Origin: Herbidospora sakaeratensis
GTDB lineage: Bacteria > Actinomycetota > Actinomycetes > Streptosporangiales > Streptosporangiaceae
Reading direction: 5' to 3'
Assembly: GCF_001570525.1 (NCBI RefSeq)
Contig: NZ_BBXC01000023.1
Location: forward strand, 23,494 to 87,493
Length of the DNA stretch: 64,000 nt
Below the pieces are notes generated by a model that did no database searches, was not told the origin of the DNA, and saw only the letters and a program-made list of their open reading frames with translations. Below, piece by piece: positions 1-64,000 of the stretch. Position numbers and translations under genes: made by a program. Position 1 is the first letter of the stretch. Each line of letters opens with the position of its first letter.

Positions 1-63
1 CCGCCACACCGCGCCCCCCGCCACACCGCGCCCCCCGCCACACCGCGCCCCCCGCCACACTGC
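1..63. repeat. 17-bp tandem repeat at window edge
   Basis: A C-rich 17-base unit begins at 1, 18, 35 and 52; the first three copies are identical and the fourth is partial and diverges at about 61. The array runs off the left edge of the window, so its true copy number is unknown. The unit is not a multiple of three and no gene covers it. The remaining bases up to 141 hold nothing I can identify apart from the region downstream of the permease stop. Confidence 0.8.
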
Positions 64-141
64 GATGGGCACTCCGGGCGCAGGGGCCACCCCGCGCGGG
101 CCGATCGCCGACGCGGCGCGCTCCAGGCACGTCACCTAAGG

Positions 142-2637
142 TCACGACAACCTCCTGGTCAGCGGTGCCCGGACCCTGAAGATCAAGGCGATCGCGCCCG
201 CCAGCAGGGGCAACCCCACCACCAACGTCGCCAGGAACGCCCACGGCATTGCGATCGTGGCCGGGTCGCCGGCGCCTTGTGAGGTCATCGGCCGGCTCAG
301 GGCCACGCCGGTCACCGTTCCGGCGGCCAGGCCGACCGCCGCGCCCAGGCCCGCGATGAAGAGGGCCTGGCCCGCCACGGCCCAGCGCAGCGTCCATGGT
401 GGGGCGCCGATGGCGAGCATGGTCGCGCGGTCGGGGCGCATGTCGGCGGCCGCCAGGCGGGTGGCGGCCAGGGTGCCGCCGACGACCAGGAGGACGGCTG
501 CGCCCAGCCAGATCCACAACCAGATCGGGCCGCTCGGGTTCTGCGGGCCGGGCTCGGTGGCGATCGAGACGCGCTGGGTCACCTTCGTCAGGTCGCTCCA
601 CAGGGTGGAGTCCGTGGGCAGGTCGTGTTTCGCATACAGCTGGCGTGGGGTGGCGGTGAAGCCTGCCTGCTCCGCGAAGGCCAAGGGCAGGAGGGTGCCG
701 CCCTGGAACTCGTCGGCCGGGGTGGCGACGACGGCGGGGACCTCTATCCGGCGGTCGGGGTGGGAGGCGACGCTGGCCCGTAAGGTGATCTTGCCGTTGC
801 GCACGCTGGACGGGTCGAAGACGACCGCCTTTCCGCTGGCCAGGGCCGCTGCGGCGGCCGGGTCGTCGCGGCCCTGCAGGAGGCGGAGCAGGTCGCGGTC
901 GCCGACGGCGGCGGTGCGGCGGACGCGGGTGCCGTTCCAACGGGCCGTGTAGCGCATGGCGTAGCGGCGGCCCTCGGCGTCGTGGAGGTGGTAGCCGACG
1001 GCCATGGGCACGCCCGGCAGCAGGCGGGACGTCTCGGCGCGCAGTTTGGTCCAGGTCGAGTCGCGCATGTTGCCGGCCCAGACGGCCAGCAGGCCCGCCG
1101 GACGGGCCGAGGTGTAGGAGTCGTGGTAGTCCTGTCGCTGGCTTTCCGTCGCGATGCCGACCTCGACGGCGGCGGCGGTCACGGCGATGACGGCGGCCAC
1201 GGCGCTGACCGTGCGCGCCCGGTTGCGGACGGCGTCGCGGACCGCGATCCGGAACGGCAGGCGCAACCGCGAGGCGATGCGCCCGGCGAACCAGACGAGG
1301 AACGGGGTCAGGGCCACCAGGCCGAACAGGATCGGCAGCGAGGAGACGAACGGCCAGACCAATTCGGACTGGCGGCGGGCGGCCACGCTGGCGGCCAGGC
1401 CGGCGAGCACCAGCGCCGCGCCGATCAGCGTCCAGGCCAGGGGCCAGGCTCGCCCCGGTGTGGCGGGGGCGCGACCGGCGAGCACCGTCGGGGTGTGCTG
1501 CCGTCCGGCCTGCAAGGCCGGGACGAGTGCGGCCAGCATCCCGGTGCAGAGACCGATCGCGGCGACGTAGAGGACCTCGCGCCACGGGATCTCGGCCGGA
1601 CCGATCTGGCCGCCCAACTGGGCCAGGACGGGCGCGGCGCCCAGGCCCGCGCCGATGCCCAGCGTGGTGGCCGCCACGGCGGCGAAGCCTCCGAGGACCA
1701 GGCCGTCGGCCAGCACGATCAGCCGCAGGTGCGCGGCCGAACCGCCCTGGGCGGCAATGGCGGCCAGTTCGCGGCGGCGACGGCGGAGGCCGACCGCGAA
1801 GGCCGGGCCGGCGAGCAGGACGGGTACCAGAATCACCATGATCACGATGGCGGCGACGCCGATCGGGAGGGGGGTATTCCAGAGGCCGGCCGGGCGATCG
1901 GCCCGGTCGGGGAGCAGGTCGCGGGCGACGACGTACAGGCCGATCTTGTTGAGTGCCGTCACGTCGGCCCACGTGACCGGGCCCGGGACGGTGGCCAGCC
2001 AGCCGGGCCCCTCCTCCGGTGTCAGGTGGCCGCGGGACGCCAGCGGCAGGTCGGGGCCCGCCACCTGCCGGATCGTGGGCCGGTGGGGGTGGTCGACGAT
2101 GCCGGTCACCCTCAGCGGCGGGGCGTCGGCCGGGCGCAGCAGGTCGCCGGGGCGCAGGCCCAAGGCGGGGGTCACCACGACCTCGCCCGCCCGGGGCAGC
2201 CGGCCCTCGCCGAGCGTCAGCAGGCCCTTGGTGAGCGGATCGCCGAGGTCGACCTCGATCGCGTCGACCGGGCCGGACGGCAGCCGGATGGCGCCGGTGC
2301 CGAAGGGGATCAGGCGGCTGCCCGGCCCGAGGAGCGTGGTGATCTCCGCCGCCTGGGCAGGGGGACGTTCGGCGTCACCGTCGGTCGTCCAGGAGAGGTT
2401 GTTCGGGCTCTGCTCGATCGTTCCGTCTGGCGGGAGCTGAACCAGGCCCGCGTCGGCCGCGCCGATCCGGGAGCCGATGCTCTCGTGGGCGTCGAGGGTG
2501 GTGGTCGCGTAGAGGACGAGCAGACCGGTGATCAGCAGCACGGGCAGGCCGATCATGACCACGATGAGCACGCTGCGGCCCCGTGCCCGCCACGCGCCGC
2601 GCCGCGAGATGCGCAGCGCCGCGACCAGGGCGCTCAT
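142..2637 (-). CDS. FtsX-family ABC transporter permease
   Basis: This 831-residue membrane protein is the permease of a MacB/FtsX-type ABC exporter. I count about ten hydrophobic segments: one near residues 20-45, a middle block of six with a long loop on either side, and three at the C-terminus. This is the duplicated FtsX layout with two large extracytoplasmic domains. I chose the ATG at 2637 because it overlaps the stop of the upstream ATPase gene as ATGA and leads straight into an N-terminal membrane segment; the frame stays open further upstream but reads as ATPase shadow. Substrates of this family include lipids, antibiotics and lipoproteins, and none can be named here. It is the last gene of the padR-ATPase-permease operon, so export is probably induced when the PadR ligand is present. 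Confidence 0.9.
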   Translation of the reverse strand: MSALVAALRISRRGAWRARGRSVLIVVMIGLPVLLITGLLVLYATTTLDAHESIGSRIGAADAGLVQLPPDGTIEQSPNNLSWTTDGDAERPPAQAAEITTLLGPGSRLIPFGTGAIRLPSGPVDAIEVDLGDPLTKGLLTLGEGRLPRAGEVVVTPALGLRPGDLLRPADAPPLRVTGIVDHPHRPTIRQVAGPDLPLASRGHLTPEEGPGWLATVPGPVTWADVTALNKIGLYVVARDLLPDRADRPAGLWNTPLPIGVAAIVIMVILVPVLLAGPAFAVGLRRRRRELAAIAAQGGSAAHLRLIVLADGLVLGGFAAVAATTLGIGAGLGAAPVLAQLGGQIGPAEIPWREVLYVAAIGLCTGMLAALVPALQAGRQHTPTVLAGRAPATPGRAWPLAWTLIGAALVLAGLAASVAARRQSELVWPFVSSLPILFGLVALTPFLVWFAGRIASRLRLPFRIAVRDAVRNRARTVSAVAAVIAVTAAAVEVGIATESQRQDYHDSYTSARPAGLLAVWAGNMRDSTWTKLRAETSRLLPGVPMAVGYHLHDAEGRRYAMRYTARWNGTRVRRTAAVGDRDLLRLLQGRDDPAAAAALASGKAVVFDPSSVRNGKITLRASVASHPDRRIEVPAVVATPADEFQGGTLLPLAFAEQAGFTATPRQLYAKHDLPTDSTLWSDLTKVTQRVSIATEPGPQNPSGPIWLWIWLGAAVLLVVGGTLAATRLAAADMRPDRATMLAIGAPPWTLRWAVAGQALFIAGLGAAVGLAAGTVTGVALSRPMTSQGAGDPATIAMPWAFLATLVVGLPLLAGAIALIFRVRAPLTRRLS

Positions 2638-3326
2638 CGGGCGCTCGCCATCGGGACGTCGGTGGCGTCGGCGACCAGGCCGTCGCGGAGGAACACGACC
2701 CGGTCGGCCCAGGCGGCGTATCGGGGTTCGTGGGTCACGAGCAGCACCGACGCGCCCGCCGCGCACCGGGCGGCCAGTAAGCGGAGGATCTCGTCGCCCG
2801 CGACGGTGTCGAGGGCGCCGGTGGGCTCGTCGGCCAGGAGGAGTCGGCGGTCGCCCACCAGGGCGCGGGCGATGGCGACCCGCTGGCGCTGGCCGCCGGA
2901 CAGTTCGTCGGGGAAACGGTCGGCGAGCGCCTCGGCGCCGATCTCGGCCAGGACGGCCAGCGCCTCGGCGCGGGCCCGCCGCGACCGTACGCCGTCGAGT
3001 TCGCGGGGCAGCATCACGTTCTCGGCCGCCGTGAGGGAGGTGATCAGATTGAGGTCCTGGAAGACGAAGCCGACGCTGCGCCGGCGTAAGGCCGCCAGGT
3101 CGCGCACGGTCGCCAGGTCGCGGCCGCCGACGTGGACGGTGCCCGACGTCGGCCGGTCGAGGCCGCCGGCGATGTTGAGCAGGGTCGACTTGCCCGACCC
3201 CGACGGGCCCATGACCGCGACCAGTTCTCCTTCGCCGACCTGGAGGCTCACCCCTTTCAGGGCGTGGACGGCCGTCTCGCCCTCTCCGTGCACCCTGGTC
3301 ACCCCGGCCAGTGCTACGACGGTCAT
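2634..3326 (-). CDS. ABC transporter ATPase (MacB/LolD type)
   Basis: A 230-residue nucleotide-binding subunit that would energise the FtsX permease encoded directly downstream. It shows Walker A GPSGSGKST, a Q-loop in FVFQDLNL, the signature LSGGQRQR, Walker B LLADEPTGALD and a switch histidine in VTHE, all intact. The length is typical for the LolD/MacB ATPase class. The ATG at 3326 has a strong AGGAGG site a few bases upstream and overlaps the padR stop as ATGA; a longer open frame begins upstream but lacks these signals. Both junctions in this operon are four-base overlaps, so the three proteins are probably made in fixed proportion. Confidence 0.95.
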   Translation of the reverse strand: MTVVALAGVTRVHGEGETAVHALKGVSLQVGEGELVAVMGPSGSGKSTLLNIAGGLDRPTSGTVHVGGRDLATVRDLAALRRRSVGFVFQDLNLITSLTAAENVMLPRELDGVRSRRARAEALAVLAEIGAEALADRFPDELSGGQRQRVAIARALVGDRRLLLADEPTGALDTVAGDEILRLLAARCAAGASVLLVTHEPRYAAWADRVVFLRDGLVADATDVPMASAR

Positions 3327-3832
3327 GGCGCCTCCTTGAGAACGGCCTCGCAGTGGTCGAGCCACCGTTGTTCGGCCTCGGCCTGAAAGATCATGGAATC
3401 GAGCACGAGCAGCTGGGCCCGGCCCTCGGTGCTGTCGCGTTTGGCGCGGGTCAGCTGCTGGAGCGTGCGCATCGTGGCCGTGCGCTGGCGGCGGATGACC
3501 TCGGCGACGTCGATCTCTTTCGCGGCGACGGCCATGGCCAGCTTGATGACCAGTTCGTCGCGGGGCCGGTCGGACGGGACGACCGGCGTGGTGAACCACC
3601 GCTCCATCTCGGCCCGACCGGCCTCGGTGAGGGCGTGGACGACCCGGCCCTGGTCGTCGGTCTCCCCGGCCTCGACCAGGCCGTCACGCTCCATGCGGGC
3701 CAGCGTCGTGTAGACCTGGCCGACGTTCAGCGGCCAGGTCGCCCCTGTGGACGCCTCGAAGTCGACCCGCAACTGATAGCCATGGCGAGGCCCTCTGCTG
3801 AGCAGAGCGAGCAACCCGTGCCTGATCGACAT
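3323..3832 (-). CDS. PadR family transcriptional regulator
   Basis: A 169-residue PadR-like repressor. The N-terminal 80 or so residues form the typical winged helix (start RHGLLALLSRGPRHGYQL, then a wing near VYTTLARMERDGLV), followed by a C-terminal helical dimerisation segment, the size of the PadR-s1/Vir-like subgroup. PadR proteins usually repress their own operon and a co-transcribed transporter and are released by a small phenolic or drug-like ligand. Here the gene leads an operon with an ABC exporter, and a perfect 19-bp palindrome lies 12 bases in front of its start codon, which fits autorepression. The ligand cannot be told from sequence. Confidence 0.93.
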   Translation of the reverse strand: MSIRHGLLALLSRGPRHGYQLRVDFEASTGATWPLNVGQVYTTLARMERDGLVEAGETDDQGRVVHALTEAGRAEMERWFTTPVVPSDRPRDELVIKLAMAVAAKEIDVAEVIRRQRTATMRTLQQLTRAKRDSTEGRAQLLVLDSMIFQAEAEQRWLDHCEAVLKEAP

Positions 3833-3843
3833 GGTTACTCAGT

Positions 3844-3862
3844 ATGCATACCGGGTATGCAT
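3844..3862. promoter_or_regulatory. probable PadR operator
   Basis: A perfect inverted repeat with 9-base arms, ATGCATACC and GGTATGCAT, separated by one G. It lies 12-30 bases upstream of the padR ATG (3832) on the minus strand, where it would cover the promoter or transcription start. PadR repressors bind palindromes of this length in their own promoters, so autorepression is the simplest reading; direct binding is inferred. Confidence 0.7.
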
Positions 3863-3915
3863 CCGGCAACTCGACGTCCACATAGACCGGGAAAAGGAAG
3901 CAGGGACGCGGGAAC

Positions 3916-5163
3916 TCAGAGCAGCGAATGACCGAACGCGGCGACCGCGTTCCGGAGGTCGCGGATCCCGGCCCGGCCGCGAAGAGGATGCACGTTGTTG
4001 GTCAGCAGGATCACGGTCAGCCCGCGTTCGACGTCGACCACGAGCGACGTCCCGGTGAACCCCGAATGCCCGTGGGCGTCGGCGAGCGGCCCGACGATCG
4101 CCGGATCCCCGATCCGGAAACCGAGCCCCTGCCGGAACGACGCCCCGGCCACCCGTTGATCGCGCATCATCTCGGCGACCGACTCCGCAGAAAGCACCCC
4201 GGCCCCGCCTGTCCGCAGAATCCCGGCGAACCGCAACAGATCCGCCGCCGTCGAGAACAATCCGGCGTGCCCCGCCACTCCCCCGAGCGCATGGGCGGTC
4301 TCGTCGTGCACCTCGCCCCGGACCACGCTTCCCGCCTGCCCCGACGACTCAGTCCCGGTTCCCAGAGCAGCCCCACCGCCGGCCGCCGTCGAAATCAGCC
4401 CGGCATTCCCACCCCGGACCACGCTTCCCGCCTGCCCCGACGACTCAGTCCCGGTTCTCAGAGCAGCCGCACCGCCGGCCGCCGTCGAAATCAGTCCGGC
4501 ATGCCCACCCCGGACCACGTTCGCAGCAGCCCCACCGCCGACCGCCGCCGTGCGTTCCGGCTTGAACTCGGTCGCGGCGATCCGCGGCAGCAGTGCCGCC
4601 CCCGGCCGGTACGTCGTGTCGGCCAGCCCCAGCGGCCCCGTGACCACCCGCTCGACCAGCACATCGAGCGACGCCCCGGAGGCGATCTCGCAGACCCGCC
4701 CCAACGTGATCATGCCGACGTCCGAGTACGCGTAAGGACCGGGAGGCCCCGTCACCCCCGCCGACAACACGAAGTCCCACCGCGATTCGGGCGCGATCCC
4801 GTCGGGCCGCCGCCCCGGCGGCAGCCCGGACGTGTGCGTCAGCAGGTGGCGCAGGGTGATCGACGGCCGGTCGCCGTAGTAGGACGGCAACCACGTCGCC
4901 ACCGGCTCGTCCAAACCCAGCGAACCGGCTTCTGCCAGCGACATCGTCACGACGGTCGTGAACAACTTCGTCAGCGACGCCAGGTCGAAGACCGAGTCGG
5001 CCGACGCGGGAGGCCGGTCTGGCAGGAGGGTCTCGGCCGCGTCGGCGTACCGGACCAGTTCACCGGCCGCCGACACGGCTACCGGCTCGCCGTCGACCGC
5101 CACCAGGGCCACCGCCGCCGACGCCACCCCCGGGACGGCCGAGGTCAGGAGGCGGTCAAGCAT
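3916..5163 (-). CDS. AmiE-like serine hydrolase (class C beta-lactamase fold), muropeptide amidase candidate
   Basis: A 415-residue enzyme of the class C beta-lactamase/penicillin-binding superfamily. The catalytic motifs are present: SLTK with S63 and K66, the YS pair with Y146, and HSG at 366-368. The family signature VHDETAHALGGVAGHAGLFSTA follows at about 286-307. There is no signal peptide, so it should act in the cytoplasm. In Bacillus subtilis the homologous-fold enzyme AmiE (YbbE) is encoded with nagZ and murQ and removes the peptide from MurNAc; the identical neighbourhood here makes that the best guess, but a D-aminopeptidase or esterase role is possible. An insertion at residues 217-280 consists of two copies of a 32-residue repeat that imitates the following AGLFSTA segment. 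Its start overlaps the murQ end by eight bases. Confidence 0.8.
   Translation of the reverse strand: MLDRLLTSAVPGVASAAVALVAVDGEPVAVSAAGELVRYADAAETLLPDRPPASADSVFDLASLTKLFTTVVTMSLAEAGSLGLDEPVATWLPSYYGDRPSITLRHLLTHTSGLPPGRRPDGIAPESRWDFVLSAGVTGPPGPYAYSDVGMITLGRVCEIASGASLDVLVERVVTGPLGLADTTYRPGAALLPRIAATEFKPERTAAVGGGAAANVVRGGHAGLISTAAGGAAALRTGTESSGQAGSVVRGGNAGLISTAAGGGAALGTGTESSGQAGSVVRGEVHDETAHALGGVAGHAGLFSTAADLLRFAGILRTGGAGVLSAESVAEMMRDQRVAGASFRQGLGFRIGDPAIVGPLADAHGHSGFTGTSLVVDVERGLTVILLTNNVHPLRGRAGIRDLRNAVAAFGHSLL
4319..4510. repeat. in-frame 96-bp tandem repeat inside the serine hydrolase gene
   Basis: Two adjacent 96-base units start at 4319 and 4415, and a third partial match starts at 4511. 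They differ at only a handful of positions. The unit is exactly 32 codons, so the reading frame is kept, and the protein gains two copies of a segment containing RGG-AGLISTAAGG and TGTESSGQAGS. This looks like a recent expansion in a surface loop. Confidence 0.9.
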
Positions 5164-6052
5164 GGTGGAGGGCGGTGTCCAGGCGGTTCCCCGAGTCGGC
5201 GAGGATGGCGCGGGCCCGGTCGGCCGGGACGGCGCGTTCGATCATCACGACCGCCGTCTTGAGCTCCAGGTCGGCGGCCTCCAGCACGGTGCGGGCCTCG
5301 TTGAGGCCGGTGCCGGTGATGTCGCTGACGATGCGGGCGGCGCGGTCGGCGAGCTTGGAGTTGGTCGGCGACATCTCGACCATGTGGTTCCCGTACGTCC
5401 GCCCGCTGCGGATCATCGTGATCGTCGACATCATGTTGAGCACGAGCTTCTGCGCCGTCCCGGCCTTGAGGCGGGTCGAGCCGGTGATCACCTCGGGGCC
5501 GACGACGACCTCGATGGCGTGGTCGGCGGCGGCCGACAGCGGTCCGCCGGTGTTGCACGACACCCCCACGGTCAGCGCGCCGCGCCGGGCCGCCTCGGCC
5601 ACCGCGCCGACCACGTAGGGGGCCCGGCCGCTGGCCGAGATGCCCACGACGGAGTCGAGCGGACCGGCCCCGGCGACCGCGAGCGCGCCCGCCTCGGCGT
5701 CGTCCTCGGCGCCTTCGACCGACCTGACCAGCGCCTGCTCGCCTCCGGCGATGATGCCGCAGACCTGGTCGGGCGCGGTGCCGAAGGTGGGCGGGCACTC
5801 CGAGGCGTCCAATACGGCCAGGCGGCCGGAGGTGCCGGCGCCGACGTAGATCAGGCGTCCGCCACGGGACATCCGGGCCGCGATGGCGTCGATCGCGGCG
5901 GAGATCGCGGGGATCGCCAGGGCCACCGCGCCGGGCACGGTCGCGTCGGCCGCGTTCATGCGGCGGGCGATCTCCTCGGTGGGGAGCTCGTCGATGCGGC
6001 GGTGCCGGGGATCACTCTGCTCGGTGACCAGGCCGCCGAGTGACTGTGTCAT
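5156..6052 (-). CDS. murQ: N-acetylmuramic acid 6-phosphate etherase
   Basis: This 298-residue SIS-domain lyase cleaves the D-lactyl ether of MurNAc-6-phosphate to give GlcNAc-6-phosphate and D-lactate, the committed step of MurNAc recycling in the cytoplasm. The N-terminus has the MurQ hallmark DELPTEEIARRMNAAD, followed by the SIS core YVGAGTSGRLAVLDASECPPTFG around residues 65-90 with the conserved catalytic glutamate. STRLKAGTAQKLVLN and the C-terminal AILADSGN segment are also typical. The length matches E. coli MurQ. The ATG at 6052 overlaps the GNAT stop as ATGA; longer upstream frames are shadows. Since its substrate must be phosphorylated and no PTS is encoded here, the BadF-type kinase of the same locus is its likely supplier. 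Confidence 0.96.
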   Translation of the reverse strand: MTQSLGGLVTEQSDPRHRRIDELPTEEIARRMNAADATVPGAVALAIPAISAAIDAIAARMSRGGRLIYVGAGTSGRLAVLDASECPPTFGTAPDQVCGIIAGGEQALVRSVEGAEDDAEAGALAVAGAGPLDSVVGISASGRAPYVVGAVAEAARRGALTVGVSCNTGGPLSAAADHAIEVVVGPEVITGSTRLKAGTAQKLVLNMMSTITMIRSGRTYGNHMVEMSPTNSKLADRAARIVSDITGTGLNEARTVLEAADLELKTAVVMIERAVPADRARAILADSGNRLDTALHHA

Positions 6053-6828
6053 GAGAACTCCTTGCGATAGAGCCAGAAGACCCGCTCGACCCGGGCGCCG
6101 ACGGCCTTGGCGTAGAAACCGATGGGCCCGACCCAGGCGATCTCCGCGGCCGGCAGGCCGGCGGCGGCCATGTCGGCGAGGCAGCGCCGCAGCAGCGCCG
6201 TGCCGACGCCGAGACCACGTGCCTTCGGGGTGGTGCCCATGGGGCCGAACCAGGCGGGGCGCGCCCCCCAGGCGGCGAAGCCGACGATCTCCCCGTCGAC
6301 CTCGGCGTGGTAGCAGCGTTCGGCCTCCACGGCCTCCCAGGCCCAGGCCTCGTTCCAGTTCTCCCGGACGAACTCGGCGACCCCCGCCCGGTCGTCGGAG
6401 ATCGTGAAGTCGCCCGGGGCCACGGAGAAGTCGGCGTGCAGGTCGACGGTCATGTTGCAGGCGGCCCGGTAACGTTCGTACCCGAGGCTGTCGGCCAGGC
6501 ACAACGCCGGCGTGTAGCGCACGTCGATGCCGGGCCAGGCGTAGCAGGGCGGATTGCCCGCGAACCGCATCTCCCGTGCGCCGTGGGACCGGGCCCACTC
6601 CTCGGCCGCGAGCACCAGGGCCCGCCCGGTGCCGCGCCGCCGGGCGGCCGGATCGACGGCCAGCAGGTCGACATGCCCGATATCTCCCCCGTGGGACATC
6701 GAGGCGAACACGACGCCGTCCTGCTTGGCGAAGGACGTCCAGACCCGGCCGTCCGGCGGCGTGACGAGGCGGTCCACGAGCGCCTCGGCGGCGTCCGCGT
6801 CCCAGATCAGCGCGTCTCGGAGTTTCAC
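6049..6828 (-). CDS. tandem-domain GNAT acetyltransferase
   Basis: A 259-residue protein with two GNAT folds. The first half has the acetyl-CoA loop RRRGTGRALVLAAEEW (about residues 60-80), the second half has ARGLGVGTALLRRCL (about 195-215). The GTG at 6828 is chosen because it overlaps the upstream ATPase stop as GTGA. Two-domain GNATs usually keep only one active site; here both CoA loops look intact. The gene sits between the muropeptide importer and murQ, so an acetylated sugar, peptide or amino-sugar intermediate is a reasonable substrate class, for example re-acetylation of de-N-acetylated wall sugars. That role is a guess from context only. Confidence 0.85.
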   Translation of the reverse strand: MKLRDALIWDADAAEALVDRLVTPPDGRVWTSFAKQDGVVFASMSHGGDIGHVDLLAVDPAARRRGTGRALVLAAEEWARSHGAREMRFAGNPPCYAWPGIDVRYTPALCLADSLGYERYRAACNMTVDLHADFSVAPGDFTISDDRAGVAEFVRENWNEAWAWEAVEAERCYHAEVDGEIVGFAAWGARPAWFGPMGTTPKARGLGVGTALLRRCLADMAAAGLPAAEIAWVGPIGFYAKAVGARVERVFWLYRKEFS

Positions 6829-7823
6829 GCCGCTTCCACGGGGATCACGTTGCGCCGCTGCGGGTGGTAGCAGGCGTGCGCCTGCTCGCCGTCGGAGACC
6901 AGCGAGGGCAGTTCGGCCTCGCACCGGTCGGTGCGGAACGGGCAGCGGCGGGCGAACAGGCAGCCGGTGTCGGGGTGGGCCTCGTTCAGGGCCTCGGTCG
7001 GCACGACCCGCTCGGGGCCGGGCCGCTCGACGCCGTGCAGGACGGGGATCGCCGACAGCAGCGACTGCGTGTAGGGGTGGACCGGGCCGGAGATCACCCG
7101 CTCGGTCGGGCCGCTCTCCACGACCTGGCCCCGGTAGATCACGTAGAGCTCGCCGTCGCCGCCGATGTAGCGGGCGGTGGCGATGTCGTGGGTGATGAAC
7201 AACACGCTCACGTTCAGGCGTTCGCGCAGGTCCTTCAGCAGGGCCAGGACGCCGAGCCGCAGCGACACGTCGATCATCGAGACCGACTCGTCGGCGACCA
7301 GCACCTCCGGGTCGACGGTCAGCGCCCGCGCGATCACGACGCGCTGGCGCATGCCGCCCGACAGCTGGTGCGGGTAGCGCGGCAACACGTAGCCGGGGTC
7401 GATGCCGACGAGGGCCAGCAGCTCACGGGCCCGCTCCTCCATCCACGCCTTGCCCCGGCCGGTCTGCTTGGCGCGCAGGGCCAGCGGCGCGGCGAGGGTC
7501 TGGTGGATGGTCCGGGTCGGGTTGAGCGCCGAGTAGGGGTCCTGGTGGATCAGCTGGATCCGGCGGAAGAACGGCTCGCGGTGCCGGGGCTTCAGCGACG
7601 ACATCGGGGTGCCGTCGATGACGATGTCGCCGCCGTCGTAGGTCTCCAGCCCGGCGACGATCCGGCCGAGGGTGGTCTTCCCGCAGCCCGACTCGCCGAT
7701 GAAGGTGACCGCGCCGCCCTTCTCGATGCGGAAGTCGACCCCGCGCAGGGCCGGCACCGCGCGGGCGCCGAGCATGTTCCCACGCTGCTTGTACGTCTTG
7801 GTGATGCCGCTCGCGGTGATCAC
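6825..7823 (-). CDS. peptide-type ABC transporter ATPase (OppF/DppF family)
   Basis: A 332-residue ATPase of the oligopeptide/dipeptide importer class. It has Walker A GESGCGKTT, the signature LSGGMRQR, Walker B VLVADESVSMID (serine and valine replace the usual proline and threonine of DEPTS), the H-loop ITHD and the C-terminal oligopeptide extension with CLFARRCPFRTDRCEAELP, whose cysteines bind an Fe-S cluster in some homologues. The GTG at 7823 is selected: it overlaps the stop of the partner ATPase as GTGA and has AAGGAG in front. It pairs with the OppD-like protein and the two permeases upstream to form a complete importer, probably for muropeptides given the neighbours. Confidence 0.93.
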   Translation of the reverse strand: MITASGITKTYKQRGNMLGARAVPALRGVDFRIEKGGAVTFIGESGCGKTTLGRIVAGLETYDGGDIVIDGTPMSSLKPRHREPFFRRIQLIHQDPYSALNPTRTIHQTLAAPLALRAKQTGRGKAWMEERARELLALVGIDPGYVLPRYPHQLSGGMRQRVVIARALTVDPEVLVADESVSMIDVSLRLGVLALLKDLRERLNVSVLFITHDIATARYIGGDGELYVIYRGQVVESGPTERVISGPVHPYTQSLLSAIPVLHGVERPGPERVVPTEALNEAHPDTGCLFARRCPFRTDRCEAELPSLVSDGEQAHACYHPQRRNVIPVEAA

Positions 7824-8830
7824 ACATACTCCTTCGGGACGACCGGGGTGGCGAGATGCCCCACCGCGTGACAGGCCACGGTGCGGGCGTCCCGGGTGAC
7901 CGGCTCGGGGTCGACGGTGTCGCAGACGGCGATGCGCAGCGGGCAGCGCTCGCGGAACACGCACCCCTGCTTGGGGATGGTGCCCAGCGTGGGCGGCCGT
8001 CCGGGCAGCGCCCGCGCCTCGTCGATGTCGCCCGAGAGCCGGGGGATGGCCCGGATCAGGCCCTTCGTGTACGGATGCCGGGGCGAGCCCAGCACCTCGG
8101 TGGTCGGGCCGTGTTCGACGACGCGGCCGCCGTACATGACGGCGAGGCTGTCGGTGACCTCGGCCGCGACCCCCATGTCGTGGGTGATGATCAGCGTGGT
8201 CAGGCCGCGCTCGTGGTGCACGTCCCGGACGATCTTGAGGATCGCCGCCTGGGTGATCATGTCGAGGGCGGTCGTGGGCTCGTCCAGGACCACCAGGTGC
8301 GCGTTCAGGACCAGCGCGAACATGATCCCGACCCGCTGCCGCATCCCGCCGGAGAGCTCGTGCTGGTAGGAGTCGAGCACCCGGCCGCCGTCGAGGCCCA
8401 TCCGGCCGAGCAGCGCCCGCGCGTCCTTCAGCAGGGCGGGCAGGTCGTCGAAGTCGTGGGAGCGGCCCAGGTCGAGCAGCTGCTTGCCGACCGTCTTCAA
8501 CGGGTTCAGGGAGTTCTGGGCGGCCTGGAAGACGTACCCGACCTGACGGCCGCGGGCCCGCCGCAGCTCCTCGCCGGTCAGTTCCACGACGTTCCCGAGC
8601 CCGTCGATCTCGACGGAGCCCTCCTTGATGCGGCCGGGCGGCTGCACCGCGTTGAGCAGCGACAACGCCAGGGTCGACTTGCCGGAGCCCGACTCGCCGA
8701 CGATGCCGGTGATGGTGCCGGGCGCGAGCGACAGGGAGACGCCCCCGAGCGCGGGCAGTTCCCCGGCGGGGGTCTTGTAGACGACGGTGAGGTCCTTGAC
8801 GCGCACGCCGGGTGCGGAAGTCCTGGTCAT
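7820..8830 (-). CDS. peptide-type ABC transporter ATPase (OppD/DppD family)
   Basis: A 336-residue ATPase with Walker A GESGSGKST, signature LSGGMRQR, Walker B LVVLDEPTTALD, the H-loop ITHD and the OppD C-terminal domain with CVFRERCPLRIAVC. It would form the heterodimeric motor with the OppF-like protein encoded next. The ATG at 8830 is preferred over a GTG at 8848, because the GAGGAG at the end of the preceding permease gene then serves as its ribosome binding site; the GTG itself is part of that GAGGAG region. The gene follows the permease with a seven-base gap. Confidence 0.93.
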   Translation of the reverse strand: MTRTSAPGVRVKDLTVVYKTPAGELPALGGVSLSLAPGTITGIVGESGSGKSTLALSLLNAVQPPGRIKEGSVEIDGLGNVVELTGEELRRARGRQVGYVFQAAQNSLNPLKTVGKQLLDLGRSHDFDDLPALLKDARALLGRMGLDGGRVLDSYQHELSGGMRQRVGIMFALVLNAHLVVLDEPTTALDMITQAAILKIVRDVHHERGLTTLIITHDMGVAAEVTDSLAVMYGGRVVEHGPTTEVLGSPRHPYTKGLIRAIPRLSGDIDEARALPGRPPTLGTIPKQGCVFRERCPLRIAVCDTVDPEPVTRDARTVACHAVGHLATPVVPKEYV

Positions 8831-8837
8831 GTTCGGC

Positions 8838-9737
8838 CTACTCCTCACGCAGACGTGGGTTGAAGATCTCGTCCATCGCGTCGACGACCAGCACGATCCC
8901 GAGGGTCAGCAGCAGGATCGCCAGCAGCGGGGCCAGCAGGTAGGGCAGCGCGGCCGTGCTCGACAACGCGCCGCCGCCGAAGACCGACAGGTTGAGCATC
9001 ACGCCCCAGTTGTTGGCGTCGAACGGCAGCACGCCCAGGAAGAACAGGCCGACCTGCGCGTAGATCGCGCCGGTCACCGCGATCAGCATGTTCATCGCGA
9101 TGTACGGCGCCATCGAGGGCAGCAGCTCGCGCACCACGATGTGGCGGGTGGGCAGGCCCAGGCCCTTGGCCGCCTCGATGAAGCCGCGTTCGCGCAGCGA
9201 GAGCGACTGCGACCGGACCGCGCGGGCGATGCCGCCCCAGCCGAGCAGGCCGAGCACGACGCCCATCTCGATCGGGCTGGTGAACTTCCAGACCGTCGAC
9301 AACACCAGCAGCAGCGGCAGGCCCGGGATGGTGAGCTGGAGGTCGGTGAGCCGCATGAGCACGGTGTCCCAGCGGCCCCGGTGGAACCCGGCCAGCAGCC
9401 CGATGGCCGTGCCCAGGGCGACCGTGATCACGGCCGTGGCCAGGCCCGCGAGCAGCACGTAGCGGGTGCCGGTGACGACCAGGGCGAGCACGTCGGTGCC
9501 CTCGAAGTCGGTGCCGAACGGGTGGGCCCAGCTCGGCGAGGCGTAGAGCGCGTTGTCGTCGCGCGGCAGCGGGTTCGGGTAGAGCAGCGGCCCGAAGATC
9601 CCCATGAACACGAACAACACGACGATGGCGACGCCGACCATGCGGCTCGGCTTGCGCCGCAGCACCCGCCCGACGCCGCGCCAGAAGTTGCGGCGCAACG
9701 AGATCGGCGCGGGCGCCACCGGTGAGGTGACGGTCAT
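8838..9737 (-). CDS. peptide-type ABC transporter permease (DppC family)
   Basis: A 299-residue inner-membrane permease. The N-terminus has the OppC_N motif with one membrane helix (GVAIVVLFVFMGIFGPLLYP), followed by the binding-protein-dependent transport domain of five helices. The EAA loop, which docks on the ATPase, reads ERGFIEAAKGLGLPTRHIVVRELLPS. The ATG at 9737 overlaps the stop of the DppB-like gene as ATGA. Together with that gene it should make the heterodimeric membrane channel of the importer. Confidence 0.94.
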   Translation of the reverse strand: MTVTSPVAPAPISLRRNFWRGVGRVLRRKPSRMVGVAIVVLFVFMGIFGPLLYPNPLPRDDNALYASPSWAHPFGTDFEGTDVLALVVTGTRYVLLAGLATAVITVALGTAIGLLAGFHRGRWDTVLMRLTDLQLTIPGLPLLLVLSTVWKFTSPIEMGVVLGLLGWGGIARAVRSQSLSLRERGFIEAAKGLGLPTRHIVVRELLPSMAPYIAMNMLIAVTGAIYAQVGLFFLGVLPFDANNWGVMLNLSVFGGGALSSTAALPYLLAPLLAILLLTLGIVLVVDAMDEIFNPRLREE

Positions 9738-10738
9738 GCCTCGGCTCCCTTGCGGACTCGGGGGTCGATGACGGCGTACAGGAGGTCGGCCGCGATGTTG
9801 GCGACGACGATGGCGACGGTGAGCACCAGGAAGGTGCCGCCCATCAGCGCGTAGTCGCGGGCGCCGATGCTGTTGACCAGCAGCAGGCCCAGACCCGGGT
9901 AGTTGAAGATCGACTCGATGAAGATCGCGCCGCCGAAGAGCAGGCCCAGGGACAGGGCCAGGATCGTGAACAGCGGCAGGATCGCGTTGCGGGCGATGTA
10001 GCGGAACAGGATGCCCCGGCTCATGCCGCGCAGCTCGGCGGCCATGATGAAGTCGTCGCCGAGCACGGTCGCCACGCTCGACTTCATCGCCAGGATCCAG
10101 CCGCCGTAGCTGGCCAGCGCGTAGGTGAGCACCGGCAGGGTGGCGTGCTGGATCAGCGAGGCGATGTAGGGGCCGTTGAAGCCCGGGGTGAAGTCGATGT
10201 CGACCGGGCCGCCCGCGGGCAGGATCGGCCAGAGCGTGGAGAAGACCGCCACGACCAGCAGGCCGATGACGTACTGCGGGATGCCGTGCAGCAGCGAGCC
10301 GGAGATCGCCAGGGCGTCGCCGAGCTTGCCCGACCGCTTGATCGCCGCGTAGACGCCCAGGGTCACGCCGAGCAGGAAGCTCAGCAGGGTGCCGCCGAGC
10401 ACCGGCAGGATGGTCCATTTGGCCGCCGACCCGATGATGGTCGCGACGCCGGTGCCCGGGGTGCTGAGCGACTGGCCCAGGTTGCCGTGGAGCAGGCCGT
10501 TCAGGTAGTCGACGTACTGGCTCCACAGGCTGCCCTTCGGCAGGAAGCCGTAGAGCGCCGCCGTGGCGCGTTCGGCCGCGTCGGGTGACATGCCCTGTTC
10601 GATGAGCTTCTCGTACTGGCCCCTGACGGGGTCACCCGGGATGTTGCGGATGATCACGAAGCTGAGCGTGGTGACCACCCAGATCATGGCCAGGCCGCGG
10701 GCCAGGTGGCCGGAGAGCCGCCGGACGACGGTTTTCAT
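9734..10738 (-). CDS. peptide-type ABC transporter permease (DppB family)
   Basis: A 334-residue permease of the OppB/DppB class. It begins with the usual first helix (MIWVVTTLSFVIIRNIPGDPV), a periplasmic-type loop, then five more helices; the EAA loop is AAELRGMSRGILFRYIARNAILP. The ATG at 10738 overlaps the stop of the binding-protein gene as ATGA. The order binding protein-DppB-DppC-DppD-DppF is the standard gene order for such importers, so the transporter is complete. Confidence 0.94.
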   Translation of the reverse strand: MKTVVRRLSGHLARGLAMIWVVTTLSFVIIRNIPGDPVRGQYEKLIEQGMSPDAAERATAALYGFLPKGSLWSQYVDYLNGLLHGNLGQSLSTPGTGVATIIGSAAKWTILPVLGGTLLSFLLGVTLGVYAAIKRSGKLGDALAISGSLLHGIPQYVIGLLVVAVFSTLWPILPAGGPVDIDFTPGFNGPYIASLIQHATLPVLTYALASYGGWILAMKSSVATVLGDDFIMAAELRGMSRGILFRYIARNAILPLFTILALSLGLLFGGAIFIESIFNYPGLGLLLVNSIGARDYALMGGTFLVLTVAIVVANIAADLLYAVIDPRVRKGAEA

Positions 10739-12525
10739 CGGGTCCCCTGTTCCTTGATCAGGCCGAGCTGCATCCACACGCCCGCCGACAGGCGCAGCAC
10801 GTCGCTGTCGTCAGGCGGCCAGCCGGTGAAGCGGCTGTTGTTGACGAACTGGGTGTTGACGTAGTCGTACAGCTGGATCATCGGCAGGTTCTGGTTGGTC
10901 AGCCGGGCCAGGGTGCCGACGATCTGCTTCTGCTGCTCGGGCGTGGCCGCGTTGAGCTGGTTGGTGAGCGCGCCCGGGTTGACCCCGTCGAGGGTCTCGG
11001 GGCCGCCCATCCAGTTGCCCTCCTTGCCGGGGGGCACGTGGGTGAGGTTGCCCGCGAGCAACTGCCAGCCGTTGGCCGAGCCGTAGATGCGCTGGTAGAT
11101 GTTGTACGGCGCGGGCCCGAGGGCCATCAGCCACAGCCCGATGTCGTACTTCCCGGCCGCCAGCTCGTCGAGGTAGAGCGTGTAGTCGGCCGAGGTCAGC
11201 ACCGACGCCTGGATGCCGTGGTCGTTGAGCTGGCTGGTGATCGCCTTGGCCGCGGCGACCCAGTCGGAGAACGAGGCCGGCACGTGCAGCTCCACCACCC
11301 AGGGCGACCCGTCGGGCATCGTCCACTTGCCGTTGACCTGCTTCATGCCGGCGGCCCTGAGCTCCTGCGCCGCCTTGGCGGGGTCGAGCGTGTACTGGTC
11401 GAGGCCGCCGATCGAGTCGCCGAGCCACGACTTGGCCGCCTCGGCGTGGATGCCGGTGGTGGTCGGCGACGGGGTGCCGCCCTCGGGCGAGGCGACCTTG
11501 GTGACCTGCGAGCGGTCGATCAGGTACGCCAGCGCCTTGCGGACGTGCACGTTGTCGTAGGGCGCCTTGGTCTGGTTGAACGCCATCGACACGGCGACCG
11601 GGGAGAAGCCCTTGACGACCTCGTTGCCGTCGGTCTGCCGGATGCGGTTCAGCACGCCGCTCGGCACGGCCGTGAAGGGCGCGCTGTCGAGGCGTCCGGC
11701 GATCAGGTAGTTCCAGATCTGCTGGTTGCCGGTGTAGTTCAGCACCTTCACCCGGTTGGGCGCGATCTTGTCGCTGGCCCAGAAGTGCTTGTTCTTGACC
11801 AGCAGCGCCTCGCCCGGGTTCACCCGCTCCAGCACGAAGGGCCCGGCCGACACGTCCTTGGCGGGGGCGAAGGAGATGACCTTCTGCGCCAGCCCGGTGA
11901 TCGACGCCTTGGCCTTCTCGGCGGCGGGGCCGCTCCCCCGGGCCAGCTTGAGCTGGGTCCAGAAGTCGGCCGGCAGCAGCGAGCCGAACACGTGGGTGGG
12001 GACGACCACGGTCGACAGGACGTTCCGCAGGAACGTGTTGCTCTTGTTGGCGCCCTGGGTGACCTTCACCGTGTGGGGGTCGACGACGATCACGTCGGCC
12101 GCCGCGCCCGCGGCCTTCGGGTCGACCGCGTAGGCGGTGCCGCCCTGGGTGTAGGCCAGGCCGATCGAGGTCTTGACGTCCTGGCTGGTCACGGGCTTGC
12201 CGTCCGACCACTTGGCCTTGGGCTGGAGGTGCACCACGACCTCGCTCTGGTCGGGCGTGGTGGTCCAGCTCTGGGCGATGCCCGGATAGAACTGGTTGGG
12301 GTCGACCGGGTCGTTCTTGGGCCAGGCCAGCGACATGGCGTCGTAGCCCAGGAAGGTGTTGCCCTGCGGGTTGAACGGGTTGATCGGCGCGGTGGCGTCG
12401 ATCTGCTTGGCTCCGTCGATCGTGGTGTAGACGCCCGCCTCGCCGGACCCCCCCACGCCGCTGCACGCGGTGCCCGTGACGGTTGCGATCACCGCCACGG
12501 CTGCGATCGCCGCGAGTCGTCTCAT
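10735..12525 (-). CDS. ABC transporter substrate-binding lipoprotein, family 5 (peptide type)
   Basis: A 596-residue solute-binding protein of the family that holds OppA, DppA and MppA-like proteins. The N-terminus is a lipoprotein signal: a charged start, a hydrophobic stretch and the lipobox TGTAC with the cysteine at about residue 21. The body shows the family pattern, including YTQGGTAY, VRKALAYLIDR and the late repeat of domain 1. It would capture the ligand outside the membrane. In Gram-negatives MppA binds murein tripeptide, and in this locus MurNAc-peptides are the most likely cargo, although plain peptides cannot be excluded. It heads the transporter operon, with a good promoter and AGGAGT in front of its ATG. 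Confidence 0.92.
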   Translation of the reverse strand: MRRLAAIAAVAVIATVTGTACSGVGGSGEAGVYTTIDGAKQIDATAPINPFNPQGNTFLGYDAMSLAWPKNDPVDPNQFYPGIAQSWTTTPDQSEVVVHLQPKAKWSDGKPVTSQDVKTSIGLAYTQGGTAYAVDPKAAGAAADVIVVDPHTVKVTQGANKSNTFLRNVLSTVVVPTHVFGSLLPADFWTQLKLARGSGPAAEKAKASITGLAQKVISFAPAKDVSAGPFVLERVNPGEALLVKNKHFWASDKIAPNRVKVLNYTGNQQIWNYLIAGRLDSAPFTAVPSGVLNRIRQTDGNEVVKGFSPVAVSMAFNQTKAPYDNVHVRKALAYLIDRSQVTKVASPEGGTPSPTTTGIHAEAAKSWLGDSIGGLDQYTLDPAKAAQELRAAGMKQVNGKWTMPDGSPWVVELHVPASFSDWVAAAKAITSQLNDHGIQASVLTSADYTLYLDELAAGKYDIGLWLMALGPAPYNIYQRIYGSANGWQLLAGNLTHVPPGKEGNWMGGPETLDGVNPGALTNQLNAATPEQQKQIVGTLARLTNQNLPMIQLYDYVNTQFVNNSRFTGWPPDDSDVLRLSAGVWMQLGLIKEQGTR

Positions 12526-12554
12526 GAACTACTCCTGGTTGCCGGTTTCCCTGG

Positions 12555-12583
12555 ACGATACGGGCGGCTTCCGGAGAGGTCAA
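12555..12583 (-). promoter_or_regulatory. promoter of the muropeptide importer operon
   Basis: On the minus strand a -35 box TTGACC (12578-12583) and a -10 box TATCGT (12555-12560) are separated by exactly 17 bases, the best housekeeping-type promoter in this locus. Transcription would start near 12548 and give a short leader to the binding-protein gene. Confidence 0.65.
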
Positions 12584-12628
12584 TTTTTTTCACCCGTGGC
12601 GACGGATGTGGAGTTAATTTTTACCCGT
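12579..12628. promoter_or_regulatory. paired A-tract direct repeats, candidate RpiR operator
   Basis: Read on the minus strand, ACGGGTGAAAAAAATTGAC and ACGGGTAAAAATTAAC lie 34 bp apart (about three helical turns), the first overlapping the -35 box. The two copies share ACGGGT, an A-run and a TT-AC end. The rpiR gene stops just beside them at 12635. Binding by that regulator is inferred. Confidence 0.5.
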
Positions 12629-12634
12629 AGGCAT

Positions 12635-13525
12635 CTAGCTGCGATGACGCCGTTCGGCGTAACGATCGAGAGCGTCCTTCGTGACCCGGAGCGCGGTGTC
12701 GGCGGTGCTGAAGGTGCGCTGCGCGACGCCCACGAAGACGCAGTCGACGATGAGCAGCTGGCTGATCCGGGAGGCGAGCGCGCCGGGCCGGAACTCGGTC
12801 TCGCGGCCCGCCGAGACCAGGACGTGGGCCGCCAGCCCGGCCAGGGTCGAGCGCGGGTTGTTGGTGATCGCGACGACGGTCGCGCCGGCCTCGCGGGCGG
12901 CCCTGATCGGCTCGACGACGTCGGCCGTCTCGCCGGTGCAGCTGACCGCCACCCAGACGTCGCCGGGCGCGGCCAGGGCGGCGGCCGTCATGGCGAGGTG
13001 GACGTCGGTGAACGGGTGCCCGGCCAGGCCGATGCGCATCAGCTTCTGCGCCATGTCGGCCGCGACCAGCCCGGAGGCCCCCACGCCGAGCATGCTGACC
13101 CGGTTGGCCTCGACGACGGCGTCCACGACCTGGGCGAGCTTCTCGGGGGCGAGCTGGGCGGCGGTGTCGGCGATGGCGTCCGACTCGGCCCGGGTGACCT
13201 TGGCGATGACGTCGGCGAGCGGGTCGGAGGGGGCCAGGTCGCCCGGCACCAGCCGGTCGGCCGCCTGCCGCGACTGGGTCTGCGCCGAGGCCGCCGCGAG
13301 CGCCAGGCGCAGCTCGGAGTAGCCCGAGAAGCCCAGCGCGCGGGCGGTCCGCACGATCGTGGCCTGGCTGGCGCCGGAGGCGGCGCTGAGCTCGGTGATC
13401 GTGCTGCGGGCGACCATCGCGGGGTCGTCGAGGATCAGCCGGGCGATCGACCGCACCGAGGGGGTGAGCGAGGGCAGCACGGCCCGCACGCTCGCCACCA
13501 GGTTCGCGGCTGTCGGTCCGCTCAT
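12635..13525 (-). CDS. RpiR/MurR family transcriptional regulator
   Basis: A 296-residue regulator with an N-terminal helix-turn-helix (about residues 35-60, TITELSAASGASQATIVRTARALGFSGYSELR) and a C-terminal SIS sugar-phosphate-sensing domain (about 125-260, with GVGASGLVAADMAQKLMRIG and SCTGETADVVEPIRAAREAGA). In E. coli the relative MurR senses MurNAc-6-phosphate and represses murQP. The position between nagZ and the importer, and the murQ further down, make MurNAc-6-phosphate the most probable effector. The start overlaps the nagZ stop as ATGA, so the regulator belongs to the kinase-nagZ transcription unit. Confidence 0.93.
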   Translation of the reverse strand: MSGPTAANLVASVRAVLPSLTPSVRSIARLILDDPAMVARSTITELSAASGASQATIVRTARALGFSGYSELRLALAAASAQTQSRQAADRLVPGDLAPSDPLADVIAKVTRAESDAIADTAAQLAPEKLAQVVDAVVEANRVSMLGVGASGLVAADMAQKLMRIGLAGHPFTDVHLAMTAAALAAPGDVWVAVSCTGETADVVEPIRAAREAGATVVAITNNPRSTLAGLAAHVLVSAGRETEFRPGALASRISQLLIVDCVFVGVAQRTFSTADTALRVTKDALDRYAERRHRS

Positions 13526-14997
13526 GGGGGGCTCTCCTTCTCCGGAGCAGGGGGTCGATGGGCCAGCCGGCGCGCGGCGGCCCTGGCGGAGGCACGGGAG
13601 TTGCCGTGGGTGGCGACGTAGCCCGCGCCGGCCGGGGGGCCGGGCAGTCCGGTCTCCACGACGATCGCGTCGGGACGGGTCTCCAGCGCCCGGCCCAGCA
13701 CCTCTCTTATCCAGCCGTGCCGGGCGGCGTCCTGGACGACGACCACGAGCGGGCGGTCGGCGCTGAGATCCGGGAGGGGGTCGCCGACGGTGACGGAGAC
13801 CGCCTGGGTGCCGGGGAGGAGCTCGGCCAGCGCGCGGGCGACGCCGGGCGGAGTGCCGCTGTCGGCGGCCTGGTTCGGGCGGGCGGTCACCTCGACGACC
13901 AGCGGGGCCCGGTCGAGCCGGGGCTCGCCCACCACGTGGAGGGCGGCGATGGCGGCCGTCAGGCCCAGGTCGTCGTCGGGCTCGGTCGCGGCGGCGGCCC
14001 GCGCGGAGGCCTGGCCCGCGTGCCAGCCGACCAGGTCGCCGACCCGCGCGGCGGCCTCGGCCAGGCGTTCCTCCGGGAGCCGTCCCTGCCTGACAGCGGC
14101 CACGATGGCGTCGCGGAGGGCGTACACGGACGAACCGTCGGCGGAGGAGATGCCGGCGCAGACCGCGTCGGCCCCGACCGACAGGGCGCGGACGGCGATC
14201 TCCTCCGGCGGCCAGTGGGCGGCCACGGCCCGCATCTCGATCGCGTCGGTCACCACGAGGCCGCCGAATCCGAGGGTCTCGCGGAGCAGGCCGGTCATGA
14301 CGGCGCGGCTCAGCGTCGCGGGCACGTCGTCGAGGGCGGGCACGAGCAGGTGCCCGACCATGATCGCCCGCACCCCGGCGTCGATCGCGGCCCGGAAGGG
14401 GCGCAGGTCGCGTTCGGCGAGGACCTCGGGGGACGCGTGCACGGTCGGCAGCTCGACGTGGGAGTCGGCGATCGTGTCGCCGTGGCCGGGGAAGTGCTTG
14501 GCGCAGGCCGCCACCCCGGCGCCCTGCAGGCCGTCGACCCAGGCGGCGGTGTGCCGGGCGACCAGCCCGGGGTCGGCCCCGAACGAGCGCACGCCGATGA
14601 CGGGGTTATCGGGGTTGGCGTTCACGTCGGCCACGGGGGCGTAGTCGAGGCTGATGCCGGTCGTGCCGAGGAGCCGGCCGATCCGGCGGGCGACGTGCTC
14701 GGTGACGTGGACGTCGTCGGCGACCCCGAGGGCCCGGTTGCCCGGCCACGAGCTGCCCGTCCGGGCCTCCAGGCGGGTGACCGACCCGCCCTCCTCGTCG
14801 ACCGCCACCACGACGTCGGGGCTCTCGGCCCTGATCTGGGCCACCAGGTCGGCGGTGCGCACCTGGTCGGACAGGTTGCGGGCGAACAGGACGACCCCGC
14901 CGAGGCCGTCGCCGAGCGCCCGGCGCAACCAGTCGGGCGGCGCGGTGCCGTCGAACCCCGGCTGGAGCACGCTCATCGCCATCCGCTCAAGCCGCAT
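13522..14997 (-). CDS. nagZ: beta-N-acetylhexosaminidase, glycoside hydrolase family 3
   Basis: A 491-residue GH3 enzyme that removes GlcNAc from GlcNAc-MurNAc-peptides. The NagZ hallmark KHFPGHGDTIADSH lies at residues 167-180 with the catalytic H172/D174 pair, and the nucleophile is D251 in LVVTDAIEM. There is no signal peptide, so action is cytoplasmic after uptake, as in Gram-negative NagZ and unlike the secreted Bacillus enzyme. A second alpha/beta domain fills the C-terminal 150 residues, which single-domain proteobacterial NagZ lacks. The ATG at 14997 lies inside the end of the kinase gene; ATGs at 14982 and 14976 are alternatives. Confidence 0.94.
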   Translation of the reverse strand: MRLERMAMSVLQPGFDGTAPPDWLRRALGDGLGGVVLFARNLSDQVRTADLVAQIRAESPDVVVAVDEEGGSVTRLEARTGSSWPGNRALGVADDVHVTEHVARRIGRLLGTTGISLDYAPVADVNANPDNPVIGVRSFGADPGLVARHTAAWVDGLQGAGVAACAKHFPGHGDTIADSHVELPTVHASPEVLAERDLRPFRAAIDAGVRAIMVGHLLVPALDDVPATLSRAVMTGLLRETLGFGGLVVTDAIEMRAVAAHWPPEEIAVRALSVGADAVCAGISSADGSSVYALRDAIVAAVRQGRLPEERLAEAAARVGDLVGWHAGQASARAAAATEPDDDLGLTAAIAALHVVGEPRLDRAPLVVEVTARPNQAADSGTPPGVARALAELLPGTQAVSVTVGDPLPDLSADRPLVVVVQDAARHGWIREVLGRALETRPDAIVVETGLPGPPAGAGYVATHGNSRASARAAARRLAHRPPAPEKESPP

Positions 14998-15910
14998 GCG
15001 CGTCCCCGATCACCCGGCGGTGCGCGTCGGCCGACGGGCACGCCACCCGCAGGCCCAGCGCGGCGGCCCCGGCCGCGTTGTCACGGGCGGGGATGGTCGC
15101 GACGTCGCCGAGTTCGGCCCTGACCAGCCGCGCCAGCTCGGTCGGCTGGGTGAGCAGCGACCCGGCGAGCACCATCGGGCCGGGGCCGGGCCCGAGCGCG
15201 CGGGCCGTGGCGGTGAGGCGGCGGGCGGCGTCGATCAGGATGGCGAGGGCGGCCTCGTCGCCGTAGCGGGCGGCCTCGTCGGCGATCGGCGCGAACCGGC
15301 CGAGGGAGGCCGGGCCCTGGTCGGCGACCTGGGCGTACACGCGGGAGACGATCTCGTCGGGCGACCGGCCGAGGTCGAGCCGGTCGACCAGGTCGGTGCG
15401 GGGGCCCCGGCCGTCGAGCGACTTCAGGGCCGCCGTCACGGCCTGGCGGCCGATCCAGACGCCGGAGCCCTCGTCGCCGACCAGCCAGCCGTGGCCGTCG
15501 GCGACCCTGACCACGTCCCATCCCGCGATGCGGGCCGCGACGGAGCCGGTGCCGGCGAGCAGGACGGTGCCGTCGGGCTCGGCCGTCGCCCCGGCGAAGG
15601 CCACGAGCACGTCGGCCACGACGAACGGCCGCCCGGGGAGCCCGGCCGCCCGCCACGCCTCGGCCGCGAGCTTCCCGGCCCGTCCGGCGCCCGATCCGGC
15701 CAGGCCGAACACGCCGCCGACGACCCGCGCGGGGTCGAGCCCGCGCATCGCCTCGCGGAGCGCGGCCAGCAGGTTGCCGGCCGGATCGGCGGCCGAGACC
15801 ACGTTCGCGCCCGCGGCGTGGCCGCGCCCGGCGACCCGGCCGTCCTGACCGACGACCACGCACCGGGTGCTGGTGCCCCCGCCGTCGACTCCGATGATCA
15901 ACGCTGTCAC
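14987..15910 (-). CDS. BadF/BadG-type N-acetyl amino-sugar kinase (GlcNAc/MurNAc kinase candidate)
   Basis: A 307-residue ASKHA-fold kinase. The N-terminal phosphate loop is IIGVDGGGTSTRCVV, the second phosphate motif is TVLLAGTGSVAAR, and VADGHGWLVGDEGSGVWIGRQAV is the BadF/GlcNAc-kinase signature. NagK and clostridial MurK, which phosphorylates both GlcNAc and MurNAc, belong here. An ABC importer delivers unphosphorylated sugar, while MurQ needs MurNAc-6-phosphate, so a MurK-like activity would close the pathway. The start is a GTG at 15910 preceded by an AGGGGGA site. It is the first gene of the kinase-nagZ-rpiR unit. Confidence 0.85.
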   Translation of the reverse strand: MTALIIGVDGGGTSTRCVVVGQDGRVAGRGHAAGANVVSAADPAGNLLAALREAMRGLDPARVVGGVFGLAGSGAGRAGKLAAEAWRAAGLPGRPFVVADVLVAFAGATAEPDGTVLLAGTGSVAARIAGWDVVRVADGHGWLVGDEGSGVWIGRQAVTAALKSLDGRGPRTDLVDRLDLGRSPDEIVSRVYAQVADQGPASLGRFAPIADEAARYGDEAALAILIDAARRLTATARALGPGPGPMVLAGSLLTQPTELARLVRAELGDVATIPARDNAAGAAALGLRVACPSADAHRRVIGDAHAA

Positions 15911-15928
15911 AGCTCATCCCCCTGGAAA

Positions 15929-15945
15929 TACCTTCCAAGAAGGTA
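15929..15945. promoter_or_regulatory. operator in front of the amino-sugar kinase operon
   Basis: A perfect inverted repeat, TACCTTC and GAAGGTA with three bases between, lies 19 bases upstream of the kinase GTG. On the minus strand it overlaps a possible -10 (GTACCT) that stands 17 bases from TTGTAG. A repressor site is likely; whether RpiR binds it is not shown, since it differs from the A-tract repeats at 12579-12628. Confidence 0.5.
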
Positions 15946-16064
15946 CAAGAGGATGAAGATTTCCTACAACGACCACGCTGTTAGCCTCGTCACTTCCGGT
16001 GTCGCGAGTCCCTTATGGATCACTTTGAGGCGGTTAGCCGTCGTCAGCCGGGTATGGGGAGCGC

Positions 16065-17021
16065 ATGGGACAGCTGCCCCGGCCCCGAGGGCCGATCTCC
16101 GAGGGGATCCTCGCCGCACTCTCCGGCGGAGCCCCGCCACCCGCCGGAGACCCCGACCCGTTCGGGGAGGATCTCCACTTGTCCCTGTACGTCTGCTACG
16201 AACTCCACTACCAGGGCTTCGACGGCGTCGACCCCGAATACGAGTGGGACCCCGGCCTGCTGGCCCTGCGCCGCGACCTGGAACGCGTCTTCCTGACGGC
16301 GCTGCGCGACGGCGTCGAGGGAGGAACCGACGTCGAGGCGGCCGTCGACGCGGCGATGATCGACTCCCCCGGCGGGATCTCCCACTTCCTGGAGGACAAG
16401 GGCGAACTCTGGCACCTGCGCGAGTACGTCGTGCACCGGTCGGCCTACCACCACAAGGAGGCCGACCCGCACGCCTGGGTGATCCCCCGGCTGACCGGCC
16501 AGGCCAAGGCCGCGCTGGTCGCGGTCGAGTTCGACGAGTACGGCGGCGGCCGGTACGCCCGCATGCACGCGAAGTTGTTCGGCGACCTGATGCGCGCCCT
16601 TGGCCTCGACGACGGCTACCTGGCCCGGCTCGACGACGTCCCGGCGCCGATGCTGGCCGTGGTGAACATGATGTCGCTGTTCGGCCTCCACCGGTCGCTC
16701 CGGGGCGCCCTGGTCGGCCACTTCGCCTCGGCCGAGATCACCACCTCGCCCGGTGCGGCCCGGATGACGCGGGCCCTCGACCGTCTGGGCGTCGCCGAGA
16801 CGGTGTTCTTCACCGAGCACGTGGAGGCGGACGCCGTCCACGAACAGGTGCTGCGCCGCGACGTCGTCGGCGACCTCCTCCGGCGCGAACCGGCGCTGGC
16901 CGGGGACATCGTCTTCGGGTTCCAGGCCACCGACCTGCTCGAAGGCCGGTTCGGCGCACACGTGCTCGGCGCGTGGGACCAGGGCCGGACCTCGCTCCGG
17001 GAGACCCCCGATGGCCGGTGA
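16065..17021 (+). CDS. haem-oxygenase-like iron-containing redox enzyme (HDO family)
   Basis: A 318-residue protein of the haem-oxygenase-like diiron family annotated as iron-containing redox enzyme. The sequence is soluble and helical and carries several metal-ligand candidates: YELHYQGF near residue 45, EYVVHRSAYHHKEADPH at about 123-139, EFDEYGGGRY near 150, and EHVEAD near 250. Members of this superfamily (SznF, UndA, BesC types) oxidise small molecules or N-hydroxylate amino acids. The ATG at 16065 has GGGGAG in front. The CDGSH gene overlaps its end by eleven bases, so the Fe-S protein may deliver electrons to it. The substrate is unknown. Confidence 0.85.
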   Translation: MGQLPRPRGPISEGILAALSGGAPPPAGDPDPFGEDLHLSLYVCYELHYQGFDGVDPEYEWDPGLLALRRDLERVFLTALRDGVEGGTDVEAAVDAAMIDSPGGISHFLEDKGELWHLREYVVHRSAYHHKEADPHAWVIPRLTGQAKAALVAVEFDEYGGGRYARMHAKLFGDLMRALGLDDGYLARLDDVPAPMLAVVNMMSLFGLHRSLRGALVGHFASAEITTSPGAARMTRALDRLGVAETVFFTEHVEADAVHEQVLRRDVVGDLLRREPALAGDIVFGFQATDLLEGRFGAHVLGAWDQGRTSLRETPDGR

Positions 17022-17211
17022 CCCGACGCGGATCACGATGGTGACCGGCGGCCCGATCCTGGTGGAGGGCCCGGTCGAGATCACCCTCGACGACGGCCGG
17101 GTGGTGCGCTCCGACCGCTTCGTGGTCGCCCTGTGCGCGTGCAAGCGCAGCCGGACCTATCCCATCTGCGACACCAGCCACCGACCCAAGCACCGACGGG
17201 GAGAGTCATGA
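17011..17211 (+). CDS. CDGSH-type [2Fe-2S] protein
   Basis: A 66-residue protein whose C-terminal half carries the CDGSH iron-sulfur signature: C-A-C then six residues, P-I-C-D-T-S-H. The three cysteines and one histidine that ligate the cluster are all present; the usual glycine is threonine here (CDTSH). A single domain and small size match stand-alone bacterial CDGSH proteins, which act as electron carriers or redox sensors. It overlaps the diiron gene upstream and the SDR gene downstream (ATGA), so the three are translated together. Confidence 0.93.
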   Translation: MAGDPTRITMVTGGPILVEGPVEITLDDGRVVRSDRFVVALCACKRSRTYPICDTSHRPKHRRGES

Positions 17212-17975
17212 ACATCGATCTCACTGGCAAGACCGCGCTGGTCACCGGCTCGACGCAGGGCATCGGCCTGGCCATCGCGACCGGCCTGGCCCGCGCGGGC
17301 GCCAGGGTCGGGGTGAACGGCCGCGACCCCGAACGCGTCGAGAAGGCCGCCGCCGAGGTCGGCGGCTTCCCGGTCGTGGCCGACGTGGTGGACGGCGCCG
17401 ACGCGGTGCTCGCGGCGCTGCCCGACGTCGACGTCCTGGTCAACAACTTCGGCGTCTTCGAGTCGCGTCCCGCCCTGGAGATCACCGACGGGGAGTGGCG
17501 GCGCTACTTCGACACCAACGTCCTGTCGGCGGTCCGGCTGACCCGCGCCTACCTGCCCGGCATGATGAAGCGGGGCTGGGGCCGCGTCCAGTACATCGCC
17601 AGCGACTCGGCCGTGGCGACGCCCATCGAGATGATCCACTACGGCATGTCGAAGACGGCCCTGCTCTCGGTCTCCCGCGGCTTCGCCAAGGCCGCCGCCG
17701 GGACCGGCGTGACGGTCAACAGCGTCATCGCCGGCCCGACCCACACGGGCGGTGTGGAGGACTTCGTGTACGGCCTGGTCAGCCGGGACCTCCCGTGGGA
17801 GGAGGCCCAGCGCGAGTTCATGCGGCTCCACCGGCCCCACTCGCTGATCCAGCGGCTGATCGAACCGGAGGAGATCGCCAACATGGTGACCTACCTGGCG
17901 TCGCCGCTGGCCTCGGCGACGACGGGCGGGGCCCTCCGCGTCGACGGCGGTTACGTGGACGCGATCCTGCCCTAG
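17208..17975 (+). CDS. short-chain dehydrogenase/reductase
   Basis: A 255-residue classical SDR. The cofactor loop is TGSTQGIG at residues 13-20, NNFG stands in the position of NNAG, and the active site has S near residue 126 (ASDSA) with YGMSK (Y and K catalytic). An arginine after the second strand (GRDPERV) suggests NADPH. The usual C-terminal GGALRVDGGYVDAI is complete. The ATG at 17208 overlaps the CDGSH stop; an upstream frame is a shadow. A role together with the diiron and CDGSH proteins in oxidising or reducing a small molecule is inferred from coupling only. Confidence 0.92.
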   Translation: MNIDLTGKTALVTGSTQGIGLAIATGLARAGARVGVNGRDPERVEKAAAEVGGFPVVADVVDGADAVLAALPDVDVLVNNFGVFESRPALEITDGEWRRYFDTNVLSAVRLTRAYLPGMMKRGWGRVQYIASDSAVATPIEMIHYGMSKTALLSVSRGFAKAAAGTGVTVNSVIAGPTHTGGVEDFVYGLVSRDLPWEEAQREFMRLHRPHSLIQRLIEPEEIANMVTYLASPLASATTGGALRVDGGYVDAILP

Positions 17976-19432
17976 ACGGCCGTGCGCGACCACTGCTGGT
18001 TGGCGCCGGAGTTGCAGGTGTACTGCTTGAGGATCACCCCGTCGGCGGTCGCGGAGGCCGGCACGTCCACGCACTTGCCGCTGTGCCGGGCCCGGAGCTG
18101 GAAGTAGCCGCCGTTGGCGACCATCTGGAACTGCTGGTTGCCGCCGCTGCCGCAGGTGTACTGGACGAGCTCGGCGCCGTCGGCGGTCGAGGCGCTGACC
18201 ACGTCGAGGCACTTGCCGCTGTGGCGGCTGACGATACGCCAGTAGCCGCTGCCGGCGTCCTGGAACTGCCACTGCTGCCACGCGTCGCCGCCGTAGGCGT
18301 ACTGGCTGACGCGCGCGCCGTTGGCGGTGTTCGGCTGCTGGACGTTCATGGCCTTGCCGCTGTGGCGCGCGTCGATCCGGTAGGCCGACGGGGGCGGGGA
18401 GTCGTTGACGGCGTCGCCCCAGGCGTACCTGACCCGGTTGGCGCCGTGGCCGTTGCGGGTGGCCAGGTTGAGGGTGGTGCCGCTGCCGCCGAGAGCGAAC
18501 ATCGAGTAGTGGTCGTAGCCGAGACCCGCGGTCACCTTGCCGCCGATGGCGGGCCAGTAGGTGCCGCCCATCTGGTTGTCCCGCATGACCTGGGCCATGG
18601 CGCGGAGGTAGCGCACGAAGTTGTCGGTGCTGTTCGGGTCGCCGTAGTTGAGGCCGGTGGCCATCGGCGCGCCGAACTCGGTCGCGACCGCGCGGGAGGC
18701 GCAGGTGCCCAGACGGGTCTGGATGTGGCCGCGGAACTCGTCGTAGGTCATCGCGCCGTAGAAGAAGGCGTAGTAGTGGAAGGACAGCAGCGTCGCGTTG
18801 AACCGGCTGTCGTTGCAGATGTCCCGCAGGTCCTGGCTGAAACCGGTGCCGCCGATGAGCACCCGGCCGGGCGCCGCCGAGGTGTGCCGGCTGAGCCAGT
18901 CGGCCGCGACGTTGCGCCACTCGGCCGAGCTGTAGCCGTGCGGCTCGTTCATCGGCTCGAAGTAGACGTTGCCGTTCGCGCCGTACGTGCTGGTCACGCT
19001 GGACCACATGGTGTTCCAGGCGGCGAGGTTGGTGATCCGGCCGCCGGAGGCGGCGCCGTCCTCCCAGTAGGCCAGGATGACCTTGAAGCCGCGCTCGGTG
19101 GCGGCGTCGATGGCGCCGCGGTAGGAGTTCCACCAGGTCGTGTCAGCCACGGTGTGCGTGTTGATGGGCAACCTGACGGTGTTGACCCCCATCAGGTATT
19201 CCATGCTGTCGTAGATCGAGTTGGCCTTGGCGCGAACCGTCGCGTTGGTGTCGGACTGGCTCAGGCCCTGCACGACGAGCGTGCCGGTGGTGAAGTTGTC
19301 GCCCAGCACGGCCCAGTTCATGCCCCGGAAGTGGCTGGTGGCGGCGTGGGCCGACGGGGCGGAGACGACGAGGCTCGCCGCCGCGGTGAGCAGGGTCACC
19401 ACGGCGGCGCTCAGTAACCGGCGGAACACCAT
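17972..19432 (-). CDS. secreted GH5 endoglycanase with C-terminal ricin-type lectin domain
   Basis: A 486-residue secreted enzyme. A Sec signal peptide ends at AHA-A near residue 30. The GH5 catalytic domain spans about 33-350 with acid/base E163 in EPMNEPHG and nucleophile E252 in VATEFGAP. The last 130 residues form a beta-trefoil (CBM13/ricin B) of three repeats with HSGKAMNV, HSGKCLDV and HSGKCVDV and QQW-like ends. Such proteins cut cellulose, mannan or related beta-glycans. The stop shares CTAG with the stop of the convergent SDR gene. A LacI-type palindrome just upstream suggests sugar-controlled expression. Confidence 0.93.
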   Translation of the reverse strand: MVFRRLLSAAVVTLLTAAASLVVSAPSAHAATSHFRGMNWAVLGDNFTTGTLVVQGLSQSDTNATVRAKANSIYDSMEYLMGVNTVRLPINTHTVADTTWWNSYRGAIDAATERGFKVILAYWEDGAASGGRITNLAAWNTMWSSVTSTYGANGNVYFEPMNEPHGYSSAEWRNVAADWLSRHTSAAPGRVLIGGTGFSQDLRDICNDSRFNATLLSFHYYAFFYGAMTYDEFRGHIQTRLGTCASRAVATEFGAPMATGLNYGDPNSTDNFVRYLRAMAQVMRDNQMGGTYWPAIGGKVTAGLGYDHYSMFALGGSGTTLNLATRNGHGANRVRYAWGDAVNDSPPPSAYRIDARHSGKAMNVQQPNTANGARVSQYAYGGDAWQQWQFQDAGSGYWRIVSRHSGKCLDVVSASTADGAELVQYTCGSGGNQQFQMVANGGYFQLRARHSGKCVDVPASATADGVILKQYTCNSGANQQWSRTAV

Positions 19433-19446
19433 GAGAGGTCCCCTCT

Positions 19447-19460
19447 TGTTAGCGTTAACA
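19447..19460. promoter_or_regulatory. LacI-type operator of the GH5 gene
   Basis: The 14-base sequence TGTTAGCGTTAACA is palindromic with one mismatched pair and has the CG centre usual for LacI-family sites in actinomycetes. It lies 15 bases upstream of the GH5 ATG. No LacI gene is in the window. Confidence 0.6.
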
Positions 19461-19583
19461 TCCTGGGAGGAGTCTCGGGTTCGCCGCCGGGCCTGTCAAG
19501 GTTCGCTGACGGCAGTCAGGCCCGGCCGTCGGCCTATCGCCTGGTCAGCCCCCCGGCGGCCGGGACGGCCCGGATGAACGTAT

Positions 19584-21299
19584 TCAGTCTTCGCACGTGA
19601 GCACCGGTTCGGCGTCGTAGACCGTGTGGAACTTCTGCCGCCGGACCTCCTTGCCGTCCTTCTTGAAGACCCGGGTCACGTCGATGGAGAAGCCCTGCGC
19701 CCCGCCCATCGGCAGGCAGTCGGGCCCCGAGTCGGTGATGGGATCGGCCGAGTTCACGTTGTACGGCCCCGAACTCTCCGCCTCGATCTCCCAGCGCTTG
19801 GTGCTCCAGAACGTCACGGTCACCGACGTCGAGGTGTACGACGTCGTCACCAGCACCCCGTACTTCGAGTCGTTCTTCCAGCGGAAGTCCGGTTGCGGAT
19901 ACGACACCGTCGACTCGCGGCCGGCCGGGTAGCGGGAGATGTAGTACTGGTGCGCCATGTGCTGGACGTCCTCGAAGCCGCCGAAGAACACCGCGTTGAA
20001 CATGGTCGTCACGAACTGGGAGATGCCGCCGCCGACGTCGTTGACGAACCGGCCGCTGGAGATCATCGGGGCCGAGACGAAGCCGCGCGCGGTGTCGCGC
20101 TCGCCGACGGTGCCGTTCAGGGAGAAGGTCTCCCCCGGCATCACCAGGTGATCGTCCAGGATGTCGGCGATGGTGTGGATGTTGGTCACGCGGGGGGCGC
20201 AGCAGGGGTGGTGGGTGGTGAAGGTCGACACCTTCTCCTTGACGCCGAGCGCCTTCGCCTTCTCCGTCGTCAGTTCCGGCTCGCTGGTGGTGAACGACAC
20301 CTCGACGGTACGGTCGCCGCCCCCGGTCACCACCTGCTCGACCGAGGTCTTCAGCGCCGCCGCGTCGACCCCCTGGCCGGTCTGCGACGGCACCACCACG
20401 GGCTTGCCCTTGACGATCTTGAAGCGGGCGTCCTTGGGGGCCTTGGCCGCGTCGACCAGGCGCTCCTCGACCCCGGCCAGGGCCTTGCGGGCGTTGAACG
20501 CGGGGCGTAAGGCGCCCTGCTCGTCGGGCAGGAAGCGCAGGTTGGCCGCGACGACGGCGGCCGGCAACCGGGCCGACCGGCCGCCGTTGGTCAGCGTGAT
20601 CGGCCCGGCCGCCTCCTTGGCGGTGGAGTCCGCGAAGCGGCGCATCGTGTCGGCGGTGGCGTAGGGCTCGACGACGCCGAGGGGGAGGGAGACGGTCCGG
20701 GCGCCGTCGAGGTAGGCCTGCCGCAACTTCCCGACGGCGTCGGCCTGGTCGACGGCGCGTCCGGCGGCGGGGGTCACGACCCGGGGGGTGAGGCCCCGGT
20801 AGAGCACGCCGCCCTGCCGGGCCGGACGGTCGGCGCCCTCGGCGATGGCCGCGACGGCGGCCTTGAGGCGTTCCTCGTCGACCGTGAGGCGCAGCGGCAC
20901 GTCCCGGCGGCCGAAGAGGGCCTGCAGCGAGTCGACCACGCCCCCCTGCGCGGCGGCCACGGTGCCCGGGAGGTCGAAGGCGAGGCCGGCGTCCTCGGGG
21001 ACGAGCTCGGTCTCCTTGCCGCCGGCCGTGACGGTGATGGGCCTGTCGGCGCGGACGGCCAGCCCGGCCTCGAGTCTCTCCCGCGCGTCCTCGGGGTCGA
21101 GGCCGCCGATGTCGATCCCGGCGACGAAGGTGTTGCGCGGTAACTCCCCGGCGAACGCCACGGCGGGCCCGCCGACGGCCGCGACCAGTGCCAGGACGAC
21201 CAGGCCGGCGATGAGGAGCGGGGTGCGCGACCGGCGTCGCGGCTCGGGCGGGGGCACGCTCCGGCCTACTCCGCTGGTCCCATCGGTCACGTACGTCAC
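19584..21299 (-). CDS. VanW family protein with peptidoglycan-binding repeats
   Basis: A membrane-anchored extracytoplasmic protein of 571 residues from the chosen start. A short cytoplasmic, proline- and arginine-rich head precedes one membrane helix (LLIAGLVVLALVAAVGG). Two putative peptidoglycan-binding PG_binding_4 regions follow, then the VanW domain with TFSLNGTVGERDTARGFVSAP and GGGISQFVTTMFNAVFFGG. The GTG at 21299 is preferred to the ATG at 21326 because GGTGGGAGG stands six bases before it, while the ATG has no ribosome site. VanW proteins are linked to the cell wall and to vancomycin clusters, but their reaction is unknown. No van genes are nearby. Confidence 0.9.
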   Translation of the reverse strand: MTYVTDGTSGVGRSVPPPEPRRRSRTPLLIAGLVVLALVAAVGGPAVAFAGELPRNTFVAGIDIGGLDPEDARERLEAGLAVRADRPITVTAGGKETELVPEDAGLAFDLPGTVAAAQGGVVDSLQALFGRRDVPLRLTVDEERLKAAVAAIAEGADRPARQGGVLYRGLTPRVVTPAAGRAVDQADAVGKLRQAYLDGARTVSLPLGVVEPYATADTMRRFADSTAKEAAGPITLTNGGRSARLPAAVVAANLRFLPDEQGALRPAFNARKALAGVEERLVDAAKAPKDARFKIVKGKPVVVPSQTGQGVDAAALKTSVEQVVTGGGDRTVEVSFTTSEPELTTEKAKALGVKEKVSTFTTHHPCCAPRVTNIHTIADILDDHLVMPGETFSLNGTVGERDTARGFVSAPMISSGRFVNDVGGGISQFVTTMFNAVFFGGFEDVQHMAHQYYISRYPAGRESTVSYPQPDFRWKNDSKYGVLVTTSYTSTSVTVTFWSTKRWEIEAESSGPYNVNSADPITDSGPDCLPMGGAQGFSIDVTRVFKKDGKEVRRQKFHTVYDAEPVLTCED

Positions 21300-21344
21300 A
21301 ACCGGCCTCCCACCCATTTCGGGCATTTTAGGGGGCCGGGCGAC

Positions 21345-21818
21345 CTACGCGGTCAGCCGCGTCCTTATCTCCGTGACAAGTCCGGGGGCCGCCGCCTCGA
21401 TCTGCACGCGCACTTTCTCGAAGTCGGCGCGGCCGCCGTAATAAGGGTCGGCGACGTCGGGGGAATCGGCGTCGGGGTCGAATTCGCGCAGCAGCCGGAC
21501 TTTCTCCCGGTCGGCCTCACTCGGGGCCATGGAGCGCAGGTCGCGCAGGTGCCCGGCGTCGAGGGCGATGATCAGGTCGTACCGGCCGAACCACAACGCG
21601 CGGAACTGGCGGGCGCTGTGGGCGCTGGTGTATCCGGCCCGGCGCAGGGCGGCGATCGTGCGGTGGTCGGCAGGTTTGCCGATGTGCCAGCCCTGGGTGC
21701 CGGAGCTGTCGACCTCGACGTCGAGACCGGCGTCGCCGAGGCGGCGGCGGAGGATGTGCTCGGCCATCGGGGAACGGCAGATGTTGCCGGTGCAGACGAA
21801 CGTCACGCGAAAGACCAC
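21345..21818 (-). CDS. low-molecular-weight protein-tyrosine phosphatase
   Basis: A 157-residue LMW-PTP. The P-loop CTGNICRS with catalytic cysteine and arginine is near residue 9, and the general-acid loop DPYYGG comes near the C-terminus. Such enzymes dephosphorylate tyrosine kinases and regulators of exopolysaccharide or antibiotic synthesis in actinomycetes. The frame stays open 35 codons upstream, but that part has no protein character. A -10 box TAGGGT stands seven bases from the GTG at 21818, so a leaderless mRNA starting with this GTG is likely; a GTG at 21806 is the alternative. Confidence 0.93.
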   Translation of the reverse strand: MVFRVTFVCTGNICRSPMAEHILRRRLGDAGLDVEVDSSGTQGWHIGKPADHRTIAALRRAGYTSAHSARQFRALWFGRYDLIIALDAGHLRDLRSMAPSEADREKVRLLREFDPDADSPDVADPYYGGRADFEKVRVQIEAAAPGLVTEIRTRLTA

Positions 21819-21825
21819 GACGCGA

Positions 21826-21854
21826 ACCCTATACCGGAGTGTTTTATCCCTCAA
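21826..21854 (-). promoter_or_regulatory. leaderless promoter of the tyrosine phosphatase gene
   Basis: On the minus strand TTGAGG (21849-21854) and TAGGGT (21826-21831) are 17 bases apart. Only seven bases separate the -10 box from the GTG at 21818, which is the spacing expected when transcription starts at the first base of the start codon. Confidence 0.65.
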
Positions 21855-22013
21855 TGTCCGTATAGACCATTTAGTTATCGAAACTTCCCAAATCGGTTGT
21901 TTCGACACCTTGACGGTGATCATCTTATGGGCGAAGACTTCAAAAATACTCGCGTGCCCTCTCCCGCCCGGTAGAACCTCGCCCGGCAGGCACGCTCATC
22001 TGGAGGAACTTCA

Positions 22014-24452
22014 GTGAGGATCGTTCCCCGAAGGAGGAGCCGCCAGCTGGCGGTCGGCCTCGCCATCCCCATCGCCCTCGTGCTCAGCCCGCTGCCGAGC
22101 CTCGCCGACCCGGTGCCACCGGTCAGCGCGGTGCCGGCCGACCGGCAGCCCGCCGGCACCCAGGACGGTGTCGCGCTGATTCGCATCGTCGTTCCCGACC
22201 AGGCGGCCGTCGACCGCCTGAACGACATGGGCGTCGACCTCGCCGAGTACAAGAAGCCCACCGACGAGGGCCTGGAGATCCACGCGGTGCTCAGCCCGGA
22301 GGAGGCCCAGGCGCTCCGGGACCAGGGCTACGACCTGCGCGGCACCATCTCCGACCAGAGCGACGTCGCCGAGAACCAGGCGCAGCGCCGCCAGGCCCTC
22401 GCGCGCATCGCCGCCGCGGAGGCGGCCGACAGCGACAAGCTGACCGTGCTGCGCTCGGAGTGGTTCACCAACACCGGCAACCAGCGTTTCCTGTCGGTCG
22501 AGGTCAAGTCGAGCGCCGTGGACGCCGAGACCGTGCTCACCGTGAGCTGGGACAACGGACCGGGCACCGAGCCCGGTTCGGGCGGCACCGCCACGATGAG
22601 CCGCTTCACCGACGCCGGCCAGTACATGTACCACCGCTTCAACTCGCCGCTGCCGATCAACACCGCTCCCTCTAAGGTGACGATCACCAGCAACCGCGGC
22701 GGCACCGTCACGGTCGACGTGAAGCAGTGGCTCGGCGCGCCGCAGAAGGCGCCCAGCCCCCACTACGTCTCCGACTTCATCGACCACTACATGGACCCGA
22801 CGGAGATCACCGACCGCATCGTCGGCCTCGCCGCCGAGTTCCCGAAGATCGCCGAGATCGTCGACCTGCCGAACAAGACCAACGGCTACCGCCGCCTGGC
22901 CCAGGCGCAGTTCGGCGGCACCGGCGCGGCCGCGTTCTACGTGAGCTCCAAGGTGTACGGCCACGAGGGCGGCAACGACATCACGTTCGGGCTGACCAAC
23001 CCGGGCACCGCGAGCAGCCCGCTCTCCGTCGCGGTGAACGCCAAGGCGATCACGGTCAGCCTCGGCACCGACGCCGCCGGCGCGGTGAACAGCACCACCA
23101 AGCAGGTCGTGGACGCCGTCAACGCCAGCGCCCCCGCCGCGGCCCTGGTCAAGGCCAGCCTCTACCGCACCAACACCGGCGCGGCCGTGGCCCCCACCTC
23201 GGCGGCGACCGCGCTGACCGACGGCCTGAAGGCCCCGGCGACCATCTCGCGCGAGCCCTTCCAGACGAAGGCGCTGCGCATCGGCCGCGACCGCGACGGC
23301 TCCAAGACCGGCGTCTTCCTGTACTGCCAGGAGCACGCCCGCGAGTGGGTGGCCCCGATCACCTGCCTGGAGACCGCCGAGCGGCTGCTGCGCAACTACG
23401 CGCACGACCGCCAGACCAAGGACCTGGTCGACGACCTCGACATCTTCGTCCTGCCGGTCACCAACCCCGACGGCGCGCACTACAGCTTCTACGACTTCAA
23501 CTCGATGCGCCGCAACATGACCAACCACTGCCCCGAGAACAACGCCGACCCGGGCCGACGCAACTCGTGGGGCGTGGACCTCAACCGCAACTTCTCCGTC
23601 GGTTCGCTCACCGACGGCTACAGCGGCGCGTCGTCCTCCTGCACCAGCGACACCTACGCCGGTCCGGCGGAGTTGTCGGAGCCGGAGGCCAAGAACGAGG
23701 TCTGGCTGACCCACCAGTTCCCGAACATCAAGTTCGCGATGAACACCCACTCGTACGGCGGCTACTTCATGTGGCCTCCGGGCGCCTACAAGTCGGCCGG
23801 CCGTGAGCTGCTGCCGCGCGTCGACTTCGGCACCGAGAACTACTTCTGGGACGCCTCGTCCGAGATCCTGTCGGCCGTCCAGGCCTGGCGCGGCACGGGC
23901 ATCTGGCCGGGCCGCACCGGTCCCGTCCCGGACGTGCTGTACTCGGCCGCCGGCAACAGCGCCGACGAGCACTGGTTCAACCGCGGCATCATCGGCTGGG
24001 ACTTCGAGGTCGGCGCCGACCTCTGGAACCCGACCACCAAGCGCTTCGAACCCGTCGGCTTCCAGCCGCCGTTCGCGGAGGGCCACCAGGAGGCCATGGA
24101 GTTCGCCAACGGCCAGATCGCCATCCTGAAGGTGGCGAGCGAGTTCGCCGACGACGGCAAGCGGCCCACCTCCAGCCTGGTCAAGGTGTCGAGCGGGCCG
24201 GGCACCGCGACCTTCACCTTCTCGGTGAACGAGGCGGCCAACGTCTACTACACCCTCGACGGCAGCAAGCCGACGCTCCAGAGCACCAAGCTGGAGCAGG
24301 CCGGCATGCGCGAGGGCGCGGCGCACCTCACGGTCGACAAGGACACCACCGTCAACTGGTTCTCGGTCGACATCGCCGGGAACGTCGAGCGGAACTACGA
24401 CCCCGCCACCGGCACGGGCAACTACAGCTCGAAGGTCGTCAAGGTCGGATAA
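22014..24452 (+). CDS. secreted M14 zinc carboxypeptidase with internal insertion
   Basis: An 812-residue exported metallopeptidase. A signal peptide (cut near SLA-D, residue 32) is followed by a propeptide-like region and the M14 domain. Zinc ligands lie in EHAREW near residue 440 and NTHSYG near 577; the DLNRNFSVGS arginine motif and a late E in the WDFEVG region complete the site. About 110 residues (300-415) interrupt the catalytic domain between PNKTNGYRRL and KALRIG; this stretch contains GGNDITFGLTNPG and VSLGTDAAGAVNSTTKQVV, a pattern known from phage tail-like and surface proteins. The C-terminus has a small beta-sandwich with YTLDGSKPT. The GTG start has GGAGG seven bases before it. 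Confidence 0.92.
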   Translation: MRIVPRRRSRQLAVGLAIPIALVLSPLPSLADPVPPVSAVPADRQPAGTQDGVALIRIVVPDQAAVDRLNDMGVDLAEYKKPTDEGLEIHAVLSPEEAQALRDQGYDLRGTISDQSDVAENQAQRRQALARIAAAEAADSDKLTVLRSEWFTNTGNQRFLSVEVKSSAVDAETVLTVSWDNGPGTEPGSGGTATMSRFTDAGQYMYHRFNSPLPINTAPSKVTITSNRGGTVTVDVKQWLGAPQKAPSPHYVSDFIDHYMDPTEITDRIVGLAAEFPKIAEIVDLPNKTNGYRRLAQAQFGGTGAAAFYVSSKVYGHEGGNDITFGLTNPGTASSPLSVAVNAKAITVSLGTDAAGAVNSTTKQVVDAVNASAPAAALVKASLYRTNTGAAVAPTSAATALTDGLKAPATISREPFQTKALRIGRDRDGSKTGVFLYCQEHAREWVAPITCLETAERLLRNYAHDRQTKDLVDDLDIFVLPVTNPDGAHYSFYDFNSMRRNMTNHCPENNADPGRRNSWGVDLNRNFSVGSLTDGYSGASSSCTSDTYAGPAELSEPEAKNEVWLTHQFPNIKFAMNTHSYGGYFMWPPGAYKSAGRELLPRVDFGTENYFWDASSEILSAVQAWRGTGIWPGRTGPVPDVLYSAAGNSADEHWFNRGIIGWDFEVGADLWNPTTKRFEPVGFQPPFAEGHQEAMEFANGQIAILKVASEFADDGKRPTSSLVKVSSGPGTATFTFSVNEAANVYYTLDGSKPTLQSTKLEQAGMREGAAHLTVDKDTTVNWFSVDIAGNVERNYDPATGTGNYSSKVVKVG

Positions 24453-24463
24453 CCGCAGTACCA

Positions 24464-24496
24464 GATGGCCGCCGGGCGTCTCGCCCGGCGGCCATC
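24464..24496 (+). terminator. hairpin terminator after the carboxypeptidase
   Basis: A perfect 15-bp stem (24464-24478 with 24482-24496) closes on a three-base loop, 11 bases after the stop codon. There is no T-run, which is common for actinomycete terminators. Confidence 0.8.
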
Positions 24497-24616
24497 GCCG
24501 TTCCGTTTCATTAGAGGTTTCCCGACAGCTGGCGTGAAAAGATCAGATCCGGTACGTTCCAGCACGGCGGGCCGCATTCCCGGCTCCCCCCTGCCCTCAC
24601 CAGAAGCCAAGGATCA

Positions 24617-26221
24617 ATGCTGTCCACTACCAGGCGAGGATTCCTCGCGGGCACCGGCGGGATGTTCGCCGCCGGTCTGGCCTCCGCGAGCGTGGCCCAG
24701 ACGGCGGAGGCGCGTGCCCGCGCCCCGCGCAACATCGTCCTGATCCTCGCCGACGATCTGGGCGTGAGCGAGATCGGTCCCTACGGCCAGCGCATCATCG
24801 CGACGCCGAACCTCGACCGGATGGCGGCCCAGGGCGTGCGCTTCCGCAACGCCTTCGCGGGCTCCTCGCTCTGCGCGCCCTCCCGCTGCGCCCTCCTGAC
24901 CGGCCTGCACACCGGGCACGGGACCGTGCGCGAGAACCCCGAAGGGGGTCCGCAGCACGCGCTGAACCCGGGCGACCTGACCTTCGCCGAGGTCGCGCGG
25001 CTGGCCGGCTACCGCACCGCCCTCATCGGCAAGTGGGGTTTCGGGCCCGAGCAGCCCGACCAGGACTCCCACCCGAACGTGCGCGGTTACGACGAGTTCT
25101 ACGGCTACATCACGCACGTGCACGCCCACCAGTACTGGCCGACGTACCTGTGGCACAACCGCGAGATGGTGGCCTTCGACGGGGCGACGTACTCCCCCGA
25201 CTTCCTGCGCGACCGCGCGGTCAGGTTCATCAGGGAGTCGGCCAAGGACGGCAAGCCGTTCCTGCTCCAGTTCGCCACGATCCTGCCCCACTCGCCGAGC
25301 GAGATCCCGGGCGACGCGGGCCAGTACGCCGACGCGCCGTGGACCAAGCCCAACCGCCGCCACGCCGCCCAGGTGACCCGACTCGACGCCCACGTGGGCG
25401 ACATCCTGCGGACCCTGCGCGAGGCGGGCGTCGCCGACGACACCATCGTGATCTTCACGGCCGACAACGGCCCCCATCACGAGAAGGGCGTCGACCCGAA
25501 CATCTTCAACTCCAACGGCCCCTACCGGGGCGTCAAGCGCCAGCTGTACGACGGCGGCATCCGCGTCCCGATGATCGCCTACAACCCGTCGTTCAGCCCG
25601 AAGGTCGTCGACGACCCGGTGGCGTTGTGGGACGTGCTGCCGACGGTGGCCGACGTCGCGGGTCTCCCCGTCCCGGCCCACATCGACGGCCGATCCTTCC
25701 TCGGCGCGTTGACCGGCGGCCGCTACGCGGGCCACCCGTACCTGGTCTGGAACCGCCCGAAGAAGATGCAGGCGATCCGGCGCGGCCACTGGAAGCTGAT
25801 CCGCTTCCACCCGAACATCGCCGGCGCCGGCCCCGAGGGCCGCAACGAGCTCTACGACCTGCGCAGCGACCGGGGCGAACGCCACAACGTGGCCGAGCGC
25901 CACCCGAACCTGGTCGCCGAGCTCAACGAGCTGCTCGACGGCGCGATCGGCCCCGACCCGCGCATCCCCTACGGCCTGTCGGCCCGCGAAGAGGGCGACG
26001 GCGTGGTGGTCTCCCTGGCCAACGGCTCGGCCGGCCCGTGGACCAAGGTCCGCCTCTACCTCGACGACGACGACGCCAAGAGCGTCGGTCAGGAGCGCCT
26101 GGTCAAGGCCGAGTCGTTCGTGGCGACGTTCCCGAAGAAGGGCAGGGTCGCGCACGCCCGCTTCGTCGTGAACGGCGAGGAGATCCACTTCCGCACCAAG
26201 GTCCAGAAGGCCCCCCACTGA
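24617..26221 (+). CDS. TAT-exported sulfatase (type I, formylglycine)
   Basis: A 534-residue sulfatase. The N-terminus is a twin-arginine signal (TTRRGFLAG, R6 and R7). The sulfatase signature CAPSRCALLTG begins at C86, which a formylglycine-generating enzyme would convert to the catalytic aldehyde. Metal ligands are found in ILADDLG (residues 43-49) and TADNGPHH (about 285). After a C-terminal subdomain containing KLIRFHPN there are about 90 further residues with a beta-sandwich look. The substrate, likely a sulfated glycan or aryl sulfate, cannot be specified. AAGGA precedes the ATG. A cupin gene follows after two bases. Confidence 0.93.
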   Translation: MLSTTRRGFLAGTGGMFAAGLASASVAQTAEARARAPRNIVLILADDLGVSEIGPYGQRIIATPNLDRMAAQGVRFRNAFAGSSLCAPSRCALLTGLHTGHGTVRENPEGGPQHALNPGDLTFAEVARLAGYRTALIGKWGFGPEQPDQDSHPNVRGYDEFYGYITHVHAHQYWPTYLWHNREMVAFDGATYSPDFLRDRAVRFIRESAKDGKPFLLQFATILPHSPSEIPGDAGQYADAPWTKPNRRHAAQVTRLDAHVGDILRTLREAGVADDTIVIFTADNGPHHEKGVDPNIFNSNGPYRGVKRQLYDGGIRVPMIAYNPSFSPKVVDDPVALWDVLPTVADVAGLPVPAHIDGRSFLGALTGGRYAGHPYLVWNRPKKMQAIRRGHWKLIRFHPNIAGAGPEGRNELYDLRSDRGERHNVAERHPNLVAELNELLDGAIGPDPRIPYGLSAREEGDGVVVSLANGSAGPWTKVRLYLDDDDAKSVGQERLVKAESFVATFPKKGRVAHARFVVNGEEIHFRTKVQKAPH

Positions 26222-26223
26222 CG

Positions 26224-26544
26224 ATGCGGATCATCGAGGGCGCCGGCGTCTGGGCCGGCGCGGCCGACGACTGGACCGAGCACCTGCGCACCCCCGACCT
26301 GTCGGTGGGCACCTACTGCATCCCGGCGGGCGGCGTCGACGACCAGAGCCCCCACACCGAAGACGAGATCTACGTCGTGACGACCGGCCGCGCCCGCATC
26401 GTGACCCCCACGGGCGACGCGGAGGTCGGTCCGGGCGCGGTCATCTTCGTCCCGGCGGGCGAGGACCACCGCTTCGTCGACGTGACCGAGGACCTGACCC
26501 TCCTGGTGGTGTTCGGCCCGGCCTACGGCTCCCGCGGCGCGTGA
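26224..26544 (+). CDS. small cupin-domain protein
   Basis: A 106-residue single-domain cupin. Motif 1 is SPHTEDEIYVVTTGRARI, lacking the first of the usual paired histidines (G-X5-HXH), and motif 2 is PGAVIFVPAGEDHRF with the conserved histidine, so a metal site of H-E-H type is possible. It starts two bases after the sulfatase stop and should be co-translated with it. Cupins of this size are often sugar isomerases, lyases or metal-binding storage proteins; no specific role is visible. Confidence 0.88.
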   Translation: MRIIEGAGVWAGAADDWTEHLRTPDLSVGTYCIPAGGVDDQSPHTEDEIYVVTTGRARIVTPTGDAEVGPGAVIFVPAGEDHRFVDVTEDLTLLVVFGPAYGSRGA

Positions 26545-26578
26545 CCCGTCCTGCTCTGGGAGCTTTCCTAGATCAATA

Positions 26579-26650
26579 AGGAAACTTTCCTATTGACAAC
26601 TCAAGTGACAGCGGTGTTACATCCTCTTAATTTAAGCCGTAAAGCGCTTT
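26579..26650 (+). promoter_or_regulatory. GH16 promoter with two palindromic operators
   Basis: A -35 box TTGACA (26593-26598) and a -10 box TTACAT (26617-26622) are 18 bases apart. Directly upstream is the inverted repeat AGGAAACTTTCCT (26579-26591). Downstream of the start point is the perfect palindrome AAAGCGCTTT (26641-26650), a LacI/CcpA-like site that overlaps the leader and would block transcription when bound. Confidence 0.65.
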
Positions 26651-26662
26651 CGGAGGACTCCC

Positions 26663-27883
26663 ATGCGCCGACCGAGGCTGCTCCTCGCCCTGTTAACCGC
26701 GGCCGCCACGCTCGTCAGCGGGCTGGTGGCCATGCCGCAGGCCCAGGCCGCCATCGGGCCTGTGACCTGGTCTGATGAGTTCAACGCTCCGGCGGGCACG
26801 TCGATCGACGGGTCCAAGTGGAAGTTCGACATCGGCGGCGGCGGCTGGGGCAACAACGAGCAGCAGTACTACACGAACTCGACTCGCAACGTTTACCACG
26901 ACGGCGCGGGCAACCTCGCGATCACGGCCCGGCGGGAGAACCCGTCGAACCTCCAGTGCCACTACGGGACCTGCCAGTACACCTCCGGCCGCATCCTCAC
27001 GGCCGACCGGTTCACGCAGGCGTACGGCCGGTTCGAGGCGCGGCTGAAGATCCCGCGGGGGCAGGGCATCTGGCCGGCGTTCTGGATGCTGGGCGGCGGC
27101 ACCTGGCCCAACGGCGGCGAGATCGACATCATGGAGAACGTCGGCAACCAGCCGAACACGGTCTACGGCACCGTCCACGGCCCCGGGTACTTCGGCGGCA
27201 CGGCGGTCGGCGGGAACCGGTCGATCGGCGCGCCGCTCGCCGACGCCTTCCACACCTACCGCGTCGACTGGTCGCCCAACCTGATCATCTGGTACCTCGA
27301 CGGCTCGGAGTTCTTCCGCGTCACCCCCTCCAGCCTGCGCGGCAACGCCTGGGTGTTCGACCACCCGTTCTTCATGATCCTGAACGTGGCGGTCGGCGGC
27401 TACTGGCCCGGCTACCCCGACGGCACCACCCAGTTCCCGCAGACCATGCTGATCGACTACGTCCGCGTCTCGGCCTGGCAGCCCGACGGCGGGGGCGGCA
27501 CCGGAAGCAACCTGCGCTCGGCCCTGAACAGCAAGTGCGTCGACATCCCCGCCGCCAACCCGGTCGACGCCGCGAGACTGCAGATGTACGACTGCAACGG
27601 CACCGCCGCCCAGCAGTGGTCGGTCAACTCCGACGGCACGGTCCGCGCGATGGGCAAGTGCATGGACGCCGCCGCGGCCGGCACCGCCAACGGCACCCCG
27701 ATCCAGCTCTACACGTGCAACGGCACCGCCGCCCAGCGGTTCACCCTGTCGGGCGCGGGTGACCTGGTGAACATCGCCGCCAACAGATGCGTCGACATCG
27801 CCGGCCGCAACACCGCCAACGGAGCACAGCTCCAGCTGTGGGACTGCACGGGCGCCTCCAACCAGAAGTGGTCGCGCTCGTAA
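26663..27883 (+). CDS. secreted GH16 beta-1,3-glucanase with ricin-type lectin domain
   Basis: A 406-residue secreted enzyme. The signal peptide is cut near AQA-A at residue 30. The GH16 domain (about 34-275) has the catalytic motif GGEIDIMENVG with nucleophile E153 and acid/base E158, and SGRILTADRF and HTYRVDWSPN are typical of laminarinases. A glycine linker leads to a beta-trefoil of three repeats (about 285-406) with KCVDIP, KCMDAA and RCVDIA and QQW/QKW ends. It probably degrades fungal or algal beta-1,3-glucan. CGGAGGA stands in front of the ATG. A strong hairpin terminator follows. Confidence 0.94.
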   Translation: MRRPRLLLALLTAAATLVSGLVAMPQAQAAIGPVTWSDEFNAPAGTSIDGSKWKFDIGGGGWGNNEQQYYTNSTRNVYHDGAGNLAITARRENPSNLQCHYGTCQYTSGRILTADRFTQAYGRFEARLKIPRGQGIWPAFWMLGGGTWPNGGEIDIMENVGNQPNTVYGTVHGPGYFGGTAVGGNRSIGAPLADAFHTYRVDWSPNLIIWYLDGSEFFRVTPSSLRGNAWVFDHPFFMILNVAVGGYWPGYPDGTTQFPQTMLIDYVRVSAWQPDGGGGTGSNLRSALNSKCVDIPAANPVDAARLQMYDCNGTAAQQWSVNSDGTVRAMGKCMDAAAAGTANGTPIQLYTCNGTAAQRFTLSGAGDLVNIAANRCVDIAGRNTANGAQLQLWDCTGASNQKWSRS

Positions 27884-27897
27884 CGTCCACCAAAAAG

Positions 27898-27934
27898 AGA
27901 AGAGGGCGCCCGCGACCCGGGCGCCCTCTTCTTT
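27898..27934 (+). terminator. intrinsic terminator after GH16
   Basis: A 15-bp stem (27898-27912 with 27918-27932) has a five-base CGACC loop and ends in a short T-rich tail. It lies 15 bases after the stop codon. Confidence 0.88.
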
Positions 27935-27997
27935 GCCCGGAGTTCTGCCTGTTTCAGGCTTAATTCAGTCGTGACACGCCGGTCAGCCGGTTGAGTA

Positions 27998-28052
27998 TTG
28001 ACGGTTTTCGGCACCGGTCCGATACTCGGTTCACTCCGAGAGAGCGTTCTCT
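27998..28052 (+). promoter_or_regulatory. ROK gene promoter and operator
   Basis: TTGACG (27998-28003) and GATACT (28021-28026) are 17 bases apart. Thirteen bases further is the near-perfect palindrome AGAGAGCGTTCTCT (28039-28052, one mismatched pair), inside the transcribed leader. Autoregulation by ROK or control by a LacI protein are both possible. Confidence 0.6.
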
Positions 28053-28067
28053 GTGAGGGGGTGAACC

Positions 28068-29216
28068 ATGTCCCGGCGGATCGCCAACCGCACCCGTGTC
28101 ATCCGCGCCCTGCGTGAGCGCGGTCCGTTGTCGCGCCGGGAACTGGCCGGCATCGGGTTGTCCCGGTCGACCGTCACCTCGGTCGTCGACGAGCTCGCCG
28201 GCTCGGGGCTGGTCGTGGAGGTCTCCGGGCCCGCCCGGGGGGCCGGGCGGCCGGCGCAGCTCATCTCGCTCTCCCCCGCGCTCGGGGTGGCGGTGGGGGT
28301 CGAGATCGCCAACGGGGTGGTCCGGGCGGCGGTCTGCGATCTCTCCCGGCGGCTGCTCGCCCATGAGGCGGTCGCGGTCGACGAGCGTACCGGACCCGAA
28401 GAGACGCTGGTCGTGGTGGCCGGGCTGGTCGACCGGCTGCTGGCCGGGCGCTCGCGCGACGACGTGCTCGGGGTGGGCATCGCGATCCCGGGGCCGATCC
28501 AGCGCGGCACCGGGCGCAACGGGCGGGCGACCACGCTGAAGCCGTGGGTGGACGTCAACCCCTACGTCACCGCGGCCGAGGCGCTGAAGTTGCCGATCGC
28601 CGTCGACAACGACGCCAACCTCGCCGCCGTCGCCGAGGCCACGTGGGGCGCGGCGCGCGGGCTGCGGGACGTCGCCTACGTCTACTCCGCCGCCGGCATC
28701 GGCGTCGGGTTCATCCTCAACGGGTCCCTGTACGCCGGGGCGAACGGCACCGCCGGGGAGCTCGGCCACACCACGATCGACGAGAACGGCGAGATCTGCG
28801 AGTGCGGCGGCCGGGGCTGCCTGAACACGCTGGCCAACGCCGCGTCGATCTCCCTCAACCTGCGCCGGAGCCATGGACGCGAACTGTCCATCGCCGAGGT
28901 CATCACGCTGGCCCACCAAGGGGATCTCGGTTGCCGCCGGGTCATCGCCGACGCGGGCCGGCACATCGGGCTGGCCGCGGCCAACCTCTACAACCTGCTC
29001 GACCCCGAGCTGATCATCCTGGGCGGGAACCTCGCGCCCGCCGGGGAGATCCTCCTGGGGCCGCTGCGGGAGTCGATGGCCCGCCGGGCCATCCACGCCG
29101 GGGAGGTGCTGCCGCCCTTCATCGTCGGCGAGCTCGATCAGGACGTGGTGGTCGGGATGGGCGCCGCCGCCGTCGTGTTGCGGGACGACGAGAGGTTCCC
29201 GCTGCCCGACAGGTGA
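28068..29216 (+). CDS. ROK family transcriptional regulator
   Basis: A 382-residue NagC/XylR-type regulator. The N-terminal winged helix (about 5-65) reads NRTRVIRALRERGPLSRRELAG then SRSTVTSVVDELAGSGLV. The ROK sugar-kinase-like domain follows, with DNDANLAAVAEATWGAARG and the zinc motif GELGHTTIDENGEICECGGRGCLNT (one histidine, three cysteines). The catalytic DNDAN aspartate is kept, so sugar binding is likely. The gene precedes a sugar ABC importer from which it is separated by a terminator. It probably represses that importer until the sugar or sugar phosphate is present. Confidence 0.94.
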   Translation: MSRRIANRTRVIRALRERGPLSRRELAGIGLSRSTVTSVVDELAGSGLVVEVSGPARGAGRPAQLISLSPALGVAVGVEIANGVVRAAVCDLSRRLLAHEAVAVDERTGPEETLVVVAGLVDRLLAGRSRDDVLGVGIAIPGPIQRGTGRNGRATTLKPWVDVNPYVTAAEALKLPIAVDNDANLAAVAEATWGAARGLRDVAYVYSAAGIGVGFILNGSLYAGANGTAGELGHTTIDENGEICECGGRGCLNTLANAASISLNLRRSHGRELSIAEVITLAHQGDLGCRRVIADAGRHIGLAAANLYNLLDPELIILGGNLAPAGEILLGPLRESMARRAIHAGEVLPPFIVGELDQDVVVGMGAAAVVLRDDERFPLPDR

Positions 29217-29217
29217 C

Positions 29218-29255
29218 GGCCCGGCTCACGGTTGCCGCCGGGAGCCGGGCCTTTT
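29218..29255 (+). terminator. intrinsic terminator between ROK gene and sugar importer
   Basis: Ten-base arms (29218-29227 and 29242-29251) with a 14-base loop are followed by TTTT. It begins one base after the ROK stop, so most transcripts should end here and the importer should have its own promoter or depend on readthrough. Confidence 0.8.
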
Positions 29256-29257
29256 AC

Positions 29258-29278
29258 GCCACGGGGTGGGCCCGTGGC
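29258..29278 (+). promoter_or_regulatory. second hairpin in the leader of the sugar-binding protein gene
   Basis: GCCACGGG (29258-29265) and CCCGTGGC (29271-29278) form a perfect eight-base stem with a five-base loop. It lies 25 bases before the start codon, directly after the terminator. It could be an operator or an mRNA element; I cannot tell which. Confidence 0.45.
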
Positions 29279-29302
29279 GGCGACACAAAAAGTGGAGCAG
29301 TC

Positions 29303-30394
29303 ATGAATTTACCTCGCCTCGGCATGCTCATCGTGCTGGTGCTGGCGACGGCCTGCGGGACGGCGGCCGAGCCGCCCGCGTCGGCCCCCGCGGGCGCCGG
29401 AGGGAAGCTGAAGATCGCCCTGTCCAACTCGTTCATCGGGAACCAGTGGCGGGTCGAGATGGAGAACGTCTTCAAGGCGGCGTGCGCGATGCCGCCGTAC
29501 AAGGACCAGGTCGAGTGCAGCGTCTTCAACGCCGGCAACGACGTGTCGACGCAGTCGCGGCAGATCTCCAACCTGATCTCGCAGGGCGTCGACGGCATCG
29601 TCATCAACGCGGCCTCCACGAGCGGGCTCAACGGGGTCGTGCAGCAGGCCTGTGACCGGGGGATCACCGTGGTGTCCTTCGACAACACCGTCGATCACCC
29701 GTGCGGGATCACGGTCAACACCGACCAGGTGAAGTTCGGGCAGCAGCTGGCGCAGTTCATCGTCGACGAGCTCGGCGGCAGCGGCAACGTGGTGATGGTC
29801 ACCGGCGTGGCCGGGACCGGCGCCGACAACGACCGCAACAAGGGCGCCAAGGAGGTGTTCGCGGCCAACCCCGGCATCAAGGTGGTGGCCGAGTACAGCG
29901 GCATGTGGGACTCGGCGACCGCCCAGCGGGTCACGGCCGCGCAGTTGCCGAGCCTGCCCGACGTCGACGGCGTGTGGGTCTCGGGCGGCACCGACGGCGT
30001 CATCAAGGCGTTCGCCGACGCCAAGCGGGAGATGCCGGTGTTCGGCGGGGAGGCCGAGAACGGCTTCCGCAAGTACATGGCCGGCACCCTGACGCCGCAG
30101 GTCAAGGGCATGTCGATCGGCCAGCCGCCCTACCTGTCGGTGGTCGCGCTGGAACTGGCGCGGGCGGTCATCAAGAAGGAGCGTGAGAAGGGCAACCTGA
30201 CGATCCCGTTCCCGGTCGTGACCGGCTCGGCGCTGACCCCGGGTGAGACCGTCTTCCCCGACCTGCCCGACAGCTTCTTCGCCGACTTCACCGACTCGGG
30301 CCCGAACGCGATCCTGGTCCTGTGCCAGCAGGCCGCGACCGACGGCACCCCCTGTCCTGGCGCGACCCTCTCCGTCAAGCTCGGCACCCCATGA
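29303..30394 (+). CDS. sugar ABC transporter substrate-binding lipoprotein (YtfQ-like)
   Basis: A 363-residue periplasmic-binding-protein type 1 domain (Peripla_BP_4). The N-terminus is a lipoprotein signal with lipobox ATAC, cysteine near residue 18. KIALSNSFIGNQWR, SNLISQGVDGIVINAAS and SFDNTVDHPCGITVNTDQVKFGQQ are typical of ribose/galactofuranose-type binders; several cysteines in the mature part may form disulfides. With an RbsA-type ATPase and two different permeases behind it in the order seen in E. coli ytfQ-ytfR-ytfT-yjfF, a furanose or pentose is the likely ligand. The ATG has GGAG upstream and the stop overlaps the ATPase start as ATGA. Confidence 0.9.
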   Translation: MNLPRLGMLIVLVLATACGTAAEPPASAPAGAGGKLKIALSNSFIGNQWRVEMENVFKAACAMPPYKDQVECSVFNAGNDVSTQSRQISNLISQGVDGIVINAASTSGLNGVVQQACDRGITVVSFDNTVDHPCGITVNTDQVKFGQQLAQFIVDELGGSGNVVMVTGVAGTGADNDRNKGAKEVFAANPGIKVVAEYSGMWDSATAQRVTAAQLPSLPDVDGVWVSGGTDGVIKAFADAKREMPVFGGEAENGFRKYMAGTLTPQVKGMSIGQPPYLSVVALELARAVIKKEREKGNLTIPFPVVTGSALTPGETVFPDLPDSFFADFTDSGPNAILVLCQQAATDGTPCPGATLSVKLGTP

Positions 30395-31842
30395 CCGTCG
30401 TGGCCACCGGGGTCGGCCGCGCGTTCGGCGGCGTCCAGGCCCTCCGGGACGCGTCCTTCGCGGCGCGTCCCGGGGAGATCCACGCCCTGGCCGGGGAGAA
30501 CGGCGCCGGGAAGAGCACCCTCATCAAGGTGCTCTGCGGCGCGATCCGCGCCGACACCGGGACCGTCACGGTCGAGGGCCGGATCGCGACCGCCTTCCAG
30601 GAGCTCTCCCTGCTGCCCGACCTGACCGTGGCGGAGAACCTGCTGCTGGCCGCGCCGCCCCGGGGGCGGCTCGGCCTGGTCCGCCGCGGCCGCCTCGCCG
30701 ACGAGGCCGCCCTCGTGCTCTCCCGGTACGGGGCCACCGGCGTCGACCCCCGCTCCCCCGCCCGTGACCTGGCCGTCTCGCAGAAACAGGTGGTCGAACT
30801 GGTGCGGGTGCTGGCCATGGAACCCGACGTCGTCTTCCTGGACGAGCCCACGGCCGCCCTGGCCGAACGCGAGGTCGACTGGCTCGCCGGGCACATGCGC
30901 CGCCTGCGGGACGCCGGGGCGTGCGTCATCTTCACCTCGCACCGCTGGCGGGAGATCGAACGCCTGGCCGACCGGGTGACCGTCTTCCGCAACGGCACCG
31001 ACGTGGCGACCCGCGAGCGGCTGACCGAGGAGGAGGCGATCACGCTGATGACGGGCCGGACCCTGGGCGCCACCTATCCCGATATTTCGGGAATCGTTCC
31101 CGGAGAGAACGCGCTGACGGTGTCCGGCCTGACGAGCGGGCGGCTCCGCGAGGTGTCGTTCGAGCTGCGCAGGGGCGAGATCCTGGGCGTGGGCGGCCTG
31201 GCCGGGCAGGGCCAGCGGGACCTCTTCCTGACCCTGTTCGGCGCGGGCAAGCCGACCGCCGGGGGGTTGTCGGCGGGCGGGTCGAGAGCCCGCGCGGTGC
31301 GGCAGCCCCGGGACGCGATCAGGGCGGGCATCGCCTACGTGCCCGAGGACCGGAAGGCCGAAGGGCTGCTGCTGCACCTGTCGATCCGCGACAACGTCGC
31401 GCTCGCCACCCTGGCCCGGCGTTCCCGCGCCGGGTTCATCCGGCAGCGGGCGGAGAAGGCCGCCGTCTCGGGCATCGCCGCGAAACTGGACATCGGGGCC
31501 GGGCGCTCGACGGCGCAGGCGGCCGGCACGTTGTCGGGCGGCAACCAGCAGAAGGCGGTGATGGCGCGCTGGTTGCTCACCGACGCCGACGTCTTCCTCC
31601 TCTACGACGTCACCCGGGGCGTGGACGCCGCCACCAAGCACGACATCTACCACCTCATCGCCGACCTGGCCCGCGACGGCAAGGCGATCCTCTTCTACTC
31701 CAGCGAGACCGAGGAGATCGCGGGCCTGTGCCACCGGGTGCTGGTCCTGCGCGAGGGCCGCATCGTGAGCGAGCTCCGCGGCCCGGTCGGCGACGCGGAG
31801 ACGATCGTCGCCGCCTCGATCAGGGAGCCCGCCGATGCGTGA
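30391..31842 (+). CDS. sugar ABC transporter ATPase, tandem NBD (RbsA/YtfR family)
   Basis: A 483-residue protein with two fused nucleotide-binding domains. The first (about 1-225) has Walker A GENGAGKST, Walker B VVFLDEPTAAL and a switch histidine in TSHRW. The second (about 235-483) has a degenerate P-loop region (GVGGLAGQGQRD, as usual in RbsA), the signature LSGGNQQKAVMARWL, but its Walker B reads FLLYDVTRGVD instead of LDEPTRGVD, so the catalytic glutamate is valine. ATP turnover must therefore rest on the first site. The ATG at 30391 overlaps the SBP stop; a longer upstream frame is a shadow. Confidence 0.93.
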   Translation: MTVVATGVGRAFGGVQALRDASFAARPGEIHALAGENGAGKSTLIKVLCGAIRADTGTVTVEGRIATAFQELSLLPDLTVAENLLLAAPPRGRLGLVRRGRLADEAALVLSRYGATGVDPRSPARDLAVSQKQVVELVRVLAMEPDVVFLDEPTAALAEREVDWLAGHMRRLRDAGACVIFTSHRWREIERLADRVTVFRNGTDVATRERLTEEEAITLMTGRTLGATYPDISGIVPGENALTVSGLTSGRLREVSFELRRGEILGVGGLAGQGQRDLFLTLFGAGKPTAGGLSAGGSRARAVRQPRDAIRAGIAYVPEDRKAEGLLLHLSIRDNVALATLARRSRAGFIRQRAEKAAVSGIAAKLDIGAGRSTAQAAGTLSGGNQQKAVMARWLLTDADVFLLYDVTRGVDAATKHDIYHLIADLARDGKAILFYSSETEEIAGLCHRVLVLREGRIVSELRGPVGDAETIVAASIREPADA

Positions 31843-32761
31843 TCTCCAGGACCGGCTCGGCTACCTCGTGCTGGCCGCGACCGCGCTCGCCTACTTCGCC
31901 GTCTACACCACCAGCCTGGGCCGTCCGCCCGGGTCGTTCGACTACCTCGCCATCCTCAACACCACGATGCCGCTCGTGCTGGTCGCGCTCGGCCAGAGCC
32001 TCGTCGTGCTCACCGGCGGCATCGACCTGTCGGTCGGCGGGGTCGTGAGCCTCTGCGTCGCGATCACCGCCGCCACCGGGGGCGCCCCCGGCTGGATCGT
32101 CGCCGTCGTGCTGCTCGGCGCGCTCTGCGGCCTGGTCAACGGCCTGGTCGTGGCGTACGGCCGGATCGCGCCCATTCTCACCACCCTGGCCACGCTGTCG
32201 GTCTACACCGGGGCGGCCCTCTGGGTGCTGCCCGTCCCGGGCGGGTCGATCGTGCCCGAGGTCAGAGCGGTGTTGTCGAACCCGAACGTGCCCACCGGCC
32301 TGGGCTGGCTGGCGCTGGCCGTGGCGGGCTGGTGGGTGCTGCGCCGGACCCGGTTCGGTCTGCGCGTCTACGCCGTCGGCAGCGACGAGACCGCCGCCCG
32401 CGCGGTCGGCGTACCGGTCGAGCGGGTCAAGGCGACGGTCTACGCGCTCTCGGGACTGTGCTCGGCCGCCGCGGCCGTCTTCTACGTCGCCACGACGACG
32501 GCGGGCGACGCCAACGCCGGGGCGCCGTTCATCCTCACGTCCATCGCCTCGGTCGTCGTCGGCGGGGTCGCGTTCACCGGCGGGAGGGGCAGCGCCATGG
32601 GCGCGGTGGCGGGCGCGGTCGCGCTCACGCTGGTCATCGACGTGTTGTTCTTCGCCGGCATCGACCCGCTCTACCAGTCGCTCTTCCAGGGGTTGTTCCT
32701 GGTCGTCGCGGTGCTGCTCGGCACCGGGGCCGCGCTGCTCGCCCGTAGGAGGGCCGCGTGA
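31835..32761 (+). CDS. sugar ABC transporter permease (RbsC/YtfT family)
   Basis: A 308-residue permease of the BPD_transp_2 class with about nine or ten hydrophobic segments. The family motif LVVLTGGIDLSVGGVVSLC lies near residues 56-75, and GRIAPILTTLATLSVYTG and the docking segment GSDETAARAVGVPVERVKATVYALSG are also typical. It overlaps the ATPase gene by eight bases and the second permease by four. Two non-identical permeases suggest a heterodimeric channel. Confidence 0.92.
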   Translation: MRDLQDRLGYLVLAATALAYFAVYTTSLGRPPGSFDYLAILNTTMPLVLVALGQSLVVLTGGIDLSVGGVVSLCVAITAATGGAPGWIVAVVLLGALCGLVNGLVVAYGRIAPILTTLATLSVYTGAALWVLPVPGGSIVPEVRAVLSNPNVPTGLGWLALAVAGWWVLRRTRFGLRVYAVGSDETAARAVGVPVERVKATVYALSGLCSAAAAVFYVATTTAGDANAGAPFILTSIASVVVGGVAFTGGRGSAMGAVAGAVALTLVIDVLFFAGIDPLYQSLFQGLFLVVAVLLGTGAALLARRRAA

Positions 32762-33684
32762 ACCGCCGGGTCGCCTACGCCGTCGCCGTCGCGGCCGTCG
32801 TGCTGATACTGGGGGCCGTGTTGTCGCCGGGCTTCGCGTCGTGGCCGGGCCTGCGGGCCGTGCTGATCGTGGCGAGCTTCACCGGTTTCGTCGCGGCCGG
32901 GCAGATGCTGGTGGTCCTGGTCGGCGGCATCGACCTGTCGATCCCGTGGGTGCTCAACGCGGCGGCGATCGTGCTGACCACCACCGGCCTGGGCCTGGCC
33001 GACCGGCTGCCCCTGGCGCTGGCGCTGGCCGTCGGTGCGGGCCTGCTGGCGGGCCTGGTCAACGGCCTGGGCGTCGCCTGGCTCGGGGTGCCGGCGGTGG
33101 TCATGACGCTCGGCATGAACGGCGTCCTGCAGGGCCTCACCCTGGGCGTGTCCCAGGGTCTGACCTGCGGAGACTGCGGCCACTACGCGCCGCAGCCGCT
33201 CCGGGACCTGTTCGCCGGCACCGTCCCGGCCGCGCTGCTGGTCTGGCTGGGCGCCGCCCTGTTCGTGACGGTCCTGCTCACGCTGACCACCTTCGGGCGC
33301 CGCGTGTACGCGACCGGCGCCAACCCCCGCGCCGCCTACCTGTCCGGGGTCGGGGTGAAGGGGGTGACGGTCGCCCTCTACACGCTGTCGGGCGGCTTCG
33401 CCGCGCTGGCGGGCATCATGCTGGTCGGCTACGGCGGCCAGGCGTCGCTGGGCCTCGGCGACCCCTACCTGTTCGAGTCGATCGCCGCCGTCGTCGTCGG
33501 CGGCGTGTCCATCCTCGGCGGGCGGGGCGACTACCTCGGCGTCGTCGCGGGGTCGCTGACGCTGGTGGCCGTCACGACGGTGCTGCGCGCCCAGCAGGTG
33601 CCCGAGTACGGCCGCCTGATGATCTACGGCCTGGTCATCCTGGCCATCCTTTTCGCCTACGGCCGGGAGAGGGCCCATGATTGA
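32758..33684 (+). CDS. sugar ABC transporter permease (YjfF-like)
   Basis: The second permease, 308 residues, from a GTG that overlaps the previous stop as GTGA. It shows LVVLVGGIDLSIPWVLNAAAIV, LGVPAVVMTLGMNGVLQG and the docking segment GANPRAAYLSGVGVKGVTVALYTLSG. A pair of cysteines in LTCGDCGHYAPQ sits in a loop facing outward. It is more divergent from RbsC than its partner, as YjfF is from YtfT. The lactonase gene overlaps its end by eight bases. Confidence 0.92.
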   Translation: MNRRVAYAVAVAAVVLILGAVLSPGFASWPGLRAVLIVASFTGFVAAGQMLVVLVGGIDLSIPWVLNAAAIVLTTTGLGLADRLPLALALAVGAGLLAGLVNGLGVAWLGVPAVVMTLGMNGVLQGLTLGVSQGLTCGDCGHYAPQPLRDLFAGTVPAALLVWLGAALFVTVLLTLTTFGRRVYATGANPRAAYLSGVGVKGVTVALYTLSGGFAALAGIMLVGYGGQASLGLGDPYLFESIAAVVVGGVSILGGRGDYLGVVAGSLTLVAVTTVLRAQQVPEYGRLMIYGLVILAILFAYGRERAHD

Positions 33685-34480
33685 CGTCTTCAGCGACATC
33701 CCCTGCGCGCTGGGCGAGAGCGCCCTCTGGGACGGCGAACGCCTCTACTGGGTCGACATCCTCGGCGACCGCATCTACGCCAAACCCTGGACCGGCGGGG
33801 ACACGGCCGTCCTCGACACCCCGGGCCCGGTCGGCGCGGTCGCGCTGCGCCGCACCGGCCTGCTGGCCACCCTCCGCCACACCATCGCCTTCGCCGACGT
33901 CGACCGCGGCACCGTCGAAAGCGTCGTCCCGGTCGAGAGCGCCCCGGAGAACCGGCTGAACGACGGCGCGGTCGACGCCGAGGGCCGGTTCTGGTTCGGT
34001 TCGATGAACCTGGACGAGGCCGCCCCGACCGGCGCGTTCTACCGCCTGAACCCCGACCTCACGGTGGAGAGGATCTTCGGCGGCGTGACCTGCTCCAACG
34101 GCCCGGCCTTCAGCCCCGACGGCACCACGATGTACCACGTCGACTCCTCGGCGCGGCGCATCACCGCCTACAGCGGGGGCGAGAGCCGCGTCTTCGCCAC
34201 CGACGACGACTGCTTCCCCGACGGCCTGGCGGTCGACGCGGAAGGCGGCGTGTGGAACTGCAAGTGGGACGGCTCCCGCGTCGTCCGGTACGCCCCCGAC
34301 GGCACGATCGACCGGATCATCACGGTCCCGGTCGAACGGCCGACCCGGTGCGCCTTCGCCGGGCCCGGCCTCGACGTCCTGGCGATCACCACGGCGAAGG
34401 GAGACCACCCGCTGTCGGGCCAGGTGCTCTTGGCCGACCCCGGCGTGAAGGGGCTCCCGGCCCATCCGTTTCTGGGCTGA
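33677..34480 (+). CDS. SMP-30/gluconolactonase family sugar lactonase
   Basis: A 267-residue six-bladed beta-propeller. The metal ligands of the family are in place: E in ALGESALWD (residue 14), N in RLNDGAVD (about 96), N in GVTCSNGPAFSPDG (about 142) and D in FPDGLAVD (about 190). Members hydrolyse aldonolactones such as L-arabinono-, D-xylono- or D-galactonolactone. Coupled to the importer by an eight-base overlap, it suggests an oxidative, non-phosphorylating route for the imported sugar. The matching dehydrogenase and dehydratase are not in this window. Confidence 0.93.
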   Translation: MIDVFSDIPCALGESALWDGERLYWVDILGDRIYAKPWTGGDTAVLDTPGPVGAVALRRTGLLATLRHTIAFADVDRGTVESVVPVESAPENRLNDGAVDAEGRFWFGSMNLDEAAPTGAFYRLNPDLTVERIFGGVTCSNGPAFSPDGTTMYHVDSSARRITAYSGGESRVFATDDDCFPDGLAVDAEGGVWNCKWDGSRVVRYAPDGTIDRIITVPVERPTRCAFAGPGLDVLAITTAKGDHPLSGQVLLADPGVKGLPAHPFLG

Positions 34481-34486
34481 CCGCGG

Positions 34487-34903
34487 TCAGCCGTCGAAGC
34501 GGCGGCGGGCGGTCTCGATGTGGCCGAAGTACTGGTGGGTCCAGCCGCAGATGAGATCGACCGTCGCGCGCAGCGCCTGCCCCGGCGCGGTGAGGGTGTA
34601 CTCGACCCGGGGCGGCACCGTGGGATACACCGTGCGCTCGGCCAGGCCGTTGCGCTCCAGCATGCGCAGGTTCTGGGTGAGCATCTTGTGGCTGATGCCC
34701 TCGACCTCGTCGCGCAGTTCGCTGAAGCGCAGGGTGCGCTCGCCGAGGGTTTCGATGATCAGCAGCGCCCACTTGTTGGCGACGTCGGAGAAGATCTCCC
34801 GCGCCAGGGAGTCGGCGCGCCTGAGGTCGGCCTCGTCGGCCGTGCCCGCGAACTGCTTGGTCACCATGAGGTTCCCCAGTCTCCGAAAAGTGCGTTCTTC
34901 CAT
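34487..34903 (-). CDS. HxlR family transcriptional regulator
   Basis: A 138-residue regulator with the HxlR winged helix: DVANKWALLIIETLGERTLRFSELRDEVEGISHKMLTQNLRMLERNGLAER at about 40-90. The frame is open further upstream, but the ATG at 34903 places the core at the usual distance; a GTG at 34915 is an alternative. HxlR proteins sense aldehydes, quinones or oxidants and usually control a divergently transcribed gene, here ridA. It meets the lactonase gene tail to tail, six bases apart. Confidence 0.92.
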   Translation of the reverse strand: MEERTFRRLGNLMVTKQFAGTADEADLRRADSLAREIFSDVANKWALLIIETLGERTLRFSELRDEVEGISHKMLTQNLRMLERNGLAERTVYPTVPPRVEYTLTAPGQALRATVDLICGWTHQYFGHIETARRRFDG

Positions 34904-34923
34904 GTCAACGTACACTCTCCTAT

Positions 34924-34938
34924 GGTTCCCGAGTAACC
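34924..34938. promoter_or_regulatory. candidate HxlR operator between hxlR-type gene and ridA-type gene
   Basis: GGTTCCCGAGTAACC is a 15-base imperfect palindrome (five of seven pairs) with GGTT/AACC ends. It lies midway in the 61-base divergent region, so one bound dimer could affect both genes. Confidence 0.45.
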
Positions 34939-34964
34939 AGAAGAGAGCACTATCGGGAGATCTC

Positions 34965-35369
34965 ATGGCCGTTTCACTCATCAACCCCGACGGGCACGTC
35001 CAGATCCCGCTCTACCACCACCTCGCGGTGGCGAGCGGCAGCAGGCAGGTCCACATCGCCGGACAGGTCGCCTGGGACGAGCACGGCGAACTCGTCGCGC
35101 CGGGCGACCTGGCCGGGCAGGTCGCCCAGGTCTACCGCAACGTCGCCAAAGCGCTGGCGGCGGCCGGGGCGACGTTCCACGACGTCGTCCGCATGACGTG
35201 GTACGCCGCGGGCTGGAAGAGGGAGATGTACGACGCCTTCAACGCGGGCGTGGCCCAGGCGGCCCGCGAGTTCGACCTGGCCGCGCCGCCGGCGGCGCTG
35301 ATCGGGGTGGACGTGCTGTTCGAGCCCGGCATCCTCGTCGAGGCCGAGGTCACCGCCGTCGTCGAGTAG
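34965..35369 (+). CDS. RidA family (YjgF/UK114) protein
   Basis: A 134-residue RidA-like protein. It has the trimeric chorismate-mutase-like fold pattern: LAVASGSRQVHIAGQVAWDEHGELVAPGDLAGQVAQVYRN and then DVVRMTWYAAG and EAEVTAVV. The arginine that hydrolyses enamines/imines in true RidA, near the end of the fold, is not obvious here, so this may be a Rid2-7 type member with another role. Divergent from HxlR, it may answer to reactive carbonyl or imine stress. Confidence 0.9.
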   Translation: MAVSLINPDGHVQIPLYHHLAVASGSRQVHIAGQVAWDEHGELVAPGDLAGQVAQVYRNVAKALAAAGATFHDVVRMTWYAAGWKREMYDAFNAGVAQAAREFDLAAPPAALIGVDVLFEPGILVEAEVTAVVE

Positions 35370-35372
35370 GAC

Positions 35373-35403
35373 TTGAGTGTGCCCCCGGGGCACGGTGTTC
35401 GCT
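35373..35403 (+). promoter_or_regulatory. MerR-type promoter with 19-base spacer
   Basis: TTGAGT (35373-35378) and TTCGCT (35398-35403) are separated by 19 bases, and the spacer contains the perfect palindrome GTGCCCC-C-GGGGCAC (35379-35393). Overlong spacers holding a dyad are the hallmark of MerR-controlled promoters. The second gene of this operon encodes a MerR protein. Confidence 0.6.
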
Positions 35404-35445
35404 GGTCGGCGGAGCGACGGACGCGAACCTGGAAGGAAACAGACG

Positions 35446-36333
35446 ATGAGTACCGTGACGCTTGGACAGTCCCAGGAGGCCCGGCCGTTCGGCGCGCATC
35501 TGCGTATGAGCCGGTGGAAGCCGCTGGTGGTCATCGTCGTGCCGTCACTCGTGATGCTGGCCCTGCAGATCCTGCTCTACCAGGTCGTCGGCGTCGTCGA
35601 GGGCAGTGACGACCCGCTGGCCGCCACGTTCACGCCGCTGAAGTTCCTGGCCGTCAACCTGAGCGTGGGCGCGGCGGGCCTGCTGGCGATCACGCTGCTG
35701 GCGTGGGTGGCCAAGGTGCCGTGGCGGGTGCTCCTCAGCGCACCGCGCGCCTTCGACCCGCGCCGCCTGGCGCGTCACCTCCTCGGCGCGGCGCTGCTGG
35801 TGGGCGCCGGGATCGGGGTCGTGGCGCTGGTCGCCCCCGACGCCCCGGGCTGGACCGCCTTCGGGGTGAGCGCCACGACGGTCGCCATGCTGGCGCTCAT
35901 CCTCGTGACCACGCCGATCCAGGCCGCCGGAGAGGAGCTGATGTTCCGGGCCGTCGTGCTGCCCGCCGCCGCGTCCTGGCTGCGGGCGGTCCGCCCGGCC
36001 CTGGCCGTCGGACTCGTGGTCTCCAGCCTGGCCTTCGCCGTGATGCACGGGTCGACCGACCCCTGGTTGTTCGGCTACTACGCCTTCATCGGCGTCTCCA
36101 CCGGCCTGATGGCGATCATCAGCCGGGGCCTCGAGGCGCCGATCGCGTTCCACGTCGCCAACAACGTCCTGATGACGACCGTCAACACGCTGATGGCCGA
36201 CGGTGCGGCGTTCCCCCTCGACCGGTCCACCGACACCGGCGACGCGTCCCTGCTGATCCTCGCCGCCGTCAACGTCGGCATGGTCGTCCTGGTCTGGCTG
36301 CGCGAACGACGGGAGAAGGCGGGCAACCCGTGA
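35446..36333 (+). CDS. CPBP family intramembrane metalloprotease
   Basis: A 295-residue membrane protein with about eight helices. The CPBP/Abi motifs are present: motif 1 AAGEELMFRAVVLP (glutamate pair and arginine), motif 2 FAVMHGSTDPW with the histidine, and motif 3 APIAFHVANNVLM. These residues form the metal site of Rce1-type proteases. Bacterial members process or protect against peptides, among them self-immunity to bacteriocins. The ATG at 35446 has GGAAGGAAAC upstream. The MerR gene overlaps its end as GTGA. Confidence 0.92.
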   Translation: MSTVTLGQSQEARPFGAHLRMSRWKPLVVIVVPSLVMLALQILLYQVVGVVEGSDDPLAATFTPLKFLAVNLSVGAAGLLAITLLAWVAKVPWRVLLSAPRAFDPRRLARHLLGAALLVGAGIGVVALVAPDAPGWTAFGVSATTVAMLALILVTTPIQAAGEELMFRAVVLPAAASWLRAVRPALAVGLVVSSLAFAVMHGSTDPWLFGYYAFIGVSTGLMAIISRGLEAPIAFHVANNVLMTTVNTLMADGAAFPLDRSTDTGDASLLILAAVNVGMVVLVWLRERREKAGNP

Positions 36334-37058
36334 CCTGGAGCACGCGCGAGTTGGCGGAACTCGCGGAGACCACGGTGAAGACGGTGCGCTACTACCACCA
36401 GATCGGCCTGCTCGACGAGCCCGACCGCGCCCCCAACGGCTACAAACGCTACGAGGTCCGCCACCTGACGCGGCTCCTGCAGATCAAACGGCTGACCGGG
36501 CTGGGGGTGCCGCTCGCGCAGGTGGCCGCGATCGCCGCCGACACCGACCGTCAGACTTCGGTCTTCCGGACCATCGACGCCGAACTCGAGGCGACGGTGG
36601 AACGGCTCCAGGAGATCCGCCGGGTCCTGGCCACGCTGTCCGAACCGGGCACGTCACTGGACGTGCCGACCGGGTTCAGCCGCGCCGCCGGGCCCCTGGG
36701 CGACAACGACCGCGCCCTCCTCACGATCTACGCGCGATTCTTCTCGGACGAGTCGATGAACGCCGTGCGGCACACGCTGGAGGCGGACCCCGACCCCGCC
36801 CTCGACGAGGAGTTCCGCGATCTCCCCGAGGACGCCGACGACGCCACGCGGCAGGCCCTCGCCGAGAAGCTCGCCCCGTTCGCCGACGGCGCGGGCGCCG
36901 ATCACCCGGTCAGGCTGGACCTGAAGGCCGCCACCCCACGCCAGGCCCGAGCGGCCCGAACCGCCCTCGGACACGCTCTCACAGCCCTCTACAACAGGGC
37001 CCAGATCGACGTGCTGCACCGGGCCCACGTGATCAGCACGACCGGCCGCCGGCCGTGA
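36330..37058 (+). CDS. MerR family transcriptional regulator
   Basis: A 242-residue regulator starting at a GTG that overlaps the CPBP stop. The N-terminal MerR helix-turn-helix reads STRELAELAETTVKTVRYYHQIGLLDEPDRAPNGYKRYEVRHLTRLLQIKRLTGLGVPL (residues 3-62), followed by a dimerisation helix and a roughly 120-residue helical effector domain resembling the TipA-S type. It probably activates its own CPBP-merR operon from the 19-base-spacer promoter upstream when a ligand (antibiotic or peptide) is bound. Confidence 0.9.
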   Translation: MTWSTRELAELAETTVKTVRYYHQIGLLDEPDRAPNGYKRYEVRHLTRLLQIKRLTGLGVPLAQVAAIAADTDRQTSVFRTIDAELEATVERLQEIRRVLATLSEPGTSLDVPTGFSRAAGPLGDNDRALLTIYARFFSDESMNAVRHTLEADPDPALDEEFRDLPEDADDATRQALAEKLAPFADGAGADHPVRLDLKAATPRQARAARTALGHALTALYNRAQIDVLHRAHVISTTGRRP

Positions 37059-37107
37059 CGTCGACGGTTCCCGTGCGCGGCGGAGGACGCCCCTATCCAG
37101 CGGGGCC

Positions 37108-38148
37108 TCAGCCGGAGGCGCAGGTCTGGTAGCCGCGGCTCGCCGTCGTGATGACGCCGTTGACGCCGACGACCTCCAGACGCCACGAGGCCGAGTCGCC
37201 CATGCTCGAACCGACCACCTTTGTGACGGGTGCGCGGCCGCCCGCCGAGGAGGTGATCATGACGGTCTTCCACGGCTCACGCGCCCACACGGCCTCCTCG
37301 GTGAAGCGGGACCAGGCGTAGGTGAGCTGTCCGGAGGTGTTGCTCTCGACGTGGCCCTCCAGCCGGTACTTGAACGGCGTCCACGGAGTGCACGTGCCGG
37401 CGGTGCGGGTCACGGAGACGAAGTCGGCGCCGATGCGGTGTTCGCCCGCGCACACCGTGCGGTAGGACCCCCACTCGACCGCGTCGACGTGTGTCTCGGG
37501 GCTGACGATCCGCACCGAGATCCAGTCGCTCCCCACTGGGCTGGCGACCGGCAAACGGTGGAAGGGAGTGCTCACGGTTCTGGTGCCCGGTTCGGTGAAG
37601 ACCACCTCGTGCACTCCCTGGGCGCCCCGCAGGTCCGAGCCGTCATTGGTGATCCACCGGTAGCGCACGGTCTGCGCGATCGGCGAGGTGATCTGCGCGG
37701 TGGCCGTGTGCACGACACTGGCACCGCAGGGGCCGAGATAGTCGGCCACCGGTTGGATCTCCGGCCTGTGCGGCATGGGCTCGTCGCAGGCCAGGGTGTA
37801 CGCGATGGTCGCCGTGCTCCCGGCACCGATCAGCCGGATGGTCGTGGATTTCGGCCCGTGCCCCCAGTGGTGCGTCTTCGTGGTGGTCACGGTCGTGGAT
37901 CCGGCCTCGGCGAAGACCACCTGCTCGACGCTGCCGGTGCCCCACTGGTAGGCGACGACCCGGGGGCCGTCGACCGTGATCGTGGCGCTGAGGGTGATCC
38001 GCGCGGGCTCCGGGTAGCAGGAGCCGGTGTGTGAGGGTGGTTGTGCTCCCACGGCCGCCACCGTGGCGTTCGGGGTCTCCGCGTGGGCTGGAGGTGCGCC
38101 GGCCAGCATCACGGCCGTCAGCGACACCAGGGCACTCCATAACCGCAT
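37108..38148 (-). CDS. secreted protein of three Ig-like repeats
   Basis: I do not recognise a named family. The 346-residue protein has a Sec signal peptide (cut near AHA-E, residue 23). The mature part is three repeats of about 100 residues, each opening with a cysteine in a G-S-C/G-P-C/G-T-C context, then a strand pair, a VxYxW core (VVAYQWGTG, VRYRWITNDG, LTYAWSRF), a VVF-EPGT/EAGS turn and TVST-like strand, and closing with a cysteine (TLACDE, YRTVCAG, YQTCASG). This suggests three disulfide-closed beta-sandwich domains on the cell surface. It is monocistronic, tail to tail with merR. Confidence 0.85.
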   Translation of the reverse strand: MRLWSALVSLTAVMLAGAPPAHAETPNATVAAVGAQPPSHTGSCYPEPARITLSATITVDGPRVVAYQWGTGSVEQVVFAEAGSTTVTTTKTHHWGHGPKSTTIRLIGAGSTATIAYTLACDEPMPHRPEIQPVADYLGPCGASVVHTATAQITSPIAQTVRYRWITNDGSDLRGAQGVHEVVFTEPGTRTVSTPFHRLPVASPVGSDWISVRIVSPETHVDAVEWGSYRTVCAGEHRIGADFVSVTRTAGTCTPWTPFKYRLEGHVESNTSGQLTYAWSRFTEEAVWAREPWKTVMITSSAGGRAPVTKVVGSSMGDSASWRLEVVGVNGVITTASRGYQTCASG

Positions 38149-38235
38149 GTCTCGTCCTTCCGGGAGGGATCGAGATCATCCTGAGGAGGCCGGCTTGCGG
38201 CCGGATGGTGGATGGGTTGGAGCAGTTCTCTAGTT

Positions 38236-38331
38236 CGGGCCGCCGGCCCGGCGGAGCCGTAAAAGAAGAGCGAAGCGAGCGTGAGGGGGCGCAGCCCCCT
38301 GACAGCGGGGGGCTCGGGGGTCGGCCCCCCG
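38236..38331. repeat. cluster of three GC-rich hairpins (REP-like element)
   Basis: Three perfect inverted repeats follow each other: 38236-38250 (7-bp arms, one-base loop), 38284-38300 (AGGGGGC/GCCCCCT, three-base loop) and 38306-38331 (8-bp arms, ten-base loop). Between the first two lies AGAGCGAAGCGAGCG. The arrangement looks like a mobile or repetitive intergenic palindrome rather than a terminator, since it lies in front of both flanking genes. Confidence 0.7.
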
Positions 38332-38343
38332 TATGCTCGAACC

Positions 38344-38700
38344 ATGTATGACGACGGGCTGGTGACCTGCACGGACGCCGAGCTGATCATCAGGACGTAC
38401 TACCTCTGGGGTGGCGACAAGAGGATCTCCCTGAGGGCGATCCGGGCGGTCAACGCGGTTCCGTTGCCGCGGGGCAGCCGGCGGTTGTGGGGCACCGGTG
38501 ACTTCGTGCACTGGTACAACCTCGACCGTGACCGTCCCCGCCGCCGGATGGCGCTCTGGATCGACGTGGGCGCGCGGATCGTGCCGGCCGTCACGCCGAA
38601 GGACCCCGGACGGTTGATCACTGAACTGGCGTCGAGAGGGATCCGGACGAATCGGGCCGGGTTTGTGCAACGTGGTCAGAGCTGGATGCGGCCGGCCTGA
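38344..38700 (+). CDS. small PH-like hypothetical protein
   Basis: A 118-residue soluble protein of unknown function. Its beta-rich start (GLVTCTDAELIIRTYYLWGGDKRISLRAIRAVNAVPL) resembles bacterial PH-like domains, then RRLWGTGDFVHWYNLDRDRPRRRMALWIDVG. The ATG at 38344 is chosen because TATGCT (38332-38337) stands six bases before it, a leaderless-type arrangement; the open frame upstream runs through the hairpin repeat. Its last 83 bases overlap the convergent BrkB gene. Confidence 0.75.
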   Translation: MYDDGLVTCTDAELIIRTYYLWGGDKRISLRAIRAVNAVPLPRGSRRLWGTGDFVHWYNLDRDRPRRRMALWIDVGARIVPAVTPKDPGRLITELASRGIRTNRAGFVQRGQSWMRPA

Positions 38701-39562
38701 CGCGCCGCCCCGTCGCGAGGTCGACCACGGTGCCGTGGCGGCTGGTGGCGGCGTGCGCGGCGGCGTACAGGATCAGGACGTTCATGAGTTTCAGGAACAG
38801 CAGCATGCCGACCGCGCCGGCCACCACGGTGTACGCCGGGTTCGACGAGCTCAGGTTGAAGTAGAGCTGACCGGCCGTCTTCAGCACCTCCAGGCCGACC
38901 GTGATGATCAGGGCGGGGCCGATCACGCGGCGCGGCGACAGGCGCAGTCGCGGCGCCAGTGTCAGCAGCGCGGCCGACAGCAGCAGGTTGACCGCGAAGC
39001 CCAGGCCGAAGGCGGCGGCCTGGAGGAAGAACCGGGCCGTCGGGGCGTCGGGGCCGACGGTGTGGCCGGTCACCCACAACAGTGCCGACTGCGCGCCGAA
39101 CGACAGGGTCAGCGACGCCGCCAGCAGCAGGCCCAGCGCCGCCAGCACGCCCAGGTCGATGAGCCAGCGGGTGAGGAAGCGGCCCGGGTACTCGTTGAGG
39201 CCCCACACCGCGCGGCTGGACGACCGCATCGAGTCGACCCAGAACAGGCCGGTCAGCGGGAGGCCGAACAGGGCGATCCAGCCCGCCGTGTCGCGGGCGT
39301 CGCGCAGGGCCACGACGTCGAGGCGGGGAAAGGTGTCGGACAGGTAGTCGGCGACCTGGGCCAGCGCGCCGGGGGTGTCCCAGACGTGGCCCATGATCAC
39401 GAAGGCGAGCAGGCCCAGCGCGAAGATCGCGAAGAACGCGTAGTAGGTCATGCCCGCCGACAGCCGGCCGCCGTCGGCCTGGTCGAACCGGAGGACCGCG
39501 CGGACGTGGTGGTCGATCCAGGGATGGCGCAGGCGGAGGTCACTCCATCGACTCACCCGCAT
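38618..39562 (-). CDS. YihY/BrkB family membrane protein
   Basis: A 314-residue integral membrane protein with six hydrophobic segments. The family start RLSAGMTYYAFFAIFALGLL (about 33-52) and GRFLTRWLIDLGVLAALGLLL are recognisable. A polar tail of about 40 residues ends the protein. BrkB-like proteins were once called RNase BN; their biochemical function is unknown. The 3' end lies antisense to the small PH-like gene for 83 bases. Confidence 0.9.
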   Translation of the reverse strand: MRVSRWSDLRLRHPWIDHHVRAVLRFDQADGGRLSAGMTYYAFFAIFALGLLAFVIMGHVWDTPGALAQVADYLSDTFPRLDVVALRDARDTAGWIALFGLPLTGLFWVDSMRSSSRAVWGLNEYPGRFLTRWLIDLGVLAALGLLLAASLTLSFGAQSALLWVTGHTVGPDAPTARFFLQAAAFGLGFAVNLLLSAALLTLAPRLRLSPRRVIGPALIITVGLEVLKTAGQLYFNLSSSNPAYTVVAGAVGMLLFLKLMNVLILYAAAHAATSRHGTVVDLATGRRVRPAASSSDHVAQTRPDSSGSLSTPVQ

Positions 39563-39590
39563 GGCCCCTTATTACCCGAGAAGCGCTGAT

Positions 39591-39860
39591 TCAGACGGTG
39601 CCGCCACTGCGCCAGTAGACCCCGTCCTCCCTGGACAACAGGTCATTATCGATGAGGTAGCGGCGCAGGGCGGCGTAGTCGTCGAAGAAACCGGCGAGGA
39701 CCGTGTTGACGTCCTTCTCGGAGTAGCGCACGCCGATCTCGAACGACTGGGCGACGCGGTCGAGGACCGCCAGGCGCACCGCGTGTTTCGCGGGCATCTG
39801 CACCAGGCGGCCCCCGACCAGGAACCTCTCGATGACTTCTTGGGTGATCTCGGCGCTCAT
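39591..39860 (-). CDS. DUF2087 family small protein
   Basis: An 89-residue protein matching the DUF2087 pattern: VIERFLVGGRLVQMPAKHAVRLAVLDRVAQSFEIGVRYSEKDVNTVLAGFFDDYAALRRYLIDNDLLSREDGVYWRS. The arrangement suggests a winged-helix-like fold, and the domain is also found fused to regulators. It starts 25 bases after the RHS stop on the same strand, the place where immunity genes of polymorphic toxins stand, but DUF2087 proteins also occur alone, so that role is only a possibility. Confidence 0.88.
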   Translation of the reverse strand: MSAEITQEVIERFLVGGRLVQMPAKHAVRLAVLDRVAQSFEIGVRYSEKDVNTVLAGFFDDYAALRRYLIDNDLLSREDGVYWRSGGTV

Positions 39861-39885
39861 GCCTCGATCGTAGGGCGGCTCCCGG

Positions 39886-42800
39886 CTACATCAGGAACTG
39901 CGGCGGGATGCGGAACCGCCGGGGCGGGCTCGTCACCGTCTTGACGAGCGTCGGGACGAAGACCTCCCGCTCGTGGCAGATGCGGTAGCCCTTGCAGACC
40001 TCGTTGTAGCCGTTCTCGATGTTCATCGCGGTGCCCCAGGTGTCCCACGCCCGGTCCCGGGCGCGGGCCCTGGCCTGCGCCGCGAGCGCGCGTTCGCGGT
40101 CCTTCTGGGCCTGGATCATCTTGAGCCGGTTCTGGTAGAGCCGTTCGGCCTCGATGTCGACGTTCATGCCGGGTTTGGCGTGCCCCATGACCGCCTCGTC
40201 GATGGTGACGTCCTGCCTCCTGGCCTGGATCTTGGCGTCCGCCTCTCTGATCGCCTTCTTGGCGGCGTTCTTGGCCGGGCCGTTGGCCAGGGCCTTGCCC
40301 ACGATCGGCACGAGCCCGGCCGCGCCCACGGCGCAGTCGATCTTCTTGCCCTCCTTGCACGACTTCACCGTGTCGATGACGCCGGTCACGGTGGAGACCG
40401 CGCCGAGCACCGCCGCGAACGGCTGGCCGCCGGGGATCATCGCGGCGGCCATCGCCGCGTACCCGGTGACCGCGGAGATCTTGCCGGAGTGCTCCCAGAG
40501 GAACTTGCCGGTGCCCTTGGCCGCGCTGACGACGGGGCTGGCCACGGTGGTGGCGACCGCCTTGGCGACGTTGGTGACCTTGTCCATCCACGCCGGCTTC
40601 TTGATCCCGAACAACAGGCCGTCGGGGTCGGTGAAGGTCAGCGGGTTGCCGTTGGAGTAGCTGTAGCCGTGCATCTGCTGCGGGTCGAGGGGGTCGATGA
40701 CCGGGTCGACGCTGATGAACGCGCCGAGCAGCGGGTCGTAGTCGCGGGCCCCGATGTTGACCAGGCCCGTGGGGTCGTTCGTCCCGCCGACGAAGCCCTT
40801 CTCCCCCGCCCAGAAGGCCGGGTTGGCGCCGCGCTGGGCGCCGAAGGGGAGGCTGCGCTTGCGGGTGGCCGACAGGTCCGCGGCCCTGATCATCGCCTCG
40901 GCCGTGTTGTGGTGGTCCTGGGCCAGCCAGGTCAGGCCGGTGAGCCCGGTCCCGGTCCGCACCGCGACGGTGTCGTCGCCCTGCAGGTAGTAGCGGGTGC
41001 CGGTCACCGTGGCGCCGACCGCCTTCACCTCCTGGCCGTGCGGCAGGTAGGCGGTGATGGCGCCGGGCTCCTTGCGGATCAGGCGGGCGCCCTCGGTGTC
41101 GTACAGGTAGGAGGTGGTCTGGCCGTTCTGGACGGTGGTGGCCAGGTCGCCCTCGGGGTCCCAGGTGAGGGTGGTGGCGGCGCCGTTGACGGTCCGGGCG
41201 TTCATGTTGCCGGCTTCGTCGTAGGCGTAGGTGTCGGAGCCGCCGGTGGACTTGTCGACCCGGGTGACGGCGTGCGGCTTGGAGCCGGCGGCGCCGCCCT
41301 GGGCGGGCTGGACGAAGTCGCGGATCGTCGTGGTGGTGGCGGTGCGCCAGGTCTCGGTGTCCCGGCTGCCGGTGGTCGTGTACGCGTAGCTGTGCCAGTA
41401 GGGCGCCGGGCCGCCGAGCGTGGCGGCCGAGCGGGCGGCCGGGTTGCAGTCGCCGTTGGCCGGGGTCCACGCCTCGGTCATGCGGCGCAGGTGGTCGGTG
41501 GTGAAGCACTGGTGGTCGGCCTGCTGGCCGCCGTTCGGCCGGTCGCTGACCTTGGTGACCGAGCCCATCTGGTCGTACTCGTAGTTGAAGTTGGCCGTCT
41601 GGTTCTTCAGCTCCGGCGTCGTCGAGCTGGTCACCAGTCGGCCGGTGGGCTCGTCGAAGGTCTCGGTCTGCCAGACGCGCTTGTCGTCCTGACCGAGGAT
41701 GCGCTGGATGCGCCCGCCGATCTGGTTGTAGACGGTGTCGTTGACGTAGATCTGCACGCCGCTCTTGATGTACGACTGCTTGCCGACCGGGTTGTAGCCG
41801 TACTCGAGCTTCTCCTCGGGCAGGTTGCCGGCGGCCGGCAGGGTCAGCGTGGCGGGCTGGCCGTCCTGCTTGTAGGTGGTCTTGTACTCGTACGTCTTGG
41901 CCAGCGCCCCCGTCTCGGCGGGCAGGGTGACCGTCAGGCCGGTCGCGTAGCCGCCGGCGTCGTAGCCGCTGATCAGGGTCGAGTACTTGGCGGAGCCGTT
42001 GTGCCTGATGGAGCCGGCGGGCTTGCCGAGGCCGCCGGGGGCGGTGTCGTACAACCACTCGGAGCGCAGCGGGCCGGTCGCCGAGCCCTCGCGCAGGGTG
42101 GTCTTGCGGCCCAGCGGGTCGTAGGTGTACGCGAGGACCACGCCCCGCGCGTCCTTGACGCCGGTGAGCTGCCCGGCCGTGTCGAAGGTCTGCTCGCTGA
42201 CGCCCTTGTCGGGGTCCTCCAGCTTCACCTTGTTGCCGCGCACGTCGTAGGTGTTGCGCCAGACGTTCCCGGCCTGGTCGGTGATGCTCGCCAGGTCGCC
42301 CTTGTCGGTGTAGGTGTAGCGGGTCCGGTCGTAGGTCCCCGCCGTGAACGAGTGGAACTGGCGCAGTTCGACGGTCCGGCCCCGGGCGTCCTGGACGGTC
42401 TCCGTCTTGGTCCCGCCGATCGGCGGCGTGACGACCGTGCCGGTCCCGGTGTAGGCCGTCGTGGTCGCCCACTTGGCCACGCCGTACGCCTTGAACTCGG
42501 CCTTGGTGACCCGGCCGGCGCCGTCGTAGGTGTTCTCGGTCACCGACGGGATCGCCTTGGTCGGCACCGCGATGGCCTCACCCGGCCCGGCGGTGTCGTG
42601 GTAGTACGGGTCGGAGCTCCAGGCGACCAGGCCGCGCGAGTCGTAGACGGTGTCGGCGATGACCCGGCCGCCGCCGACCGCCTGGCTCTGCGCCTGGCGC
42701 TGGCGCAGCAGCGCGTCGAACAGCACGGTCGAGGTCTGGTAACGCCCGGTGCCGTCGGGGAGCAGCTTCTTCGTGGTGGTGACCGACGGCGCGGTGTTGC

Positions 42801-45800
42801 GCACCTTGTAGGCGTACAGGATGTTGGCGGCCTCGCTCCTGGCCCGGCCGGGCAGCCAGACCTTGGTCAGCCGGCCCGCGCCGTCGTATTCGAGCTCGGT
42901 CTTGCGCCCGCCCGCGTCGGTGATGGTCGTCGGCACCTGCCAGGCCGCCTCCATCAGCGAGGAGGCCGTGTGGTCGAGCGCGTTGGTCGTCTTCACCTCG
43001 GTGACCGGCCCGGCCTTGTCCGGGACGTACTGCGTCCTCGTCGTCCGGTTCAGGGAGTCGGTGGCCGAGGTCGCGCGGCCGTTGGCGTCGTAGGTCGTGG
43101 TGGTGACGGCGAACCACTGCGGCGTGGTGCCGTTCCAGCCCTTGAGCTCCTCCTCCTTGACGACCAGGCCGCGGGTCGGCGCGGTGCCGAGCGGCTTGGT
43201 CGCGTCGTCGTAGTAGTTGCGCTCCTGCATGATCACGTCGCCGGGAATCGACGGGGTGGTGGCGCAGGCGACGCCGTACTGGTCGGTCTGCAGCACCTTG
43301 TCCTTGATCCACAGGGTGCCGTTGTGGACGTAGGACGTCTTGGTGCACTGGTCGTCACTCGCCGTGGACTCGTCGCCGAGGTCGCTGACCTCGGTCGGCA
43401 GGTTCTCGGCGTTGACCTTGGTCAGCACCTTGGTCCACTGGGTCCGCCCGTCGGCGAGCCGGGTGCGGGTCAGCTGCACCGGCGTGTGCACCATGTACGC
43501 CTTGAGCGCCCCCGACGCGCCGGTCTGGGTGAAGCCGGGCTCGGTGAGCTTCCCGGTGATCCACTGGCCGCCGACGCCGTCGAAGGTGGTCTGCTCGCGG
43601 AGCTGCCCCTGGTAGGCGTCGTGGTCCTCGATGCGCTTGGAGTGCGCGTCGCCCGTGCCGTCGAGGCTGTCCTTCACCCAGACGTCGCGGACCTTGTCGT
43701 CGGGCTGCTTGTCGCCGTCCATGCCGCGGAAGTAGCGGTACTCCGACACCGACTGCGGGCCCGACTCCAGGCCGACCCTGACCCGGACGTGGCCGTAGCC
43801 GCGCCACTGGCCCCAGGTGCGCTTCTTCTCCTCGACGAGCTCGCTGTCGTCGTACTTCCACATCGGGGCGTCGAGGTAGTCGTAGTTGGTCTGCTCGTGG
43901 GTGAAGCCGCCGCCGTTGTCGTACAGGTCGATGCGGCCCACCACGTACTTGTTGAACCAGTCGAGGGTCGGGTCGGTGCCGTCCTGGGTCGACCACTGCG
44001 GGAAGCAGCGTTTGCCGTTGGAGTGCACCGCCGGCAGGGAACTGCGGGTGCAGTCGCTCGCCAGGTAGGTGACGCCGATCTGCGCGCCGGTCTCGGTGGT
44101 GATCGACACGACGCGGAAGCGGTTGAGCGCGGTCCGGCCGTCGTTCGCGCCGTCGACCCGGTTGGGGAACGGGTCGGCGCCGGGCGAGAAGGTCACCGCG
44201 GGGTCGGTCACCGTGGCGCCGCCCTTGACGCCCGAGCCCGAGTGGGTGATCGAGTCGAGCCACATGGGCACGCCCTCGTTCTGGCTGACGCCCGCGTTCA
44301 GCCACGAGTGCTTCAGCGTCCACGACTCGACGGTGCGGAAGCCGCTGCCGTCGCGCACCTGGGCGCGCACCGCGGCCAGCCGCTTCTGCGTCCAGAACGT
44401 GGGCGACATCTGCTCGGTGCACTTGTCGCGGCAGTACTGGTCCCACGGCACGTCCGGCCACGACGCCGCGACCGCCTTGCCGCCCGAGTCGAAGCAGGTC
44501 GCGCCGGCCAGGCAGCGGTCGGCCACCTCGAACGCGATGCGCGTGGAGGCCGTCGACTGGTCGGTGCGGGTGCCGTAGTCGATCGTGGTGAGGTAGCCGC
44601 CCCGGTCGTAGGTCTGGCGCTTGTCGGCGTCGAACTCGCGGCCGTAGGCGCCGGTCTCCTTGCCGTAGTTCAGCGTCATCGTGTTGCCGTGCGGGTCGAC
44701 CACGTAGTCGAGGTTCCAGCGCCACGCCTGGGTCTCGCGGCTCCCGGCGAAGTCGCCGGCCTCGTAACCGGGGTCGCCGGGGTGGTTGCCGAAGACCTGG
44801 GTGGTCCAGGCCGAGTCGGTGCGGCGCCCGAAGAAGTACTGGGTGCCGTCGATCGTGGTGACCTTCCAGTGCTCACCGTTGTAGACGCCGTTGGAGGCGT
44901 CCGGCAGCAGTTCGACGCGGGAGCCGTCGTCGCCGGTGCCCTTCCACTTGCCGCCGCCCAGATCGATCAGCTCGGTCGAGCTGCCGTTGAGGCTCATGGT
45001 GGCGTTGGGCTTCCACCAGCACTGGTCGCCGGTCTTCTTGTCCTTGTTGTTCGGGTCCTTGCCGCCGACCGCCTTGGTGTCGTCGAGACAACTCTTGTAC
45101 GTCCGCTCGATGAAGCCGGTCCACATGTCCCAGCCGTCGCCGACCCACGACCCCTGGCCGTTCTGGCCGGAGGTCTTGCCGTCGACCGCCTGCGACGAAT
45201 ACGAGAAGGCCAGCGAGGGCGCCGGGCCGCCCACCGCGGGCGGGCTCTTGATCGGGTACTTCCAGGAGAACGCGCCCGTCTGCTGCGACACCTGCCACGT
45301 CGAGGCCGGGGTCAGCGAGGTCGCCTTGTAGTCGCCGTTCGGCCCGGCCGGGGCGGCGGCGGCCGCCAGCAGCTGGGGCGCGCCGGCCGCCGGGAGGGCG
45401 ACGTCGGCCGTGAGGGTCTGCGTCGCGGCGTCGTTCCTGCCGTCGACGGGGACGGCGGCGTCCAGGCCGCAGCCCTTCGCGCCGGGGGTGGTCAGGGCGC
45501 AGGCCGGGAGCCGGACCAGCCGCAGGCGGCTGGCCCAGTCGCCGCCGAAGGCGCCGGCGAACCCGGAGTAGTCGAGGTTGACGCCGACCGTGCCGGTCGA
45601 CCGCTGGCCGTCGCTGCGGGCCACCGACATCATGACGCCGCTGATCCCGGCGGTCTCGGCGGCGGCGCGGCCGTACACCCGCACCCCGACCTTGCCCACC
45701 GAGGCCGCCGCGGCGACCGAGACCGCCTGACCGGCGGCGGCCCGCGCGCCCGGGGTGATCTGCGCGGCGGTGTCGGCGGGCCAGACGATCGTGGCGGGGC

Positions 45801-45984
45801 CCTTGACCCGGGGCGGCTGCGCCGTCTCGACGACGGTGCGCCGCGTGTTGTCCTCGACGGGGACGGGGGTGACGTCGACCGGGACCGGGGCCTCCCAGTC
45901 GGCGAGGGCGTTGGCCGTCCCCCCGCTGACGATTCCGGCCCCCGACAGTACGAGGGCGATCAGTAACGCGGCCGGTTTCCTCAT
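39886..45984 (-). CDS. secreted RHS-repeat protein, probable polymorphic toxin
   Basis: A 2032-residue exported protein. A signal peptide (cut near ANA-L, about residue 26) leads into a large beta-rich N-terminal part with a SpvB/TcdB-like look (AFSYSSQAVDGKTSGQNGQGSWVGDGW). Many YD/RHS repeats follow (for example YTYTDKGDLASITDQAGN, YDTAGQLTG-like units). The RHS core ends with ARDYDPLLGAFISVDPVIDP and NPLTFTDPDGL at about residue 1777. The last 255 residues are the variable tip: an alanine-glycine-rich membrane-like stretch with GYAAMAAAMIPGGQPFAAVLGAV, a charged helix, then a cysteine-containing end. I see no known nuclease or deaminase motif there. It overlaps the LamG gene by four bases. 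Confidence 0.92.
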   Translation of the reverse strand: MRKPAALLIALVLSGAGIVSGGTANALADWEAPVPVDVTPVPVEDNTRRTVVETAQPPRVKGPATIVWPADTAAQITPGARAAAGQAVSVAAAASVGKVGVRVYGRAAAETAGISGVMMSVARSDGQRSTGTVGVNLDYSGFAGAFGGDWASRLRLVRLPACALTTPGAKGCGLDAAVPVDGRNDAATQTLTADVALPAAGAPQLLAAAAAPAGPNGDYKATSLTPASTWQVSQQTGAFSWKYPIKSPPAVGGPAPSLAFSYSSQAVDGKTSGQNGQGSWVGDGWDMWTGFIERTYKSCLDDTKAVGGKDPNNKDKKTGDQCWWKPNATMSLNGSSTELIDLGGGKWKGTGDDGSRVELLPDASNGVYNGEHWKVTTIDGTQYFFGRRTDSAWTTQVFGNHPGDPGYEAGDFAGSRETQAWRWNLDYVVDPHGNTMTLNYGKETGAYGREFDADKRQTYDRGGYLTTIDYGTRTDQSTASTRIAFEVADRCLAGATCFDSGGKAVAASWPDVPWDQYCRDKCTEQMSPTFWTQKRLAAVRAQVRDGSGFRTVESWTLKHSWLNAGVSQNEGVPMWLDSITHSGSGVKGGATVTDPAVTFSPGADPFPNRVDGANDGRTALNRFRVVSITTETGAQIGVTYLASDCTRSSLPAVHSNGKRCFPQWSTQDGTDPTLDWFNKYVVGRIDLYDNGGGFTHEQTNYDYLDAPMWKYDDSELVEEKKRTWGQWRGYGHVRVRVGLESGPQSVSEYRYFRGMDGDKQPDDKVRDVWVKDSLDGTGDAHSKRIEDHDAYQGQLREQTTFDGVGGQWITGKLTEPGFTQTGASGALKAYMVHTPVQLTRTRLADGRTQWTKVLTKVNAENLPTEVSDLGDESTASDDQCTKTSYVHNGTLWIKDKVLQTDQYGVACATTPSIPGDVIMQERNYYDDATKPLGTAPTRGLVVKEEELKGWNGTTPQWFAVTTTTYDANGRATSATDSLNRTTRTQYVPDKAGPVTEVKTTNALDHTASSLMEAAWQVPTTITDAGGRKTELEYDGAGRLTKVWLPGRARSEAANILYAYKVRNTAPSVTTTKKLLPDGTGRYQTSTVLFDALLRQRQAQSQAVGGGRVIADTVYDSRGLVAWSSDPYYHDTAGPGEAIAVPTKAIPSVTENTYDGAGRVTKAEFKAYGVAKWATTTAYTGTGTVVTPPIGGTKTETVQDARGRTVELRQFHSFTAGTYDRTRYTYTDKGDLASITDQAGNVWRNTYDVRGNKVKLEDPDKGVSEQTFDTAGQLTGVKDARGVVLAYTYDPLGRKTTLREGSATGPLRSEWLYDTAPGGLGKPAGSIRHNGSAKYSTLISGYDAGGYATGLTVTLPAETGALAKTYEYKTTYKQDGQPATLTLPAAGNLPEEKLEYGYNPVGKQSYIKSGVQIYVNDTVYNQIGGRIQRILGQDDKRVWQTETFDEPTGRLVTSSTTPELKNQTANFNYEYDQMGSVTKVSDRPNGGQQADHQCFTTDHLRRMTEAWTPANGDCNPAARSAATLGGPAPYWHSYAYTTTGSRDTETWRTATTTTIRDFVQPAQGGAAGSKPHAVTRVDKSTGGSDTYAYDEAGNMNARTVNGAATTLTWDPEGDLATTVQNGQTTSYLYDTEGARLIRKEPGAITAYLPHGQEVKAVGATVTGTRYYLQGDDTVAVRTGTGLTGLTWLAQDHHNTAEAMIRAADLSATRKRSLPFGAQRGANPAFWAGEKGFVGGTNDPTGLVNIGARDYDPLLGAFISVDPVIDPLDPQQMHGYSYSNGNPLTFTDPDGLLFGIKKPAWMDKVTNVAKAVATTVASPVVSAAKGTGKFLWEHSGKISAVTGYAAMAAAMIPGGQPFAAVLGAVSTVTGVIDTVKSCKEGKKIDCAVGAAGLVPIVGKALANGPAKNAAKKAIREADAKIQARRQDVTIDEAVMGHAKPGMNVDIEAERLYQNRLKMIQAQKDRERALAAQARARARDRAWDTWGTAMNIENGYNEVCKGYRICHEREVFVPTLVKTVTSPPRRFRIPPQFLM

Positions 45985-48641
45985 CCCTTGGCTCCGTCCG
46001 TGACGATCTCACTCTGGGTCAGTGCCTTCTGGTAGGCGCCGACCCTGTCGACGGCGCCGGTCCAGTACTGCGTGAGGGCGCCGGCGTCCTTGGCCCGGCC
46101 GACCGACCAGCCCTGGGTCGCCGACCACGTCGAGGTGAAGGGGACCTGGTCGGCCTCCTCCCAGTTCAGGCCGTTGACGTAGACACGCAGGCGGGTGCCG
46201 TCGTAGACGCCGGCCAGGTGGGTCCAGCCGGTGCCGACCGACTCGGTGGAGCAGGCCTTCGTCTCGGCGCCGCCGTCGGCGGCGTACATCGAGAAGCACC
46301 AGCCCTCGGCGCGGTAGCCGAGGCGGAAGCCCGAGCCGGTCGCGCCGTGCGAGGAGACGGCGGTGATCGGGCCGCTCACGGTGGTGGAGGTGAGCTTCAC
46401 CAGGGCGGTCACCGTGAAGGGCGTCTTGGTGTCGACGACCGGCTGGGTGCTCGCCCAGGCCGAGGCGCCGTCGAGGTTGAGGGCGTAGCCGCCGTTCTTG
46501 CCGGCGACGCGGGCGGCCGGGCCGGCCTTGCTGTCGAGCGTGGTCCCGGCGGGGTCGGAGGCGGCGGTGGTGCCGGTCGCCTCGTTGAAGCCCCACCCGA
46601 TGGCCTTGGCCGGGACCGGGCGGACCAGGAACTCGTAGGTGAACGGGCTGCCCGCGACGTTGCCGGCCGCGTCGGCGGCGCGGGCGGTGAGCAGGTTGAC
46701 GCCGTCGCGGTCGGGGGTCAGCGCGCCGGTCCAGACGTCGCCGGTGGTGTTCACCCAGCCCTTGTTCACGCCGTTGAGGGTCAGCTCGAAGCGGTTGGCG
46801 CCGGACGCGCCGATCGCGAACGTGCCCGCCTGACCGGCCCCGCCGTTCCAGGTGCCGTCGCTCGCTGGCGGGTACTCCGCCGACGTCACGCTCACGTTGG
46901 TGGGCGCGGTGGTGTCGACGGTGAAGTCGAACCAGCCGCCCCAGCCGCCGCAGACGTAGGCGTCGCAACCCCGGACCCGCCAGGAGTAGGCCCCTTCGGG
47001 CAGCGCCGGCGTGACCTTCCACGCCGCGGCCTGGCCGGAGGCGCGGTTGGAGACGGCCGTGCCGGACGCCGCCTTGCGGCTGGCGCGGGCGCGGTCGTAC
47101 ACCTCGAACTCGACCCGGGCGAGGGTGCCGCCGTTGGGGTCGGCGGCGACGGCCGACAGCGTGGGCGTGCCCGAACGCACCCAGGCGCAGGAGATGCCGC
47201 AGTCGGTGGTGATCTTCAGCGAGGTCGGCACCGTCGGGGTGTGGTTGTAGGTGATGATCAGCGCCACCGAGCCCGGGATGAAGTTGCTCCACCCCATGTG
47301 GTCGCCCTCGTCGGAGGAGATGAGCGCGAACGTGGTCTGCGAGGCGCGGGCGTTGGCCTGGCTCTGCATGCGGCCTTCGAGCACCTTGGCGCTGCCGTCG
47401 TCGTAGACCTTCTTCTGGTCGCCCGACGGGCAGCTCGACTCGTTGGCGTCGAACTTCTCGGTGCCGATGGTCTGCACGTTGCCGCTGCTGGTGCTGTTCC
47501 AGGTCGCGGTGTTCATGGCCGAGATGTTGTTGCGGAACAGCAGGTTGGTGTTGGCGCCCGCGCAGTTGGCGACGTGGTCGGCGGTCACCGCGAACTCGGC
47601 GGCCTGGATCGTCGCGCCGGCCAGCTGGGCGGTGTCGAACCGCATGTAGGCCCGCCACTTGCACGAGGTGTTCCACTGGCGGCCGACCCGCAACTCGCTG
47701 CGGTAGCTGGTGTAGAAGCTGGTGCCGGGCGAGCAGCTGTTGGTGTGCGTCCAGTTGCCGCCCATGCTGGGCTTGCTGAACGCCGGGTCGATGTAGATCG
47801 GGAAGGTCGCGTCGGACGCGGTCAGCAGCGCCTGGTCGGGCACGACGACCAGTTCGTGCGCGCCCACCTCGACGTCCATCTCGGCGGTGCGGCCGGGCGC
47901 GCTGTCGGCGCCCTCGTCACCCGCGCCGTCGGCGTCCCACATGAGCGCCGAGCCCGACGCGAACAGCACGTTCCCGGCGGCGTCGACGACCTCCAGGGCC
48001 GACTCGTTCTCGCGGATCGACGCCCCGCCGGACGCCTCGATCGGGAACGCGATGCGGGCGAGCTCCGCGTTGGCGGCGGCCGCCGGCGTGTTCACCACGA
48101 GGTACTGCGAGAAGCCGTCGGGTTCGGCCCGCAACTGCAGGTCGACGCCGGGCAGCACATTGGGGTAGGTCGCGGTGTCGCCGTTCAGGGAGGGCGTGGG
48201 AAGGTTCCACGGCGACTTGATCCGGATGGAGGCCGCGCCCTCGGTGAGGGTCACCATGGGGTCGGCGCCGCCGGTGGAGAAGCGCACGTCCGCCGAGGTC
48301 GCGACCGGGGTCACCCCGCCCGACAGGCGCAGGTCGGTGTTCACGTCGGTCCAGACGCCGTTCTTGACGACCTGGGTCGGGTAGAGGGAGGTGACGGCCT
48401 CCATCGTGCCGTCGGGCTGGGCGAAGACCTGGCTGGTCTCGGTGCGCTCCGAGAGCACCTCGACCTCGGTGCCGCACTGGGCGGCCATCCCGGCGGCTCC
48501 GTCGGGATTGTCGGCGGCCGCCACGCACGTCGGGGCCGTGGGAATCGGGACGGGCACGGCCGCCGCCGGAGCGGGTAGGGCGACGATGGCGGAAAGGGAG
48601 AGAAGGACGGCCGACAAGGCCGTCCGGGAGCGGGACACCAC
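45981..48641 (-). CDS. secreted LamG-domain protein, partner of the RHS protein
   Basis: An 886-residue exported protein. Signal peptide (cut near AAA-V, residue 29), then a region that in other actinomycetes forms the N-terminus of RHS proteins (TSLYPTQVVKNGVWTDVNTDLRL), a DNRLRE-like module with paired cysteines (WNTSCKWRAYMRFDTAQLAG), two fibronectin/Ig-like modules (about 480-680) and a C-terminal LamG/concanavalin lectin domain (about 690-880, SAWASTQPVVDTKTPFTVTALVKL). The GTG at 48641 has GAGGAG five bases before it. Coupling to the RHS gene suggests one cell-surface complex, split into two chains. Confidence 0.9.
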   Translation of the reverse strand: MVSRSRTALSAVLLSLSAIVALPAPAAAVPVPIPTAPTCVAAADNPDGAAGMAAQCGTEVEVLSERTETSQVFAQPDGTMEAVTSLYPTQVVKNGVWTDVNTDLRLSGGVTPVATSADVRFSTGGADPMVTLTEGAASIRIKSPWNLPTPSLNGDTATYPNVLPGVDLQLRAEPDGFSQYLVVNTPAAAANAELARIAFPIEASGGASIRENESALEVVDAAGNVLFASGSALMWDADGAGDEGADSAPGRTAEMDVEVGAHELVVVPDQALLTASDATFPIYIDPAFSKPSMGGNWTHTNSCSPGTSFYTSYRSELRVGRQWNTSCKWRAYMRFDTAQLAGATIQAAEFAVTADHVANCAGANTNLLFRNNISAMNTATWNSTSSGNVQTIGTEKFDANESSCPSGDQKKVYDDGSAKVLEGRMQSQANARASQTTFALISSDEGDHMGWSNFIPGSVALIITYNHTPTVPTSLKITTDCGISCAWVRSGTPTLSAVAADPNGGTLARVEFEVYDRARASRKAASGTAVSNRASGQAAAWKVTPALPEGAYSWRVRGCDAYVCGGWGGWFDFTVDTTAPTNVSVTSAEYPPASDGTWNGGAGQAGTFAIGASGANRFELTLNGVNKGWVNTTGDVWTGALTPDRDGVNLLTARAADAAGNVAGSPFTYEFLVRPVPAKAIGWGFNEATGTTAASDPAGTTLDSKAGPAARVAGKNGGYALNLDGASAWASTQPVVDTKTPFTVTALVKLTSTTVSGPITAVSSHGATGSGFRLGYRAEGWCFSMYAADGGAETKACSTESVGTGWTHLAGVYDGTRLRVYVNGLNWEEADQVPFTSTWSATQGWSVGRAKDAGALTQYWTGAVDRVGAYQKALTQSEIVTDGAKG

Positions 48642-48675
48642 GATGTCTCCTCAGGTATGGCTGGGGCTGAGGCAC

Positions 48676-48708
48676 ACCATGAGGCACGGGCGTATTTTTG
48701 CCGTATAG
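48676..48708 (-). promoter_or_regulatory. SARP-type heptamer pair in the LamG-RHS promoter
   Basis: On the plus strand CGTATTT (48691-48697) and CGTATAG (48702-48708) form direct repeats with an 11-bp period and four-base spacer. Read toward the LamG gene, nine bases separate them from CATGGT (48676-48681), a possible -10. This is the geometry of SARP activator sites. An almost identical arrangement lies before the small peptide operon at 52548-52580. Confidence 0.65.
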
Positions 48709-48721
48709 GCGACGTGAGAGG

Positions 48722-48756
48722 CGTATATACCGTTCTGGAGTTTCGTGGGATATACG
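48722..48756. promoter_or_regulatory. further CGTATA copies upstream of the SARP gene
   Basis: CGTATAT (48722-48728) and, on the other strand, CGTATAT (48750-48756) face each other 22 bases apart. A possible -10 GATAAT follows at 48773-48778. These extra copies of the heptamer suggest that the SARP also controls itself. Confidence 0.45.
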
Positions 48757-48847
48757 GCTCTTGACCCGATCCGATAATGGATAAGGCACATATAACGATC
48801 GACCGGTAAGGTGCATCTCACTCCCGGAGATCACCCCGAAGGTGGCG

Positions 48848-51800
48848 ATGAGGCTTCGCGTTCTCGGTCCCCTCGACATCACGATCGACGGCGCGCAGGT
48901 GCCGCTGCGGTCGGAGAAACAACGGCTGCTGCTGGCCGTGCTGATCGGCAACGCCAACGCTCCCACGGCGGGTTCCCGCCTGATCGGGGCGCTCTGGGAG
49001 GAACCGCCGGCCTCGGCGCACGAGAATCTCCGCCTGTACGTCTACCACCTGCGCAAAGCCCTGGGAGACCGGGACCGGGTGGTCCGCCACCCCTCCGGCT
49101 ACGCCCTGGCGGTCGGCCCCGGCGAGCTCGACGCGGCCGACTTCGAGGCCCTCACGGCCGAGGGCGCGCGGGCGATGAACGGCGGCGACCCCGCCACCGG
49201 GCGGCGGCTGCTGGCCAGGGCCCTGGAGATGTGGCGCGGACCGGCGTACGGCAACCTCGCCGACCACCCCGCGATCTGGCCCGCCGCAACCCGTTTGGAA
49301 GAGGCGCGGTTACGGGCGGCCGAATTGCGGATCACCGCCGACCTCGCACTGGGCCGCCACGAGGACCTCATCGGCGAGCTCACCGGCCTGGTGGCCGAAC
49401 ACCCGACCCGCGAACGGCTGCGTGCCCACCTGATGCTGGCCCTCCATCGGGCCGGGCGGCGGGCCGAGGCGCTGGAGACCTTCCGCGAGGGGCGGCGCGT
49501 CCTCATCGGCGAGCTCGGCCTCGAACCCGGCGCCGAGCTGCGCGCGCTGCACGAGGAGATCCTGCGCGGCGACTCCGGCACGTCCGCGCCGCGCCCGGCC
49601 GAGCCCAAGACCGGGCCGACCCTGTTCCCCACGCCCGCGCAGCTGCCCCACGACGTCGCCGACTTCGTCGGCCGGGCCGAGGAGCTCGGCGAGCTCGACC
49701 GGCTGCTCGACCTGCGGCAGAGCCAGGGCGTGCCGGCCTTCCTCGGGCTCACCGGCATGGGCGGCGTCGGCAAGACCGGCCTGGCGGTCCACTGGGCCCA
49801 CCGCGTCTCCGGCCGCTTCGCCGACGGCCAGCTCTACGTCGACCTGCGCGGCTACGCCGAGGACGCGGAACCGCTGGCCCCCCGGCAGGTGGTCGACCGG
49901 TTCCTGCGGGCGCTCGGCGTGCCGGGCAGCCGGATCCCCGACGACGTCGACGAGCGGGCCGGGTTGCTGCGCAGCGTGCTCTCGCGCCGGCGGGTGCTGC
50001 TCGTGCTCGACAACGCCCGCGACGCCACGCAGGTCAGGCCGCTGCTGCCCGGCTCCCCCGGGTGCGCGGTCATGGTGACCAGCCGCGACGGGCTCGACGG
50101 GCTGGTGGCGCAGGAGCGCGCCGACATCCTCCAGGTCGGCACCCTCGGCGATTCGGAGGGCGTGGCCGTGCTGGCGGGCCTGGCCGGGGGCGCGGTCGAC
50201 CCGGCCGACCCCGAACTGGCCCGGCTGAGCGAGCTCTGCGGCGGGTTGCCGCTGGCGCTGCGCATCGCCGGGGCCCGGCTGGCCGGGCGCACCCGCCTCA
50301 CCGCGGGCGTGCTGGCCGGTCACCTGGCCGACGAGCGCAACCGGCTCAGCGAGCTCAGCCACGGCGGGGTGCGGGTGCGGGCCAACTTCGGGCTCAGCTA
50401 CCGCGACCTCGACCCGGAGGCGGCGACGCTGTTCCGGCGGCTCAGCCTGCTCGGGGTGCCCGACTTCGGCGAATGGGCCGGCGGGCCGCTGCTCGGCATC
50501 GGCCGCGAGCCCCTCGGGGAGCTGTTCGAGCAGCTCGTCGCGGCGCAGCTGCTCGAAGTGGTGGCGCAGGAGGGCGCGGGCGGGGTGCGCTACCGCTTCC
50601 ACGACCTGGTCCGCCTGTTCGCCCGCGAACGCGCCATGGAGGAGGACGACGAGGCCGCCCGCGCCGCCGCGATGGGCCGCTCGCTCACCCTGTGGTTGTC
50701 GCTGGCGCAGGAGGCCCACCGCCGCGAGTACGGCGGCGACTTCGCCGTGCTGCGCGGGAGCACGCCGCGCCGGGTGCCCGACCCGGCGCTGGCCGACGCG
50801 CTGCTCGGCGAGCCGATCGAGTGGCTGGCCGCCGAGCGGGCCGGGCTCGTGGCGGCCGTCTCGCAGGCCGCCGGCCTGGGGCTGGCCTCGCTCGCCTGGG
50901 AGCTCGCGATGACGTGCGTGACGCTGTTCGAGGCCCGCAGCCTGTTCGACGACTGGCGCGCCACCCACGAGGTCGCGCTGGCCGCCGCCCGCGCCGCCGG
51001 CGACGGGCTCGGCGAGGCCGCGATGGTGTACGGACTGGGCAGCCTGGCCCTGTTCCGGCAGGAGTACGCCACCGCGGCCGAACTGCTGGAGGACTCCTCG
51101 GCTCGGTTCGAGGCCCTCGGGGCCGACCACGGCGTGGGGCTGGCGCTGCGCAACCTGGCGCTGCTCGACCGCATCACCGGCACCCCCGAACGCGCCCACC
51201 ACCGCTACAAGGAGGCGGCCGACCTGCTCAGCGAGGCCGGCGACCGGGCGGCCCAGGCCCACTCGGGCATCGGGATGGCCCAGATCCGCCTGGAGGAGGG
51301 CGTGTTCGCCGAGGCCGAGACGCTGCTGCGCGACGCCCTGCGCACCTTCGAGGACATCGGCAACCGGCGCGGGCAGGCGCAGGCGCTGTTCCGGCTCGGC
51401 GACGCCTACCTCCGGCAGGAGCGCCCCGAACCCGCGCGCGACGCGTTCGCGGCGGCGCTGCCGTTGGTGCGCGCCATCGGCGACCTCGTCGGCGAGGCCT
51501 ACCTGCTGCGCGGCCTCGGGCAGGCGCAGCTCGCCTCCGGCGAACGGCCGGCCGCCGAAGCCTCGATGAAGGCCGCCGTCGCCGCCGCGCAACGGGTCGG
51601 CGACCAGTTCGCCGAGGCCAGCGCGTCTCTCGGGCTCGGCTCCCTCTACGAGTCCGGCGATGACCTCGGCGCCGCGGTGCCGCCTCTCGAACGAGCGGTG
51701 ACGTTGTTCGCCGAGATGGACAACACGACCTGGCGGGCCCGCGCAATGGACGCCCTCGCCGTCACCCTCCAGAGGACGGGCGACGAGGAGGCCGCGCGGG

Positions 51801-51892
51801 CCCTGTGGGAGACGGCCCACTCCCTGCTGCTCGGCCTCGACTCCCCCGAGGCCGCGAAGCTGGCGGCGCGGCTCACGCCCCGCCCCGAGTAG
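48848..51892 (+). CDS. AfsR/SARP family regulator with NB-ARC and TPR domains
   Basis: A 1014-residue pathway regulator of the large AfsR class. An OmpR-type winged helix (about 1-95, MRLRVLGPLDITIDGAQVPLRSEKQRLLLAVL) and the BTAD helical domain (about 95-245) form the SARP unit. An NB-ARC ATPase follows with P-loop GMGGVGKT near residue 305, VLLVLDNARD and GGLPLALRIAGARL. The rest, from about 640, is TPR repeats. The ATG at 48848 is preferred over the GTG at 48842, because GAAGG then sits five bases upstream. SARPs bind heptamer direct repeats; suitable pairs lie before the LamG-RHS operon and before the NMHWGN peptide operon. The TPR part could sense a peptide or protein partner. Confidence 0.94.
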   Translation: MRLRVLGPLDITIDGAQVPLRSEKQRLLLAVLIGNANAPTAGSRLIGALWEEPPASAHENLRLYVYHLRKALGDRDRVVRHPSGYALAVGPGELDAADFEALTAEGARAMNGGDPATGRRLLARALEMWRGPAYGNLADHPAIWPAATRLEEARLRAAELRITADLALGRHEDLIGELTGLVAEHPTRERLRAHLMLALHRAGRRAEALETFREGRRVLIGELGLEPGAELRALHEEILRGDSGTSAPRPAEPKTGPTLFPTPAQLPHDVADFVGRAEELGELDRLLDLRQSQGVPAFLGLTGMGGVGKTGLAVHWAHRVSGRFADGQLYVDLRGYAEDAEPLAPRQVVDRFLRALGVPGSRIPDDVDERAGLLRSVLSRRRVLLVLDNARDATQVRPLLPGSPGCAVMVTSRDGLDGLVAQERADILQVGTLGDSEGVAVLAGLAGGAVDPADPELARLSELCGGLPLALRIAGARLAGRTRLTAGVLAGHLADERNRLSELSHGGVRVRANFGLSYRDLDPEAATLFRRLSLLGVPDFGEWAGGPLLGIGREPLGELFEQLVAAQLLEVVAQEGAGGVRYRFHDLVRLFARERAMEEDDEAARAAAMGRSLTLWLSLAQEAHRREYGGDFAVLRGSTPRRVPDPALADALLGEPIEWLAAERAGLVAAVSQAAGLGLASLAWELAMTCVTLFEARSLFDDWRATHEVALAAARAAGDGLGEAAMVYGLGSLALFRQEYATAAELLEDSSARFEALGADHGVGLALRNLALLDRITGTPERAHHRYKEAADLLSEAGDRAAQAHSGIGMAQIRLEEGVFAEAETLLRDALRTFEDIGNRRGQAQALFRLGDAYLRQERPEPARDAFAAALPLVRAIGDLVGEAYLLRGLGQAQLASGERPAAEASMKAAVAAAQRVGDQFAEASASLGLGSLYESGDDLGAAVPPLERAVTLFAEMDNTTWRARAMDALAVTLQRTGDEEAARALWETAHSLLLGLDSPEAAKLAARLTPRPE

Positions 51893-51912
51893 GCCGTCTC
51901 CGTCCTGGGACG

Positions 51913-52068
51913 CTAGGGGCAGTCGTAGTTGCCCCAGTGCATGTTCTCCGGGCACAGGTTGACGATGACCTCGTTCCACGGCACGGCCGAGGCCGGCCCG
52001 TGGAACGTCAGGAGCACGCCGATGACCAGAGCGAAGACGATCAGTCCTGCTTTGACGACTCTCTTCAT
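51913..52068 (-). CDS. NMHWGN peptide 3 (51-aa secreted peptide)
   Basis: A 51-residue secreted peptide not belonging to any family I know. It has a basic start (MKRVVKAG), a hydrophobic segment and a cleavage site near ASA-V (about residue 28), leaving a mature peptide of roughly 23 residues with two cysteines around the core NMHWGN, ending NYDCP. The start has GGGGAAT seven bases before it. It begins 28 bases after peptide 2 and ends 20 bases from the convergent SARP stop. Two homologues precede it in the same operon. Signal, antimicrobial or modified-peptide roles are possible. Confidence 0.8.
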   Translation of the reverse strand: MKRVVKAGLIVFALVIGVLLTFHGPASAVPWNEVIVNLCPENMHWGNYDCP

Positions 52069-52096
52069 GTGATTCCCCGTCAGGAAGGGAGCCCGT

Positions 52097-52294
52097 TCAG
52101 TCGCTGGGACGTTCGTTGCCCCAGTGCATGTTCGGGTCCGGAGGGACGACGCACTCGTCGGGGTCGACAGCGTAGTCGCACGGAGGAGGCGGCAGCGGCC
52201 CCGGCGCCGCGAAGGCCGGGGCGCCGAACACCCCGATTCCGCCCGCTGCCAGCGCGGCCACGACGACGGCCTTCCGGCCCTTCTTCAGGTTCAC
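52097..52294 (-). CDS. NMHWGN peptide 2 (65-aa secreted peptide)
   Basis: A 65-residue secreted peptide. GTG start overlapping the peptide 1 stop as GTGA. The N-terminus (NLKKGRKAVVVAALAAGGIGVFG) is a signal sequence cut near AFA-A (about residue 29). The mature part is proline-rich (GPLPPPPCDYAV), with two cysteines before the core and the end DPNMHWGNERPSD. Only the NMHWGN core and the secretion signal are shared with its neighbours; the rest differs, which suggests the core is the functional element. Confidence 0.8.
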   Translation of the reverse strand: MNLKKGRKAVVVAALAAGGIGVFGAPAFAAPGPLPPPPCDYAVDPDECVVPPDPNMHWGNERPSD

Positions 52295-52518
52295 GTGGCG
52301 CCCCCATCCGGGTTGTCGTTCCCACAGGTGGGGTTGCCCCAGTGCATGTTGCTCCCGCACACGATGGGGTTCTGCTGATACTTGGAGGGATCGTTGACGG
52401 TGATGATGATCAGGACGCCGCCGTCGGGTTCGTCGGCCGCCGCGGGCGCGCTGAGTGCCCCGAGGACGCCGGCCGTCAGCGCGAGAACGGCCAGCCCCTT
52501 GATCGCTCTTTCCTTCAT
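52291..52518 (-). CDS. NMHWGN peptide 1 (75-aa secreted peptide)
   Basis: A 75-residue secreted peptide and first gene of the peptide operon. The signal sequence (MKERAIKGLAVLALTAG) is cut near AAA-D (about residue 31). The mature part DEPDGGVLIIITVNDPSKY continues to IVCGSNMHWGNPTCGND, so the core is bracketed by two cysteines, as in peptide 3. The ATG at 52518 has GGGGGA upstream. A longer open frame exists but lacks a ribosome site. It lies 45 bases downstream of a SARP-type heptamer pair. No modifying enzyme is adjacent. Confidence 0.82.
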   Translation of the reverse strand: MKERAIKGLAVLALTAGVLGALSAPAAADEPDGGVLIIITVNDPSKYQQNPIVCGSNMHWGNPTCGNDNPDGGAT

Positions 52519-52547
52519 GGTTGGTCCCCCGTCAGAGGTGGGAGGCC

Positions 52548-52580
52548 AGCCTGGCACGCCCGCGTATACGGGGCGTATAT
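52548..52580 (-). promoter_or_regulatory. SARP-type heptamer pair in the NMHWGN peptide promoter
   Basis: On the plus strand CGTATAC (52563-52569) and CGTATAT (52574-52580) repeat with an 11-bp period and a four-base spacer. Read toward the peptide genes, nine bases lie between the repeats and CAGGCT (52548-52553), a possible -10. Spacing and heptamer agree with the LamG-RHS promoter, so one regulator probably serves both, most likely the SARP encoded between them. Confidence 0.65.
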
Positions 52581-52587
52581 CCCCGCG

Positions 52588-53400
52588 TCAGAAGCGGCTT
52601 CCGCTCGGGTGGACGACCACCTCGACGCCCACGCCGAGGTCGCCGAGCGTGCGGGCGGCGTCGGCCAGCGAGAGGCGGACCAGCGGGAACAGCCGCTCCG
52701 GCGGCAGCGGGGTGACCGACAGCACGACGAAGACCACCCGGGAGGGGCGGGCGCCGCCGGCGAACCGGCGGCGGGCCGCCGTCGCGGCGGTGGTGACGAC
52801 CGGGCCGAGGGCGGCGGGGGTGGTCACGTAGACGAGGTCGCCGCGCGCGGTGAGCAGGTCGCCGAGGTCGCCGCCGGGCAGGGCGAGCAGGTCGGGGCGG
52901 AGGTTCCCGGCGTTGGCCGCGTAGACGCGGGGCGACTCCCCCGGGCGCCAGTCGGGCAGTTCGGGGTCGGCGCCGAAGAGGGGGCGGACGGTGGCCAGGG
53001 CGGCCGCCAGGCGCTCGGGGTCGAGTTCGTGCCAGTCGCCGTCGACCAGCGCCCAGCGGTCGTCCATCACCGCCTGGAGCCAGGCCAGCGCGCGGGCGCC
53101 GCCGATGTCCGTGCGGCCGGCGTACATGCGGACGGTTCCCGACCGGAGCGCGGCCACCCTCGCGCCGGCGGGCTGGAGGAGGGCGCGCTGCAGCAGGTAG
53201 CCGACGTCGACGGCGTCGCGGTAGCCGGACACGCTGCCGACCTTGACGCGGTAGCGGTCGGCCCGCGTGTGGGCGGCGCGGCAGGCGGGCGGCACGACCG
53301 CCTGCCACGTCACGGCGGCTCCGTCGGCGCGGGTGTCGATCCGGGCGTCGAGGCGGGCGTCGAGTTCGGCCCGGGGTAATGGAGGGCGGCAGCGGCTCAT
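52588..53400 (-). CDS. conserved hypothetical protein, divergent to nuclease-helicase operon
   Basis: A 270-residue soluble protein I cannot assign. Noticeable segments are YRVKVGSVSGYRDAVDVGYLLQRALLQPAG, MDDRWALVDGDWHELDPERL near residue 120 and, at the end, SRVVFVVLSVTPLPPERL followed by LSLADAARTLGDLGVGVEVVV. The DGDWHELD and final pattern faintly recall the TIGR04141/DUF6119 sporadic proteins; this is weak. It is transcribed away from the nuclease-helicase operon out of a shared 115-base promoter region (TTGCTT, 17 bases, TACATT on its own strand), so it may regulate or belong to that system. Confidence 0.7.
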   Translation of the reverse strand: MSRCRPPLPRAELDARLDARIDTRADGAAVTWQAVVPPACRAAHTRADRYRVKVGSVSGYRDAVDVGYLLQRALLQPAGARVAALRSGTVRMYAGRTDIGGARALAWLQAVMDDRWALVDGDWHELDPERLAAALATVRPLFGADPELPDWRPGESPRVYAANAGNLRPDLLALPGGDLGDLLTARGDLVYVTTPAALGPVVTTAATAARRRFAGGARPSRVVFVVLSVTPLPPERLFPLVRLSLADAARTLGDLGVGVEVVVHPSGSRF

Positions 53401-53434
53401 GGGTCGTCTTCCTTCTCGCGGGTGTCTTCAGTTG

Positions 53435-53514
53435 TGGAAATGTAATGCTGGAAATTACTGGAAGCAACTGGAATAGCTTGGCTTTCCCTGGGGCCGCTGT
53501 TAAGGTGCGGAAAC
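53435..53514. promoter_or_regulatory. divergent promoters with phased CTGGAA array
   Basis: TGGAA occurs at 53435, 53449, 53459 and 53469, the last three 10 bp apart as CTGGAA, and TGG recurs at 53479. Plus-strand promoter: TTGGCT (53478-53483), 17 bases, TAAGGT (53501-53506), eight bases before the GTG at 53515, giving a leaderless mRNA. Minus-strand promoter: TTGCTT (53462-53467), 17 bases, TACATT (53439-53444). The array covers both and ends at the plus-strand -35, as an activator or repressor filament would. Confidence 0.65.
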
Positions 53515-54264
53515 GTGGATCTGGACGGGCTGGAAGCACAGATGGGGAAGCTGAGGAAAGCCATCCGGCAGGCGACGACGGCCGGGCGGCACGCCGAGGC
53601 GCGGGCGCTGCGGGCCCGGCTGCGGGAGGCCGAGCGTCAGTGGGACGCCGAGGTCGAGCAGCCCGCGACACAACCTCCGCTGGTTCCGGTACGCGAACAG
53701 GTCCACCGGGCGCTGACCCTGCTCGGCGCCCCGACCGCCGCGAAGATGATCGTCGCGGTCGACGAGTCGTTCTTCGGCGGCCAGATGGCCAACACCCAGC
53801 TCACCAGCCTCCGGCGCGACGAGGAGAAGTCCTACCGGTCGGCGCCCGGCGCCCGGCCCTACTACCTGTGCGCGGCGCTCACCTCCGAACTGCTGTCCCC
53901 GGCCCGCGGTTTACTGGCGCTCAGCACGTGGGGGCTGCCGCAGCGGATCATCGGGCCGCTGAGCCCGCGCACCGACTTCCTGACCTCGGCCGTCCGGCTC
54001 GCCGAGCACCTCATGCGGCTCGACGACGCCTCGCCGGGCGCGTTCCGGCTGCTGGGGCAGCTGGCGCAGAACATCCCGGGGGCCGGCGACGGCTTCGGAC
54101 CGGCCGATCCGGCCAAGGTGATCGCCGCGGCGGGGGCGGAGCTGGCCGTACACCAGGAGAGGGATCAGATGGACAGGCGGGAGGCGGCCGCGCGGGCGGC
54201 AGACCGGCTCGGGCCGGTCGAGCGGCTCTTCGGTTCGGGAGTCAAGACGGTGAGGTCCGCGTGA
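53515..54264 (+). CDS. hypothetical protein, first gene of nuclease-helicase operon
   Basis: A 249-residue protein of unknown function from a leaderless GTG. Residues 1-50 are a heptad-rich charged coiled coil (QMGKLRKAIRQATTAGRHAEARALRARLREAERQW). The middle part, RALTLLGAPTAAKMIVAVDESFFGGQMANTQLTSLRRDEEKSY at about 60-105, looks like a winged-helix, then RPYYLCAALT and STWGLPQRIIGPLSPRTDFL. A DNA-binding or adaptor role is plausible. The next gene overlaps as GTGA. Confidence 0.75.
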   Translation: MDLDGLEAQMGKLRKAIRQATTAGRHAEARALRARLREAERQWDAEVEQPATQPPLVPVREQVHRALTLLGAPTAAKMIVAVDESFFGGQMANTQLTSLRRDEEKSYRSAPGARPYYLCAALTSELLSPARGLLALSTWGLPQRIIGPLSPRTDFLTSAVRLAEHLMRLDDASPGAFRLLGQLAQNIPGAGDGFGPADPAKVIAAAGAELAVHQERDQMDRREAAARAADRLGPVERLFGSGVKTVRSA

Positions 54265-55334
54265 ACCGGCTCGACGCCATCCGGGGCACCACGCCGGGGC
54301 AGGACCACAACGCGCGCAGCATCGCCGCCCTGGCGGCGAACCCGGCGTGCGACCGGCGGGCGGTCCTCGACGCGGCGGCGATCGACAAGCCCCGGCTGAT
54401 GCGGCGGTTGCGGTTCGACGACCGGTGGGGCCAGTCGCCGTTCGCGATCCAGCGCAACCAGCAGTTCACCGACCTGGTGAAGGCCAACGGCGCGGCCCAC
54501 CTGCTGCGGCTGCTGCGCACCCTGCTCGACCTGCCCATCGAGGAGGCGGGTTACGTCAACCTCGAAGACGCCGGGGGCAACGAGGGCCACGTCGCGCGGC
54601 ACGGGCACACCCGCCGCATCATCCGGCAGACCGCCGAGGGCCGGGGCCGGGCCACCATCCTCGACCGGCCGCTGCTGCGGCTCGACGTCGCGGGCGCGCA
54701 GGTCTACCTGGAACCCGACGTCATCGCGTTCCAGCTGGGCGGCCGGTTCCACATCGTGGCGATCAAGTCGTTCGCGATCGTCGACGACCAGGCCGACACC
54801 CCGAAGGTGTCGGCGGCGGCGCGCGAGGCGGCGGTCTACGTCCACGCGCTGCGCGACCTCGTCGGCCGCGACCTGGTCTCCCACGACGTGATCCTGGTCT
54901 GCCCGCGCGACTTCACCAACGAGCCGACGGCGACCACGGTCGACGTCCGCCACCAGCTCGTCACCCTCGCCCGGCAGCTCTCCCGGCTGACCCGGATCGA
55001 CACGATCCTCGACCGGCTGCCCGCCGGCCTCAGCCTCGACGTCGACGCGCTGCCGGCGGCCCAGATCGAGGCCGCCGTGGCCGCCATCCCGGCGCGTTAC
55101 GCGCCGCAGTGCCTGTCGGCCTGCGAGTTGTCGCACCTGTGCCGCCGCGAGGCCCACGACCTGGGTCACCTCGACGCGCTGGGCCGCATCGTCCGCGACG
55201 ACCTGGGCGGCATCGAGTCGGTGCAGACCGCGCTGCGGGTGGCGACCCCGGGCGAGCCGGTGGCCGACGACCAGGCCGAGATCGCCGAGCGGCTCCGCCA
55301 CGTGGCGCGCCTCTACGACGAGGCGGTCGCGTGA
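54261..55334 (+). CDS. Cas4/RecB-like PD-(D/E)XK nuclease homologue with Fe-S cysteines
   Basis: A 357-residue protein with the layout of Cas4/AddB-type nucleases: an N-terminal cysteine C30, a core with EPDVIAF (D153), VAIKSF (K169) and a helix REAAVYVHALRDL (about 188-200, RecB motif QxxxY-like), and three C-terminal cysteines C284, C288 and C294 in QCLSACELSHLC. Four cysteines in this order hold a [4Fe-4S] cluster in the family. The acidic residue two before the catalytic lysine is alanine (A167), so the active site is altered or an acidic residue has moved. GTG start overlapping the previous stop. Likely DNA substrate together with the helicase two genes on. Confidence 0.75.
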   Translation: MNRLDAIRGTTPGQDHNARSIAALAANPACDRRAVLDAAAIDKPRLMRRLRFDDRWGQSPFAIQRNQQFTDLVKANGAAHLLRLLRTLLDLPIEEAGYVNLEDAGGNEGHVARHGHTRRIIRQTAEGRGRATILDRPLLRLDVAGAQVYLEPDVIAFQLGGRFHIVAIKSFAIVDDQADTPKVSAAAREAAVYVHALRDLVGRDLVSHDVILVCPRDFTNEPTATTVDVRHQLVTLARQLSRLTRIDTILDRLPAGLSLDVDALPAAQIEAAVAAIPARYAPQCLSACELSHLCRREAHDLGHLDALGRIVRDDLGGIESVQTALRVATPGEPVADDQAEIAERLRHVARLYDEAVA

Positions 55335-56788
55335 GCCTGCTCCACTCCTACGTGAAGGTGCGGGCGCGGGAACGGGGACGGGCGCTGCCGCGCGCCACCG
55401 TGCGCCACGTCCATCTGGCCGAGGCGCCCATGGTGTTCGTGCCGCTGCGGCTGGCCGGTGAGGCCGCCGCGCCGCTCGGCGCGATGGTCGGCACCGACCC
55501 CGCCCGGCCGAAGTTGCTCGTGGTGCCGCAGCCGCGCAACCGCGACCTGCGGTTCCAGTTCCTCGCCGACCTGGGGGCGGTGCTGCTGCCCTACGTCGAC
55601 CGCATCTCCCGGCAGGTCGAGACGGTCGAGGCCAAGACGCCGTTCGACCGCTGCCTCGACGCGCCCCAGATCGTCGTGCCGAGCCCCGGCGGCGTCGAGT
55701 TCACCGCCAAGCTGGGCCGCTCCTCGCGGTTCCGGCGCACGACCGGGCCCTACGCGGTCGACCCGGCGGTGCCGATGCTGGGCCGGTGGTTGACGTTCCT
55801 GGCCGAGCAGAGCGAGTTCGCCGGGTCGTCGCTGATGGTGGCGATGACCGACCTGCTGACCGCCCACTGGGTGACCGGGCAGAGCGCCGCCGAAGACGGC
55901 GACCTGGCCGCGCTGCTCGGCTGGATCGACCCGCCCGAGGGCCTGACCGGCCCCGAGGCGGCGGCGCTGGCCGACGACCCGCTGAGCCCACCCGCCGGGC
56001 CTGACACCCATCCCGAGTTCGACCGGCAGGAGCTCCAGAAGGCGATCGAGCACTACGACGCGACCGGCTCGGCCGCGCAGGTCGAAGAGGCGCTGCACGG
56101 CCAGCTGCGGCCCACGTGGGATCGCATGTGGCAGGCGATCGGGCTGCTCGCGGCGCTGAAGGAGTCGCCCGGCGCGACCGCGCGCTGGGAGCGCGACCGC
56201 GTCCACGTCGCCCTCCACCGCGCCTGGATCGACGGCGGCGGCCTGCCGCAGGGCAAGCGCGACAGCGCGGTCGCGGCGGCCAAGCGGCTGGCCCGGCTGG
56301 AGGCGGCGCAGCAGTCGTTCGAGGCGACCCGCGCCTTCGACGACCCGCTCGTGATGGCCGAATACCGGGCCGACGGGGTGGCGTTCGCGGGCGAGGTCGT
56401 GGCCGTCGACCTGACGCGGCGCATCGTGCCGCCGGGCGGCAAGCGCGAGGTACCGCGTCCCCTGGTGACGATCGAGACCGCCGATCCGGTACGCCTGGCG
56501 AAGGGCAAGAAGGTGCGCTCGCCCTCCCGTCCGCGTCAGTCGGCGACCATCGCCGACATCACCGAGACGACGGTGACCGTCCAGATCGACGACGGCATGG
56601 GCCGGGGCGGCCAGCCCGCCGAGGGCAGCGTGCCGGGGGTCGGGACCGTGATCTGCTACACCGAGCTCGACCCCGGCGAGTCGCGCCGCGCGCCCCTGCC
56701 GCCGCGCGAGGAGACGCCGTGGACCCACGGCGGCCCGCCGCCCGAGTACGTGCCCACCGACGACGACGCGATGGAGCCCTGGTCGTGA
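55331..56788 (+). CDS. hypothetical protein of nuclease-helicase operon
   Basis: A 485-residue soluble protein without a family I recognise. The N-terminal 180 residues have a mixed alpha/beta pattern (APMVFVPLRLAGEAAAPLGAMVG, LLVVPQPRNRDLRFQFLADLGAVLLPYVD). The middle is helical, and the last 130 residues are beta-rich with VMAEYRADGVAFAGEVVAVDLTRRI and ATIADITETTVTVQIDDGM, suggestive of an OB- or SH3-like nucleic-acid binding fold. It starts at a GTG in the nuclease stop and ends in the helicase start, so it is probably a structural subunit of the same machine. Confidence 0.75.
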   Translation: MSLLHSYVKVRARERGRALPRATVRHVHLAEAPMVFVPLRLAGEAAAPLGAMVGTDPARPKLLVVPQPRNRDLRFQFLADLGAVLLPYVDRISRQVETVEAKTPFDRCLDAPQIVVPSPGGVEFTAKLGRSSRFRRTTGPYAVDPAVPMLGRWLTFLAEQSEFAGSSLMVAMTDLLTAHWVTGQSAAEDGDLAALLGWIDPPEGLTGPEAAALADDPLSPPAGPDTHPEFDRQELQKAIEHYDATGSAAQVEEALHGQLRPTWDRMWQAIGLLAALKESPGATARWERDRVHVALHRAWIDGGGLPQGKRDSAVAAAKRLARLEAAQQSFEATRAFDDPLVMAEYRADGVAFAGEVVAVDLTRRIVPPGGKREVPRPLVTIETADPVRLAKGKKVRSPSRPRQSATIADITETTVTVQIDDGMGRGGQPAEGSVPGVGTVICYTELDPGESRRAPLPPREETPWTHGGPPPEYVPTDDDAMEPWS

Positions 56789-58077
56789 CCCCCGCCGAGG
56801 CCGCCAGGGCGGCCACCGAGACCATCCTCGCCGACTACACCAGCGCCGCCTCCCCGGGCCTGGTGGTCGACTCGCCGCCCGGCGCCGGGAAGACGACGCT
56901 GGTCGTCGAGACCACCGCCGCCATCGCCGCCAAGGGCGAGCGGCTGATGATCGTGGCCCAGACCAACGAGCAGGTCGACGACCTGGTCGACCGGCTGGCG
57001 CGCCGCTCCCCCGAGCTGACCATCGGGCGGCTGCACGCCGAGGGCTTCGACCCGCCCGAGCGGGTCCGCCGCCACGCCGCCGTCACCACCGGCAGCAAGA
57101 TCGCCCAGGTCGACGCCTGCCAGGTCGTCACCGCCACCGCCGACAAGTGGGCCTACGTCGCCGACCGGAGCTGGACGTGGGCGATCGTCGACGAGGCTTA
57201 CCAGATGCGCTCCGACAAGCTCCTCGGGGTGGCGCGGCTGTTCGCCGACGGGCACGCGCTGTTCGTCGGCGACCCGGGGCAGCTCGACCCGTTCAGCGTG
57301 GTCGACAGCGAGCGGTGGACCGGCCTGAAGTGGGATCCGCTGCAGAGCGCCGTCGCGGTGACCCAGCGGCTCAACGGGCTGCGCACCCACCGGCTGCCGG
57401 TGTCGTGGCGGCTGCCCGCCAGCGCCGCGCCGATGGTGGCCGAGGCGTTCTACCCGGCGGGCGGCTTCACGGCCGGCACCGAGGAGGGCGTCCGCCGGCT
57501 GGAGCTGACCGTGCCGGGCATGCGCTCGTCGTTCGACCGGACGGTCGAGATGGCCGCCGCCACCGGGTGGGCGCTGTACGAGCTGCCGAACCGGCACACC
57601 GTGCGCACCGACCCGGAGGCCGCGCAGGCGTGCGCCGAGATCGCCCGGCGGATGGTCCAGCGCGGCGCGGTCGCCCACGACGAGCACGGCTCCCACCCGG
57701 TGACCCCCGACCGGATCGCGATCGGCTGCGCCCACAACGACCAGGTCGCCGCGGTGAAGCTGGCCGGGCCGCCCGAGGGCGTCACCGTCGACACGGCCAA
57801 CCGGCTCCAGGGCCGCGAGTACGACGTCACGATCGTGCTCCACCCGCTGTCGGGCCGACGCGACGCGACCGCGTTCCACCTGGAGTCGGGGCGGCTCTGC
57901 GTGCTGACCTCGCGGCACCGGCACGCCTGCGTCGTGGTGGCCCGCGCGGGCATCGCCGACCTGCTCGACCACCATCCGATGAGCCCCCGGGTGCAGCTCA
58001 ACGTGCCGATCAAGTTCCCCGACGGGTGGGCCGCGAACCACGCGGTCCTGGCCCACCTGGAGAACTACCGGGCCTGA
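56785..58077 (+). CDS. small SF1 helicase (UPF1/DNA2-like core)
   Basis: A 430-residue superfamily 1 helicase. Motif I is SPPGAGKTT (residues 30-38), motif Ia VAQTNEQVDDLVDRL, motif II AIVDEAYQM (about 134-142, DEAY instead of DEAS), motif III FVGDPGQLDPF (161-171), a motif V region VDTANRLQGREYDVTIVLHPLSG and motif VI VLTSRHRHACVVV. The protein has little beyond the two RecA domains, so substrate choice must come from partners. It could pair with the Cas4-like nuclease as in Dna2 or AddAB, where both activities are joined. GTG start overlapping the preceding stop; the 3' end overlaps the convergent FAD-subunit gene by 13 bases. Confidence 0.88.
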   Translation: MTPAEAARAATETILADYTSAASPGLVVDSPPGAGKTTLVVETTAAIAAKGERLMIVAQTNEQVDDLVDRLARRSPELTIGRLHAEGFDPPERVRRHAAVTTGSKIAQVDACQVVTATADKWAYVADRSWTWAIVDEAYQMRSDKLLGVARLFADGHALFVGDPGQLDPFSVVDSERWTGLKWDPLQSAVAVTQRLNGLRTHRLPVSWRLPASAAPMVAEAFYPAGGFTAGTEEGVRRLELTVPGMRSSFDRTVEMAAATGWALYELPNRHTVRTDPEAAQACAEIARRMVQRGAVAHDEHGSHPVTPDRIAIGCAHNDQVAAVKLAGPPEGVTVDTANRLQGREYDVTIVLHPLSGRRDATAFHLESGRLCVLTSRHRHACVVVARAGIADLLDHHPMSPRVQLNVPIKFPDGWAANHAVLAHLENYRA

Positions 58078-58937
58078 GCCAGCACGTCGCCGACCAGGGT
58101 CTCGGTCAGTCTGATCTTGTACGCCGTCTCGGCGAACGCCGGCGTCCAGTCGAGGCGGGCCGCCCGCGCGAACAGCTCCTCCGACGGCGCGTGGCCGGTG
58201 AGGGCCGCCTCGACCTCGGGCAGCCGCAGCGGCACCGCCGCCACTCCCCCGACCGCCACCCCGGCCCGCACGACGACGCCGTCGCGCACGGTCAGGTGGG
58301 CGACCGCCTCGGCCAGCGGCCACTCGGCCGAGGCGCGGCCGATGGCGCGCTTGTACCCGGCCCGCTCGCCCTCGGCCGGCGGCGGCAGGGTGACCGCGGT
58401 GAGCAGGTCGGACGGGTCGAGCAGGTGGTCGCGGGCCCCGTCGCCGTAGAGGTCGGCCACCGGCTTGGACGGCCGGTCTTCGATCTCGGCGACGGCGTCG
58501 TAGGTGAGCAGCGCCATCGCCACCGACGACGGGTGGGGCGCGACGCACGGCCCGAGGTCGAGCACTACGGCGCGCTCCCCCGGGTTGCCGCGCGCCGGGC
58601 AACCCTCGCCGCCGGTCTTCAGGCACTCGTAGTGCTCGTTGCGGTAGTAGCGGCAGCGGGTGCGCTGGAGCAGCACCCCGCCGAGCGTGGCGGCCCGCCT
58701 GATCTGCGGTGTCGCCAGCGCCCCGGCGGTGAGCGCGAGGGCGGGGTAGGCGGCGGTGAGGGCGGGGTCGGTCGCCAGGGTGTCGACGGTGACCATCGCG
58801 CCGATGCGGAAGCCGCCGTCGCCGGTGGTCTCGATCGACCGGAGGCCCCGGTCGTACAGGTCGATGATCGGGCCGGTCGAGCGGCCCGACAGGCGGCGTT
58901 CCATCAGGTCGGTGCCGCCCGCCAGATATTCGGTCAT
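58065..58937 (-). CDS. FAD-binding subunit of molybdenum hydroxylase (PaoB/YagS-like)
   Basis: A 290-residue FAD subunit of the xanthine dehydrogenase family. The flavin-binding loops are LAGGTDLMERR (residues 5-15) and TPQIRRAATLGGVLLQRTRCRYYRN near 76-100. The insertion with CRYYRN, ECLKTGGEGC has the cysteines that bind an extra [4Fe-4S] cluster in E. coli PaoB. The ATG at 58937 overlaps the stop of the molybdenum subunit gene as ATGA. Electrons would pass from the molybdenum centre through the Fe-S clusters to this flavin. Confidence 0.9.
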   Translation of the reverse strand: MTEYLAGGTDLMERRLSGRSTGPIIDLYDRGLRSIETTGDGGFRIGAMVTVDTLATDPALTAAYPALALTAGALATPQIRRAATLGGVLLQRTRCRYYRNEHYECLKTGGEGCPARGNPGERAVVLDLGPCVAPHPSSVAMALLTYDAVAEIEDRPSKPVADLYGDGARDHLLDPSDLLTAVTLPPPAEGERAGYKRAIGRASAEWPLAEAVAHLTVRDGVVVRAGVAVGGVAAVPLRLPEVEAALTGHAPSEELFARAARLDWTPAFAETAYKIRLTETLVGDVLAQAR

Positions 58938-61453
58938 CGGGGCATCCCTTCGAGCAGCCGGTCGGGGCGGATGGGCAGGTCGAGCGGGCGGAATCCGGTC
59001 GCGTTGAAGACCGCGTTGCCCACCGAGGCGGCGACCGAGACGGTGCACACCTCGCCGAGCCCGATGCCGCCGCCCGGGACGTGGTCCCAGCCGTCCTCGT
59101 GGAAGTGGATGGTCATCTCGGGGGTGTCCTTGACGCCCGGCAGGCGGTAGTCCTCCAGGTTCGCCGACAGGACCACGCCCGTGCGCGGGTCGGTGACCCG
59201 CTCCTCGTAGAGGGCGTAGCCGATGCCCTGCACGATGCCGCCCTCGCACTGGTTGCGCGCGGCGGCCCGGTTGTAGATCGCGCCGACGGCGACGCCGCCC
59301 CACACCCGGGTGACCCGCGTGTGGCCGAGCAGGGTGTCGACCTCGACTTCGGTGACGTGGACGGCTCCCGCCAGCCCCCGGCCGATGCGCAGGTGGTCCA
59401 TCGACACCGGGACCGCCGAACCGCGCCGGTCCTTGGGCCGTTCGCCCAGGATGGTCACGCCCTCGGCCTCGGCGACCGGCTTGCCGCCCAGGCGCGCGGC
59501 GAGTTTCCCGGCCGCGTCGCGGGCGGCCGGGCCGACCGAGGCGGTCGACCGGCTGCCGCCCGCCACCGGGCCGTGGGGCGCGTCGGAGTGGCCGAGCTCG
59601 ACGACGATGTCGGCGTCGGGGAAGACCTCCCTGACGGCGTTGCGGATGACGGTCCGGACGCCGGTGCCGATGTCCTGGGTGGCGGTGCGGGCGACGATCC
59701 GGCCGTCGCGCACGGTGAGCTCGACCTTGGTGTCGAGGTCGGCGGTGTAGATCCAGTTGGCCGCCGCCGCCCCGACCCCGCGCCGGTAGCGGCCGGTCTG
59801 GGGCGCGGCGGGCCGGTCGCGCCACAGCGGGAGCTCGCCGGCGATCTCGTAGAGGGCGCGGCGGCGGCGGTTGCCGTCCCAGGTGCGCCGGAGCTTGAGC
59901 GGGTCGGCGCCCAGGCGGTGGGCGATCGCGTCGACGCCCTGCTCGACCGCCCACGCGAACGGCGGCCCGCCCGGCCCCCGGAACGGGCTGGCCGGGGGCG
60001 CGTTGCCGATCACGTCGCGGTCGCGGACGTGGCGGGGGCCGAAGCCGTACATGAGCAGGCCCAGGGTGGCGACCATGGAGCCGGTCGAGACCCCGCCGTG
60101 GCCCGAGACGTCGAGCGAGATCGCGGCCAGCCCGCCGGTCGGGGTGCCGAGCATGCGCAGCTCCGACCGGGTGCCGGGCCGGTAGCCGGTGTCGGTGAGC
60201 TCCTCGGCGCGCGACATCGCGACCCTGACAGGGCGGCCCAGCTTCCTCGACAGCTCGACGGCGGCGACCACGTCGGTGCTGAGACCGAGCTTCGAGCCGA
60301 ACCCGCCGCCGACGTGATGGGCGACGACCTCGACCTTCGGCGGGTTCCAGCGTTTGGCGGCGGCGGCCTTGACGTGCGGGAGCGCCTGGGTGGAGACGTA
60401 GAGCGTCAGCCCGTCGGGCCGCCAGTCGGCGACCGAGGCGTGCGGTTCAAGCGCGGTGTGCGACTGGCCGGAGGTGGTGAACGTGGCGGCGAAGTAGCCG
60501 GGCGCGTTCCGCTCCTCGGCGGCGTCGAGCCGCCGCCGGGCGGCGCGTCCGCGCCAGGCGGAGGCGTAACCCGACCGGACGTTGCCCCGCCACCGGCCCG
60601 GGAACCCGGCGCCTTCGGCGCTGGAGGGCGCGTTCTTCTGGTCGGCGGCGTCAGCGAAGATCACTGGTGCGCCGTCACGCCGGGCCTCCTCGGGGTCGAC
60701 GACGGAGGGCAGCGCCTCGTAGCCGACCGCGACCCGCTCGGCCAGCTCCCTGGCGAGGGCGGGCGTCTCTGCGGCCACGGCCGCGATCGGCTGACCGGTG
60801 TAGCGGACGACGTCGCCCCGCAGAAGGCGGACCGCGCCCTCGGGCAGGTCGACGGTGACCCGTGCGTGAGGAAGCCGCGAACGCACGATCGCCCCGTGGA
60901 GCATGCCCGGCAGGGTCACGTCGACCGTGTACTCGGCCGCGCCCGTCACCTTGGCGGGGGCCTCGACGCGGGCGGCCACCGGCTCGCGGTCGTCGAACGC
61001 GCCCGCGCAGGCCTTCTGGACGGCGGTGAGGATGTTCTCGTAGGCCCCGCACCGGCACAGGTGCCCGGTCAGCGCGTCGGCGACCTCCTCGCGGGAGGGC
61101 ACTCCCTCGCGGTCCTTGCGCCACCGGTCGTGGAAGGCGACCGCCTCGGTCACGAAGCCCGGCGTGCAGAAGCCGCACTGGAGCGCGTCGCACTCGACGA
61201 AGGCCCGCTGGACGGGATGGTCACCACCCACCCCCTCGACGGTGGTGACCTCGGTCCCGTCGAGCCGGACGGCGGGCAGCAGGCAGGACACCCTCGGTTC
61301 GCCGTCGACGAGGATCGTGCAGGCCCCGCAGACCCCGGCGCCGCAGGAGACCTTGGTGCCGGTGGCCCCGAACACCGTCCGGATCACGTCGGCGGCGGTG
61401 TCGTCGGGGCCGGGGTCGTGCTCGCGGGGACTGCCGTTGAACGTCAGGCGCAT
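58934..61453 (-). CDS. fused [2Fe-2S]/molybdopterin subunit of aldehyde/xanthine oxidase family
   Basis: An 839-residue fusion of what are usually two proteins. Residues 1-165 are the iron-sulfur subunit with the plant-type cluster (CGAGVCGACTILVDG, then C) and the second cluster (CGFC and CRCG). Residues 170-839 are the molybdenum-binding subunit: hammerhead domain, GQPIAAVAAETPALA, VVAHHVGGGFGSKLG, SPFRGPGG and the terminal GGGIGLGEVCTVSVAA with the catalytic glutamate. Such enzymes hydroxylate aldehydes or N-heterocycles. The ATG at 61453 follows a GAAGGGAAT; earlier starts would lie inside the operator. Together with the FAD subunit this is a complete enzyme; maturation genes (xdhC, mobA) are not nearby. 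Confidence 0.9.
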   Translation of the reverse strand: MRLTFNGSPREHDPGPDDTAADVIRTVFGATGTKVSCGAGVCGACTILVDGEPRVSCLLPAVRLDGTEVTTVEGVGGDHPVQRAFVECDALQCGFCTPGFVTEAVAFHDRWRKDREGVPSREEVADALTGHLCRCGAYENILTAVQKACAGAFDDREPVAARVEAPAKVTGAAEYTVDVTLPGMLHGAIVRSRLPHARVTVDLPEGAVRLLRGDVVRYTGQPIAAVAAETPALARELAERVAVGYEALPSVVDPEEARRDGAPVIFADAADQKNAPSSAEGAGFPGRWRGNVRSGYASAWRGRAARRRLDAAEERNAPGYFAATFTTSGQSHTALEPHASVADWRPDGLTLYVSTQALPHVKAAAAKRWNPPKVEVVAHHVGGGFGSKLGLSTDVVAAVELSRKLGRPVRVAMSRAEELTDTGYRPGTRSELRMLGTPTGGLAAISLDVSGHGGVSTGSMVATLGLLMYGFGPRHVRDRDVIGNAPPASPFRGPGGPPFAWAVEQGVDAIAHRLGADPLKLRRTWDGNRRRRALYEIAGELPLWRDRPAAPQTGRYRRGVGAAAANWIYTADLDTKVELTVRDGRIVARTATQDIGTGVRTVIRNAVREVFPDADIVVELGHSDAPHGPVAGGSRSTASVGPAARDAAGKLAARLGGKPVAEAEGVTILGERPKDRRGSAVPVSMDHLRIGRGLAGAVHVTEVEVDTLLGHTRVTRVWGGVAVGAIYNRAAARNQCEGGIVQGIGYALYEERVTDPRTGVVLSANLEDYRLPGVKDTPEMTIHFHEDGWDHVPGGGIGLGEVCTVSVAASVGNAVFNATGFRPLDLPIRPDRLLEGMPR

Positions 61454-61478
61454 CGGAGGATTCCCTTCGGCTCGCATC

Positions 61479-61498
61479 CGGAGTGAATGTTCACTCCG
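61479..61498. promoter_or_regulatory. TetR operator before the molybdenum hydroxylase genes
   Basis: A perfect inverted repeat CGGAGTGAA-TG-TTCACTCCG, 20 bases, lies directly after the tetR stop and 26 bases before the hydroxylase ATG. The GTGAAnnTTCAC-type dyad is typical for TetR repressors. Confidence 0.75.
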
Positions 61499-61499
61499 C

Positions 61500-62072
61500 T
61501 TAGGAGCGTATGTCAAGCAGCGCCCACGTGGCCGCCTCCGCCGCCGCCAGGTCGTCGTCGGTCAGCCGCAGCCCCGAGCGCCGCGCCTTCACCAGCCCGA
61601 CCAGCGCGCCGTAGACGAGCGCGACCAGCATGTTCGGCTCGCCGGGCCGGATCTCCCCCGCCTTCTGCCCCTGGGAGACGAACTCCACCGCCATCCCGTC
61701 GACCGACGCCGAGGCGGTGCGGCTGTCGACGTTGAGGTAGCTCTCGTGCTGCTGGAGTTCGAGGAAGGCGAACGCCTCAGGATGGTCGGCGGCGAACCCG
61801 ACGAACGCGTGGAAGATCGCCGCGAAGGTGGCCGCGTAGGAGGCGTCGGCCGGGCGCGCGGCCGCGATCCGCTCGGCCAGCCGCTCCTTCCAGAGCCGGT
61901 AGACGGCGTTCCCGAGCGCCTCTTTGCTCGGGAAGTACCGGTAGAGGGTGCCCACCGACACCCCCGCCCGGTCGGCCACCACGGCCACCGGGGTGTCGCC
62001 ATAGGTACGCTCGTCGAACACCGCGAGCGCTGCGTCGAGCAGCGCCGCACGCGTACCTCCCGCTCGTGTCAT
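61500..62072 (-). CDS. TetR family transcriptional regulator
   Basis: A 190-residue repressor. The N-terminal TetR helix-turn-helix is complete (RAALLDAALAVFDERTYGDTPVAVVADRAGVSVGTLYRYFPSKEALGNAVY, residues 8-58). The C-terminal ligand domain (about 75-190) contains HAFVGFAADHPEAFAFLELQQHESYL. It precedes the molybdenum hydroxylase genes on the same strand with the perfect palindrome between them, so it most likely represses them until an aldehyde or heterocyclic substrate binds. Its start region overlaps that of the divergent endonuclease V gene. Confidence 0.93.
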   Translation of the reverse strand: MTRAGGTRAALLDAALAVFDERTYGDTPVAVVADRAGVSVGTLYRYFPSKEALGNAVYRLWKERLAERIAAARPADASYAATFAAIFHAFVGFAADHPEAFAFLELQQHESYLNVDSRTASASVDGMAVEFVSQGQKAGEIRPGEPNMLVALVYGALVGLVKARRSGLRLTDDDLAAAEAATWALLDIRS

Positions 62073-62082
62073 TCCGGCAGTC

Positions 62083-62088
62083 TACGGT
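62083..62088 (+). promoter_or_regulatory. -10 box of leaderless endonuclease V gene
   Basis: TACGGT stands seven bases before the GTG at 62096, the same spacing as at the tyrosine phosphatase gene. No clear -35 box is seen. Confidence 0.45.
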
Positions 62089-62095
62089 GGGCCTC

Positions 62096-62746
62096 GTGGG
62101 GATGACCTGGGACGAACCGGCCACAGTCGCCGAGGCGGAGGCGATCCAGACGCGGCTGCGCCCGCTGGCCGACCTGACCTCAGAAGGACCTGCCGAGATC
62201 GGCCTCACGGCCGGGCTCGACGTCGGCTACGCGGCCGACGGCACGGTCACCGGAGCCGTCGTGGTGCTCGACGCCGACCTGAACGTCGTCGACCAGGCGG
62301 TGGCCCGGGAGAAGGCCCGGTTCCCCTACGTGCCGGGGCTGTTCGCGTTCCGCGAGATCCCGCCCCTGCTGACGGCGCTGTCCCGGCTGTCGGTCACCCC
62401 CGGCCTGCTGGTCTGCGACGGCTACGGGGTGGCCCACCCGCGCCGGTTCGGGCTGGCCTGCCATCTGGGCGTGCTGACCGGCCTGCCCGCGATCGGGGTG
62501 GCGAAGACGGCGTTCGTCGGCACCCACGAGGTGCCCGCCGACGAGCGCGGGTCGTGGACGCCGATCGTCCTCGACGGCGAGACGGTCGGCCGGGCGCTGC
62601 GGACCCGGAGTGGGGTGAAGCCGGTCTACGTGTCGCAGGGGCATCGCATGAGCCTGGACAACGCGTGCGCCCAGGTGCTGCGGCTGGCCCCGGCGTTCCG
62701 GCTGCCCGAGCCGATCAGGCTGGCCGACCGGCTCTCTCGTACCTGA
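62096..62746 (+). CDS. nfi: endonuclease V
   Basis: A 216-residue DNA repair enzyme that nicks near deaminated bases, chiefly inosine. The family motifs are intact: GLDVGYA with the first metal aspartate, FPYVPGLFAFREIPPLL with the damage-recognition PYVP wedge and a metal glutamate, and VCDGYGVAHPRRFGLACHLGV with the second aspartate. GVAKT follows. Several GTG codons could start it; 62096 is chosen for the leaderless promoter, with ATG 62102 as an alternative. The 3' end overlaps the convergent small gene by 32 bases. Confidence 0.95.
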   Translation: MGMTWDEPATVAEAEAIQTRLRPLADLTSEGPAEIGLTAGLDVGYAADGTVTGAVVVLDADLNVVDQAVAREKARFPYVPGLFAFREIPPLLTALSRLSVTPGLLVCDGYGVAHPRRFGLACHLGVLTGLPAIGVAKTAFVGTHEVPADERGSWTPIVLDGETVGRALRTRSGVKPVYVSQGHRMSLDNACAQVLRLAPAFRLPEPIRLADRLSRT

Positions 62747-63146
62747 CCGACAGGTCGGGCTTCCAGACGCCCTCCTCCTGCGCGAGCTCCCAGCCGCCCT
62801 CGATGACGTCGCCGTCGAGGGTGGCGGTGTAGCGCTGGGCGAACCCGGGCTGGTCGCGCCACATCCGCCAGACGCCGTCGTCGACGGTGCACTGGTAGAC
62901 GCGGTGGACGCCCCGGCCGTCGGAGTAGAGCTGGGTGAACCTCCCGGTGTCGCCGTCGACGCCGTAGACGCAGACGGCGGGGAACAACTCGGGCATGCCC
63001 TGGTCGCCGGGGAAGACGTCGGTGTGCTGGACGACGAACCGGTCGTCGAGCCACGCGAACACCGACCTGACGCGGCCGAGCACCTGACCGCCGGGGAGCG
63101 CGGTCGTGACGGCCCACTCGCCGATGAGAGGCTTCAATCGCTGCAT
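62715..63146 (-). CDS. DUF1579-like small beta-barrel protein
   Basis: A 143-residue soluble protein with a lipocalin/DUF1579-like pattern: it begins LKPLIGEWAVTTALPGG and runs through alternating strands with FAWLDDRFVVQHTDVF, VYGVDGDTGRFTQLYSDGRGVHRVYQ and GGWELAQEEGVWKPDLSVRYERA. Such proteins are often called estimators of substrate-bound barrels, and no function is established. It follows the SDR gene after nine bases and may be co-transcribed with it. Confidence 0.75.
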   Translation of the reverse strand: MQRLKPLIGEWAVTTALPGGQVLGRVRSVFAWLDDRFVVQHTDVFPGDQGMPELFPAVCVYGVDGDTGRFTQLYSDGRGVHRVYQCTVDDGVWRMWRDQPGFAQRYTATLDGDVIEGGWELAQEEGVWKPDLSVRYERAGRPA

Positions 63147-63155
63147 TCCGCATGC

Positions 63156-63992
63156 CTAGCAGAAGGCGGCGGGTGCGGGCACCGCCTTCTCGGCGGCGCG
63201 GCTGACCTCCTCCCAGGCCGCCCAGGTCTCCATCCGCGTGCGGGAGACGTCGAAGGCGAGGTCGTAGACGAGGCTGCCCAGCAGCAGCCGCAGCGGCGGG
63301 TCGTCGCTGTCGACGAGCGTCATGACGGCGTGGGCGGCGAGCTCCGGCAGGCTGTCGACCGACCCCTCGGCGAACCGTTTCTCCAGCTCGGCCCGGAGCG
63401 GCGCGTAGACGTCCAGGGGCTCGGTCGTGACCAGCCCGGTGGTGTAGAGGCCGGTCCAGTAGCCGCCGGGCTCGACGATGGTGACCTTGACGCCGAACGC
63501 CTCGGCCTCGGCCGCCAGCGCCTCGCTCATGCCTTCGAGGGCGAACTTGCTCGCGCTGTACATCCCCGTGAGGGGGAAGCCGCCCAGCGCGCCGATGCTG
63601 GAGATCTGCAGGATGTGGCCGCTCCCCTGGTCGCGCAGGTGCGGCAGCACGGCCTGGGCGACCCAGAGGGGGCCGAAGAAGTTCGTGTCCATCTGGGCAC
63701 GGGCCTCGGCCTCGCCGAACTCCTCCAGCATGCCCATGGCGAGGTAGCCGGCGTTGTTGACGACGACGTCGAGGCGGCCCATCCGCCGCACCGCCTCGTC
63801 GACGGCGGCCCGGACGGCCGCGCGGTCGGTGACGTCCAGGGGAAGGGCGAGGAAGCGGTCGCCGTGTTCGGCGGCGAGCGCCTCCAGCGGGGCGATGCCG
63901 CGGGCCGCCCCGACGACGCGGTCGCCCGCGGCGAGCGCGGCCTTCGCGAAGGCCAGGCCGAGGCCCCGGCTCGCACCGGTGACGAACCACAC
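63156..63992 (-). CDS. short-chain dehydrogenase/reductase (possibly cut at window edge)
   Basis: A 278-residue SDR. Cofactor loop TGASRGLG, NNAGY, the active serine in QISSIGALGG and YSASK. The long C-terminal part (YAPLRAELEKRF and onward) matches the DltE-like oxidoreductases that follow this pattern. The GTG at 63992 would make the protein begin MWFVTGAS, but the frame stays open to the window edge and the two codons before it encode D and R; since relatives begin with a few residues before the first strand, the real start may lie just outside the window. Confidence 0.85.
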   Translation of the reverse strand: MWFVTGASRGLGLAFAKAALAAGDRVVGAARGIAPLEALAAEHGDRFLALPLDVTDRAAVRAAVDEAVRRMGRLDVVVNNAGYLAMGMLEEFGEAEARAQMDTNFFGPLWVAQAVLPHLRDQGSGHILQISSIGALGGFPLTGMYSASKFALEGMSEALAAEAEAFGVKVTIVEPGGYWTGLYTTGLVTTEPLDVYAPLRAELEKRFAEGSVDSLPELAAHAVMTLVDSDDPPLRLLLGSLVYDLAFDVSRTRMETWAAWEEVSRAAEKAVPAPAAFC

Positions 63993-64000
63993 ACGATCAA

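Follow-up and report, generated by a model that had tools for sequence, protein, structure and literature searches.

Tryptophan-core peptides encoded beside large SARP regulators: a candidate peptide-pheromone system of Actinomycetes

A locus of the soil actinomycete Herbidospora sakaeratensis raises the question of what three tiny, apparently secreted peptides with a common six-residue core are for, and why they are encoded beside a large SARP-type regulator. The locus lies in a 64-kb stretch of DNA that was analysed as a whole and is called the window here (Table 1). In the sections below, the core, the regulator with its DNA boxes, and the relatives of both in other genomes are considered in turn, and a peptide-pheromone reading is weighed against its rivals.

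Three small peptide genes and their common core

The initial annotation had described three consecutive genes for peptides of 75, 65 and 51 residues, each with its own signal sequence and with NMHWGN near its C-terminus, bracketed by cysteines in two of them. This description holds: all three genes lie on the minus strand in the transcription order A, B, C, their N-termini show a positive charge followed by a hydrophobic, AxA-like signal region, and NMHWGN (codons at 52333-52350 in A, 52115-52132 in B and 51928-51945 in C) stands 4-13 residues before the C-terminal end, with the cysteine bracket in A and C and not in B. Signal peptides were called by eye and with a crude rule, without SignalP, and secretion is a prediction. 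The spacing of the genes suggests that they form one operon. A DUF6119-related gene (52588-53400, minus strand) is situated directly upstream of this operon, likewise in at least five other Herbidospora genomes, and was not seen beside the peptides in the two more distant genomes G085 and G179 introduced below.

Table 1. Features of the peptide-SARP locus, with positions in the window
Feature	Position	Strand	Description
RHS-repeat/SpvB giant secreted protein, probable SARP target	39886..45984	-	2032 aa; Pfam; probably same operon as LamG protein; target status from box
Secreted LamG-domain protein, probable SARP target	45981..48641	-	886 aa; Pfam Laminin_G_3; target status from box
Second SARP-type box	48691..48707	-	11/12 match; some 50 bp ahead of the LamG-RHS operon, which is divergent from the SARP
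Large SARP, putative receptor/activator	48842..51892	+	1016 aa; Pfam Trans_reg_C, BTAD, NB-ARC, TPR
TPR sensor region of the SARP	50762..51889	+	376 aa; AlphaFold2 pLDDT 93.9
Peptide gene C	51913..52068	-	51 aa; C-PE-NMHWGN-YD-C-P, then stop
Peptide gene B	52097..52294	-	65 aa; GTG start; 4-nt overlap with the end of A; PDPNMHWGNERPSD, then stop
Peptide gene A	52291..52518	-	75 aa; signal-like N-terminus; C-GS-NMHWGN-PT-C; 5 further Herbidospora genomes have orthologues; core pN = 0
SARP-type box TATACG-N5-TATACG, 11-bp period	52563..52579	-	upstream of gene A; 12/12 match

The core is rare. The string ATGCAYTGGGG occurs three times in the window against 0.06 expected, and the 18-base degenerate core motif is found only at these sites in the 8.6-Mb genome, its reversed control giving none. 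A search of related genomes, as the initial annotation had proposed, returned homologous peptides in all seven Herbidospora genomes (2, 3, 3, 3, 3, 3 and 4 copies, 21 in total) and in two of the other 334 family genomes searched, with one copy each; the motif-bearing genomes include six Herbidospora species, Streptosporangiaceae bacterium NEAU-GS5 (G085) and Nonomuraea sp. NEAU-A123 (G179). The G085 and G179 copies are tiny signal-bearing ORFs with CNMHWGN and the ends CNMHWGNEGGRYC and CNMHWGNARPPGCGGEGT, and the core was in frame in each copy read.

Orthologues within Herbidospora show no non-synonymous difference in the core, with synonymous ones in A and B and neither kind in C, whereas the non-signal remainder outside the core has pN/pS of 0.73 (A), 0.81 (B) and 1.26 (C). 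Because the core is without amino-acid change while the remainder has such ratios, we conclude from the sequence comparison that the mature remainder is drifting almost neutrally and that strong selection at the protein level acts on the core alone. The earlier suggestion that recognition or modification is directed at the core thereby gains support: it alone is strongly selected, and it is common to otherwise unlike peptides of three genera, next to the same SARP. Among the neighbours, which are partly annotated, no pointer to modification rather than recognition was found. That the motif belongs to no described family agrees with the absence of any Pfam or NCBIfam match for A, B and C even at E<=10, and none of ten other peptides scored above the curated cut-offs of these collections. 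The three genes, taken as paralogues in the initial annotation, are real; beyond what could be seen there, they represent a single class within a far larger family of tryptophan-core (W-core) peptides.

Two origins of the motif were considered and rejected: chance or base composition, on the genome-wide, window and held-out-locus counts and on core selection, and an element acting at the DNA level instead of the protein, the core varying only synonymously (AAT, GGT, CAT and GGA variants). Across genome contigs, 42 stretches with AACATGCAYTGGGGNAAC were collected, the eight actinomycete ones being signal-bearing small ORFs; the remaining 34, large ORFs or short fragments in which no small ORF combining a signal region with the motif close to its end was seen by eye, were treated as chance.

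The regulator, its boxes and its probable targets

The SARP gene and peptide gene C lie tail-to-tail, with 20 nt between the stop of the former and the end of the latter. The same arrangement with an AfsR-type SARP recurs in 9/9 motif genomes, so that the test of SARP linkage suggested by the initial annotation turned out strongly positive. Both the window SARP and that of G085 have the OmpR-type DNA-binding, BTAD, NB-ARC and TPR parts of a large (AfsR-type) SARP; the SARP of G179 is broken, without the NB-ARC region and with BTAD and TPR pieces in different frames, and the peptide survives there.

Beyond the SARP, the neighbours look different between Herbidospora, G085 and G179. An ABC ATPase and a 240-aa membrane protein directly precede the G179 peptide gene (L031:6653-8232, plus strand), a gene 81% identical to that membrane protein adjoins and precedes the SARP of genome G222 (L094:563-1294, plus strand), and nothing like this pair was seen in G085. 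The statement that the SARP is the only neighbour retained was therefore softened, since the ABC-type membrane gene recurs at G179 and G222; the gene pair is a possible transporter of the peptide.

A box with two TATACG units precedes the first peptide gene in 9/9 motif genomes, with 12/12 bases, or 11/12 in G085. Direct repeats with an 11-bp unit are described as the classical SARP site in the relevant part of a review (PMC10972967), and repeats of this period stand upstream of the probable targets here, as judged from sequence. Such boxes number 2-8 per genome when the last base is left free, against 0-2 for the reversed control; the window has two sites of at least 11/12, and 50 composition shuffles gave none that good. 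A box like the second one, ahead of the LamG-RHS operon, is present in G039, G040, G041 and G042 and absent from G038 and G043.

The same genome encodes another RHS giant, whose C-terminal domain is a prokaryotic phospholipase A2, behind an 11-bp SARP-type box (L284:3743-9847, plus strand), and RHS-repeat proteins also occur beside the SARP loci L124, L130 and L132, that of L132 with a pretoxin HINT domain. Because SARP-type boxes precede both the LamG-RHS operon of the window and this second RHS gene, RHS-type secreted proteins are probable SARP targets. A conserved 11-bp box also recurs at six Herbidospora loci (L036, L040, L044, L047, L057 and L060), where it separates a gene resembling class II glutamine amidotransferases from one for a tiny AraC-type regulator, gene types judged from their sequences; it may mark a further SARP target.

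W-core peptides beside homologous SARPs

When 341 family genomes were searched with the TPR region of the SARP, 73 of them matched at E 1e-55, and among the first 40 homologous loci SARPs were seen to be accompanied by tiny ORFs with a signal region and, close to their end, a tryptophan core. A motif-ORF rule was derived from these first loci and fixed before it was applied to 60 further loci, 59 of them with a SARP ORF; L133 and L144, where no SARP ORF passed the BLAST rule, do not enter the counts. A motif ORF was found at most 800 bp from the SARP in 30/59 held-out loci, about 7 of these 30 matches looking spurious by eye, and in 31/39 loci of the first set, the source of the rule. Farther from the SARP there were 3 in the held-out set, none in the first set and 1 at the NMHWGN loci, and the background was five such ORFs per 154 kb, or about 0.056 per locus. 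ORFs with the reversed motif numbered 5 (held-out) and 6 (first set) near the SARP and, far from it, 2 (first set), 6 (held-out) and 19 (NMHWGN loci). Binomial tails for this linkage overstate its significance, many loci being close relatives, and a signal-like N-terminus is part of the selection rule, so that its frequency is no independent evidence.

A relaxed reading of the misses brought out more core variants and also clades with no peptide. The closest-scoring SARP outside the nine genomes, that of G222 at L094 (52-53% TPR identity), has a convergent CNMHWGT peptide. Thirty-eight of 129 SARP rows were labelled peptide-less, although a peptide is in fact present in two of them (the L095 rows), and the loci L166 and L186 are situated at the ends of contigs. 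A universal pairing of SARP and peptide was rejected, several whole SARP clades being without such a peptide. Outside the family, 8 of 16 loci had a candidate peptide by eye, and eight Streptomyces plasmid loci, opened among the 34 matches listed, yielded three clear peptides and one doubtful. In the genus labelled g87, probably Streptomyces, 12/121 genomes match the SARP of one multi-copy locus, giving 13 loci with the query's own among them; by eye, a core peptide is present at 11 of the 13, its signal sequence being weak in one case, and nine of the loci have 2-4 copies. As far as these sequences tell, W-core peptides thus accompany many of the homologous SARPs, though not every one, across several actinomycete families and in Streptomyces too.

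Two loci types deserve separate mention. On a Streptomyces cynarae plasmid (L305, NZ_CP106794.1, 3584-3922, minus strand) an ORF convergent to the SARP has a DDTPWG core without a clear signal sequence and is a possible leaderless relative. In the DSTWT class, a gene for an M20-type peptidase (Pfam) precedes the peptide gene on the same strand at L103, L104, L105 and L110, and was not seen in L101; the enzyme could mature the peptides of this class.

The cores are clade-specific, among them NMHWG, DSHWM, DSTWT, NTPWG, DDPWT and DMPWG. Across 82 curated peptides, from which the NMHWGN peptides of the nine genomes are excluded, the tryptophan is penultimate in 50, preceded by P, H or T in 75 and followed by G, T, M or D in 72. 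Multiple cores, 2-5 per precursor and set apart by variable spacers, are present in eight of the 82; the final one sits at or near the C-terminus. Copy number differs between relatives: on Streptomyces plasmids there are four copies in NBC_00503, two in NBC_00335 and one in the NBC_00048 relative, all annotated only as 'hypothetical protein'. The NMHWGN class of the window is unlike the DSTWT, NTPWG and DDPWT classes in that its core is not C-terminal and is often flanked by cysteines.

For comparison with the regulators, core classes (MHWG, MPW, FHWT, STWT, S[HT]W[MT], MxWT, xPW[GD], DDPW repeats and [KME]W[IG]) were used which, like the curated peptide lists, had been assigned by hand after the data were seen. 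Mapped on a 'quick' tree of 129 TPR regions, with long branches, these labels took 29 changes; 200 shuffles averaged 79.9 and never came as low. Such agreement alone is no proof of a ligand and its receptor because linked genes share history. Four classes are each confined to a single branch, and two changes account for the 16 rows of S[HT]W[MT]; two small classes, MPW and the scattered xPWD set, do not cluster at all on this tree, the MPW rows being split partly through the unlabelled identical L095 rows.

The promoters of 78 peptide genes were compared for direct repeats within 130 bp of upstream sequence. A spacing of 11 bp was best in 32 of them and 12 bp, the runner-up, in 8; leaving aside the NMHWGN/MPW clade (12 genes), 11 bp was best in 22/66. 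A strict score at 11 bp is exceeded by 11 genes, eight of them in that clade, against 0.1 expected from shuffles that preserve base composition only.

The folds closest to the modelled TPR region are LGN, Rap, NprR and MalT domain III. The predicted domain thus resembles pheromone-bound Rap and peptide-bound LGN, a weak indication, TPR folds being common. Inner helices of the TPR region show no enrichment of the positions that separate the core classes, with a mean information of 1.05 against 1.19 for the outer helices. Specificity residues were therefore set aside as proof of pairing, although some class-specific columns (I170, F210 and R250) share one 40-residue phase of inner helices.

A proposed pheromone system and its relation to known systems

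Because the genes are conserved, the core is selected, the SARP is linked, the promoters carry the repeat, the cores are clade-specific, some precursors are multi-copy and the TPR fold is like that of pheromone receptors, we read the locus, at a probability of roughly 0.7, as a peptide-pheromone system with a STAND/SARP receptor, in which the three peptides would serve as propeptides for a short signal that the neighbouring SARP reads. We infer secretion, processing, re-import, peptide binding, DNA binding and the direction of effect. The signal sequences would export the propeptides, cutting would yield a short peptide with the W core, and such peptides would re-enter the cytoplasm and bind the groove of the cognate SARP TPR sensor. 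Binding would relieve the inhibition by the NOD and TPR parts, as inducers do for STAND regulators such as MalT. The SARP would bind the 11-bp direct repeat and activate both the peptide operon, a feedback, and further targets, for instance the LamG-RHS operon at this locus and, in Streptomyces, probably antibiotic clusters. According to the relevant passages of the AfsR structure paper, the NOD and TPR parts of AfsR inhibit it, and STAND proteins are presumed to stay inactive as long as no inducer is bound (PMC10936776); the simplest model would have the W-core peptide, itself made under SARP control, as that inducer. Several observations weigh against the reading: the SARP clades with no peptide, the two small core classes scattered over the tree, the lack of enrichment on inner TPR helices, the internal and often cysteine-flanked core of the NMHWGN class, the broken SARP of G179 and the ABC-type gene as a further common neighbour. 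The wider proposal, of a widespread and diversified pheromone family of Actinomycetes with STAND-type SARPs as cytoplasmic receptors, an origin separate from RRNPP, and clade-specific signals of five to seven residues controlling Streptomyces antibiotic clusters and Herbidospora RHS-type secreted proteins, appears to us rather probable.

The SARP-type box, the secretion-like precursors, the cysteine pairs around the core in several NMHWGN peptides, the RHS giants with the same box and the ABC-type gene pair beside the G179 peptide, which could export it, would also be understandable if the peptides were outputs of the SARP that act outside the cell, as antimicrobial, surface or matrix peptides with the W core as active site. 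We consider this unlikely, given that the core changes with the TPR clade, that the peptide bodies are unconserved, that the core often forms the last five residues, that multi-copy precursors vary in copy number between relatives, and that no immunity-type gene stood out among the neighbours listed, a minority of which are annotated.

The same SARP linkage and agreement of core and TPR would be expected of a cell-autonomous brake or export sensor, in which the unprocessed precursor or its core binds the SARP within the producer until it is exported, so that the SARP measures secretion and not neighbours. The inhibition of AfsR by its NOD/TPR part, as given in that portion of its structure paper (PMC10936776), and the Streptomyces cynarae candidate with its DDTPWG core lacking a clear signal sequence would suit such a device; multi-copy precursors with spacers suggest instead extracellular cutting, as described in part of a study of Phr propeptides (PMC11343458), and we rate the sensor as improbable. 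Enzymatic modification of the core into a natural product under SARP control, with the peptides as RiPP precursors, seems very improbable. Short conserved cores in small precursors would fit it, as would the position of two Streptomyces members near NRPS or NRPS/PKS genes (15 kb away for NBC_00503 and 9 kb for NBC_00335) and the presence, on one Streptomyces plasmid, of a lasso peptide B2 protein some 9 kb from the peptide, but no conserved modifying enzyme was seen among the neighbours listed, most of them known only by their first residues, the precursors have Sec-like signals instead of RiPP leaders, and 13 peptides gave no Pfam or NCBIfam match that passed the cut-off.

Large SARPs control antibiotic clusters, many of which are silent in culture. 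If the pheromone reading is true, the question of what large SARPs sense would be answered, and if the W-core peptides are inducers, each SARP-peptide pair would name its own candidate signal, accessible by ordinary peptide synthesis and addable to cultures. No description of SARP-linked secreted peptides was found in the open-access papers of PMC, and the W-core family is apparently undescribed.

AfsR and other large Streptomyces SARPs have the same Trans_reg_C, BTAD, NB-ARC and TPR domains and the same 11-bp direct-repeat sites. The relevant passages of the AfsR structure paper describe no peptide ligand and state that whether any inducer binds the AfsR TPR 'remains elusive' (PMC10936776), whereas a secreted-type peptide gene is linked to the SARP here. 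The STAND regulators MalT and GutR have sugar inducers; the inducer proposed here is a self-made secreted peptide. NosP, of the nosiheptide cluster, is a small SARP without TPR, and its ligands derive from a RiPP precursor, not from a secreted signal. Its response to peptidyl ligands is reported in a title cited in PMC10972967. Kinesin light chain and LGN bind short linear peptides in TPR grooves of the same fold, but are eukaryotic scaffolds and not regulators, so that the resemblance is one of fold only; kinesin light chain is described as reading tryptophan-acidic motifs in the part of PMC5450233 concerned, and structure 6f9i is among the fold matches.

The W-core system would work like the RRNPP (RRNPPA) quorum sensing of Bacillota (Rap-Phr, NprR-NprX, PlcR-PapR and ComR-XIP) without being a member of it. 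RRNPP receptors have an XRE-type HTH or a Rap N-domain. In both, a small propeptide gene adjoins the gene of the receptor, here a putative one, with secretion predicted here, and a TPR superhelix of the peptide-binding type is indicated by Pfam and the model, such superhelices being widely alike. The mature RRNPP signal is a short peptide cut from the C-terminal end of the propeptide; among the W-core peptides the tryptophan is penultimate in 50/82 and the last repeat is at or near the C-terminus, but the NMHWGN class does not follow this. Re-import of the peptide, and its binding by a receptor whose activity it changes, are known from RRNPP and would have to occur here as well. The multi-copy precursors share their architecture with Phr propeptides of Bacillus phages, whose copies are freed by extracellular proteases according to the pertinent section of PMC11343458. 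The W-core system differs in its occurrence in Actinomycetes, its new peptide cores, its often convergent genes and its SARP-type promoter repeats, and the receptor, a TPR protein of 250-500 aa in the RRNPP definition given in part of PMC10075063, would here be a 1016-aa SARP with Trans_reg_C, BTAD, NB-ARC and TPR; the RRNPP_detector of that paper is described there as applied to Firmicutes and viruses. If the reading is true, it would amount to a genetically encoded peptide language for Actinomycetes, whose usual signals are, in the same account, small molecules (PMC10075063).
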